From assembly GCA_029244925.1 (NCBI GenBank), contig JAQWQE010000007.1, positions 1 to 35,792 of the forward strand: a DNA stretch of 35,792 nt, given 5' to 3'. Below, piece by piece: positions 1 through 35,792 of the stretch (the stretch's first letter is position 1; the number at the start of each line of letters is the position of its first letter). A model generated the notes under the pieces. That model ran no database searches. It worked only from the letters and a program-made list of their open reading frames with translations, and was not told where the DNA came from. The position numbers and the translations under genes were made by a program. Origin of the DNA: Gammaproteobacteria bacterium. GTDB lineage: Bacteria > Pseudomonadota > Gammaproteobacteria > Steroidobacterales > UBA11654.

Positions 1-237
1 GAGACATTTATTCTTTCTCGACAGATGATCTTAAAAGAAGCGTTTAAAGTAGCCATCGGGATGTCTCTTATTTCAATGATCTCTATGGAAGTTGCCATGA
101 ATATCGTTGATGTCTTACTAACGGGTGGTGCAATGCTTACCTGGCGGGTGATTCCAATAATGCTATTGGCAGGCTTTATTACACCTTTACCTTATAACTA
201 CTATCGGTTGAAAAAATATGGGAAAGCTTGTCATTGA
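1..237 (+). CDS. DUF4396-like membrane protein, C-terminal part
   Basis: The reading frame is open from the first base of the window and ends with TGA at 235-237, so the N-terminus lies upstream. The visible ~78 residues hold two hydrophobic segments and end in PLPYNYYRLKKYGKACH. From memory, that ending (and the ISMISMEVAMN segment) resembles the C-terminus of DUF4396 membrane proteins, whose function is unknown. An internal ATG at 25 is in frame, but the frame continues upstream of it, so it is probably not the start. The stop abuts the stop of the convergent gene at 238 with no spacer, so no terminator fits between them. The family assignment is recognition by eye, not a search. Confidence 0.6.
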   Translation, partial: ETFILSRQMILKEAFKVAIGMSLISMISMEVAMNIVDVLLTGGAMLTWRVIPIMLLAGFITPLPYNYYRLKKYGKACH

Positions 238-969
238 TTATATTTTTGACTTATCTTTCCAACTTCTAGCCCAATAAATAAAGGGTGTATCGAAGGCTGC
301 TATTGCTACTTTAAAAAGCATTTTTGCTAAGCCCAATTGAATTGCTGTATTGAGATCAACAATACCCCACCAAACAACTAAGGAGTAGATTGAAGTATCA
401 ATAGTTTGCGAAGCCATTGTTGACAAATTATTTCTTAACCATAAGTGTTTTCCATCCGTCCATCCTTTAATTTTATGAAAACACCAGACATCAAAACGTT
501 GGCTGATGAGATAAGCCAAGAGTGAACCAAAAATAAACCGAGGTGTAAAATCTAAAATTCTGACAAAGGAGTCATGAACTTCCGTTGAGAAAGTTTGATT
601 ACCTTGAGTAGATGGCAGGAATAAAAGTGAAATGCTTAGCATAATTAAAACAATGATGCTTATACTAAAACCCATCATTACAGCATTATCAGCTGCTTTT
701 TTACCAAATTTCTCGCTCAATAAATCTGTTGCAAAGAAAATACTAGAATAAAAAATAACCCCTAAACTGGTTTGCATGCCTAGAATCACTGTCAACTTTG
801 GACCTTGTAAATTTGCTAATAGTATTGACAATACAATGCAAGACAATAGGCCTTTCTGACCAAAGAACCTATACATTAGTATGGTAAAACCAAGATCAAG
901 AATTAGTGTAATTCCATAGAGTAGATCTTGATGGTTGATGAAATAAAGTTGTATATAATCTGGAAACAT
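238..969 (-). CDS. yhhQ: Queuosine precursor transporter, YhhQ/VUT family
   Basis: A 243-residue polytopic inner-membrane protein with about six hydrophobic segments. It carries motifs I associate with the YhhQ (vitamin uptake-like, VUT) family: ATDLLSEKFGKKAA near residues 80-93, LAYLISQRFDVWCFHKIK, and LWLRNNLSTMASQTIDTSIYS, where the Asn, Ser and Gln/Asp positions are typical. In E. coli YhhQ imports queuosine precursors (preQ0/preQ1) used for tRNA wobble modification. Length is about normal for the family. It is transcribed alone, convergent with the upstream gene and divergent from the gene at 1090. I could not see a preQ1 riboswitch in the 120-base region upstream of its start. Family assignment is strong; the exact transported precursor is inferred. 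Confidence 0.85.
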   Translation of the reverse strand: MFPDYIQLYFINHQDLLYGITLILDLGFTILMYRFFGQKGLLSCIVLSILLANLQGPKLTVILGMQTSLGVIFYSSIFFATDLLSEKFGKKAADNAVMMGFSISIIVLIMLSISLLFLPSTQGNQTFSTEVHDSFVRILDFTPRFIFGSLLAYLISQRFDVWCFHKIKGWTDGKHLWLRNNLSTMASQTIDTSIYSLVVWWGIVDLNTAIQLGLAKMLFKVAIAAFDTPFIYWARSWKDKSKI

Positions 970-1011
970 AATTTTTTAAGACTAATAACTTAATGTAAAT
1001 TAATCTGGTTT

Positions 1012-1039
1012 TTGACTTTATACAAACATCTAATAAAAT
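1012..1039 (+). promoter_or_regulatory. Candidate sigma-70 promoter
   Basis: TTGACT at 1012-1017 and TAAAAT at 1034-1039 are separated by 16 bases, giving 5/6 matches to each consensus hexamer. Transcription would start near 1046, about 45 bases ahead of the ATG at 1090. The surrounding DNA is AT-rich, so chance matches are easy. Confidence 0.4.
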
Positions 1040-1089
1040 GAAGATCAATTAAAGATAGAATATTTTGATACAAAAACATAGTTAACTAA

Positions 1090-1797
1090 ATGATTACTAT
1101 TGGATATATGTTTATAGCATTTCTAGCCGCAGCATGCTTAGTTTATGTTGCAAATGCTTACTTAAAACAACCCAATAGCATACTTCTTTTAATACTTTGC
1201 CCAACCTCATTACTTTGGTTTGATTCCTTTGTGATTGCAATGGGACAATTTGTGGGTGAAGGAAACCTCCTTTTAGGTGCAACATATATTCGCTACTCAG
1301 CACATTGGTTGATGTTGCCACTTCTTTTTATAGCATCAGGAATGATATTGAGGGGTGCTAATTTTAAATTTGCATCAAATAAATACATTATGGGATTATT
1401 TTATTTTCTGACGGTGTTTTTCATCATTGAAGACTTTAGGCATATTTTTATTGTAGATTTTTATCCCGCTTGTTATGGCGATACTCTCAGATATGTGACA
1501 AAGGTTCCAATCGGGCAAGCATGCACTCCAGGAATGGAAGGCATGGGTATAGGTGTATCTCCAGCAGCTGCCATACTCTTGACACTAATACTTCTGGTAT
1601 CGGGAATAGCAATATGGATAAAATATAAATGGCCTTGGCTTGCTGTAGGTTGTTTAATTATGTTTTTTGCAGCTCAGCCGACGGCAATTGGTCCCATACT
1701 TAGTAATGCCGGTGAGCCAATATTTACTTTTGTAGTTTCACTTGCAGCTATCAAATTTGGAAATAAGACTGAAGAACAAATAGCCTCTAATTCTTGA
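1090..1797 (+). CDS. Hypothetical polytopic membrane protein
   Basis: A 235-residue protein with about six or seven hydrophobic segments and a short charged C-terminal tail. I do not recognise the family. The N-terminus (MITIGYMFIAFLAAACLVYVA) is itself a membrane segment and has no lipobox or clear cleavage site. A polar loop around residues 125-155 carries two cysteines (YPACYGD and GQACTPG), which could pair in a periplasmic loop; this is inference. A decent sigma-70-like promoter precedes it at 1012-1039. It ends 10 bases before the convergent moeA stop. No catalytic motif is visible, and the neighbours suggest no particular role. Confidence 0.6.
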   Translation: MITIGYMFIAFLAAACLVYVANAYLKQPNSILLLILCPTSLLWFDSFVIAMGQFVGEGNLLLGATYIRYSAHWLMLPLLFIASGMILRGANFKFASNKYIMGLFYFLTVFFIIEDFRHIFIVDFYPACYGDTLRYVTKVPIGQACTPGMEGMGIGVSPAAAILLTLILLVSGIAIWIKYKWPWLAVGCLIMFFAAQPTAIGPILSNAGEPIFTFVVSLAAIKFGNKTEEQIASNS

Positions 1798-1807
1798 ATA
1801 AATAATT

Positions 1808-3037
1808 TCAGATATTGATCGATTCACCGATATTAAGTGGCACTACCTCTATCTTTTGATCTTTATTAATTACCTCTAAACCTTCTGGAATAATTGCCCA
1901 AGAATTTGCTACCTGAAACGGTTTCAATTTGAAGGATTCTTGCCCTTCTAAAATTATGACCTCTAACATACCTTGATCATTCACTGTTGTTTTTGCTTTA
2001 GCAAAAAAACAGAATTTTTCCGATTTTTGAAATTCTAATTGATTTATAGCAATCAAAGATTTTTCTTTTGTTTGTCCTTGCATTAATCGTATTGCACTAT
2101 TGACGAAGAAACGAAAACCAACGGCTACAGAAACTGGATTGCCAGGCAGTCCAAAAACTATTTTCCCATCTGGAAATCTTGCCATCAATATTGGCTTTCC
2201 AGGCCTAATTCTTACTTTATGGAATAGTATTTCTGCACCCATATCAATTAATACAGAAGGTACAAAATCAGCTTTACCCGCAGACACTCCGCCACTGGTA
2301 GCAATAATGTCTGCTCCAGCATCCATGCATTTTTTAATTTGCATTTTTATTTCAGAGGGATCATCTTTTGCATGCAACTGATTGGTGCATTCAAGCCCCA
2401 ATCTTCTCACGCAAGCTTCAATATAAGGCCCATTGGTGTTTGGTATACTGGATTCACTATTTCCATCCAACTCACTCCCAGTTGCGACGATACCTATCTT
2501 TGGAGATTGAAAAACTTTTACCTTATTAATTTTGTTCATTAATAGAGACATTAAGTTATAAGGATTGATTGACTTACCTTTTTCTAGAATAATATCGCCA
2601 GGTAAAAAGTCCTCGCCCGCTAGCCGAACATTCCTCCCTTTTTTTATTGGTTCTTTTAAAAGTAAGTAACTTTTATTATTTTCTTTAATAATTTCAACTT
2701 GTTCTATAGGAATAACCGCATCAAAATTTTTGGGCATTAATGCTCCCGTCATAATTTCAAAACAAACACCATTCTCATTTGATGTAATGACTTTATCTCC
2801 AGCATAAATGGTATTTTTAATCTCTAAGCGTTGTGGATTCTTTTTTGTTATTTCTTTTGTTTCTTTGGATTTAATAGCAAACCCATCCATTGCAGAATTT
2901 GAGAAAGGAGGGACAAGCGATGTCGATACTACAGTTTCTGAATTAATACCAAAAGCTTGATGGACAGCAATATCTTTTATCTCTAGCGAAGTAAGAGATT
3001 TTTCTATAATATTTAATGCTTCTTTATAAGTGATCAT
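1808..3037 (-). CDS. moeA: Molybdopterin molybdenumtransferase MoeA
   Basis: MoeA catalyses the last step of molybdenum cofactor synthesis, inserting molybdate into adenylylated molybdopterin in the cytoplasm. The 409-residue length is normal for the family. Recognisable family motifs are the N-terminal NSAMDGFA at 46-53, the MPT-binding-like SGGVSAGKADF at 248-258, and GLPGNPVSV at 297-305, followed by a C-terminal beta domain. The gene is divergent from the molybdenum oxidoreductase operon starting at 3163, across a 125-base gap. This placement fits supply of cofactor to that enzyme. No other moa/mob genes are in the window, so the rest of the pathway must be elsewhere. The ATG at 3037 starts a typical MoeA N-terminus. 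Confidence 0.93.
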   Translation of the reverse strand: MITYKEALNIIEKSLTSLEIKDIAVHQAFGINSETVVSTSLVPPFSNSAMDGFAIKSKETKEITKKNPQRLEIKNTIYAGDKVITSNENGVCFEIMTGALMPKNFDAVIPIEQVEIIKENNKSYLLLKEPIKKGRNVRLAGEDFLPGDIILEKGKSINPYNLMSLLMNKINKVKVFQSPKIGIVATGSELDGNSESSIPNTNGPYIEACVRRLGLECTNQLHAKDDPSEIKMQIKKCMDAGADIIATSGGVSAGKADFVPSVLIDMGAEILFHKVRIRPGKPILMARFPDGKIVFGLPGNPVSVAVGFRFFVNSAIRLMQGQTKEKSLIAINQLEFQKSEKFCFFAKAKTTVNDQGMLEVIILEGQESFKLKPFQVANSWAIIPEGLEVINKDQKIEVVPLNIGESINI

Positions 3038-3162
3038 GATTCATTTATATCTTATGTGGAATCTAAGCTTATTGTGCATTGTTTTAGTGGGGGATGGAAA
3101 ATTTTTTAAATTTAAATCATAAGGCAGTTTTACGATAGAATAATTAACAATAGGTAAGCACA
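3038..3162. promoter_or_regulatory. Divergent moeA / molybdoenzyme control region
   Basis: This 125-base gap must hold promoters for moeA (minus) and the molybdoenzyme operon (plus). It includes a 12-base AT palindrome TTTAAATTTAAA at 3105-3116, a possible -10 TAGAAT at 3136-3141 for the plus strand without a good -35, and a short AGG ribosome-binding element near 3152. No FNR (TTGAT-N4-ATCAA) or ModE-like site was obvious. The function is inferred from position. Confidence 0.3.
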
Positions 3163-5913
3163 ATGACTAAGATTAATAGAAGACATTTCTTGCAAGGTTC
3201 AGCTGCGGCTGGGGTTGGACTTGGATTTCAATATGGATCCATTGATACAGCATTTTCAAATCAAGCCTATCGTGGTTTTGAGGATCTCTATAGAAAAAAA
3301 TGGACTTGGGATAGAGTTGTTAGAGGGACACATGGAACCAACTGTGCTGGAACTTGTGCTTTTAATGTATACATAAAGAATGGTGTTGTTTGGCGTGAAG
3401 AACAACAAGGGCAGTATGAGCAATTGGGAGATGTTCCTGATTTTGGACCCAGAGGTTGTCAAAAAGGAATGCGCCACCATAAATATATGTATGGTAAACA
3501 ACGCATACTCTATCCATTAAAAAGAGTTGGTGAAAGGGGTGAAGGAAAATGGGAAAGAATCAGTTGGGGGCAAGCCACCACAGAGATTGCAGATAAGTTT
3601 CTGGATTATGCAATAGAGTATAGTCCTGAATGTATTTCTTATGGAAGTGGCACTCAGATGTCCGTGAAAATGGCTTCTTTTTCTTCTCTTTTAAGATTTG
3701 GAAACATTACAGGAATAACTGTGCCTGAGTTTTTTTCAGGCGTTGGCGATCTCCCAACCGGTTCATACATGACCTTGGGACAAGTCTACACAGGCGATAC
3801 ATTTGCCTCAGTGTATAAAGCAAAATGCGTTCTAGTCTGGATGAGTAATCCTGCTGTGACAAGAATACCCGATGCTCATTTCTTTTGGGAGGCTCGTTAT
3901 AATGGAACCCAGGTCATTTCAATTTCTCCTGAATTTACTCCTACTGCAATGCATTCAAGTTTGTGGCTTAACCCAAAACCAGGGACTGATGCAGCCCTAG
4001 CTATGTCAATGGTTGGTGTCATGATTGATGAGAAACTCTATCAATCGGATTACATAAAAGAGCAAACCGATCTGCCTCTTCTAGTTAGAACTGATACGAA
4101 GGAATTCTTAAGAAGAGAGGATCTATCACTCTATGGCTTGCTGGCTGTGGATGACAATGTGTATTACATGTGGGATGAGGAAACTGATGCTATCGTACAG
4201 GCACCAGGAACAGGCAGAGCAGACAAGCCAATGGGCAGAGATAGACGAAAGCATGGAACTCTAGAATTAGGAAATATAAAGCCAAACTTAGAGGGAAGAT
4301 GGAAGATTGAGACATTGGATGGTGAAGTTGAGATTACAACTGTTTTTGAGCTATTAAAAGAGGAATGCAAGCAATATACACCTGAAAAAACATCTGAGAT
4401 CACTGGCGTTAATCCCGGTGTAATCAAAAAAACAGCTAGAGTTTTTGCGGATGCTCAACCGGGAATGATTTATGCAGGTTATGCTTCATGTAAATGGCTT
4501 CATGGTGATCTTTTGCAAAGAGCAATGCTTTTGATGTTAGCTCTGACTGGAAGTACGGGTAAAGAGGGTGGTGGCCTTCAAATTGCTAATGCACCAGTTA
4601 CTAGAGGATTAAATCAATTTGGCTTTTCTGATATCGGTCCTGCATTTCGACTGATTTCTGCTACCACATGGGATTATGATCATGGGGACATGAAGCAAAT
4701 GAATGAGAAAGTTTATGGCAAAGAACTTGCTGATACATATGATCAGTATTATAAAAAAAGTGTCAGTGAGGATTGGTTTCCAGATTACAGCCAAAATGGC
4801 TGGAAAATGGGTATTTTTGCTGGCAATAATGGTGCCAACTGGCGAGCTACTGGCAGTCATTGGAAAAAAAGTGCTTTGGAATCACTTGAAGTTATAGTTT
4901 CAATGGCACCCGATATGGGCATTACAGCTCTTACTTCGGATTATGTTCTTCCAATAGCTCATCACTATGAGAGAAATGATTTAATGCTTCAATCAAGAGT
5001 GCCATACCTGCAGGTTCTTAATGAGGCGGTGACCCCACTTGGTGAATCTGTTGATGACTGGGAAGCAAATAGAAGGTTGGCAGAAGCCATTAGTAAAAGA
5101 GCTAAAGAGAGAGGTATTAAGCCTATCAGAGACGTGGTTGACGGGAGAACTATTAGGAGAGATTACACCAAAACACTAGAGCTCTACACTATGGGTGGAA
5201 GACTTAAAAATTCAATTGATGTTGCTCAGTTTATTATTAACACAAGCCATGGGTTACCTAAGATTTCATTTGCAGAGTTATCAGAAAAAGGCATTGTCAG
5301 GGTAAACGGTTCGGATAACACCATGTGGGATAATGAGGACTCGCCTTATCATACTGAAATAGTTAAAAGCGTTAGAGAGAAACATCCGTATGAGACTTTT
5401 ACAGGGAGACAACAATTCTATATTGATCACGAATGGTTTATAGAGTTTGAAGAAACCTTGCCAACCTATAAAGAGCCACTCTCAATAAAAGATTTTCCTA
5501 TGAGAATGATGATGGGACATGCTCGTCATGGTATTCATAGTATGTGGAGGGATGATTCTTTACTGCTAAGTCTTCAAAGAGGTGAACCCGATATCTATAT
5601 TAATCCCGATGACGCAACAGAAAGAGACGTTCTTGATGGAGACATGGTAAGAATATTTAATATCGCTGGAGAGTTTTTTGCTATGGCCCATGTCAGTTCA
5701 TCTATCCAACCTGGAATGCTTTTTATGTACCATGGATGGGACCCTAAATTATTTAAAAATGGTAAAAACTTTGGTGAAGTTATTCCAACAGGGGGATTAA
5801 TTAAACCCACTTCAATGGCAGGAGATTATGGACATTTAGGCTATCAACCACTAGCTTTTGCACCGAATCAAACCTATAAAGACTTTACTTGTGATTTTGA
5901 GAAGTCAGCATGA
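3163..5913 (+). CDS. Tat-exported type II DMSO-reductase-family molybdenum subunit
   Basis: The catalytic subunit (916 aa) of a molybdenum bis-MGD oxidoreductase, of the group holding DMS dehydrogenase, ethylbenzene dehydrogenase, selenate and chlorate reductases and NarG. The N-terminus has a twin-arginine signal (NRRHFLQ), so it should be exported folded. The [4Fe-4S] ligand set is His57, Cys61, Cys65 and Cys99; histidine as first ligand is typical of type II enzymes. GDLPTG at 195-200 supplies Asp196, the likely Mo ligand of the type II branch. It overlaps the chaperone gene by ATGA at 5910-5913, and the iron-sulfur subunit follows. Membrane-anchored NarG lacks a functional cleavable Tat signal, so a soluble periplasmic enzyme is more likely. 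The substrate and the direction of the reaction cannot be read from sequence. Confidence 0.9.
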   Translation: MTKINRRHFLQGSAAAGVGLGFQYGSIDTAFSNQAYRGFEDLYRKKWTWDRVVRGTHGTNCAGTCAFNVYIKNGVVWREEQQGQYEQLGDVPDFGPRGCQKGMRHHKYMYGKQRILYPLKRVGERGEGKWERISWGQATTEIADKFLDYAIEYSPECISYGSGTQMSVKMASFSSLLRFGNITGITVPEFFSGVGDLPTGSYMTLGQVYTGDTFASVYKAKCVLVWMSNPAVTRIPDAHFFWEARYNGTQVISISPEFTPTAMHSSLWLNPKPGTDAALAMSMVGVMIDEKLYQSDYIKEQTDLPLLVRTDTKEFLRREDLSLYGLLAVDDNVYYMWDEETDAIVQAPGTGRADKPMGRDRRKHGTLELGNIKPNLEGRWKIETLDGEVEITTVFELLKEECKQYTPEKTSEITGVNPGVIKKTARVFADAQPGMIYAGYASCKWLHGDLLQRAMLLMLALTGSTGKEGGGLQIANAPVTRGLNQFGFSDIGPAFRLISATTWDYDHGDMKQMNEKVYGKELADTYDQYYKKSVSEDWFPDYSQNGWKMGIFAGNNGANWRATGSHWKKSALESLEVIVSMAPDMGITALTSDYVLPIAHHYERNDLMLQSRVPYLQVLNEAVTPLGESVDDWEANRRLAEAISKRAKERGIKPIRDVVDGRTIRRDYTKTLELYTMGGRLKNSIDVAQFIINTSHGLPKISFAELSEKGIVRVNGSDNTMWDNEDSPYHTEIVKSVREKHPYETFTGRQQFYIDHEWFIEFEETLPTYKEPLSIKDFPMRMMMGHARHGIHSMWRDDSLLLSLQRGEPDIYINPDDATERDVLDGDMVRIFNIAGEFFAMAHVSSSIQPGMLFMYHGWDPKLFKNGKNFGEVIPTGGLIKPTSMAGDYGHLGYQPLAFAPNQTYKDFTCDFEKSA

Positions 5914-6587
5914 ACAACTTATCAACTGCAATCAATTATGAAAGAGAATGCAATCAATCTTTAAGGAAATCAGAAAAAACAGCTGAATCTAGAAGCAATC
6001 TATACACATATTTTTCTCTTTTACTAGGATCACCCCACGAGATAGCACTCGAATCCAAAATAACATTCGATAATTCCTTGATAAAAGGGTTGCCATATTC
6101 CTTTCAGATTGGGGATTTAATTGAGGAATATAGCGGGATTGAAATAGTGGATTTGAAGCGTCAGTATAGCGCTTTATTCGAAGTCGGTGATGAAGGACCA
6201 CCGGCACCAATAAGAGAAGATCTATTTTTGTTACAACCGGCAAAGTTGAGAGAGGATTTAGTGCGTTTCTATGATTATTTTGGATACACCTTAAACGATG
6301 AATTTCAATGGCAAATGGACCACCTTTCGATCGAACTTGAATTCATGCATTTTTTAAGTTTTCAAGAGCTAGAATCTAATGATAATAAATTATCATTCCA
6401 ATTAGGTCAGTTGGATTTTTCAAAGAAGCATTTGCTAAATTGGGTGCCTGATTTATCTGCTACAATCAATCGTCTAGGCAATGGTGATATCTATTCAAAA
6501 ATTGTTGTAGAATTAAATAACTTTCTTTTAATCGATAATAATTGGCAAAAAGAAACAATCAATAATATTCATAAAACTGGGGGTTAA
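5910..6587 (+). CDS. TorD/NarJ/DdhD-like molybdoenzyme chaperone
   Basis: A 225-residue cytoplasmic protein of the kind that binds the Tat signal peptide or apoenzyme and helps insert the molybdenum cofactor before export. Family-like features are the segment RQYSALFEVGDEGPPAPIRED and the following helix with DYFGYTL and the acidic EFQWQMDHLSIELEFMHFL. It starts with ATGA overlapping the alpha-subunit stop, so the two are translationally coupled, and it ends two bases before the beta subunit. The order alpha-chaperone-beta is unusual: in ddhABDC, ebdABCD and narGHJI the chaperone follows beta. There is no signal peptide. The role is strongly supported by position, while sequence similarity in this family is always weak. 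Confidence 0.83.
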   Translation: MNNLSTAINYERECNQSLRKSEKTAESRSNLYTYFSLLLGSPHEIALESKITFDNSLIKGLPYSFQIGDLIEEYSGIEIVDLKRQYSALFEVGDEGPPAPIREDLFLLQPAKLREDLVRFYDYFGYTLNDEFQWQMDHLSIELEFMHFLSFQELESNDNKLSFQLGQLDFSKKHLLNWVPDLSATINRLGNGDIYSKIVVELNNFLLIDNNWQKETINNIHKTGG

Positions 6588-6589
6588 GT

Positions 6590-7585
6590 ATGGGTCAAGT
6601 TGCAATGGTCATTGATTTAAATAAGTGTATTGGTTGTCAAACCTGTACTACGGCATGCAAATCTTTATGGACCGATGAACCTGGTCAAGAATACATGCTT
6701 TGGAATAATGTTGAAACCAAGCCTGGACCTGGATATCCTCGTTATTGGGAAGAAGGTGGTGGAGGTTTTGATGAGCAAGGCGATCTTAAGCAAGATGGCT
6801 TAATGCCTAAGAAAGAAGATCATGGTGGTGAAGTTCCTTTGAATCATGATGAAGTCTACTTCAAAGGTCTTGAGGTAAGATTACAACAAGAAGAACCCAT
6901 GGCTAAAGGCAAGGGTGCAAATTGGGATGAAGATACAAGTTCAGGTGATTACCCCAATAATTATCATTTCTATTTACCAAGAATGTGTAACCATTGCACA
7001 AAACCAGCATGCTTAGAGGCATGCCCTGTTAGGGCAATATACAAAAGAGAAGAAGATGGTGTTGTGCTTATTGATCAGGATAAATGCCAAGGGATTAGAG
7101 AATGCAATAAAGCCTGTCCTTACGATAAAATATATTTTAATTATGTCACTGGAAAATCTCAGAAATGCATTTTTTGTTTTCCTCGATTGGAAGAAGGGGT
7201 GGCACCAGCATGTGCAAGACAATGCCCAGGCAGATTAAGATTTGTTGGTTACCTTGAAGATGAAGATGGTCCTATTAATGAACTAGTTTATCAATGGAAG
7301 GTTGCTTTACCTTTGCACCCAGAATACGGAACCGATCCTAATGTTTTTTATGTTCCTCCAATGTTGCCTCCAACATTTGATGAAAAAGGAGGGTTTGCTG
7401 ATGAGCCTAGAGTTCCAACGGAATATCTCAGAAGTCTTTTTGGTGAGAATGTCGATGAAGCATTAATTACGATGCAATATGAGATGGAGAAAAAGCAAGA
7501 AGGAAAAGAATCTAGATTAATGGATATTCTTATAGCAAAAGAATGGAAATCATTATTCAAAATTCCGGATGTTAAGATTTATTAA
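6590..7585 (+). CDS. Four-cluster iron-sulfur beta subunit (DdhB/EbdB/NarH-like)
   Basis: The electron-transfer subunit (331 aa) partnering the molybdenum subunit. Four cysteine groups are visible: C13/C16/C19/C23, C133/C136/C141/C145, C166/C172/C176, and C193/C196/C208/C212. The third group has Ile169 where the fourth ligand would be, implying a [3Fe-4S] cluster, as in type II enzymes, which usually carry Trp there. The C-terminal LPLHPEYGTDPNVFYVPP is characteristic of DdhB/EbdB/NarH. There is no signal peptide, so it should be co-exported with alpha by the Tat system. GGGGG at about 6579-6583 is a possible ribosome-binding site. No gene for the usual heme-b gamma subunit follows; a transporter-cytochrome fusion does. 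Confidence 0.92.
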   Translation: MGQVAMVIDLNKCIGCQTCTTACKSLWTDEPGQEYMLWNNVETKPGPGYPRYWEEGGGGFDEQGDLKQDGLMPKKEDHGGEVPLNHDEVYFKGLEVRLQQEEPMAKGKGANWDEDTSSGDYPNNYHFYLPRMCNHCTKPACLEACPVRAIYKREEDGVVLIDQDKCQGIRECNKACPYDKIYFNYVTGKSQKCIFCFPRLEEGVAPACARQCPGRLRFVGYLEDEDGPINELVYQWKVALPLHPEYGTDPNVFYVPPMLPPTFDEKGGFADEPRVPTEYLRSLFGENVDEALITMQYEMEKKQEGKESRLMDILIAKEWKSLFKIPDVKIY

Positions 7586-7602
7586 TCAATGAATATTTCT
7601 TA

Positions 7603-7614
7603 AGGAAACTTCCT
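7603..7614 (+). promoter_or_regulatory. Self-complementary ribosome-binding site
   Basis: AGGAAACTTCCT lies directly before the ATG at 7615. The AGGA Shine-Dalgarno can pair with TCCT over an AACT loop, which could hide the site. The hairpin is only four base pairs, so its effect is speculative. Confidence 0.3.
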
Positions 7615-9570
7615 ATGGAGCTTTCAAAAGGTAGAATTTTTTTAATCATGACGTCATTAGTCTTATCTTCAGTAATGGCAAGTCTGGATTCAAGCTTTAC
7701 TCCAATCGCCATACCAGACATGATTGATAAGCTTGATTCAAGCACCAGTGAAGTTGTTTGGGTTGCCCTTGGTTATTTAATTGCTGCCAGTGGACCAATG
7801 TTATTGGCAGCTAAAATGGCTGATGGAATTGGCCATGCAAGATTTTTTCAGATCGGTACATTGATTTATAGCCTTGCAATGATTGCTTGTAGCTGGGCTC
7901 CTGATGCCAATACTCTAATTTCAATACGTTTTATACAAGGCTTTGGTATGGCTTTATTCTTGCCTAGTACATTTGCAATTGCTACAGCAATGTATGGACC
8001 AGAAAAAAGAGGAAGTGCCCTTGGAATTCTTCAAGCAGCTAATGCTGTTGGGTTTGTCATGGGGCCTGTTTTTGCTGGATGGTTAATTGATGCTTATGAT
8101 TGGTCAGCAATATTTTGGTCACGCATTCCATTTGCAATTTTGGCTATTTTATTGGCTTTTTTTGCTCTTGGCTTTAAACATCCTTTTCAATTCTCCGAAC
8201 GCAAAAAGACTTATGACTACCTCGGTGCAGTTTATTTAACCGCAGCACTATTTGGAATACTTTATGGATGCAATAAGTTGCCAGTAGAGGACAATCATTT
8301 AGACCCTTCAACTTGGATTATTTTTGCTCTTGGCTTTGCTTTTTTTGTTTTTTTTATCAAGCAAGAAAAAAAGCATAGTGATCCATTAATCGATCTCAAA
8401 CTGTTTTCTGATAGCAATGAGTTCTCTAAGGCTTCAATAGCTTTTGCTTCCGTGTTTGCTAGTTTTCCTGTCTATCTTTTTATACTGCCAATTATTATGA
8501 TCAGTGGGCTAGAGATGAAAGCTTGGGATGCAGGTCTAGCATTAGGTTTGGCTGCTCTTGCAACGTTGCTAATTAGTCCAATTGCTGGCAATCAGTCTGA
8601 TAAAATTGGACCTGAAAAATTATGCATGATGGGCGCTTTAATTACCGCGATTGGTTATCTTTTCCTTTTCCTAGTTTCAGCTGATTCAACTGTGCTTTCT
8701 ATATTGCCTGCAATGGCATTGATTGGTGCTGGAACGGGTTTATTTTTCTCACCTAATAATAATCTGATGTTATCCAGTGCACCTCCAGAAAGAGCAGGTA
8801 TGGTATCTGGACTCTTCGGTGTTCTGAGACAATCAGGTTATGCACTAGGCTTTGCAATTACAGCCAGTCTTTTTACTGCTATTCAAAATTATTTTGACTT
8901 GCAATGGGCCTATTCATCAATTGAGCCAATGTCTCAGACCTCAGCACTAAGCATTACTGATATCTATCATCAAGGCAGTCAATGGTCTCCTGAGATGCTT
9001 GTCTTCATTTTGCATATTGGGGTATTATTGTGCACCAGCATTCTTATCATCACATTTGTTAATTCACTACCAAAAATACAACTCAATATTACCAAGCACT
9101 CTATTGTAGTAGCCTCTTCATTGCTTATTGCTTTTCTATCGATTGCTGGATTTAGCTTAACTGCTCCTGGTTATCTTAAGAAAAATGTATTATCAAAAAA
9201 TCTAACGATTAAGGATAAAAACCCAATCAGTCCTTTTGGTATGCCTTCAAGATCGTTTGAGATTATCACGACTGCCACTGCTGCAAAGCTTGATAGCGAT
9301 ATCAGCAATGATAATTATGACAATCGATGTGTTTTTTGTCATGGCTCTAATTTAGAGGGTATACCTGGTTTAGGGGTATCTATCAAAGATTCTCTTTTTC
9401 TAAAAAAGATGGACGTTGATGAAATTGTTATCTTTCTTAAAGAAGGAAGGATGCCTAATTCCAGTGATACCTTATCAGGTGGGGTTATGCCTGGTTTTGC
9501 ATGGATGCCAGAAGAAGAAATTAGAGACATTGCAGCTTTTATAAAATCAGCAAATAATAATTCTCAATGA
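7615..9570 (+). CDS. MFS transporter (DHA2-like, 14 TM) fused to cytochrome c
   Basis: A 651-residue fusion. Residues 1 to about 490 form a major-facilitator carrier of the 14-segment drug:H+ antiporter type. Its signatures include MASLDSSFTPIAIPDM in the first segment, RFIQGFGMALFLPSTFA, and a motif-C-like GFVMGPVFAGWLID. An extra membrane segment at about 497-515 follows, then a linker and a c-type cytochrome domain with heme motif CVFCH (572-576) and a candidate axial methionine in GGVMPGF (Met625). With a cytoplasmic N-terminus, 14 segments would leave the end inside; the fifteenth moves the heme domain to the periplasm, where cytochrome c is matured. It lies 29 bases after the beta subunit and overlaps the next MFS gene by ATGA. 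No stop or frameshift interrupts the join. The substrate is unknown. Confidence 0.85.
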   Translation: MELSKGRIFLIMTSLVLSSVMASLDSSFTPIAIPDMIDKLDSSTSEVVWVALGYLIAASGPMLLAAKMADGIGHARFFQIGTLIYSLAMIACSWAPDANTLISIRFIQGFGMALFLPSTFAIATAMYGPEKRGSALGILQAANAVGFVMGPVFAGWLIDAYDWSAIFWSRIPFAILAILLAFFALGFKHPFQFSERKKTYDYLGAVYLTAALFGILYGCNKLPVEDNHLDPSTWIIFALGFAFFVFFIKQEKKHSDPLIDLKLFSDSNEFSKASIAFASVFASFPVYLFILPIIMISGLEMKAWDAGLALGLAALATLLISPIAGNQSDKIGPEKLCMMGALITAIGYLFLFLVSADSTVLSILPAMALIGAGTGLFFSPNNNLMLSSAPPERAGMVSGLFGVLRQSGYALGFAITASLFTAIQNYFDLQWAYSSIEPMSQTSALSITDIYHQGSQWSPEMLVFILHIGVLLCTSILIITFVNSLPKIQLNITKHSIVVASSLLIAFLSIAGFSLTAPGYLKKNVLSKNLTIKDKNPISPFGMPSRSFEIITTATAAKLDSDISNDNYDNRCVFCHGSNLEGIPGLGVSIKDSLFLKKMDVDEIVIFLKEGRMPNSSDTLSGGVMPGFAWMPEEEIRDIAAFIKSANNNSQ

Positions 9571-10883
9571 ATACTGTTTCTGTTGGAGAAGTTCCAAGCT
9601 CATTATCAGCTTGGTATGCTGTAATTATATTATTATTAGCCTATGTTTTATCGTTCGTGGATAGAATTATTATGAGCCTTCTCGTAATTCCTATACAACA
9701 GGATTTAGGAATATCTGATACTCAAATGGGTCTTCTTATGGGCCTTGCATTTGCAATATTTTATACTTTGGTTGGAGTGCCAATAGCCAGATTATCTGAT
9801 GCAAAGAGTAGAAAGATTATCGTCTCTGTAGGGATTTTTCTATGGAGTATCATGACAGCAATTTGTGGTCTTGCTAGAAGCTTTATAGAACTATTTTTAG
9901 CTAGAGTGGGTGTTGGCATAGGTGAAGCGACACTCTCCCCAGCCGCGTATTCTATGATTGCTGATTATTTTCCTGAAGATAAGTTAGGCAAAGCAATTGC
10001 TGTTTATCAATCCGGAGCACTCTTTGGTAGTGGCATTGCTTTTATTATTGGAGGAGCGATTGTTGGTTTGATCGTTAATTCCAATGCCACCTCATTACTT
10101 TTTTTAGGCGAGCTACAACCTTGGCAATTGGCATTCATCATAGTGGGACTACCTGGTGTTTTGATGGCCCTTATAATGCTAACTGTGAAAGAACCAAAAA
10201 GAACAGGGGTTAAAGAGGATTTAGGGGAAACGGTTTCTATAAAAGATGCAATAGAGTATATGGTCAAAAACTGGAAAGTTTATATTTCTGTTTTTTTAGG
10301 ATTTAGCATGCTTGCAATTCCTATTACCACTATCTTTACTTGGTATCCAACTTACCTTCAAAGAATACATGACCTTTCAATAGGTGAGAGTGGAAAAATT
10401 CTAGGATTGATCCTATTTTTTCTTTCCAGTTCAGGAGTTTTTTTTGGTGGATGGTTAATTGATTTTCTGAAAAGAAGAAATTACAAAGACAGTTTTTTTA
10501 GAGTGGGTTTGATTGCAGCAATTCTACCTGTACCCTTTACTCTTTTTGTTTCATCGATATCAGATTTAGATGCGACAATAATGCTGTTGTGCCCATTTAT
10601 TTTCCTAGTGAGTATGCCTCTTGCCATTGGACCAATTGTCTTGCAAATTATTTCGCCTAATCAATTAAGAGCTCAAACGGGTGCAATTTATATGCTCTTT
10701 ATGAATTTATTGACAGCGGCTATTGCTACGACAGGCATTGGATTTATTACTGATTATATTTTTGAGAACCCTTTAGAAGTGGGGCAATCTATTATGATTG
10801 TCAATGTGATTTCTGCCCCTTTAGCTTTCATGGCTTTATCTTTTGGGTTATTTCATTTCAACAAAACATTAACAAAAGGGTAA
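9567..10883 (+). CDS. MFS transporter, Spinster-like 12-TM
   Basis: A 438-residue inner-membrane carrier with about 12 hydrophobic segments. The N-terminal pattern (YVLSFVDRIIMSLLVIPIQQDLGISDTQMG, then GVPIARLSDAKSRK as motif A) and GVGIGEATLSPAAYSMIADYFP match the Spinster-like proteobacterial MFS group often found beside catabolic genes. It starts with ATGA overlapping the stop of the MFS-cytochrome c fusion, so the two carriers are translationally coupled. It is unlike the fusion carrier in length and subfamily, so this is not a recent tandem duplication. A role in import of the substrate or export of the product of the molybdoenzyme is inference from the operon. Confidence 0.87.
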   Translation: MNTVSVGEVPSSLSAWYAVIILLLAYVLSFVDRIIMSLLVIPIQQDLGISDTQMGLLMGLAFAIFYTLVGVPIARLSDAKSRKIIVSVGIFLWSIMTAICGLARSFIELFLARVGVGIGEATLSPAAYSMIADYFPEDKLGKAIAVYQSGALFGSGIAFIIGGAIVGLIVNSNATSLLFLGELQPWQLAFIIVGLPGVLMALIMLTVKEPKRTGVKEDLGETVSIKDAIEYMVKNWKVYISVFLGFSMLAIPITTIFTWYPTYLQRIHDLSIGESGKILGLILFFLSSSGVFFGGWLIDFLKRRNYKDSFFRVGLIAAILPVPFTLFVSSISDLDATIMLLCPFIFLVSMPLAIGPIVLQIISPNQLRAQTGAIYMLFMNLLTAAIATTGIGFITDYIFENPLEVGQSIMIVNVISAPLAFMALSFGLFHFNKTLTKG

Positions 10884-10959
10884 ATATCTACTATTATTAA
10901 TAGTTCACCCTTAAAGAAATTTAGTAGGCTTTATTACAACGAAAAAGGAGATTTTTAAT

Positions 10960-11592
10960 ATGTCAGATGAATCAACACAAGATAATTATGCGGGCGTTTG
11001 GGACACGGGTCTAGGTTTTGGGAAGAAGTCTGCACTTATTGTTATAGATCTATTACAAGGTTATACCACTGAAGGTTCTGCGTTGTATGCTCCAGGAGTT
11101 ATTGATTGTGTAGCACAGATGCCAGACATATTAGCTTTAGCAAGATCCAAAGGGGTTCCTGTCATACATACAAGAGTTTTATATACTCCACCAAATTACC
11201 CAGAAGGCGGTATCTGGATCAAAAAAGCGCCTGTGCTCAAAGACCTTGTTTTAGGTAATCCTTATGCAGAGTTCTGTGAAGGCATGGAACCAGCCGAAGG
11301 AGAGCTGGTGATTGTAAAACAATATGCAAGTGCATTCTTTGGCACTTCATTGGTTGCAACACTAAATGGTTTGGATGTCGATACACTCATTATTACTGGC
11401 TGCACTACTTCGGGTTGCATTAGAGCCACAGCTGTTGACTGCGTTCAACATGGTTTTCGTCCCATTTGTGTAAGAGAGTGTATTGGAGATAGGGCGGAAG
11501 GGCCGCATGAAGCTAATTTATTTGATATCAATGCCAAGTATGGAGATGTGATTGGTAAAGATATAGCAATGGATTATCTCAATAATTTATAA
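10960..11592 (+). CDS. Isochorismatase-fold amidohydrolase (N-carbamoylsarcosine amidase-like)
   Basis: A 210-residue cytoplasmic cysteine hydrolase. The probable triad is Asp30 (VIDLLQGY), Lys120 (IVKQYASAFFGT) and Cys153 (TGCTTSGCIRATAVDC). The C-terminal CVRECIGDRAEGPHEANLFDI is typical of the branch holding N-carbamoylsarcosine amidase, maleamate amidase (NicF) and related ring-fragment amidases. These enzymes hydrolyse a carbamoyl or amide bond, releasing ammonia and, for carbamoyl substrates, CO2. A strong ribosome-binding site AAAGGAG sits at 10944-10950, nine bases before ATG. The 76-base gap after the MFS gene contains no clear terminator, so the gene may continue the operon or have its own promoter. 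The exact substrate cannot be called. Confidence 0.85.
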   Translation: MSDESTQDNYAGVWDTGLGFGKKSALIVIDLLQGYTTEGSALYAPGVIDCVAQMPDILALARSKGVPVIHTRVLYTPPNYPEGGIWIKKAPVLKDLVLGNPYAEFCEGMEPAEGELVIVKQYASAFFGTSLVATLNGLDVDTLIITGCTTSGCIRATAVDCVQHGFRPICVRECIGDRAEGPHEANLFDINAKYGDVIGKDIAMDYLNNL

Positions 11593-11627
11593 ACAGTTTT
11601 TAATTAATTAAGTAAGAGGAATTTAGA

Positions 11628-12551
11628 ATGAGTGATTTAACACAAAGTAGACATTATGATTACATTCCGATCATTGATCGTGAGCCTTTCAAGTTACCAG
11701 ATGGTGCAAGAGTTGCAGTAATGCCTTATCTTAATATTGAGCATTTTCCAGCAGCAATAGCTGGAACATCTTTAATACCTGGCCCAGCTGGATTTTCTCC
11801 TGATCCATTGAATTATGGCTGGAGAGACTATGGTAATAGAGTGGGTTTATGGAGAATGAAAGAGCTAATGGATAAACTTGGAATGAGAGCAACGGTTTGT
11901 TTGAATTCAGAAATTATTAGAGAGTACCCTAGGATAGTTGAAGAAGCATTAGCCAGTAATTGGGCTTTTATTGGTCATGGTATCAATAATGCACCAGCAA
12001 ACTTTATTGGGAATGCTCCTGATGGACAAGGGGGTCATACTCCCTTGAGTGAAGAGAGGGAACGCGAAATCATTAGCACCGTTTGTAACACAATGGAAGA
12101 AGCAATTGGTAGGAAAACAAAAGGTTGGCTTAGTCCTTTTCTTACTCACACTGACAACACACCCAGAATCCTTGAGGAGAATGGAGTTGAGTATTTATGC
12201 GATTACACAGCTGATGATCATCCTTTCAAATTTAACACACCAAATAATAATCTTATTGCTGTCCCTTATACGGTTGAATTAAATGATATACCAGCTTTCC
12301 TTGGTCACTCAGGAGTGGGTGTTTCTTCAGAAGCTTTTGGCGATATGATCGTTGATCAATTTGATGTTCTTTATGAGGAAGGCGCTACCAATGCTAGATG
12401 TATGCCAATATGCTTGCATACCTTTCATGTTGGACAGCCCAATAAATTCAAGCATCTAAAAAGAGCCTTTGAATATATTGCTAGCCATAATGATGTTTTG
12501 CTTACCACTGGTGATGACATTAATGATTGGTATAGAGCTCAATATATGTAA
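11628..12551 (+). CDS. PuuE-like polysaccharide-deacetylase-fold hydrolase
   Basis: A 307-residue protein of the NodB/polysaccharide deacetylase fold, in the cytoplasmic branch that includes PuuE allantoinase. Supporting features are the N-terminal VAVMPYLNIEHFP (Glu38, His39), WRDYGNRVGLWRMKELMDKLGMRATVCLNSE, FIGHGINN with His117, GWLSPF, and a C-terminal LHTFHVGQPNKF. There is no signal peptide, which argues against an extracellular chitin or peptidoglycan deacetylase. It follows the isochorismatase-fold gene by 35 bases with an AGAGGAA ribosome-binding site. A cyclic amide or ureide opener beside a carbamoyl/amide hydrolase suggests a two-step route for a nitrogen-containing ring or ureide. 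That pathway is inference. Confidence 0.82.
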   Translation: MSDLTQSRHYDYIPIIDREPFKLPDGARVAVMPYLNIEHFPAAIAGTSLIPGPAGFSPDPLNYGWRDYGNRVGLWRMKELMDKLGMRATVCLNSEIIREYPRIVEEALASNWAFIGHGINNAPANFIGNAPDGQGGHTPLSEEREREIISTVCNTMEEAIGRKTKGWLSPFLTHTDNTPRILEENGVEYLCDYTADDHPFKFNTPNNNLIAVPYTVELNDIPAFLGHSGVGVSSEAFGDMIVDQFDVLYEEGATNARCMPICLHTFHVGQPNKFKHLKRAFEYIASHNDVLLTTGDDINDWYRAQYM

Positions 12552-12553
12552 AA

Positions 12554-12574
12554 AAGCTCATATTTTGTGAGTTT
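12554..12574 (+). terminator. Weak hairpin after the hydrolase gene
   Basis: AAGCTCA (12554-12560) pairs with TGAGTTT (12568-12574) over a 7-base loop, including one G-U pair, three bases after the stop codon. The following bases (atgtaaaac) are not a clean T-run, so this is at best a weak terminator. Confidence 0.3.
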
Positions 12575-12586
12575 ATGTAAAACAAT

Positions 12587-12612
12587 CATGGGTAACTTAA
12601 AGGTTGCCCATG
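12587..12612 (+). promoter_or_regulatory. Strong hairpin in leader of the sorbosone-dehydrogenase-like gene
   Basis: CATGGGTAACTT (12587-12598) pairs with AGGTTGCCCATG (12601-12612) with two wobble pairs, giving an 11-pair stem over a TAAA loop. It ends 13 bases before the ATG at 12626. The 3' arm contains another ATG at 12610 that opens an out-of-frame 8-codon ORF overlapping the real start. No T-run follows on either strand, so a simple intrinsic terminator is unlikely. Confidence 0.5.
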
Positions 12613-12625
12613 AAAAAAATAACCC

Positions 12626-13897
12626 ATGAAAAATAACCTTCTTTATTTAGTCATTACCATTTTCTTCTTGTTCAGTAATGAATTCATTTTGACTCAGCCC
12701 TTACCTCCAAAATTACCAGATGTTGGAGCAACCGTTATGAGGCTTCCAAAATTAATAGAAGAGTCTTCTATTAATTTAAAAGCCCCTAAAGGTTTTGAAG
12801 TTGAATTATTTGCAGAGAATTTGAGTTCACCAAGATGGCTATTGGTTCTTCCTAATGACAATATTTTAGTAGCACAATCGAGAACAGAATCTTTACCAGG
12901 TTTACCACCAGAGACAGTCAAAATACTTTCAAAAATGAATTTATTTGGCCCATCACCCAACAATATTATTGAAATCAGTAATAGAAATGGAGTGCGAAAA
13001 GCCCATCCTATTATCAGTGATTTAAATCAGCCCTTTGGAATGATTTACTTTAAAGAGCAATTGTATATTGCTAATACTGATTCAATTTTAAAATATAATT
13101 TTCAGAATTATAAAATTAATTCATCTCCTTTGAAGATTTTAGATATACCAGCTGGACCTCCAAACAATCATTGGACACGGAATATTATTTTGAATAAAGA
13201 GATGAATAAAATATTAGTCTCAGTGGGCTCTGGAACGAATGTTAATGAAGAGGGAACAGACAATATTGAGCGTGCAGCTATTTGGGAGATAAACTTGGAT
13301 GGTTCTGAAAAAAAATTGTATGCGACCGGACTTAGAAACCCAGTAGGCATGGCCTATGATCCATTCAGTGAAAAACTTTGGACCACAGTCAATGAAAGAG
13401 ATGGTCTCGGTGAATTTTTACCACCTGATTACTTTACTGAAGTAGTTGAGGATGAGTTTTATGGATGGCCATATGTTTATTTTGGTATCTATCCAGATCC
13501 AAGGCAGTTAAATATTAACCCATTGAAAGTAAAAAAAGCTCTAACACAGTCAAGAGTGCCAGACTTATCTTTAGGGGCTCATACCGTCCCATTGGGATTA
13601 TTATTTCACAGTGGTAAAAACATTGATCCTAGATATAAAAAAGGAGCTTTTATAGCAAGAAGAGGAGGTGTATCTACCTCTGAGTTGTCTGGCTATGATG
13701 TTATTTTTGTTCCATTTGAAGACGGTTATCCAACAGGAGAAATAGAGGTCTTTCTTTCAGGCTTTATTGCTAATATCGATAAGGCAGAAATTTTTGGTAG
13801 ACCTGTAGGTATAACTGAAATGAATGATGGATCTATGCTTGTTACAGATGATGTGGGTGGAAAAATATGGCGTATTCACTTCAGTGAAAAAAGTTAA
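12626..13897 (+). CDS. Secreted sorbosone-dehydrogenase-like beta-propeller (PQQ/GDH family)
   Basis: A 423-residue protein with an N-terminal hydrophobic Sec-type signal (about 1-23), so it should be periplasmic. The propeller motifs resemble the sorbosone/glucose dehydrogenase (soluble GDH-like) family: PKGFEVELFAENLSSPRWL, NHWTRNIIL, LYATGLRNPVGMAYDP, LWTTVNERDGLG, and EDEFYGWPYVYFG. Relatives oxidise aldoses or aldehydes using PQQ, though many members have no tested cofactor. A long hairpin precedes it, and there is no good Shine-Dalgarno before the ATG. Its final 14 bases overlap the likely GTG start of crtY, tying it to the carotenoid genes. Whether it belongs with the upstream catabolic block or with carotenoid synthesis is unclear. 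Confidence 0.83.
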   Translation: MKNNLLYLVITIFFLFSNEFILTQPLPPKLPDVGATVMRLPKLIEESSINLKAPKGFEVELFAENLSSPRWLLVLPNDNILVAQSRTESLPGLPPETVKILSKMNLFGPSPNNIIEISNRNGVRKAHPIISDLNQPFGMIYFKEQLYIANTDSILKYNFQNYKINSSPLKILDIPAGPPNNHWTRNIILNKEMNKILVSVGSGTNVNEEGTDNIERAAIWEINLDGSEKKLYATGLRNPVGMAYDPFSEKLWTTVNERDGLGEFLPPDYFTEVVEDEFYGWPYVYFGIYPDPRQLNINPLKVKKALTQSRVPDLSLGAHTVPLGLLFHSGKNIDPRYKKGAFIARRGGVSTSELSGYDVIFVPFEDGYPTGEIEVFLSGFIANIDKAEIFGRPVGITEMNDGSMLVTDDVGGKIWRIHFSEKS

Positions 13898-14954
13898 AAC
13901 CAATCTACTGATAGCAGGCGGTGGACTAGCTTCTTGCTTGTTAGCTTATCGGATTAAATTATTACTTCCTGATTTTGATTTCTTGATCGTTGAGAGGAAT
14001 CATCAGCTGGGAGGGAATCACAATTGGTCTTTTCATACCACCGATATCAATAATTCTCAATTTGAATGGCTTTCTCCTTTAATATCATATCGCTGGAATG
14101 ACCATGATGTTGTTTTTCCAAATCATTCTAGAACTATTAAAAGAGGTTACAACACAATCGCTTCAGTTGATATGCATGAGAAATTGACTCCTATCATAGG
14201 TAGTCATGTGCTTTTCAATCGGTCAATAAAGTCCTTAACTCATAAAGAAGCTCAATTAAATGATGGCACATTGATTGAAGCCAATATCGTGATTAATGCA
14301 ATGGGGCATTCTCCGAATAAAGATATTGCTATTGCTTACCAAAAATTCTTAGGAATTGAAATTGAATTAAATGAGCCTCATAACTTACAAAGACCCATAC
14401 TAATGGATGCGTCAGTCAACCAGCAAGATGGTTACCGATTTATCTATACATTGCCTTTTGATACAAGAAAACTGTTAGTTGAAGACACAAGATACAGTGA
14501 TAATATTTTAATCAATGAGGATGAATGTTTAGTTGAGATTAAAAAATATATCGTTAGTAAAGGTTGGGGTAATTATAAAATTATCAATAGGGAAAAAGGA
14601 GCTCTGCCTATTATTTTGAATGGAAATTATTCCAGTTTTATTGATAAGGAGATTGGAATGATTGGAATGAAAGGACTTTTATGCCATCCAACCACAGGAT
14701 ATTCTATTCCTCATGCAGTTCAGCTGGCTGAACTTATTACGGGTGAGCTTTCTAAGAAAGGTAATGATGTTACCCAAAAAATTAAGCAATATTCAATCCA
14801 TTCTTGGAAAAAAGACAAATTTTTTAGAATTCTCAATAGAATGCTTTTTTGGGCATGCAAGCCTTTAGACCGATATAAGATATTTCAACGATTTTATGCA
14901 TTACCAGAATCTTTGATAGCCAAATTTTACTCTAGAGAGTATTCATTTTTATAG
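13884..14954 (+). CDS. crtY: Lycopene beta-cyclase CrtY
   Basis: A flavoprotein-like cyclase that makes the beta-ionone rings of beta-carotene from lycopene. The dinucleotide-binding motif LLIAGGGLASCLLAYRI sits at the very N-terminus when the GTG at 13884 is used, giving a 356-residue protein. The longer frame from an ATG at 13824 adds 20 residues that are only an out-of-frame reading of the upstream gene, so I prefer GTG. FLIVERNHQLGGNHNWSFH and GLLCHPTTGYSIPHAV are CrtY-like. The protein is slightly shorter than the usual ~380 residues. The start lies inside the end of the sorbosone-dehydrogenase-like gene, suggesting translational coupling. An 82-base gap precedes crtI. Confidence 0.88.
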   Translation: MKKVKTNLLIAGGGLASCLLAYRIKLLLPDFDFLIVERNHQLGGNHNWSFHTTDINNSQFEWLSPLISYRWNDHDVVFPNHSRTIKRGYNTIASVDMHEKLTPIIGSHVLFNRSIKSLTHKEAQLNDGTLIEANIVINAMGHSPNKDIAIAYQKFLGIEIELNEPHNLQRPILMDASVNQQDGYRFIYTLPFDTRKLLVEDTRYSDNILINEDECLVEIKKYIVSKGWGNYKIINREKGALPIILNGNYSSFIDKEIGMIGMKGLLCHPTTGYSIPHAVQLAELITGELSKKGNDVTQKIKQYSIHSWKKDKFFRILNRMLFWACKPLDRYKIFQRFYALPESLIAKFYSREYSFL

Positions 14955-15036
14955 AAATTAAAAATGTTGATTGGGATGATGGATGGCTTCAAGCCCCCTG
15001 TAAAAATTACAAGTGCTTTAAAGGCAATGTATAGAA

Positions 15037-16527
15037 ATGAGTAAAAAAATTGCAATAATTGGAAGTGGGTTTGGTGGGTTGGCTCTTGCCATTAGACTCC
15101 AAGCTTCCGGGTTGGAGACTGTTATTCTTGAAAAGCGAGATAAACCAGGAGGTCGAGCCTACTTTTATGAAGAAAAAGGGTTCCATTTTGATGCAGGCCC
15201 TACAGTCATAACTGCCCCTCATATTTTTGAAGAATTGTTTGAATTGACTGATAAGAAGATGGAAGATTATATTGAGTTGATTCCAATAGATCCTTTTTAT
15301 CGACTGCTTTGGCCTGATGGTGAGGTTTTTAATTACAATTCTGATATGAATGCTCTTTATGCTCAGATTGAGAAACTTAATCCTAAGGACGTTCGTGGTT
15401 ATAAAAAATTTTTAAAATTCTCTAATGCAGTTTTCAAAGAAGGCTATGAGAAAATGGTTGATCATCCATTTCAATCAATTTGGAGTATGGTGAAAGTCGC
15501 TCCTCAGTTATTACTTTTGCAAAGTTTTAGATCAGTGTATTCAATGGTGTCGAAATACATTAAGCATCCAAAACTAAGGCAAGCATTCAGTTACCATACC
15601 TTGCTTTTGGGCGGCAGCCCTTATTCAAGTTCAGCCATTTATTCACTAATCCATGCGCTGGAGCATAAATGGGGTGTGTGGTTTGCCAAAGGTGGAACAA
15701 GTGCTCTAGTTGCAGGTTTGGTGAAACTATATGAAGATTTAGGCGGTACTTTGCATTTAAATTGTGCAGTGCAAAGTATTGAGACAAATGATAATAATGA
15801 AGTTGTTTCTATTCATAATGTGAATGGAGAGCGATTAGAAATTGCAGCTGTAGCAAGTAATGCAGACATTTATCATACGTATAATGAGTTGCTTAGTGAT
15901 AATAAGACTGCTCAAAAGAAAACTAAGGTTTTAAAGAGAAAGAAGTTTAGCCCTTCTCTTTTTCTATTGCATTTCGGTCTCCGTAGAGAGCATCCACAAC
16001 TAGCACATCACACGATTTTATTTGGCCCTAGGTGGAAGGAATTACTGGAAGATATTTACCATAATGGTGTTTTACCTGAAGATAATGCTCTTTATTTGCA
16101 TGCACCGTCAGTTACTGACAAAAGCATGGCACCAGAAGGTTGTTCAGCCTATTATGCACTGGCTGTTGTTCCTAATTTGGGCAAGTTAAACATTGATTGG
16201 TCAATAGAAAAAGAGAGATACAAGGAAGTTATTTATCAACAACTCGAGGAAAGATGCATACCTAATCTTAGGGAAGATTTAGTTGTAGAGAAAATCTTTA
16301 CACCGATTGATTTTGAAAAAGAACTCAATTCCTATCAAGGTGCAGCTTTCTCTATGGAACCATTATTGATACAGAGTGCTTTTTTTAGAATACATAATAG
16401 CGATCAAAAGATTAAAGGCCTCTATTTTACTGGAGCTGGGACTCACCCAGGAGCAGGGGTTCCTGGAGTGGTTAATTCAGCAAAAGCCACTGCAAGAATT
16501 ATGATTGATAATTTGAAAAATGGATAA
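15037..16527 (+). CDS. crtI: Phytoene desaturase CrtI
   Basis: A 496-residue FAD-dependent desaturase converting phytoene to lycopene at the membrane. The N-terminus has the FAD-binding IAIIGSGFGGLALAIRL, then DKPGGRAYFYEEKGFHFDAGPTVITAP; the C-terminus has YFTGAGTHPGAGVPGVVNSAKATA, the bacterial-type desaturase signature. The length is typical. It overlaps crtB by 8 bases, so the two are translationally coupled. A weak AAGG precedes the ATG by about 12 bases. The number of desaturation steps (lycopene versus neurosporene) cannot be read from sequence, but the linked CrtY and CrtZ imply lycopene. Confidence 0.95.
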   Translation: MSKKIAIIGSGFGGLALAIRLQASGLETVILEKRDKPGGRAYFYEEKGFHFDAGPTVITAPHIFEELFELTDKKMEDYIELIPIDPFYRLLWPDGEVFNYNSDMNALYAQIEKLNPKDVRGYKKFLKFSNAVFKEGYEKMVDHPFQSIWSMVKVAPQLLLLQSFRSVYSMVSKYIKHPKLRQAFSYHTLLLGGSPYSSSAIYSLIHALEHKWGVWFAKGGTSALVAGLVKLYEDLGGTLHLNCAVQSIETNDNNEVVSIHNVNGERLEIAAVASNADIYHTYNELLSDNKTAQKKTKVLKRKKFSPSLFLLHFGLRREHPQLAHHTILFGPRWKELLEDIYHNGVLPEDNALYLHAPSVTDKSMAPEGCSAYYALAVVPNLGKLNIDWSIEKERYKEVIYQQLEERCIPNLREDLVVEKIFTPIDFEKELNSYQGAAFSMEPLLIQSAFFRIHNSDQKIKGLYFTGAGTHPGAGVPGVVNSAKATARIMIDNLKNG

Positions 16528-17452
16528 AGTACTTTCTCATAGTTTTGAGATGATCAAGGTAGGTTCCAAGAGTTTTTCTGGAGCCTCTAAACTCCTTGAT
16601 AAACATACAAGAGAATCTGCAATCTTACTCTATTCATGGTGTCGTTATTGCGATGATCAAATTGATAATCAATTGCTTGGATTTAATTTATCATTTGAAG
16701 AAGTAAAAGAATCTGATGACAAGATACTTCAAAAGATTGAGAAAAAAACTCACCAAGCTATTAACAATGAATCGTTAGAACAATTTGAATTTGAAGCACT
16801 TCGCCGTGTGCTTGAAAAACATCAAATTCCTGAGCAATATCCAATAGAGCATCTAGAAGGCTTTAGAATGGATGTGGAGAAGAAACAATATCATACCATC
16901 ACGGATACTCTCGATTATTGTTATCATGTGGCCGGCGTTGTGGGAATTATGATGGCTTGTATTTTTGGAATTAAAGATCCAAAAGTCTTAGAAAGAGCAG
17001 CCGATTTAGGGATTGCTTTTCAACTTTCAAATATCGCAAGAGATGTTATTGCTGATGCTGAGGTGGGAAGAGTATATCTACCCAAAGAATGGCTGGTTGC
17101 ATATGATATTGATCCAGGATCAATTTTAGAAATAAAAAATAGAATGAAGCTTTTTCTCCTTATTAAAAAACTATTGGATTTATCAGACCAATATTATGAT
17201 TCTGCAAATATAGGGATTCAATCACTGCCATTGAGAATAAGATGGGGGATCAAAGTGGCTCTATCGGTGTATCAACAAATAGGTTTTAACATAAGAACCT
17301 TGAGCTCCAATGCTTGGAATCAAAGGATTTATGTTAAGAGGCCTTATAAGCTGTTTCTCGCAATGAAATACTTCATAAAGTATTTTTTATTGCCTGAAAA
17401 AACTGCATCAAAAGATTTGGAAAGAGATCCTTCGCTTTGGAAAAAAAACTAA
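16520..17452 (+). CDS. crtB: Phytoene synthase CrtB
   Basis: A 310-residue prenyl-condensing enzyme joining two GGPP molecules into 15-cis-phytoene. Two aspartate-rich Mg-binding motifs are present: CRYCDDQID near the N-terminus and LSNIARDVIADAEVGRVYLP in the middle. LEGFRMDVEKKQY and the YHVAGVVGIMMA helix are also characteristic. The gene starts within the last 8 bases of crtI and ends overlapping the convergent crtZ stop. GGPP synthase (crtE) is not in the window, so its substrate must come from a gene elsewhere. Confidence 0.95.
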   Translation: MDKVLSHSFEMIKVGSKSFSGASKLLDKHTRESAILLYSWCRYCDDQIDNQLLGFNLSFEEVKESDDKILQKIEKKTHQAINNESLEQFEFEALRRVLEKHQIPEQYPIEHLEGFRMDVEKKQYHTITDTLDYCYHVAGVVGIMMACIFGIKDPKVLERAADLGIAFQLSNIARDVIADAEVGRVYLPKEWLVAYDIDPGSILEIKNRMKLFLLIKKLLDLSDQYYDSANIGIQSLPLRIRWGIKVALSVYQQIGFNIRTLSSNAWNQRIYVKRPYKLFLAMKYFIKYFLLPEKTASKDLERDPSLWKKN

Positions 17453-17889
17453 ATTCCTAACTTTAAGCCTTTTGGGACATAGAGAAAGCCAAACGATAAA
17501 GCATCATCTTTTTCAGAAGTTGAATGATGTAATTGGTGTGCACGAATCATTCTTTTCATGTATCGACTACTAAATTTATACTTTATCTTGATTCTGCGAT
17601 GAACAATTATATCGTGAAAGATAAAGTAAGCTGGACAATAACAAGCGATACCAACACCAACCCAAAGCAGAACTGTATCATTGTGATAACCTGAATAAAT
17701 GCAAAGAATTGAGGGAATAGCAAACAGGACTGCAAACCAATCATTTTTTTCAAACATACCTTCTCTGGGTCTGTGGTGTGATTTATGTAGATACCATAAA
17801 TAACCATGCATAACATACTTATGCGTATAGAATGCAACGCCTTCCATAATGAGGAAAACGATAAGAACAATTAAAATATTCACAAACAT
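17449..17889 (-). CDS. crtZ: Beta-carotene 3-hydroxylase CrtZ
   Basis: A 146-residue membrane di-iron hydroxylase that adds 3-hydroxyl groups to beta-carotene, giving zeaxanthin. All the histidine clusters are visible: HKYVMH, HKSHH, HDIIVH and HQLHH, followed by the conserved KDDALSFGFLYVP. The N-terminus is a membrane segment. It is the only crt gene on the minus strand, and its stop overlaps the crtB stop in a convergent arrangement (17449-17452). It must therefore use its own promoter, in the gap shared with the gene at 18005, where a TATAAT lies on the minus strand near 17926-17931. Confidence 0.94.
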   Translation of the reverse strand: MFVNILIVLIVFLIMEGVAFYTHKYVMHGYLWYLHKSHHRPREGMFEKNDWFAVLFAIPSILCIYSGYHNDTVLLWVGVGIACYCPAYFIFHDIIVHRRIKIKYKFSSRYMKRMIRAHQLHHSTSEKDDALSFGFLYVPKGLKLGI

Positions 17890-17945
17890 TGATGCTTAAT
17901 CCAACTCTAAATAAATTCACTAATCATATTATAATGACGCTATTT

Positions 17946-17958
17946 TATCATAATGATA
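17946..17958. promoter_or_regulatory. Perfect odd palindrome between crtZ and the CurA-like gene
   Basis: TATCAT-A-ATGATA is a perfect 6+1+6 palindrome in the middle of the 115-base divergent region (17890-18004). It lies between the two genes' starts and could be an operator serving both. The sequence is AT-rich, so a chance origin is possible. No matching copy was noticed elsewhere in the window. Confidence 0.35.
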
Positions 17959-18004
17959 TATTGATTATTTCATCAAACATTTAAAAGTAGTCTATTAATC
18001 ATCA

Positions 18005-19036
18005 ATGAATAGTAATAAGAATTGTCAGTGGAGAATAGCTAGAAGACCATCAGGAAATGTAGTTCATGAAGACTTTGAATATCATGAGAATGAAATTCCA
18101 AAAATCGAAAATGGTCAAATCTTATTAAAGACTCTCTATTTAAACTTAGCGCCTGTGATGAGGATGTATATGTCTGGAAAATCTATAGCGGGCGAAGCAG
18201 CATTGAATATAGGTGATGTGATCCATGGCAGAGGTGTTGGTGAAGTGATAGAAAGCAATCATTCCGATTATAAAGTTGGAGATATCATACAAGGCCAGAT
18301 GGGCTGGCAAACATACAAGGCAACTTCTGTTACAAACAGTGAAAAATTTAGAAAAGTTCCAGATGCTGGAGTCCCTTATTCCATTGGATTAAGCTTATTT
18401 GGGATGACTGGTTTTTCTGCTTATTTTGGCTTCTTTAGCAGCGGTAAGCCTAAAAAAGAAGACACTGTTGTCATATCAGGAGCAGCAGGAGGCGTTGGCT
18501 CTATTGTGGTTCAACTGGCTAAGACTCTTGGATGTAAAGTCATTGGTGTTGCAGGTGGAGTAGAAAAATGTGGTTTTTTAGAAGACCTTGGGTGTGATAT
18601 TGCATTGGATTATAAAACTGGTGATATTGCCTCAAAGATAAAGGAAGTCACACCGAATGGTATTGATCTTTATTTTGATAATGTTGGAGGTGAAATTCTT
18701 TCCGCTTGTCTTGATAATCTTGCACAAAACTCAAGAATTGTTTTATGTGGTTCAATCTCAGAATATATTTCTGTTGAACCTTATGGATTAACTAATTACA
18801 CCAATCTAAGAAAAACGAATTCAACAATGCAGGGATTTTTTATCTACAACCATATGGATGATCTTGATGAAGCTGAAAAAAAGCTCAAGAATTGGGTGTC
18901 TTCAGGAGCAGTTAAACCCATTGAATATATTTTTGATGGCTTTCTTTCAATGCCAGATGCTCTAGCCAGCCTATACAATGGTAAGAATTATGGAGTAGCG
19001 CTATGCCGAGTCTCCCCAGGTCCTTATGATCTTTAG
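18005..19036 (+). CDS. NADP-dependent medium-chain reductase, CurA/prostaglandin-reductase-like
   Basis: A 343-residue cytoplasmic zinc-independent MDR enzyme. The N-terminal part (LLKTLYLNLAPVMRMYM) and the nucleotide-binding VVISGAAGGVGSIVVQLAKTLGCKVIGVAGG match the CurA/leukotriene-B4 dehydrogenase-like group, which reduces the double bond of alpha,beta-unsaturated ketones and aldehydes with NADPH. The middle segment DLYFDNVGGEILSACLDNL is also typical. It is divergent from crtZ and precedes the PQQ dehydrogenase by 21 bases on the same strand, so the two may form an operon. A role in clearing reactive carbonyls from lipid or carotenoid oxidation is a guess from context. Confidence 0.87.
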   Translation: MNSNKNCQWRIARRPSGNVVHEDFEYHENEIPKIENGQILLKTLYLNLAPVMRMYMSGKSIAGEAALNIGDVIHGRGVGEVIESNHSDYKVGDIIQGQMGWQTYKATSVTNSEKFRKVPDAGVPYSIGLSLFGMTGFSAYFGFFSSGKPKKEDTVVISGAAGGVGSIVVQLAKTLGCKVIGVAGGVEKCGFLEDLGCDIALDYKTGDIASKIKEVTPNGIDLYFDNVGGEILSACLDNLAQNSRIVLCGSISEYISVEPYGLTNYTNLRKTNSTMQGFFIYNHMDDLDEAEKKLKNWVSSGAVKPIEYIFDGFLSMPDALASLYNGKNYGVALCRVSPGPYDL

Positions 19037-19057
19037 AAAAACCTATATACTAGATCT

Positions 19058-21052
19058 ATGATTATCATCAATAAACAACAAAAAATTACAGTTCTATCAG
19101 TATTCTTGTTTTTATTTGTATCCATTGAATCATTGGCCTCTGAAAGTGATTGGATGCATTATGGGGGCGATGAAGGAGGAGGTCGGTATTCATCTTTATC
19201 TCAAATTAATCGAGCAAATGTGGGTCAATTGGAAGTGGCTTGGAAATACAAAACAGGCCATTTGGATCGTGTTCCAGAAAACCTTGCTTTTTTGAAAAAA
19301 ATGGTTGGCTTTCAGGTCACCCCCATCATACTTCCAAATGATGTTGGTGGTGCCTTGATTTTATGCACACCTTTCAATGAAATTATTGCTCTCAATCCTA
19401 TCAATGGTGAAAAAAAGTGGTCCTACGACCCTAAAATTGATTTAAGACCTTTTGCCGGTCGATTCAGTTGCAGAGGATTAGCACAATGGAGAAATCCTAA
19501 GCTTCAATTGACTGAGATTTGTGCCCACAGTCTTTTTCTTGCAGCCAATGATAAGAGGTTGATAGCGGTAGATGCCCAAACAGGAGTGTTATGCCCAGCA
19601 TTTGGTAATAATGGTATTGTCAATGTAACTCCTGTAATACAAAATCTAGAACCAACGAATCAAATTAGAGCCATGCAATTAAAGTCTCCGCCTGCAGTGG
19701 TTAATGGTGTGATAGTCATAGGAGGCACTGGAAATAAGTTTAAAGACGCAAGTTCAGTGAATGGAGCAGTAAGAGGTTTTAGTGCAGTTGATGGTTCTTT
19801 TCTTTGGGCTTTTGATACATTAATAAGAGATGAGGATAATCCTGAAGCGCTCCCCTATGATGTAGGTGGTGCAAATGTATGGACAACGATGTCTGTTGAT
19901 AGCAAAAGAGATCTAGTATTCGTTCCAACTGCAAGTGCGGCTCCAAATTTCTATGGCGGGTTGAGACCGGGGGATAATCGTTATGCTAATTCTGTTCTAG
20001 CAATAAAAGCTTCAACAGGAGAATTAGTTTGGCATTATCAAACCATCCATCATGACATATGGGATTGGGATCTACCGACCCATCCTCTATTGGTTGATAT
20101 CACTACAAATAAAGGCAAAGTGCCTATCGTAATTCAGTTAGGTAAAACAGGAATGGTGTATACTTTTTATCGTGAAACAGGATTACCTTATTTTGAGATA
20201 GAAGAAAGGCCCGTTGCTACCGATGGAATTTTAGGCGATCAATTATCACCAACACAACCCTTTCCAGTGAAGCCACCACCACTTATAAGGCAGGGTATTA
20301 CCCCTGATGATGCTTGGGGAGTTACCCCAATAGAAAGAGAAGGTTGTCGAGAAAAAATTGCTGGAGCTCGATATGGTCGAATGTTCACCCCCATCTCTAC
20401 AAAAGGAACCATTATGTATCCACAAGTTGGAGGTGGAGCAAATTGGGGAGGAGGTGCATTTGATACAGAAAGAAATATTTTAGTTGTCCCAGTTTCAGAA
20501 GTACCTTTTTATGTTCGACTAATCCCAAAAGATGAAGTTGATCAGAAATTAGCAAAGTCTCCCATGGCTGGTAATCCTATGGGGCCTCCTGGCTTAATCA
20601 AAGGAACTGATTATGGTTTGGAGCAATCTCCATTACTTTCTCCTTTATACACCCCTTGTACGAAACCACCTTGGTCATCATTGGTTGCAGTGGATATGAT
20701 TGAAGGCGAGATCTTATGGAAGAAACCTTTTGGGAAAATTGACAAACTCAGTCCTCTGCCCATTGGTTTTGAATGGGGAACACCATTTGCTGGAGGTGCT
20801 ATAACCACAGCAGGCGGAGTTATATTTATTGGAGCGACTGCGGATGAAAGGTTTAGAGCTTTTGATATCGAAACGGGTGAGAAATTGTTGGAGTTAAAAG
20901 CACCCACTTCTGCTATGGCTACTCCAATGACTTATATGGCAAATGGAAGGCAATATGTAGTGATTGCTACAGGAGGTCATATGTGGAATTACAGAGACGG
21001 AATTAGCGATGAAATTATTGCTTATGCTTTACCTGAGAATTTAATTCAGTAA
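19058..21052 (+). CDS. Periplasmic PQQ-dependent dehydrogenase (Gcd-like propeller)
   Basis: A 664-residue quinoprotein with a Sec signal peptide (about residues 1-28, ending near SLAS). The mature protein is an eight-bladed propeller of the membrane glucose dehydrogenase type but without Gcd's N-terminal membrane domain. Motifs are DWMHYGGDEGGGRYSSLSQI, CTPFNEIIALNPINGEKKW, SCRGLAQW, WHYQTIHHDIWDWDLPTHP and the C-terminal DEIIAYALP. Such enzymes oxidise alcohols, aldoses or polyols in the periplasm and pass electrons to quinone or cytochrome c. No PQQ synthesis genes are in the window. The end overlaps the convergent gene at 21041 by 12 bases. The substrate is unresolved. Confidence 0.88.
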   Translation: MIIINKQQKITVLSVFLFLFVSIESLASESDWMHYGGDEGGGRYSSLSQINRANVGQLEVAWKYKTGHLDRVPENLAFLKKMVGFQVTPIILPNDVGGALILCTPFNEIIALNPINGEKKWSYDPKIDLRPFAGRFSCRGLAQWRNPKLQLTEICAHSLFLAANDKRLIAVDAQTGVLCPAFGNNGIVNVTPVIQNLEPTNQIRAMQLKSPPAVVNGVIVIGGTGNKFKDASSVNGAVRGFSAVDGSFLWAFDTLIRDEDNPEALPYDVGGANVWTTMSVDSKRDLVFVPTASAAPNFYGGLRPGDNRYANSVLAIKASTGELVWHYQTIHHDIWDWDLPTHPLLVDITTNKGKVPIVIQLGKTGMVYTFYRETGLPYFEIEERPVATDGILGDQLSPTQPFPVKPPPLIRQGITPDDAWGVTPIEREGCREKIAGARYGRMFTPISTKGTIMYPQVGGGANWGGGAFDTERNILVVPVSEVPFYVRLIPKDEVDQKLAKSPMAGNPMGPPGLIKGTDYGLEQSPLLSPLYTPCTKPPWSSLVAVDMIEGEILWKKPFGKIDKLSPLPIGFEWGTPFAGGAITTAGGVIFIGATADERFRAFDIETGEKLLELKAPTSAMATPMTYMANGRQYVVIATGGHMWNYRDGISDEIIAYALPENLIQ

Positions 21053-21895
21053 ATCAATAGCATCTAGTTCTGCATCTGGATCAAGGAAGTTTAAACCCGC
21101 ATCTTTGATTTTCTGATTGGATACATTTTTTGGGCCTGGACTGAGATTTAACCATTCAACATGATCTAATTTTTCTGCATCGCAAACAGCAGCAAAGAAT
21201 TCTGATTTTGTAACCTTTACTTCATTAAAAAGATTATAAAGACCGCTGAGCTCTTTATCCATTGCAAGTTCAATCGCTCTAACGACATCATCGCGATGAA
21301 TGATCATTGCATCGGATTGACCATCAAAAGGTACTTTTTGCCCTGAGAGTTGTTTTAACTGATTTTTCCACTCTCTACCAGGCCCATGAATAGTACCCGT
21401 TCTAAATATGCATGTATCAATACCAATACTATTGAGTAGTTTTTCTGTTTCAATATAAACCTCTTGAAAGGGATTTAGTGGGTTTGCTTTTGTTTCCTCT
21501 GTAATTTCTGCTTCTCCATTGCCATCTCCATAAGCATTTAATGAACTTGTAAAGATAATGCGACTCAATGAACTGTTTGAATTACAGGCTGACACAACAC
21601 TCGCAGCAGTGCCTACATAAGAATCTCTATATAATTCAGGATCCATTACTGTTTTACCATCGCGTTCAACCATGCCCCCAGCAACCGTTAGAATTAAAAC
21701 ATCTTGGTTTTCTAATAATTCTTTCATTTTTGCTTCATCGCTACCATACATAACGATTACTTTATCCGAAACAGCTTCCAGTTCATTTTTTCTAGATTCT
21801 TTAGTTGTGGTAACAGTTATATGATGTCCTAATTGTTTAAGATATCGACATGCTGCCAAACCAGTATAAGCGGCTCCAACTATTGCAATTTTCAT
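21041..21895 (-). CDS. NAD(P)-binding epimerase/dehydratase-like protein (extended SDR)
   Basis: A 284-residue cytoplasmic Rossmann protein. The N-terminal IAIVGAAYTGLAACRYLKQLGH is the dinucleotide-binding motif, and IIFTSSLNAYGDG carries the Ser/Tyr region of atypical SDRs. FRTGTIHGPGR and IHRDDVVRAIELAM match the NAD-dependent epimerase family. I chose the ATG at 21895 over an in-frame ATG at 21928 because AAGGAAAAAAT directly precedes it and the motif then starts at residue 2. It lies 16 bases after the beta-lactamase-fold gene on the same strand, probably in one operon. The substrate is not predictable. Confidence 0.82.
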   Translation of the reverse strand: MKIAIVGAAYTGLAACRYLKQLGHHITVTTTKESRKNELEAVSDKVIVMYGSDEAKMKELLENQDVLILTVAGGMVERDGKTVMDPELYRDSYVGTAASVVSACNSNSSLSRIIFTSSLNAYGDGNGEAEITEETKANPLNPFQEVYIETEKLLNSIGIDTCIFRTGTIHGPGREWKNQLKQLSGQKVPFDGQSDAMIIHRDDVVRAIELAMDKELSGLYNLFNEVKVTKSEFFAAVCDAEKLDHVEWLNLSPGPKNVSNQKIKDAGLNFLDPDAELDAIDLLN

Positions 21896-21911
21896 ATTTT
21901 TTCCTTTTTTC

Positions 21912-23111
21912 TTATTGTAGGGCTTCAAGAATTAAATTGGGCAGCTTTGAATCATCCCACTCAGAATCCTGACTGCCTGTTCTTAAAATGACTAATGATT
22001 GAGAGGGAATCATATAAATGCGTTGTTTACCGAGTCCATCCATAAAGAAAACATCGTCTGCTTTGAATGGTTCACTATGAAGATTAGCAAAAGCTTCCAA
22101 TCTTGAATCATAAGGTCTTCTTGCTTCAAATTTATTACCCAACCATATTTGCATACCATAATTGATATTTGCATTAGAGGGTTCAATCATTTGATTGACC
22201 CATCCAGGTGGGAGGATTTCCTTATCTTGGAAAAGGCCTTTATTCATTAGCATCTCACCCACTCTTACCATGTCGCCCACGGTCGACCACATGCAGCAAT
22301 CGGTATGAACCATACCTCCAGGTTTATCCACAAAGAAGAAAGCATTTTTTGCTCCCAAAGGTTTCCATATTTTCTCAGAGAAGTAGTCACCATATCTTTG
22401 ACCACTTGCTCTTTCAATAATGATACCCAGCATCTGACTATTGGGATTTACATGTGAAAAAACAGTGCCGGGTGACGTATCAGTTGCGACATTAATATTA
22501 GCAGTAGTAATATCCAAACCCATAATTCTTTGTATTCTTTGAGATTTAGGTGAAAAATCATAATCTTCTTTTAAGCCTCCAGCCATATTCAGAAGGTCTC
22601 TAATAGTGATGGCTTCTTTTTCCGTTCCTTGCCATTCACTAATAAATTTTGAAGCTGATATATCTACTGATTCAATGAAACCATCTTCAATCGCATGACC
22701 CATAAGAATAGCATTCATAGTTTTAGTCAGAGAGTGAAGGCCAAAAAGTGAATCAAAATTAGTATCATTCCAATAGTTCTCAAAAACAATATTACCTTTG
22801 TGCTGTATCACTAAGCTATTGCTATTGTGTGACCCAGCATAATCGCTTGCTTTTTGGAAAGCTTCCATGGAAATTTCACTTTTCTCAGTATCAAGAGTAG
22901 GCAGTGGATTTAAATAGTTGCCTTTGGTCATTTCTAAGGGTTGATACCAGGAGAGCCTTGGATTTAATGGATTTCCTAATATCGAAGTAGTCCATCGTTC
23001 CCAAAAAAGACCATAAAAGCCCAAGGCGGCTGGAATAAATCCCGAACCAATAATCAAGACCAATGCAATACCAATCCATTTAAATGTTTTTTTAAATATT
23101 AATTTAATCAT
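21912..23111 (-). CDS. Serine hydrolase, class C beta-lactamase/EstB/NylB fold (copy 1)
   Basis: A 399-residue protein with an N-terminal membrane anchor (about residues 11-34) and a periplasmic serine hydrolase domain. The S-x-x-K motif is Ser127-LTK130. The usual Y-x-N motif is replaced by His220-Val-Asn222, and the KTG-like box is in VILRTGSQD. The C-terminal GLGKQRIYMIPSQSLVILRTG is shared with the paralogue at 25921-27102 (GFGGQRVYIVPSKKLVIVRTG). Such proteins are esterases, amidases or peptidases more often than true beta-lactamases. It starts within a six-codon ORF that owns the good ribosome-binding site, and it is followed by the SDR gene. The substrate is unknown. Confidence 0.85.
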   Translation of the reverse strand: MIKLIFKKTFKWIGIALVLIIGSGFIPAALGFYGLFWERWTTSILGNPLNPRLSWYQPLEMTKGNYLNPLPTLDTEKSEISMEAFQKASDYAGSHNSNSLVIQHKGNIVFENYWNDTNFDSLFGLHSLTKTMNAILMGHAIEDGFIESVDISASKFISEWQGTEKEAITIRDLLNMAGGLKEDYDFSPKSQRIQRIMGLDITTANINVATDTSPGTVFSHVNPNSQMLGIIIERASGQRYGDYFSEKIWKPLGAKNAFFFVDKPGGMVHTDCCMWSTVGDMVRVGEMLMNKGLFQDKEILPPGWVNQMIEPSNANINYGMQIWLGNKFEARRPYDSRLEAFANLHSEPFKADDVFFMDGLGKQRIYMIPSQSLVILRTGSQDSEWDDSKLPNLILEALQ

Positions 23112-23124
23112 CAGTTGTCCTCAT
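23104..23124 (-). CDS. Six-codon leader ORF (MRTTDD) overlapping the hydrolase start
   Basis: The strong Shine-Dalgarno GAGGAG (minus strand, 23131-23136) is six bases before this ATG. The mini-ORF stops at 23104-23106, five bases past the downstream ATG at 23111. The hydrolase start has no good site of its own, so reinitiation or coupling is plausible. A functional peptide is not implied. Confidence 0.35.
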   Translation of the reverse strand: MRTTDD

Positions 23125-23144
23125 GAATTACTCCTCTTTTGATT

Positions 23145-23174
23145 ATATTAGGTAATCAATAATCATCCAGTCAA
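23145..23174 (-). promoter_or_regulatory. Candidate promoter for the copy-1 hydrolase operon
   Basis: On the minus strand TTGACT (23169-23174) and TAATAT (23145-23150) are 18 bases apart; TATAAT is also present at 23142-23147. Transcription would start about 10 bases before the GAGGAG ribosome-binding site. Confidence 0.4.
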
Positions 23175-23206
23175 TTTTTTTTAGAGCTCAAGTTTTATAA
23201 ACTTTT

Positions 23207-23671
23207 TTAAGGTGCACTAGGATAGAACCAATCAGGTCCAACACAAGGCGTATTAATCTTGACTGTAAATGGCATATTATTTAATGGAAAGAGTTCATTA
23301 ACATCTATTCCAGCAAGGTCAATTCTTGATGTTGGTGTGCATAGAATTCCATCGTCATCAAGATCAATCCAAGCGTAGACCACCAAACCAGTATTGCCTG
23401 ATGAATCGTAATTAAATGTGTGACTGAAAGTTGTTTTTTCTGAAGTAAAAGATTCAATTTCATACAATGGATGCTCTTGAAAACCTATACCTGATATGGC
23501 ATGTAAGATGATAAAATTTATTTCCTTGAAGCTTACTTCTGGGTCAAGTGCTACTTTCCCTGAGATCGTAATTCTTTCTTTTATTATTTCTGAATCTTGA
23601 TCATTATAGGAATTGAATCCAAACACAATCAGTAGGATCAAAAGCAGGAGCAGTATCAATTTTTTTATCAT
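23207..23671 (-). CDS. Hypothetical signal-anchored exported protein
   Basis: A 154-residue protein I do not recognise. The first ~20 residues are a very leucine-rich hydrophobic segment after MIKK, so it is exported or anchored with its body in the periplasm. The rest looks like an all-beta domain with acidic loops, including DLDDDGILCTPTSRIDL, which resembles a calcium-binding loop. Two cysteines (ILC and NTPC) could form a disulfide. It is divergent from the lipoprotein gene at 23730 and 95 bases upstream of the copy-1 hydrolase on the same strand. There is a small inverted repeat overlapping its start codon. Confidence 0.6.
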   Translation of the reverse strand: MIKKLILLLLLILLIVFGFNSYNDQDSEIIKERITISGKVALDPEVSFKEINFIILHAISGIGFQEHPLYEIESFTSEKTTFSHTFNYDSSGNTGLVVYAWIDLDDDGILCTPTSRIDLAGIDVNELFPLNNMPFTVKINTPCVGPDWFYPSAP

Positions 23672-23686
23672 TACATTGATTGTAAT
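23670..23686. promoter_or_regulatory. Inverted repeat at a divergent start
   Basis: ATTACA-TTGAT-TGTAAT overlaps the start codon of the minus-strand gene in the 58-base divergent gap. It could be an operator for both genes. The arms are only six bases, so the support is modest. Confidence 0.3.
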
Positions 23687-23729
23687 AAATTTAGACCAAG
23701 AAGTTTGAAAATATGTTTATAATTTCTTT

Positions 23730-24743
23730 ATGTCTTCACAAAAGATAATGAGTTCATCAAAGCTATTATTGATTTGCATTGCATTCTTTTCTATTCAATC
23801 TTGCAGTTTGATTAAGACGGACTTTAATTTTGTTAAACCCATGTATAAAGTTAAAATCATTGATGATTTATCATTGGATTTTGAAGATCTCAACAAGCAA
23901 TTACCCATCCGTATTTCTTATCCTGATACTGCAGGCAGACTTCCTGTTATTATTTTTTCCCATGGCAATGGTTCAAAGGGAGATATGTATCAGGGATTTA
24001 CTGATTACTGGGCAAGCCATGGATACTTAGTAATTCAACCCACACATATCGATTCAATTTCTCTTGGATTTGAAACCAAACGTGACAATATGAGAGAAAT
24101 GCAGAAGCAGATGCTTTACGTCACAGACACTCGAAGACAAGACATGAGTTTTATTCTTGACTCATTAGGGTTGATAGAGGAGATGGTACCTGATTTAAAA
24201 AATCGATTGGATACATCAAAATTAGTTGCAGCTGGACATTCAATGGGAGCTGCGACAGCCATGCTTGTTTCTGGAATGAAGCTAGTAAATCCAATGGATG
24301 GCACTGAAGAAAGCTCTGATGAGAATCGTTTTAAGGTTTTATTGATGATCAGCGATCCTGGAACAATGACACTGATGCCAAAAGAACCATGGAAGGGTGT
24401 TCGGATTCCAACCTTAATTTCTACTGGAACAAAAGACTTTAGTGATGTTGGGTCAAATAAAATGAAGTCACCATTTAAGTATGAGGTGCCAGAAGCACTG
24501 AAACGTTCCTTTGCTCCACATCATTATCTTTTGATAGATCAAGCCGATCATTATCTAGGAGGGCTAATTTGCAGAACCGATGTTCCTGGACCTCCTCAAC
24601 ATGAAGCTTTAAAGATTGCTGCTGAATCCAGTGTTGTTTTCTTAGATGCTTATGTTAAAAACAATAGACGTGCATTAATGTCAATTACATTTGGAGATAT
24701 GGAAAAGGCGACCAATGGCAAAGCAACATTGATTTTAAAGTAA
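23730..24743 (+). CDS. Dienelactone-hydrolase/PAF-acetylhydrolase-like lipoprotein
   Basis: A 337-residue alpha/beta-hydrolase. A hydrophobic signal ends at Cys25 in FFSIQSC, an imperfect lipobox, so it is probably a lipoprotein. FSHGNGSKGDMY is the oxyanion-region motif and GHSMGAAT carries the nucleophile Ser171; DQADHYLGG probably supplies the catalytic His. It likely hydrolyses an ester or thioester in the periplasm. A perfect TATAAT at 23718-23723 lies only six bases before this ATG, so the transcript could be leaderless, or the true start could be the in-frame ATG at 23748 (MSSSKLLLI). It is convergent with the amidohydrolase at 24792. Confidence 0.8.
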   Translation: MSSQKIMSSSKLLLICIAFFSIQSCSLIKTDFNFVKPMYKVKIIDDLSLDFEDLNKQLPIRISYPDTAGRLPVIIFSHGNGSKGDMYQGFTDYWASHGYLVIQPTHIDSISLGFETKRDNMREMQKQMLYVTDTRRQDMSFILDSLGLIEEMVPDLKNRLDTSKLVAAGHSMGAATAMLVSGMKLVNPMDGTEESSDENRFKVLLMISDPGTMTLMPKEPWKGVRIPTLISTGTKDFSDVGSNKMKSPFKYEVPEALKRSFAPHHYLLIDQADHYLGGLICRTDVPGPPQHEALKIAAESSVVFLDAYVKNNRRALMSITFGDMEKATNGKATLILK

Positions 24744-24791
24744 TATTCTTATTTCTTATAGATTTATAAGGATCGGTCTAATAAAACCCTT

Positions 24792-25811
24792 TTAGAGATC
24801 AAATAATGATTCAAAGTTTTTTCCAAGAAGCATTTCCATTTCTTCTGTTGTGTAGTTAACTTCTTGCATCGCATCTGCAAATCGATTGAGATGACTCTTT
24901 GTATAGCCAGGAAATTGAGGTCCATCAGAACCATAAATGACTTTATCAATCAGGTTATTTTTCTTAATAATGGAGAGGTATTCAGGAAGAATAGCTTCGG
25001 CTTTTCTAGCTCCCAAAGCTCCAGGTTCAAGGTAAACATTGCTATATTTTTTTACCAATGCAATGCATGAATTTAGATAAGTAAGCTCAATGTTATAACT
25101 GTCATAACCAGAATGACCCAGTATAAATTTTGTTTGAGGGTATTTCTTTATTGATTCTTCCAAGTAAACAGGATCAACATAAGGCGGTTCTCTTCGTGTA
25201 TAAGGATTAGGGCTTGTTCCTGTATGGATGTAGATAGGTTTTCCCAACCGACCGGCTATCTCATAAATGCCATCAAATCTTTTATCATCCAGTCTCATTT
25301 GCTGGTGAGCATGCGCCAACTTTATACCAAATGATTTAAATTTTAAAAGATCATTTTCTAGTTTTTTCAATTCTTTGTCTTTATTAATATTCCAATAATC
25401 AGTTCTAATACTGAAGAAACCAAACATTCGCTCAGGATGATTTTTAATTTGTTGATTAAGAAATTCATTGGATGCATTACCAGTTGTATCTGGGCTATAA
25501 ACGGCAAAGATACCGGCCCTTCTAATGCCTGCATTATCCATTTGTTTTAAAATACCTTCAGATGTTAGTCCATTACCTAACAGGGAACTCATGAGAAATT
25601 TGAATGGTTTTGGCACTCTTTCAGAATATCTTTCCTTATAGGGTTCAGTTAATGCGTCCCATGTCCCTGTGTGCAGATGCATATCAATTACATCAATTGT
25701 TTTTCCATTAACAACAAGACCATAAGATGGCTCATCATTTCCTTTAAAATAATTGATTCCTATAAATGCAATTATTATTAGTATTGAAATTCTTATAAGA
25801 TTTTTTTTCAT
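24792..25811 (-). CDS. Exported amidohydrolase-2-family TIM-barrel hydrolase
   Basis: A 339-residue protein with an N-terminal hydrophobic anchor (about 5-23) and an amidohydrolase TIM barrel. Visible metal-site elements are DMHLHTG (the H-x-H of strand 1), YIHTG, FILGHSG and the strand-8 aspartate in IYGSDGPQFPG. This pattern belongs to the ACMSD-like amidohydrolase-2 group, which includes decarboxylases and hydrolases. Most members are cytoplasmic, so the membrane anchor is notable. It follows the copy-2 hydrolase on the same strand, with a hidden 29-codon ORF in between. The substrate is unknown. Confidence 0.83.
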   Translation of the reverse strand: MKKNLIRISILIIIAFIGINYFKGNDEPSYGLVVNGKTIDVIDMHLHTGTWDALTEPYKERYSERVPKPFKFLMSSLLGNGLTSEGILKQMDNAGIRRAGIFAVYSPDTTGNASNEFLNQQIKNHPERMFGFFSIRTDYWNINKDKELKKLENDLLKFKSFGIKLAHAHQQMRLDDKRFDGIYEIAGRLGKPIYIHTGTSPNPYTRREPPYVDPVYLEESIKKYPQTKFILGHSGYDSYNIELTYLNSCIALVKKYSNVYLEPGALGARKAEAILPEYLSIIKKNNLIDKVIYGSDGPQFPGYTKSHLNRFADAMQEVNYTTEEMEMLLGKNFESLFDL

Positions 25812-25834
25812 ATACGTTTAGTTTCTAATAAATT

Positions 25835-25924
25835 TCATAAGAATTCAAAAAACCCTATAGCCATACCAATAGCTAAAACAATAATGATCCATTTCAATAC
25901 TTTTTTTAATAGGAATTTAATCAT
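25835..25924 (-). CDS. Hidden 29-residue membrane ORF, possible hydrolase N-terminal remnant
   Basis: This short minus-strand ORF starts with ATGA overlapping the stop of the copy-2 hydrolase (25921-25923). It encodes a lysine-rich start and one membrane segment; the first residues are MIKFLLKKVLKWIIIVLAIG. That resembles the N-terminus of the copy-1 hydrolase (MIKLIFKKTFKWIGIALVLI) much more than copy 2. It is either a remnant of a third paralogue, truncated after its anchor, or a real small membrane protein. Its TGA overlaps another ATG opening a six-codon ORF (MKFIRN). Confidence 0.5.
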   Translation of the reverse strand: MIKFLLKKVLKWIIIVLAIGMAIGFFEFL

Positions 25925-27102
25925 GGGTTGTTTTGATTTATTCCTTTACTGATTGTGTTTACCAAGAATGAATCATCCCATTCCATCTGAATGTCACCAG
26001 TTCTAACGATGACCAGTTTTTTTGATGGAACAATATATACTCTTTGGCCACCAAAGCCATCAAGATATATAACATCGTTATCAATAAAAGGCTCCTTATG
26101 AAAGGCAGTTGCACTACTTTTTCTATTGTATGCTCTTCTTTCATTATGCTCTGTACCTAACCAAGTTAGATAACCATAGTTTGGATTTAGTTTTGATGGT
26201 GTAGTCATTTGATCTATCCATGTAGTAGATACAATTTGTTGATTATTCACTGTTCCTTTGTTGAGAATCAGTAAACCAACTCTCAGCCAATCTCTTGCTG
26301 TTGCATCAAGGCAGCAGAAGACTCTAGGCATTTTTGTAACTTCAGAATCTAGGAAAATAAAAGCATCATCTTGTGCAATTTTTTGCCATAAGTTTTCTGA
26401 TAGATATTTAGAATATCGAAATCCTGTTGATCGCTCCAAGAGTAGGCCAAGATTTTGGGGGTTAACTCCATTATAAGCAAACTCCTGATCAGGGATTTGA
26501 ACGCTCATTTGATTAACCGTTGATTGAGTTATTTGATCACCAACCACTAATTGATTCAAATCACTCAAAGGATGAAAGGAAAATGTAGGGAAATCAATTC
26601 CACTTACTTGTTGTAACATTTGCCTAATAGTAATATTTTTTCGTTCATCATTAGCCCACTCAGTAATATAATTAGAGGCAAAAACATCAACATCTTTTAT
26701 ATAGCCTTGATCTATTGCTATACCAATGAGGATTGCTAAGACTGTTTTATGCATAGAAGCTGTACTTGAATTATGATTTTTTGAATAACCATCAAAATAA
26801 TGTTCGAGTTGTAAAGTATCTTGATGAAAAATAAGTAAAGCATGTGAATTATTTTCTTTAGCAAAGCTAATTGACTCATTAAAAGCATCCTGACTGATCA
26901 TAGATTGTTGTAAAGTATTATCTATTGGGATTCCCTTACCAGAAATAATTTTTTCAGGTATGCCTGGACTCTTACCAATAATAACCCCTCCCAATCTACT
27001 TATTACTAATGGGTTTTGGATATAGAGGTAGCTGATATAAATGATCAGGCAAGCCATTAAAAGCAGGGTGAAACTAAAAATGAATTTTAATACCTTTTTC
27101 AT
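25921..27102 (-). CDS. Serine hydrolase, class C beta-lactamase/EstB/NylB fold (copy 2)
   Basis: A 393-residue paralogue of the hydrolase at 21912-23111, anchored by an N-terminal membrane segment (about 6-28). The S-x-x-K motif is Ser116-MHK119. Aligning by the following ER-x-S/T-G, the Y-x-N site reads Tyr-Asn-Gly, so here the Tyr is kept but the Asn position is Gly, the reverse of copy 1. The C-terminal GFGGQRVYIVPSKKLVIVRTG is shared. A 20-base hairpin sits 17 bases upstream of the ATG. The stop overlaps a hidden 29-codon ORF. Substrate unknown; true beta-lactamase activity is not implied. Confidence 0.84.
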   Translation of the reverse strand: MKKVLKFIFSFTLLLMACLIIYISYLYIQNPLVISRLGGVIIGKSPGIPEKIISGKGIPIDNTLQQSMISQDAFNESISFAKENNSHALLIFHQDTLQLEHYFDGYSKNHNSSTASMHKTVLAILIGIAIDQGYIKDVDVFASNYITEWANDERKNITIRQMLQQVSGIDFPTFSFHPLSDLNQLVVGDQITQSTVNQMSVQIPDQEFAYNGVNPQNLGLLLERSTGFRYSKYLSENLWQKIAQDDAFIFLDSEVTKMPRVFCCLDATARDWLRVGLLILNKGTVNNQQIVSTTWIDQMTTPSKLNPNYGYLTWLGTEHNERRAYNRKSSATAFHKEPFIDNDVIYLDGFGGQRVYIVPSKKLVIVRTGDIQMEWDDSFLVNTISKGINQNNP

Positions 27103-27118
27103 AATTTACATTAAATCA

Positions 27119-27138
27119 TATCTTAAAATCTTAAGATA
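27119..27138 (-). promoter_or_regulatory. Perfect 8-bp hairpin between cysK and the copy-2 hydrolase
   Basis: TATCTTAA and TTAAGATA flank a 4-base loop (AATC on the plus strand). On the minus strand it follows cysK by about 50 bases and is followed by TGATTTAATG, which is only weakly T-rich. It may be a weak cysK terminator or a 5'-leader/operator element of the hydrolase gene. Confidence 0.4.
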
Positions 27139-27189
27139 ATGAGTCTTTCAAATGCGATGTAATTTATTTAGAGAATAGAGGTCGTTTGA

Positions 27190-28143
27190 TTATTGTTTTT
27201 CTAGCCAATCGTCATCACTTTCCTCGGTAATATTTGCAAAAAGTGGTGAGGATAAGTACCTTTCACCAGTATCCGGTAGCATGACACAGAATGTACTATT
27301 TTTATCAGCTTTTTCAGCCACTCTTAATGCACCATTCATTGTTGCTCCTCCAGAGATACCACAAAATATACCCTCATTTTTTGCAAGCTCTTGAGCGGTA
27401 GCGATGGATTCATCATCATCAACAGTGATTATTTCATCGACGATGTTTTTATTCAGTACCCCTGGAATAAAATCAGGGGTCCATCCTTGAATCTTATGTG
27501 GTTGCCATTCTTTTCCTGACAGTAAAGAAGCCTTATCAGGTTCAATAGCGATAATATTGATATTTGGCCTTGCTAATTTTAATACTTCACCTGTGCCAGT
27601 AATGGTTCCGCCAGTTCCCCAACCACTAACAAAATAATCTAAATCCTTGCCTGCAAAATCATTCAATATTTCGGGTGCCGTGGTGTTTCTATGGTAAGCA
27701 GGATTAGCTGGATTTTCAAACTGATTCGCTAGAAACCAACCATATTTTTTAGCGAGATCTTCAGCTTTCTTGACCATGCCAGTTCCTCGCTCTGCTGCTG
27801 GAGTTAGAATTACCTTTGCACCAAGTGCTTTCATAATTTTTCTTCTTTCAATAGAGAATGTTTCCACCATGGTTGCAACAAAAGGGTAACCTTTTGCAGC
27901 ACAAACCATAGCCAATGCTATTCCAGTATTTCCTGAGGTTGCCTCGATTACCGTTTGACCTGGTTTTAAGGCGCCACTCTCTTCAGCATCCTGTATTACT
28001 GCTATTGCAAGTCGATCTTTCACCGATGCCAATGGATTAAAAGCCTCACACTTAACATAGATATTTTGATCTTGTGGTCCCATTGAATTAATTTTTACAA
28101 TCGGGGTATTTCCAATCGTTTCAAGAATATTGTTGTAGAGCAT
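27190..28143 (-). CDS. cysK: Cysteine synthase (O-acetylserine sulfhydrylase)
   Basis: A 317-residue cytoplasmic PLP enzyme making cysteine from O-acetylserine and sulfide. Lys42 in ASVKDRLA is the Schiff-base lysine; TSGNTGIALA is the substrate/PLP loop; GWGTGGTITGTGEVL binds the PLP phosphate; and GISGGATMNGAL and GERYLSSPLF complete the fold. Length and the C-terminal motif favour CysK over CysM, although the two are close. It is divergent from metX across a 138-base gap holding a perfect palindrome. Together with metX and the cysB-like gene it forms a sulfur assimilation group. Confidence 0.9.
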   Translation of the reverse strand: MLYNNILETIGNTPIVKINSMGPQDQNIYVKCEAFNPLASVKDRLAIAVIQDAEESGALKPGQTVIEATSGNTGIALAMVCAAKGYPFVATMVETFSIERRKIMKALGAKVILTPAAERGTGMVKKAEDLAKKYGWFLANQFENPANPAYHRNTTAPEILNDFAGKDLDYFVSGWGTGGTITGTGEVLKLARPNINIIAIEPDKASLLSGKEWQPHKIQGWTPDFIPGVLNKNIVDEIITVDDDESIATAQELAKNEGIFCGISGGATMNGALRVAEKADKNSTFCVMLPDTGERYLSSPLFANITEESDDDWLEKQ

Positions 28144-28210
28144 ATTATTTTCTTAGTGTATTAATAGTTTTGTGCTATTTTAATATTAATTTAAGCCTCT
28201 CCTTACACTT

Positions 28211-28222
28211 TTTAGATCTAAA
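28211..28222. promoter_or_regulatory. Perfect 12-base palindrome between cysK and metX
   Basis: TTTAGATCTAAA lies in the middle of the divergent cysK/metX gap. Its core TAGATCTA resembles a MetJ half-box (AGACGTCT) only loosely and exists as a single copy, whereas MetJ needs tandem boxes. It is a candidate operator controlling both genes. Confidence 0.35.
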
Positions 28223-28281
28223 TATATAACCATTTATTTGGTTAATTAATTGATCCCTAATGGATAATATCCCATATCACT

Positions 28282-29376
28282 ATGAAGAAAGTATCAGTAC
28301 AGAATTATTCAATGCAATCCAAGCTTGAATTGAAAAATGGAGAAATTCTGATTTCTCCTAATATCGCTTATGAAACTTGGGGAAATTTAAATGCTGATTT
28401 ATCCAATGCCATACTCATCACTACTGGTCTTTCCCCTTCATCGCATGCCGCATCAAATGAACACGATAGTCAGAAGGGTTGGTGGGAAAAACTGATAGGA
28501 CCAAATAAAGCGATTGATACGAATCAATTTTTTGTCATCTGTGCAAATTCATTAGGCAGTTGTTTTGGCTCAACTGGTCCATCCAGTATTAATCCTAAAA
28601 CGAATCAGCCCTATAAACTTTTGTTTCCTAAGTTATCAATTGAAGACATTGCTTCTAGTTTGATAAGACTGACCAATCACTTGGGAATCAAGCAACTGCA
28701 TACTATTGTAGGACCTTCCATGGGAGGAATGACAGCATTGAGCATCGTCAAGCAATCACCAGAAATTGCCAAACAAATGATTCTTATATCCACTTCAACT
28801 TCATCTAGACCTTTCTCTATAGCTTTAAGATCATTACAAAGAAAGATGATTACCTCAGATCCTGCTTGGAAAAATGGCGACTATGATCTTGCTGATCTTC
28901 CATTAGAGGGTATGCGTTTAGCAAGATTTCTTGGAATGGTTACTTATCGCTCTCCTGAAGAATGGAATCAGCGATTTGGAAGAGAACTGATAGAAAATAT
29001 CGCAACTAATGCGAGTCTATTTGATAATACATTTCAAGTAGAAGATTACTTGCATAATCGTTCAGATGATTTTATTAAAAATTTCGACCCCAATTCATAC
29101 CTCTATCTTTCAAGAGCTATTGATTTATTTGATGTGATGGATGAGAGCAATTCTTTACCAGAAGAATTTAAACAAACCACTTTAAAGAAGATCAAAATTA
29201 TTGGTGTCAATTCAGATTATATTTTTCCTTTTGAATGTCAAAAGGAGCTCAATGAGAAATTTTTATTATCAGGTATTGAGAGTGAATTGATAAAATTACA
29301 ATCAATACAAGGGCATGATTCATTTTTAGTCGACGATCTCAATTTTGGTAAAGCCATATTTAAATTTCTCCAATAA
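28282..29376 (+). CDS. metX: Homoserine O-acyltransferase MetX
   Basis: A 364-residue alpha/beta-hydrolase-fold acyltransferase that activates homoserine with an acyl-CoA for methionine synthesis. Visible hallmarks are NAILITTGLSPSSHAA, CANSLGSCFGSTGPSSINP, the nucleophile elbow VGPSMGGMTAL, SDYIFP with the catalytic Asp, and GHDSFLVD with the catalytic His. Gammaproteobacterial MetX proteins may use succinyl-CoA rather than acetyl-CoA; sequence inspection cannot settle this here. It is divergent from cysK and followed, after a 100-base regulatory gap, by the cysB-like regulator. Confidence 0.92.
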   Translation: MKKVSVQNYSMQSKLELKNGEILISPNIAYETWGNLNADLSNAILITTGLSPSSHAASNEHDSQKGWWEKLIGPNKAIDTNQFFVICANSLGSCFGSTGPSSINPKTNQPYKLLFPKLSIEDIASSLIRLTNHLGIKQLHTIVGPSMGGMTALSIVKQSPEIAKQMILISTSTSSRPFSIALRSLQRKMITSDPAWKNGDYDLADLPLEGMRLARFLGMVTYRSPEEWNQRFGRELIENIATNASLFDNTFQVEDYLHNRSDDFIKNFDPNSYLYLSRAIDLFDVMDESNSLPEEFKQTTLKKIKIIGVNSDYIFPFECQKELNEKFLLSGIESELIKLQSIQGHDSFLVDDLNFGKAIFKFLQ

Positions 29377-29410
29377 ATTAATTTTTCCTTTATAACGTAA
29401 AATTATATCT

Positions 29411-29437
29411 AGATTGATAAACACAATCTTATATAAT
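29411..29437 (+). promoter_or_regulatory. LysR-type box and -10 element before the cysB-like gene
   Basis: AGATTG-ATAAACA-CAATCT (29411-29429) is a perfect 6-base inverted repeat containing TTGATAAACACAA, which fits the T-N11-A pattern of LysR-type operators. A perfect TATAAT follows at 29432-29437. Operator and -10 element adjoin, as expected for autorepression. Confidence 0.45.
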
Positions 29438-29476
29438 GTATGGTTATAATAAATTTTAAATAAAATCGATTTAATT

Positions 29477-30478
29477 ATGACACTTACTCAGTTTAAATAT
29501 CTAGTCTCAGTCATGGAGAATAAGCTCAATATTAGTCTTGCTGCTGATAGCTCCAATACCAGCCAGCCAGGGATTAGCAAACAAATTAAGTTACTTGAAG
29601 AAGAGTTGGGAGCTTATATTTTTGTTCGAAAAGGTAAAAAATTGACAGGCATTACTCCATTTGGCGAAGAAGTGGCTTACTATGCTAAGAAAATTCTCCA
29701 AGATGTTAGTAATATTAGACTTCTCAGTAATCAAATTTCATCTGTGAATGAAGGCATACTCACAATTGCTACCACTAATGCCCAAGCACGTTACATCCTT
29801 CCAGAAATAATAAAGACTTTTAAACAGGATTACCCAAAAGTAAAACTAGAACTAAAGCTGGGTTCGTCCATCCAGATTAAGGAAATGATATTAAACAATG
29901 AAGTAGATTTAGCAATAGCAACTGATTTTGATAATCTTAATAATGAGGTGATTTTATTACCTATTTATGATTGGTTTAATGCAATTATTGCTCCTCTTGA
30001 TCATCCTATTAAGAAAGATCTAAAAAAATTAACCATTCAAAGACTCGCCAAAGAACCCCTGGTTACTTATGCTTTTAGCGTTGGGCCCGATACTTCATTT
30101 ACTGAAACATTCAAGCAAAATAAACTAGAAGCCAATATTGTATTTGCTGCTCGAGACGCAGACATTATAAAAACTTATGTAAAAATGGGTATGGGTGTTG
30201 GTGTGATTTCTGGAATGGCATACGAGTGTGATGATCATGAAAGCTTTTTAGCAGTAAGCGGGGAGAATATTTTTCCAAAGTGCACCACATATTTTGGTTT
30301 CAGGAGAGGTACGTTATTGAGTCAATTTTCCATTAGCTTTATCAATTTATTGGCTGCCCATCTGACACCTAAAATAATTCTGAAAGCCAGTGAATCTAAA
30401 TCACAAGAAGATGTTAATATGCTATTTGATGCTATCAATTTACCTGTAATGGGTGGATGCGATCAGATAAATATTTAA
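29477..30478 (+). CDS. cysB: CysB-like LysR-family regulator
   Basis: A 333-residue transcription factor. The N-terminal helix-turn-helix (FKYLVSVMENKLNISLAADSS then SQPGISKQIKLLEEELGAYIFVRKGK) is the CysB type, with its characteristic long linker between helices. A LysR substrate-binding domain follows: TIATTNAQARYILPEIIKTF, DLAIATDFD and VKMGMGVGVISGMAYE. CysB activates cysteine biosynthesis genes in response to N-acetylserine or O-acetylserine, which fits the neighbouring cysK and metX. A LysR-type palindrome precedes it. The extent of its regulon cannot be judged here. A related Cbl-like regulator of sulfonate use is the main alternative. Confidence 0.85.
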   Translation: MTLTQFKYLVSVMENKLNISLAADSSNTSQPGISKQIKLLEEELGAYIFVRKGKKLTGITPFGEEVAYYAKKILQDVSNIRLLSNQISSVNEGILTIATTNAQARYILPEIIKTFKQDYPKVKLELKLGSSIQIKEMILNNEVDLAIATDFDNLNNEVILLPIYDWFNAIIAPLDHPIKKDLKKLTIQRLAKEPLVTYAFSVGPDTSFTETFKQNKLEANIVFAARDADIIKTYVKMGMGVGVISGMAYECDDHESFLAVSGENIFPKCTTYFGFRRGTLLSQFSISFINLLAAHLTPKIILKASESKSQEDVNMLFDAINLPVMGGCDQINI

Positions 30479-30481
30479 TTA

Positions 30482-31381
30482 TTGGCAATTATTTTGATTA
30501 ACAATAAAACTGTTTATCAGGCCATTGCCTGCATGCTCTTTGCAGTGTTTTTAATGGTGACTCTAGATGTAATTGCAAAACATTTACTGATCAAATATTC
30601 AGTCGTACAAATGACCTTCCTAAGAGGATTATTTTCATTGGTTATTCTAGGTGCTATAGGCGTTATAAGGAGTGGTAAAAATATTTTTAGAACACAGAAT
30701 CCTCAATGGCACTTGGCAAGAACGATACTGATGGTTCTATCAACATTTACTTTTTTCACAGCGCTCAAATTGCTTCCATTAGTTAATGTGATGGTTATAG
30801 TTTTCATTGCACCAATTATCATTGCAGCTTTATCAGGACCTTTGTTAGGGGAAAAAGTAGGACCTTGGCGTTGGTCTGCTGTAATGGTCGGTTTTATAGG
30901 AGTATTGGTAGTATTACAGCCCAGCTCAGAATTTAGTTTAACGGGAACCATTTATGCTCTGATTGGTGTTATAACCTATGCATTGCTTTCTCTGACTTCA
31001 AGAAAATTATCAAAACAAGAATCCGCTTTTAATTTAAGTTTTTATGTTTTCTTTGGCCCAACAATATTGGGTGGTATCAGCAGTTATTTTAGCTGGGTAC
31101 AGCCTAATCAATTTGATTGGCTGTTGTTTATGTTGTGCGGATTAGTTGGCGGCGCTGCCTTCATTTTTTTCAACATAGCGTTTCAAAAAGCAGAAGCCTC
31201 CCTGTTAACCACTTTTGAATATACAGGATTAATTTGGGCTTCATTAGCCGGTTACTTTATCTTTAATGAGGCTGTTGATTCAAAAATTTGGCTCGGAGCT
31301 CTGATCATAATAATTGGTGGAATAATTATTGTATATCGAGAGTCATTATCACTAAAATCAAGTGAGAATTCTAATCCTTAA
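30482..31381 (+). CDS. EamA-family (DMT) transporter
   Basis: A 299-residue inner-membrane protein with ten predicted hydrophobic segments in two EamA repeats. Motifs such as FLRGLFSLVILG in segment two, FIAPIIIAALSGPLLGEKVGPWRW and the repeat-two end YTGLIWASLAGYFIFNEAVDSKIWLGALIIIIGG are typical of RhaT/EamA metabolite exporters. The start is uncertain: TTG at 30482 gives a short hydrophilic N-terminus before the first segment, while the first ATG at 30533 would begin inside it. It lies three bases after the cysB-like gene, so the pair is probably cotranscribed. In E. coli EamA exports cysteine and O-acetylserine; a similar role here is inference. Confidence 0.82.
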   Translation: MAIILINNKTVYQAIACMLFAVFLMVTLDVIAKHLLIKYSVVQMTFLRGLFSLVILGAIGVIRSGKNIFRTQNPQWHLARTILMVLSTFTFFTALKLLPLVNVMVIVFIAPIIIAALSGPLLGEKVGPWRWSAVMVGFIGVLVVLQPSSEFSLTGTIYALIGVITYALLSLTSRKLSKQESAFNLSFYVFFGPTILGGISSYFSWVQPNQFDWLLFMLCGLVGGAAFIFFNIAFQKAEASLLTTFEYTGLIWASLAGYFIFNEAVDSKIWLGALIIIIGGIIIVYRESLSLKSSENSNP

Positions 31382-31449
31382 AAGGATATAATTTTAATTA
31401 AATTTAACAACACCCCTTTTACAATTTAAACAGTTTAGGACATCACACA

Positions 31450-32481
31450 ATGAATGATAAAAAGAAAACTAAAGCTTTAGACGCAGCACTCAGTCAAATA
31501 GAGAAACAATTCGGCAAAGGGTCTTTAATGAAACTTGGTGATGATAGTGTTGACCGAGGAATAAAAGCTATATCAACGGGTTCAATTGGCCTGGATTCAG
31601 CATTAGGAATCGGTGGTGTGCCTCAAGGAAGAGTGGTAGAAATATATGGCCCTGAATCTTCAGGTAAAACTACCTTAACACTTCAAGTGGTGGCGGAATG
31701 TCAGAAAGCAGGAGGCACTGCAGCCTTTATAGATGCTGAGCATGCATTGGACCCAATTTACGCAGGAAAAATTGGAGTGAATACAGATGAATTCTTAGTT
31801 TCCCAGCCTGATACTGGTGAGCAAGCACTAGAAATCACAGACATGCTGGTTTCATCAGGCGCTGTTGATTTAATAGTTATTGACTCAGTAGCAGCCCTTA
31901 CTCCAAGAGCAGAAATTGAAGGTGATATGGGCGATTCACATGTAGGTTTGCAGGCAAGACTCATGTCACAAGCATTGAGAAAATTAACTGCAGGCATTAA
32001 GAAATCAAATACGACTGTTATATTTATTAATCAAATTCGTATGAAAATTGGTGTTATGTTTGGTAGTCCTGAGACCACATCAGGCGGTAATGCTCTTAAA
32101 TTCTATTCTTCAGTAAGATTGGATATTAGACGAATTGGCGCGATTAAAAAAGGCGATGAAATTATTGGTAATCAAACCAGGGTCAAAGTAGTAAAAAATA
32201 AAGTGTCACCACCATTTAGAATGGCAGAATTTGAAATTATATATGGCCATGGTATCTCGACGGAGGGTGAGATTATTGATATTGGTGTTGAGCATGAATT
32301 AATTGAGAAAGCCGGTTCTTGGTATAGTTATAACGGCGATCGAATAGGTCAAGGAAAAGAAAATGTTAGAGAGTTTCTGCTTCAGAACAAAGAAATAGCA
32401 GAAGAACTCAATCTTAAAATTAGAGAAATACTCATGCCTTCTAAAAAAGAAGTAAAAGAAGAAGCTCCAGCGGATGAATAG
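31450..32481 (+). CDS. recA: Recombinase RecA
   Basis: A 343-residue RecA of standard length. The Walker A box is GPESSGKTT at 67-75, [20 protein letters not shown] holds Walker B, and [35 protein letters not shown] is the DNA-binding/interface region. The acidic C-terminus ends PADE. It catalyses strand exchange in homologous recombination and stimulates LexA cleavage. AGGA at 31436-31439 is the ribosome-binding site. No CTGT-N8-ACAG LexA box is visible in the 68-base gap before it. recX follows after 23 bases, and alaS after that, the usual gammaproteobacterial order. Confidence 0.97.
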
Positions 32482-32487
32482 TTTAGG

Positions 32488-32510
32488 AGTCAACCCATTT
32501 AGTTTTGACT
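32488..32510 (+). promoter_or_regulatory. Hairpin spanning the recX ribosome-binding site and start
   Basis: AGTCAA (32488-32493) pairs with TTGACT (32505-32510) over an 11-base loop. The 5' arm overlaps the AGGAG ribosome-binding site (32485-32489) and the 3' arm contains the TTG start. No T-run follows, so this would act on translation rather than transcription. Confidence 0.35.
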
Positions 32511-32984
32511 GAGCAGTCCTCAGAAAATCTATTGATACGAAAAAAAGCCATGGATTACCTATCCAGGAGAGAACACAGCTATCAGGAATTAATCACAAAA
32601 TTGGGAAAAAAAAATTTTAACCCATCTTTAGTTAATGTTGAGCTTGGAAAATTAATTGAAGATGGACTTCTAAGCGATAGACGTTTTACCGAATCATTTA
32701 TTCGTTCCAGAAAAAATCAAGGAAAGGGTCCATTAAGAATTAGATCAGAGTTATCGATTAGAGGGGTTGCATCACAGCTAATTGATGATGGAATTCAGGA
32801 AGTGAAACAAGAGGAATGGACTCAACTTGCTGTTGAAGTACTTGAGAAAAAGCTGGGTAATGATAGTGAACTTGATTATCATAAACAATTGAAGTTAATG
32901 AGGTTTTTAAGCACTAGAGGCTTTAATAAACAACAAGTGAAATCAGCAATAAATTATTGTTTGGAGAATTTATCATCTGATTGA
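32505..32984 (+). CDS. recX: RecA regulator RecX
   Basis: A 159-residue regulator that caps or destabilises RecA filaments. The RecX signature repeats are visible: AMDYLSRREHSYQELITKL, DGLLSDRRFTESFIRSRKNQGKGPLRIRSEL, and GFNKQQVKSAI near the end. A TAG stop at 32484 leaves TTG at 32505 as the only reasonable start upstream of the first repeat; the first ATG (codon 17) would cut into the family domain. The spacing from AGGAG to TTG is about 15 bases, which is long, and a hairpin covers both. It ends two bases before alaS. Confidence 0.92.
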   Translation: MTEQSSENLLIRKKAMDYLSRREHSYQELITKLGKKNFNPSLVNVELGKLIEDGLLSDRRFTESFIRSRKNQGKGPLRIRSELSIRGVASQLIDDGIQEVKQEEWTQLAVEVLEKKLGNDSELDYHKQLKLMRFLSTRGFNKQQVKSAINYCLENLSSD

Positions 32985-32986
32985 TT

Positions 32987-35581
32987 ATGAAAACGAAAGA
33001 AATAAGGATACTATTTTTAGAATATTTTGAGTCTAAGGATCACCAAAGAGTAGAGAGCTCATCGTTGGTCCCGGCTAATGATCCAACATTGCTGTTTACA
33101 AATGCAGGAATGGTTCAATTCAAAGATCTTTTCTTAGGTCTTGAGAAAAGAAACTACCTTACAGCAGTCAGCTCTCAAAGATGTGTCAGGGCTGGAGGTA
33201 AACATAATGATCTAGAAAATGTTGGTTACACAACCAGGCATCATACATTCTTTGAAATGTTAGGCAATTTTAGTTTTGGCGATTATTTCAAAGAAGAAGC
33301 CATTTCCTATGCTTGGGAATTCATTACAGAGATTTTGAAAATTGATCCAATGAAACTCTGGATTACTGTTTATGAGGAGGATGAAGAGACCGCTAGAATT
33401 TGGTTGGAGAAGATGCATATCGATGAAGATCGACTGATTAAGATGGGCAGTGCTTCTAATTTTTGGTCGATGGGAGATACTGGCCCTTGTGGTCCATGCA
33501 CTGAGATATTTTATGATCATGGGGAAGGCGTTGAAGGAGGACCTCCAGGCTCAGAAAATGAGGATGGGGATCGCTTTGTTGAAATATGGAATTTAGTCTT
33601 TATGCAATTTGAAAGAATGGCCGATGGAACTATGAATGAATTGCCTAAACCTTCAGTTGATACTGGCATGGGTCTTGAACGAATTGCAGCTGTTATGCAA
33701 GGTGTTGAGAGTAATTATGATATTGATATTTTCAAAAAACTAATTGCAAATATTAAAGAAATTATTGGATCCAATGGCAGTGAGAATCATTATAGGGTCA
33801 TCGCTGATCATATAAGATCTAGTGTTTTCCTTATTATGGATGGCATCAGTCCTGGTAATGAAGGCAGAGGTTATGTTTTGAGAAGAATCATCAGAAGAGC
33901 TTTGCGTCATGGCCATGAAGTTGGTGCAGAAATACCATTTTTTCATAGGATTGTAGAACCTCTTATTGAAGAGATGGGAACAGTTTTCCCAGGTTTAATT
34001 AAAAAAGAAGAATACATTAAGCGTATTATCTTGATGGAGGAAGAAAGATTTTCATCCACATTATCACAAGGAATGAAGCTATTAAATCAAGAGATAGATT
34101 CCAATCAAGGAGAAGTTCTTTCAGGTGAATTTGTTTTTAAACTCTATGATACATATGGCTTCCCAATTGATTTAACAAAAGATATTGTTAAAAATCATGG
34201 ATTGGATATTGATCAAGAGGGATTTGATGCAGCCATGGCAAAACAAAAGTCTATGGCTCGAAAAGCCAATCAGTTTAGCCAAGAAGAAAATATTCAACTC
34301 AATCATCAATTGAAAACATTATTTCTAGGTTATGACCAACTAGAAAATCATTCCAAAGTCATAGGTATCTTTAAGGAAAGAGCTTTGGATGCAATTAAAG
34401 AAGGTGAAATGGGACAAATTATAATAGAAGAAACAGCTTTTTATGCTGAGAGTGGAGGACAAATTGGTGATGTTGGCACCATAGTTTCTAAAGATGGCAC
34501 TTTTAATGTTATTGATACACAGCATTCAGGAAATGCACAAGTTCATATTGGTTCTGTATCAAAAGGATCAATTAGTCTAGGCGATGAAGTCAAAGTAAGC
34601 ATTAATCCCATTAAAAGGAGTGCCATTACTAGCAATCATACAGGCACACATTTATTGCATTCAGCATTGATGAAAGTTTTAGGAGAACATGTTACTCAAA
34701 GAGGTTCATTGGTTGATGATATGAAAATTCGTTTTGATTTCTCTCATGATCAAGCAGTGAGCAGTGAGCAAATTAGAGAAATAGAAGCAATTGTGAACCT
34801 TAAAATAGAAGAGAATATTGAAGTTGAAACAAGTATCATGAAACATGATGAAGCTATAGATTCAGGTGCTATGGCTTTATTTGGAGAGAAATATGGTGAT
34901 GATGTTAGAGTGCTTGAGGTTGGTAAATTTTCAAAAGAGCTTTGTGGTGGAACGCATGTCAAAAACACCAATGAGATATCTTTGTTTAAAGTTGTTTCCG
35001 AATCAAGTGTTTCATCTGGTACCAGAAGAATTGAAGCAATTACTGGAGATCAAGCATTGAAATGGGCTGAAGAAACTGAGCATTTAGTAGAACAATTAAC
35101 AGATCTTCTACAAATTAGAAGGGAAGATGTTGCTACAAAAGTCACGACTTTGGTTGAGACGAATCGAAAGATGAGTCAAGAAATTAAGGATTTAAAAGCA
35201 AGGGTTGCTGGATCTCAAGATAATGATAATTCTGTAAAACCAGAAATTATTAATGGCATATCTTTAATCATAAAAGCACTTGATGATGATACAGAAGCTG
35301 GAATCATGAGAACTGCTATAGATCAAATGAAAAATAATCTCGGTTCTGGAGTCATTGTTTTATCAAGCCTAAGCTCAAAAGGAAAAATGAGATTGGCTAT
35401 AGGGGTAACTCAAGATTTAAAGGAAACAATACCAGCTAATGAATTAGCCAAAGAAATGTCTGAAGCTTTAGGTGGTAAGGGCGGTGGTAGATCTGATTTT
35501 GCTAATGCGGGAGGACCTAATCCTGAAAATATGGATGAAGCTATCTCTATTCTCAAAGACCGTCTGGAAAATAAATCTTGA
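32987..35581 (+). CDS. alaS: Alanyl-tRNA synthetase AlaS
   Basis: An 864-residue class II synthetase. The start at ATG 32987 gives the typical MKTKEIRILFLEYFESKDHQ; an in-frame TTG six bases earlier overlaps recX and is less likely. The catalytic core has FTNAGMVQFKDLFLG and FFEMLGNFSFGDYFK, and the motif-3 region GRGYVLRRIIRRALRHG is clear. The editing domain carries HTGTHLLH near residue 551 and CGGTH near 653, the zinc/editing site. The C-terminal domain ends with GGKGGGRSDFANAGG. It immediately follows recX and is probably transcribed with recA-recX. The stop overlaps a following ATG as TGATG. Confidence 0.97.
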   Translation: MKTKEIRILFLEYFESKDHQRVESSSLVPANDPTLLFTNAGMVQFKDLFLGLEKRNYLTAVSSQRCVRAGGKHNDLENVGYTTRHHTFFEMLGNFSFGDYFKEEAISYAWEFITEILKIDPMKLWITVYEEDEETARIWLEKMHIDEDRLIKMGSASNFWSMGDTGPCGPCTEIFYDHGEGVEGGPPGSENEDGDRFVEIWNLVFMQFERMADGTMNELPKPSVDTGMGLERIAAVMQGVESNYDIDIFKKLIANIKEIIGSNGSENHYRVIADHIRSSVFLIMDGISPGNEGRGYVLRRIIRRALRHGHEVGAEIPFFHRIVEPLIEEMGTVFPGLIKKEEYIKRIILMEEERFSSTLSQGMKLLNQEIDSNQGEVLSGEFVFKLYDTYGFPIDLTKDIVKNHGLDIDQEGFDAAMAKQKSMARKANQFSQEENIQLNHQLKTLFLGYDQLENHSKVIGIFKERALDAIKEGEMGQIIIEETAFYAESGGQIGDVGTIVSKDGTFNVIDTQHSGNAQVHIGSVSKGSISLGDEVKVSINPIKRSAITSNHTGTHLLHSALMKVLGEHVTQRGSLVDDMKIRFDFSHDQAVSSEQIREIEAIVNLKIEENIEVETSIMKHDEAIDSGAMALFGEKYGDDVRVLEVGKFSKELCGGTHVKNTNEISLFKVVSESSVSSGTRRIEAITGDQALKWAEETEHLVEQLTDLLQIRREDVATKVTTLVETNRKMSQEIKDLKARVAGSQDNDNSVKPEIINGISLIIKALDDDTEAGIMRTAIDQMKNNLGSGVIVLSSLSSKGKMRLAIGVTQDLKETIPANELAKEMSEALGGKGGGRSDFANAGGPNPENMDEAISILKDRLENKS

Positions 35582-35592
35582 TGGGAGAGAGA

Positions 35593-35792
35593 ATGGATTT
35601 TCAACTTAATGAAATCTCATTAATTATAAATAATAAAAAATTAGAATATGAACTTCCATATCTATGGATTAGAGATAACTGTCATTGCAATGAGTGCAGA
35701 ATAGGGGAAACACTTGAAAAGAGGTTTATGCTTAATTCTGTTCCTGTAGATTTAAAACCCAAAAGCGTAGATATAGATGAAAATGATATTAA
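35593..35792 (+). CDS. Gamma-butyrobetaine-dioxygenase-like protein, N-terminal part
   Basis: Only the first ~66 residues are in the window; the frame stays open to the end. The segment LPYLWIRDNCHCNECR resembles the N-terminal zinc-binding domain (DUF971-like) of gamma-butyrobetaine and trimethyllysine dioxygenases, Fe(II)/2-oxoglutarate enzymes of carnitine metabolism. I prefer the ATG at 35593 because GGGAGAG (35583-35589) precedes it at good spacing; an in-frame ATG at 35581 overlaps the alaS stop. The catalytic HxD facial triad would lie beyond the window, so a shorter stand-alone DUF971 protein remains possible. Confidence 0.65.
   Translation, partial: MDFQLNEISLIINNKKLEYELPYLWIRDNCHCNECRIGETLEKRFMLNSVPVDLKPKSVDIDENDI

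Follow-up and report, generated by a model that had tools for sequence, protein, structure and literature searches.

A DHA2-type carrier fused to a cytochrome c domain in a type II molybdoenzyme operon of marine bacteria

Gene content of the molybdoenzyme locus

The window analyzed here, a 35,792-nucleotide stretch of a gammaproteobacterial genome, carries an operon in which the genes for the catalytic alpha subunit of a molybdoenzyme, a molybdoenzyme chaperone, and the iron-sulfur beta subunit are followed by a gene that joins a major facilitator superfamily (MFS) carrier to a c-type cytochrome domain (Table 1). The gaps between the genes for alpha, the chaperone, beta, the fusion, and a second MFS carrier (MFS2) are -4, 2, 29, and -4 bp, respectively. 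This order, with the isochorismatase-family and PuuE-like hydrolase genes that follow it, is kept in the genus, and the order from alpha to the fusion is preserved in family f11 (f1, f11, and f15 are anonymous family labels). The first-pass annotation had named recurrence of the fusion beside the same molybdoenzyme as a check of its reading, and such recurrence was found. A MoeA gene adjoins alpha in genomes of family f15 as well.

Table 1. Features of the molybdoenzyme locus in the window and of the encoded fusion protein
Feature	Position	Strand	Basis
MoeA-type molybdenum insertase, divergent from alpha	1808..3037	-	PF03453/PF00994
Alpha subunit, molybdopterin oxidoreductase, type II DMSO reductase family	3163..5913	+	PF00384/PF01568, TIGR03479, PDB matches, Tat motif
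TorD/NarJ-type molybdoenzyme chaperone	5910..6587	+	PF02613; TIGR03482 at 88.7 bits, below cutoff
Beta subunit, iron-sulfur electron-transfer subunit	6590..7585	+	TIGR03478 at 506.1 bits (cutoff 480.7)
Fusion: DHA2-type MFS carrier, 15th helix, linker, and cytochrome c domain, 651 aa	7615..9570	+	Frame, Pfam, NCBIfam, alignment, AlphaFold2
Fusion, carrier half, residues 1-483, 14 transmembrane helices	7615..9063	+	Pfam, alignment, AlphaFold2, Foldseek
Fusion, 15th transmembrane helix, residues 492-514	9088..9156	+	AlphaFold2, loop charges, relic comparison
Fusion, periplasmic linker, residues 519-562, predicted disordered	9169..9300	+	AlphaFold2, separate-cytochrome comparison
Fusion, monoheme class I-type cytochrome c domain, residues 566-651	9310..9567	+	Pfam, alignment, model fold
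Second MFS carrier (MFS2), anion:cation symporter-like, 438 aa	9567..10883	+	PF07690; best NCBIfam TIGR00893, below cutoff
Isochorismatase-family amidohydrolase	10960..11592	+	PF00857; same neighborhood throughout genus
PuuE-like polysaccharide-deacetylase-fold hydrolase	11628..12551	+	PF01522; TIGR03212 below cutoff; same neighborhood throughout genus

The alpha subunit carries a Tat motif (NRRHFLQG) at its N terminus, and D196, within the sequence GVGDLPTG, aligns with Asp223, the molybdenum ligand of the ethylbenzene dehydrogenase subunit EbdA. An aspartate ligand to molybdenum is a criterion for subfamily II of the DMSO reductases (PMC8840923). The score of alpha against TIGR03479, 894 bits, falls below the cutoff of 984.75 and therefore marks it as a divergent type II member. 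Its best matches in the PDB were PcrA (4ydd/5e7o) and EbdA (2ivf).

A search with EB_dh (PF09459), the family of the heme-b gamma subunit, found no match in the genome of the window, which is 79% complete, or in 14 of 15 other fusion-bearing genomes; the single match, in genome G155, lies elsewhere in that genome. A gamma subunit encoded at a distance was rejected on this result, G155 excepted. Within the reach of the EB_dh search, the initial description thus holds that the fusion gene directly follows the iron-sulfur subunit gene of an enzyme with no known gamma subunit.

The genome of the window (G000) encodes a second type II alpha subunit, about 56% identical, on contig 37 (locus L112, 6855-9611), which adjoins genes for an AMP-binding ligase and for an amidohydrolase; neither a beta gene nor a cytochrome was recognized next to it. 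Elsewhere in the window, three plus-strand features were noted: a 235-residue protein conserved in the genus, with no Pfam match, between the Vut_1 and MoeA genes (1090-1797); a carotenoid-type group comprising lycopene cyclase, an FAD amine-oxidase-type enzyme, and phytoene synthase (13824-17452); and a large PQQ-dependent quinoprotein dehydrogenase right after a gene of the zinc-type alcohol dehydrogenase family (19058-21052).

Architecture of the fusion protein

The fusion gene is one uninterrupted frame with an ATG start. Pfam MFS_1 covers residues 15 to 412 of its product (E = 5.5e-52) and Cytochrom_C residues 568 to 646 (E = 2.2e-5, above its cutoff), with the C terminus matching both Cytochrom_C and Cytochrome_CBB3. 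Against TIGR00711, the NCBIfam model of the DHA2 EmrB family, the protein scored 236.7 bits, compared with a curated cutoff of 230.2. It contains the TM1 aspartate, the motif B arginine, and the motif C Gly-Pro of MFS carriers, and the residues concerned, D25 (TM1), R105 (TM4), and G150-P151 (TM5), are invariant in 22 sequences. The heme motif CVFCH occupies residues 572 to 576 (C572-xx-C575-H576). Invariant in the 22 homologues are C572, C575, H576, M625, and P626; Met625 is the candidate axial ligand.

An AlphaFold2 model was built with 22 homologues and reached a mean pLDDT of 79. It comprises the 14 MFS helices, a 15th helix, a disordered stretch, and a small helical C-terminal heme domain, with the boundaries given in Table 1. 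The best Foldseek neighbors of the whole model were EmrB (8zal), QacA (7y58), and EfpA (8ufd). The heme domain, when folded separately, resembled small class I-type cytochromes c in its structural elements, with XoxG (6onq) as the top match; the matches listed were all cytochromes c or contained such a domain, at TM scores of 0.74 or less by target, and only one of them passed an E value of 0.001. Profile scores, Pfam, and the model therefore agree with the first-pass claim that a single frame joins a 14-segment DHA2 carrier to a c-type heme domain.

Counting charges by the positive-inside rule, we obtained a mean sum of lysine and arginine over the loops of 16.8 inside versus 3.4 outside. These loop charges predict an inside N terminus and an outside C terminus with the heme domain. 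Together with the 15 modeled helices, they concur with the earlier placement of the heme domain in the periplasm, as a prediction. The genome of the window encodes Ccm-type assembly proteins (PF01578), which makes covalent heme attachment possible, and cytochrome c maturation genes occur in six of the seven genomes tested.

Distribution of the fusion

Full-length fusions were identified in at least 22 genomes from three families of the order, two of which are single-contig genomes (G037 and G074), and the hosts are some marine bacteria. The same frame is open in independent metagenome-assembled genomes (MAGs), SAG contigs, and complete genomes, which rules out an assembly error or a chance fusion. 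A stop or frameshift near 9150-9330, or restriction to this assembly, which the first-pass annotation had set out as grounds for abandoning its reading, was accordingly not seen in these genomes.

With the exception of G006, which has neither the fusion nor a closely related alpha of the clade described below, the other genomes of the genus encode full-length homologues that are 72 to 94% identical to the protein of the window. The copy in the sister-genus genome G010 is cut by a contig end. Homologues in f15 and f11 are 44 to 50% identical; that of G375, from another genus of f11, is 35% identical and is without carrier helices 7 and 8. The G375 protein (L113, 6553-8403) has 12 + 1 helices, an odd total by which parity is kept. 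In G009, a second, frameshifted copy near a contig end (contig 5, L049, 6435-8337) has its cytochrome as a separate 159-residue frame; it is probably a sequencing error or a decaying copy and was set aside from the analysis.

In a gene tree with three other DHA2 carriers as outgroups, the fusions formed one clade with one group per family. Their carrier halves are distant from other DHA2 carriers of the order, at approximately 30% identity. No homologue outside the order was found at an E value of 1e-60 in a sample of 369 genomes of the class or, with a profile, at 1e-80 in a sample of 398 genomes of the phylum, both samples including the window's own; these strict cutoffs address homologues of the present fusion rather than MFS/cytochrome fusions of other origin. 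A plasmid search matched the carrier half alone, to ordinary DHA2 carriers. At one f15 locus, neighboring genes resemble subunits of a bacteriochlorophyll-synthesis reductase, from which we would guess that f15 is Halieaceae-like.

Co-occurrence with one clade of alpha subunits

Alpha subunits with at least 62% identity to that of the window constitute a supported clade in a sample of 396 genomes of the order, and 23 of these genomes carry both a clade alpha and the fusion. Three genomes deviate from this pattern. The contig of G318 that carries a clade alpha breaks off within beta, just before the place expected for the fusion; G391, which has the fusion and no alpha, is a fragmented MAG of 640 contigs. 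G295 is a true exception, with a clade alpha, no fusion, and no recognizable cytochrome in the neighborhood of alpha.

The association extends to genomes in which the genes are unlinked. Some related alpha is present in 39 genomes of f15; eight of the 39 have a clade alpha, and the identical eight have an intact fusion, at a distance of 86 to 132 kb or on separate contigs. Fisher's exact test gave a P value of 1.6e-8, which is not corrected for kinship and is overstated, since the co-occurrence counts are non-independent through shared descent. The gene trees of the fusion and alpha agree well: both separate into the same three groups by family, and their branching inside f15 is similar.

Separate cytochromes and loss of the carrier

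Relatives of the heme domain also exist as separate proteins. In G024, a related alpha-beta pair is directly followed by a separate cytochrome c gene, the product of which has a lipobox-like signal. The clade alphas of G098 and G114 stand in the order alpha-chaperone-beta-separate cytochrome c-MFS2, which indicates that the fusion sits in the cytochrome slot of the operon. These two f15 genomes additionally carry the fusion elsewhere, and it is therefore not the sole possible acceptor there. Several f15 genomes harbor chaperone-cytochrome c-MFS2 or cytochrome c-MFS2 clusters, and near homologues of MFS2 adjoin separate cytochromes c in other genomes. A different molybdoenzyme lies near the chaperone-cytochrome-MFS2 cluster in two f15 loci (L124, 447-3961, and L047, 14013-16000), and the alpha in L124 matches a pyrogallol-hydroxytransferase-like domain.

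The carrier-free cytochromes are lipoprotein-like, soluble, or anchored by one to two helices. Several share with the fusion linker the motif PFGMxSR, which precedes the heme domain and contains the invariant residues F541-G542. Operon position, co-occurrence when unlinked, and separate cytochromes in the equivalent gene slot together link the fusion to the molybdoenzyme, in agreement with the association first proposed from gene order. The existence of the cytochrome without a carrier in relatives implies that heme function needs no transport.

Four further proteins, from other f15 genomes, are relics of the fusion after carrier loss. Those of G167 and G190 (224 and 223 residues; L124, 4776-5450, and L125, 2246-2917) consist of the last helix of the carrier, helix 15, and the cytochrome; those of G118 and G146 (193 and 192 residues; L164, 5805-6386, and L165, 2863-3441) consist of helix 15 and the cytochrome. 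Helix 15 of the fusion thus corresponds to the anchor helix retained in the relics. In three of the four (G190, G118, and G146), carrier homology extends upstream beyond the present start, stop-interrupted or out of frame. G118, G146, and G167 are listed only with alphas of lower identity, and G190, which is 72% complete, is not listed with any. Since none of the four is listed with a clade alpha, the cytochrome persists without the carrier, and the carrier is found only where a clade alpha occurs, G391 apart.

This pattern bears on whether the carrier is an ordinary multidrug-type efflux pump unrelated to the substrate of the molybdoenzyme. The fusion would then be an accident of gene order, in which an MFS gene was read through into a neighboring cytochrome gene, the signal anchor became helix 15, and the product was tolerated because the cytochrome still works. 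Membership of the DHA2 family, a MarR-type regulator gene near the fusion in three f15 genomes, the predicted disorder of the linker, and the gene content suggesting that the cytochrome works as a separate protein elsewhere all fit such an origin. However, the intact fusion goes together with one alpha clade also where the two are unlinked, and f15 genomes that have retained the cytochrome but are not listed with a clade alpha have a degraded carrier. An unrelated pump is not expected to vanish together with the enzyme, and we consider this explanation unlikely.

Selection on the two halves addresses a further alternative, that the MFS half has lost transport and is a mere membrane anchor for the cytochrome. 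Membrane anchoring is in fact common among the separate relatives, some through a lipobox-like signal and others through one or two helices. Yet one helix suffices as an anchor in the relics, and G375, having lost helices 7 and 8, retains a 12-helix carrier. Between the window and G037, the carrier is 58% identical, compared with 33% for the cytochrome, and dN/dS between close relatives is 0.048 for the carrier versus 0.161 for the cytochrome, so that purifying selection is stronger on the carrier, the motif residues of which are invariant. On conservation and dN/dS, a degenerate MFS half was rejected, and a purely anchoring role is very improbable.

Proposed role of the fusion

We lean, with moderate confidence, toward a reading in which the fusion serves specifically as the partner of a type II molybdoenzyme in the periplasm, its heme domain standing in for the gamma subunit and its carrier transporting the substrate or product. 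In this scheme, the molybdenum-containing alpha subunit would act on its substrate in the periplasm, and electrons would pass from alpha through the iron-sulfur beta subunit to the fused cytochrome c domain, in place of a heme-b gamma subunit, and onward to the respiratory chain. This direction would be reversed if the enzyme were a reductase. The DHA2 half would be a proton-coupled carrier that handles this enzyme's substrate or product, probably by exporting a compound that is then processed in the periplasm, and MFS2, being of the organic-anion symporter type, would probably take the product back up. A loop of export, periplasmic processing, and reuptake is plausible from the two flanking carrier types. 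We infer the attachment of heme, the transfer of electrons from beta to the heme domain, the cargo and direction of the carrier, and the division of labor between the two carriers. The flexible tether would hold heme and carrier in one membrane complex.

Several observations count against this reading. The f15 fusion gene lies away from the molybdoenzyme genes, and in the three f15 genomes examined, a MarR-type regulator gene is close to it; such a regulator beside the gene is also typical of stand-alone drug pumps. The second cytochrome of G098 and G114 and the clade alpha of G295, with neither fusion nor recognizable cytochrome nearby, weigh in the same direction.

The first-pass annotation had further suggested that the fusion may couple electron flow to transport. 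The two activities are physically fused, and the oxidation state of the heme could in principle gate or energize transport, or transport could drive electron transfer. Against such coupling, the linker of approximately 45 residues is predicted to be disordered and is poorly conserved, at 18% identity or less to G037 and G077; we identified no contact surface; and the gene content of relatives suggests that the cytochrome functions without the carrier. Linker and carrier-free cytochromes thus leave electron flow that powers or gates transport unsupported, and we regard a redox-coupled carrier as highly improbable. The broader notion that one polypeptide couples a secondary carrier to the electron chain of the molybdoenzyme in one complex, with the redox state of the heme influencing the carrier, is in our judgment a doubtful one. 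The suggestion that the fusion may tether an electron acceptor at the carrier describes its anatomy fairly.

Comparison with known systems

MFS secondary carriers are normally separate from redox chemistry. The fusion matches the DHA2 carriers EmrB, QacA, and EfpA, which are 14-helix MFS drug:H+ antiporters, in its fold, its number of helices, its motif residues, and its profile score, but differs from them in the extra 15th helix, the C-terminal heme domain, and the lack of an adjoining gene for an EmrA-type adaptor.

The only related fusion in the literature searched, which was of limited scope, is MamZ of magnetotactic bacteria. It too is an MFS carrier with a C-terminal redox domain, in this case a YedZ-like ferric reductase domain, and a combined role in redox chemistry and transport has been proposed for it (PMC3971196, PMC3905215). 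The carrier of MamZ is GlpT-like and has 12 helices, its ferric-reductase-like domain is embedded in the membrane, and the protein functions in magnetosomes, whereas the present protein pairs a 14-helix DHA2 carrier with a water-exposed class I-type cytochrome c and is linked to a molybdoenzyme. A domain search found no ferric reductase domain of the MamZ type in the C terminus of the present fusion. An MFS/redox fusion is known already from MamZ, and PcrC is a known case of a c-type cytochrome that partners a type II enzyme. A DHA2 carrier paired with a monoheme cytochrome c was not encountered in that literature, nor was any characterized MFS/cytochrome c fusion, which accords with the first-pass remark on the novelty of this pairing.

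By tracking one alpha clade through three families, and through the decay of its carrier where that clade is missing, the fusion opens an unexplored pathway in the periplasm of marine bacteria to genetic study. It would represent a new way of wiring type II molybdoenzymes without the usual heme-b subunit, and it makes direct hand-over of a compound between a fused carrier and an oxidoreductase testable.

Among type II enzymes, the system of the window shares alpha and beta subunits with perchlorate reductase, PcrABC, in which a c-type cytochrome is the direct partner of the iron-sulfur subunit (PMC5845722). Electron flow could run either way, given that PcrA, the best solved relative of alpha, is a reductase. 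The molybdoenzyme may accordingly be a reductase for which the fused cytochrome is the donor, with the carriers exchanging an oxyanion or its product. PcrC offers a precedent, as it donates electrons via PcrB to PcrA (PMC5845722). Nonetheless, neither chlorite dismutase nor a comparable partner gene was seen in the vicinity, the window holds no sign of anaerobic respiration, and alpha has a lysine, Lys444, that aligns with EbdA Lys450, a position at which PcrA has His. We find this reading quite improbable.

Ethylbenzene dehydrogenase, EbdABC, is also built on type II alpha and beta subunits, and its alpha has in common with that of the window both the aspartate ligand of molybdenum and the lysine. 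It differs in that its complex includes a heme-b gamma subunit, where the operon of the window encodes a cytochrome c domain. Lys450 of EbdA is a catalytic residue of the active site, and the match of Lys444 to it may, as a weak lead from the alignment, point toward a dehydrogenase or hydroxylase.
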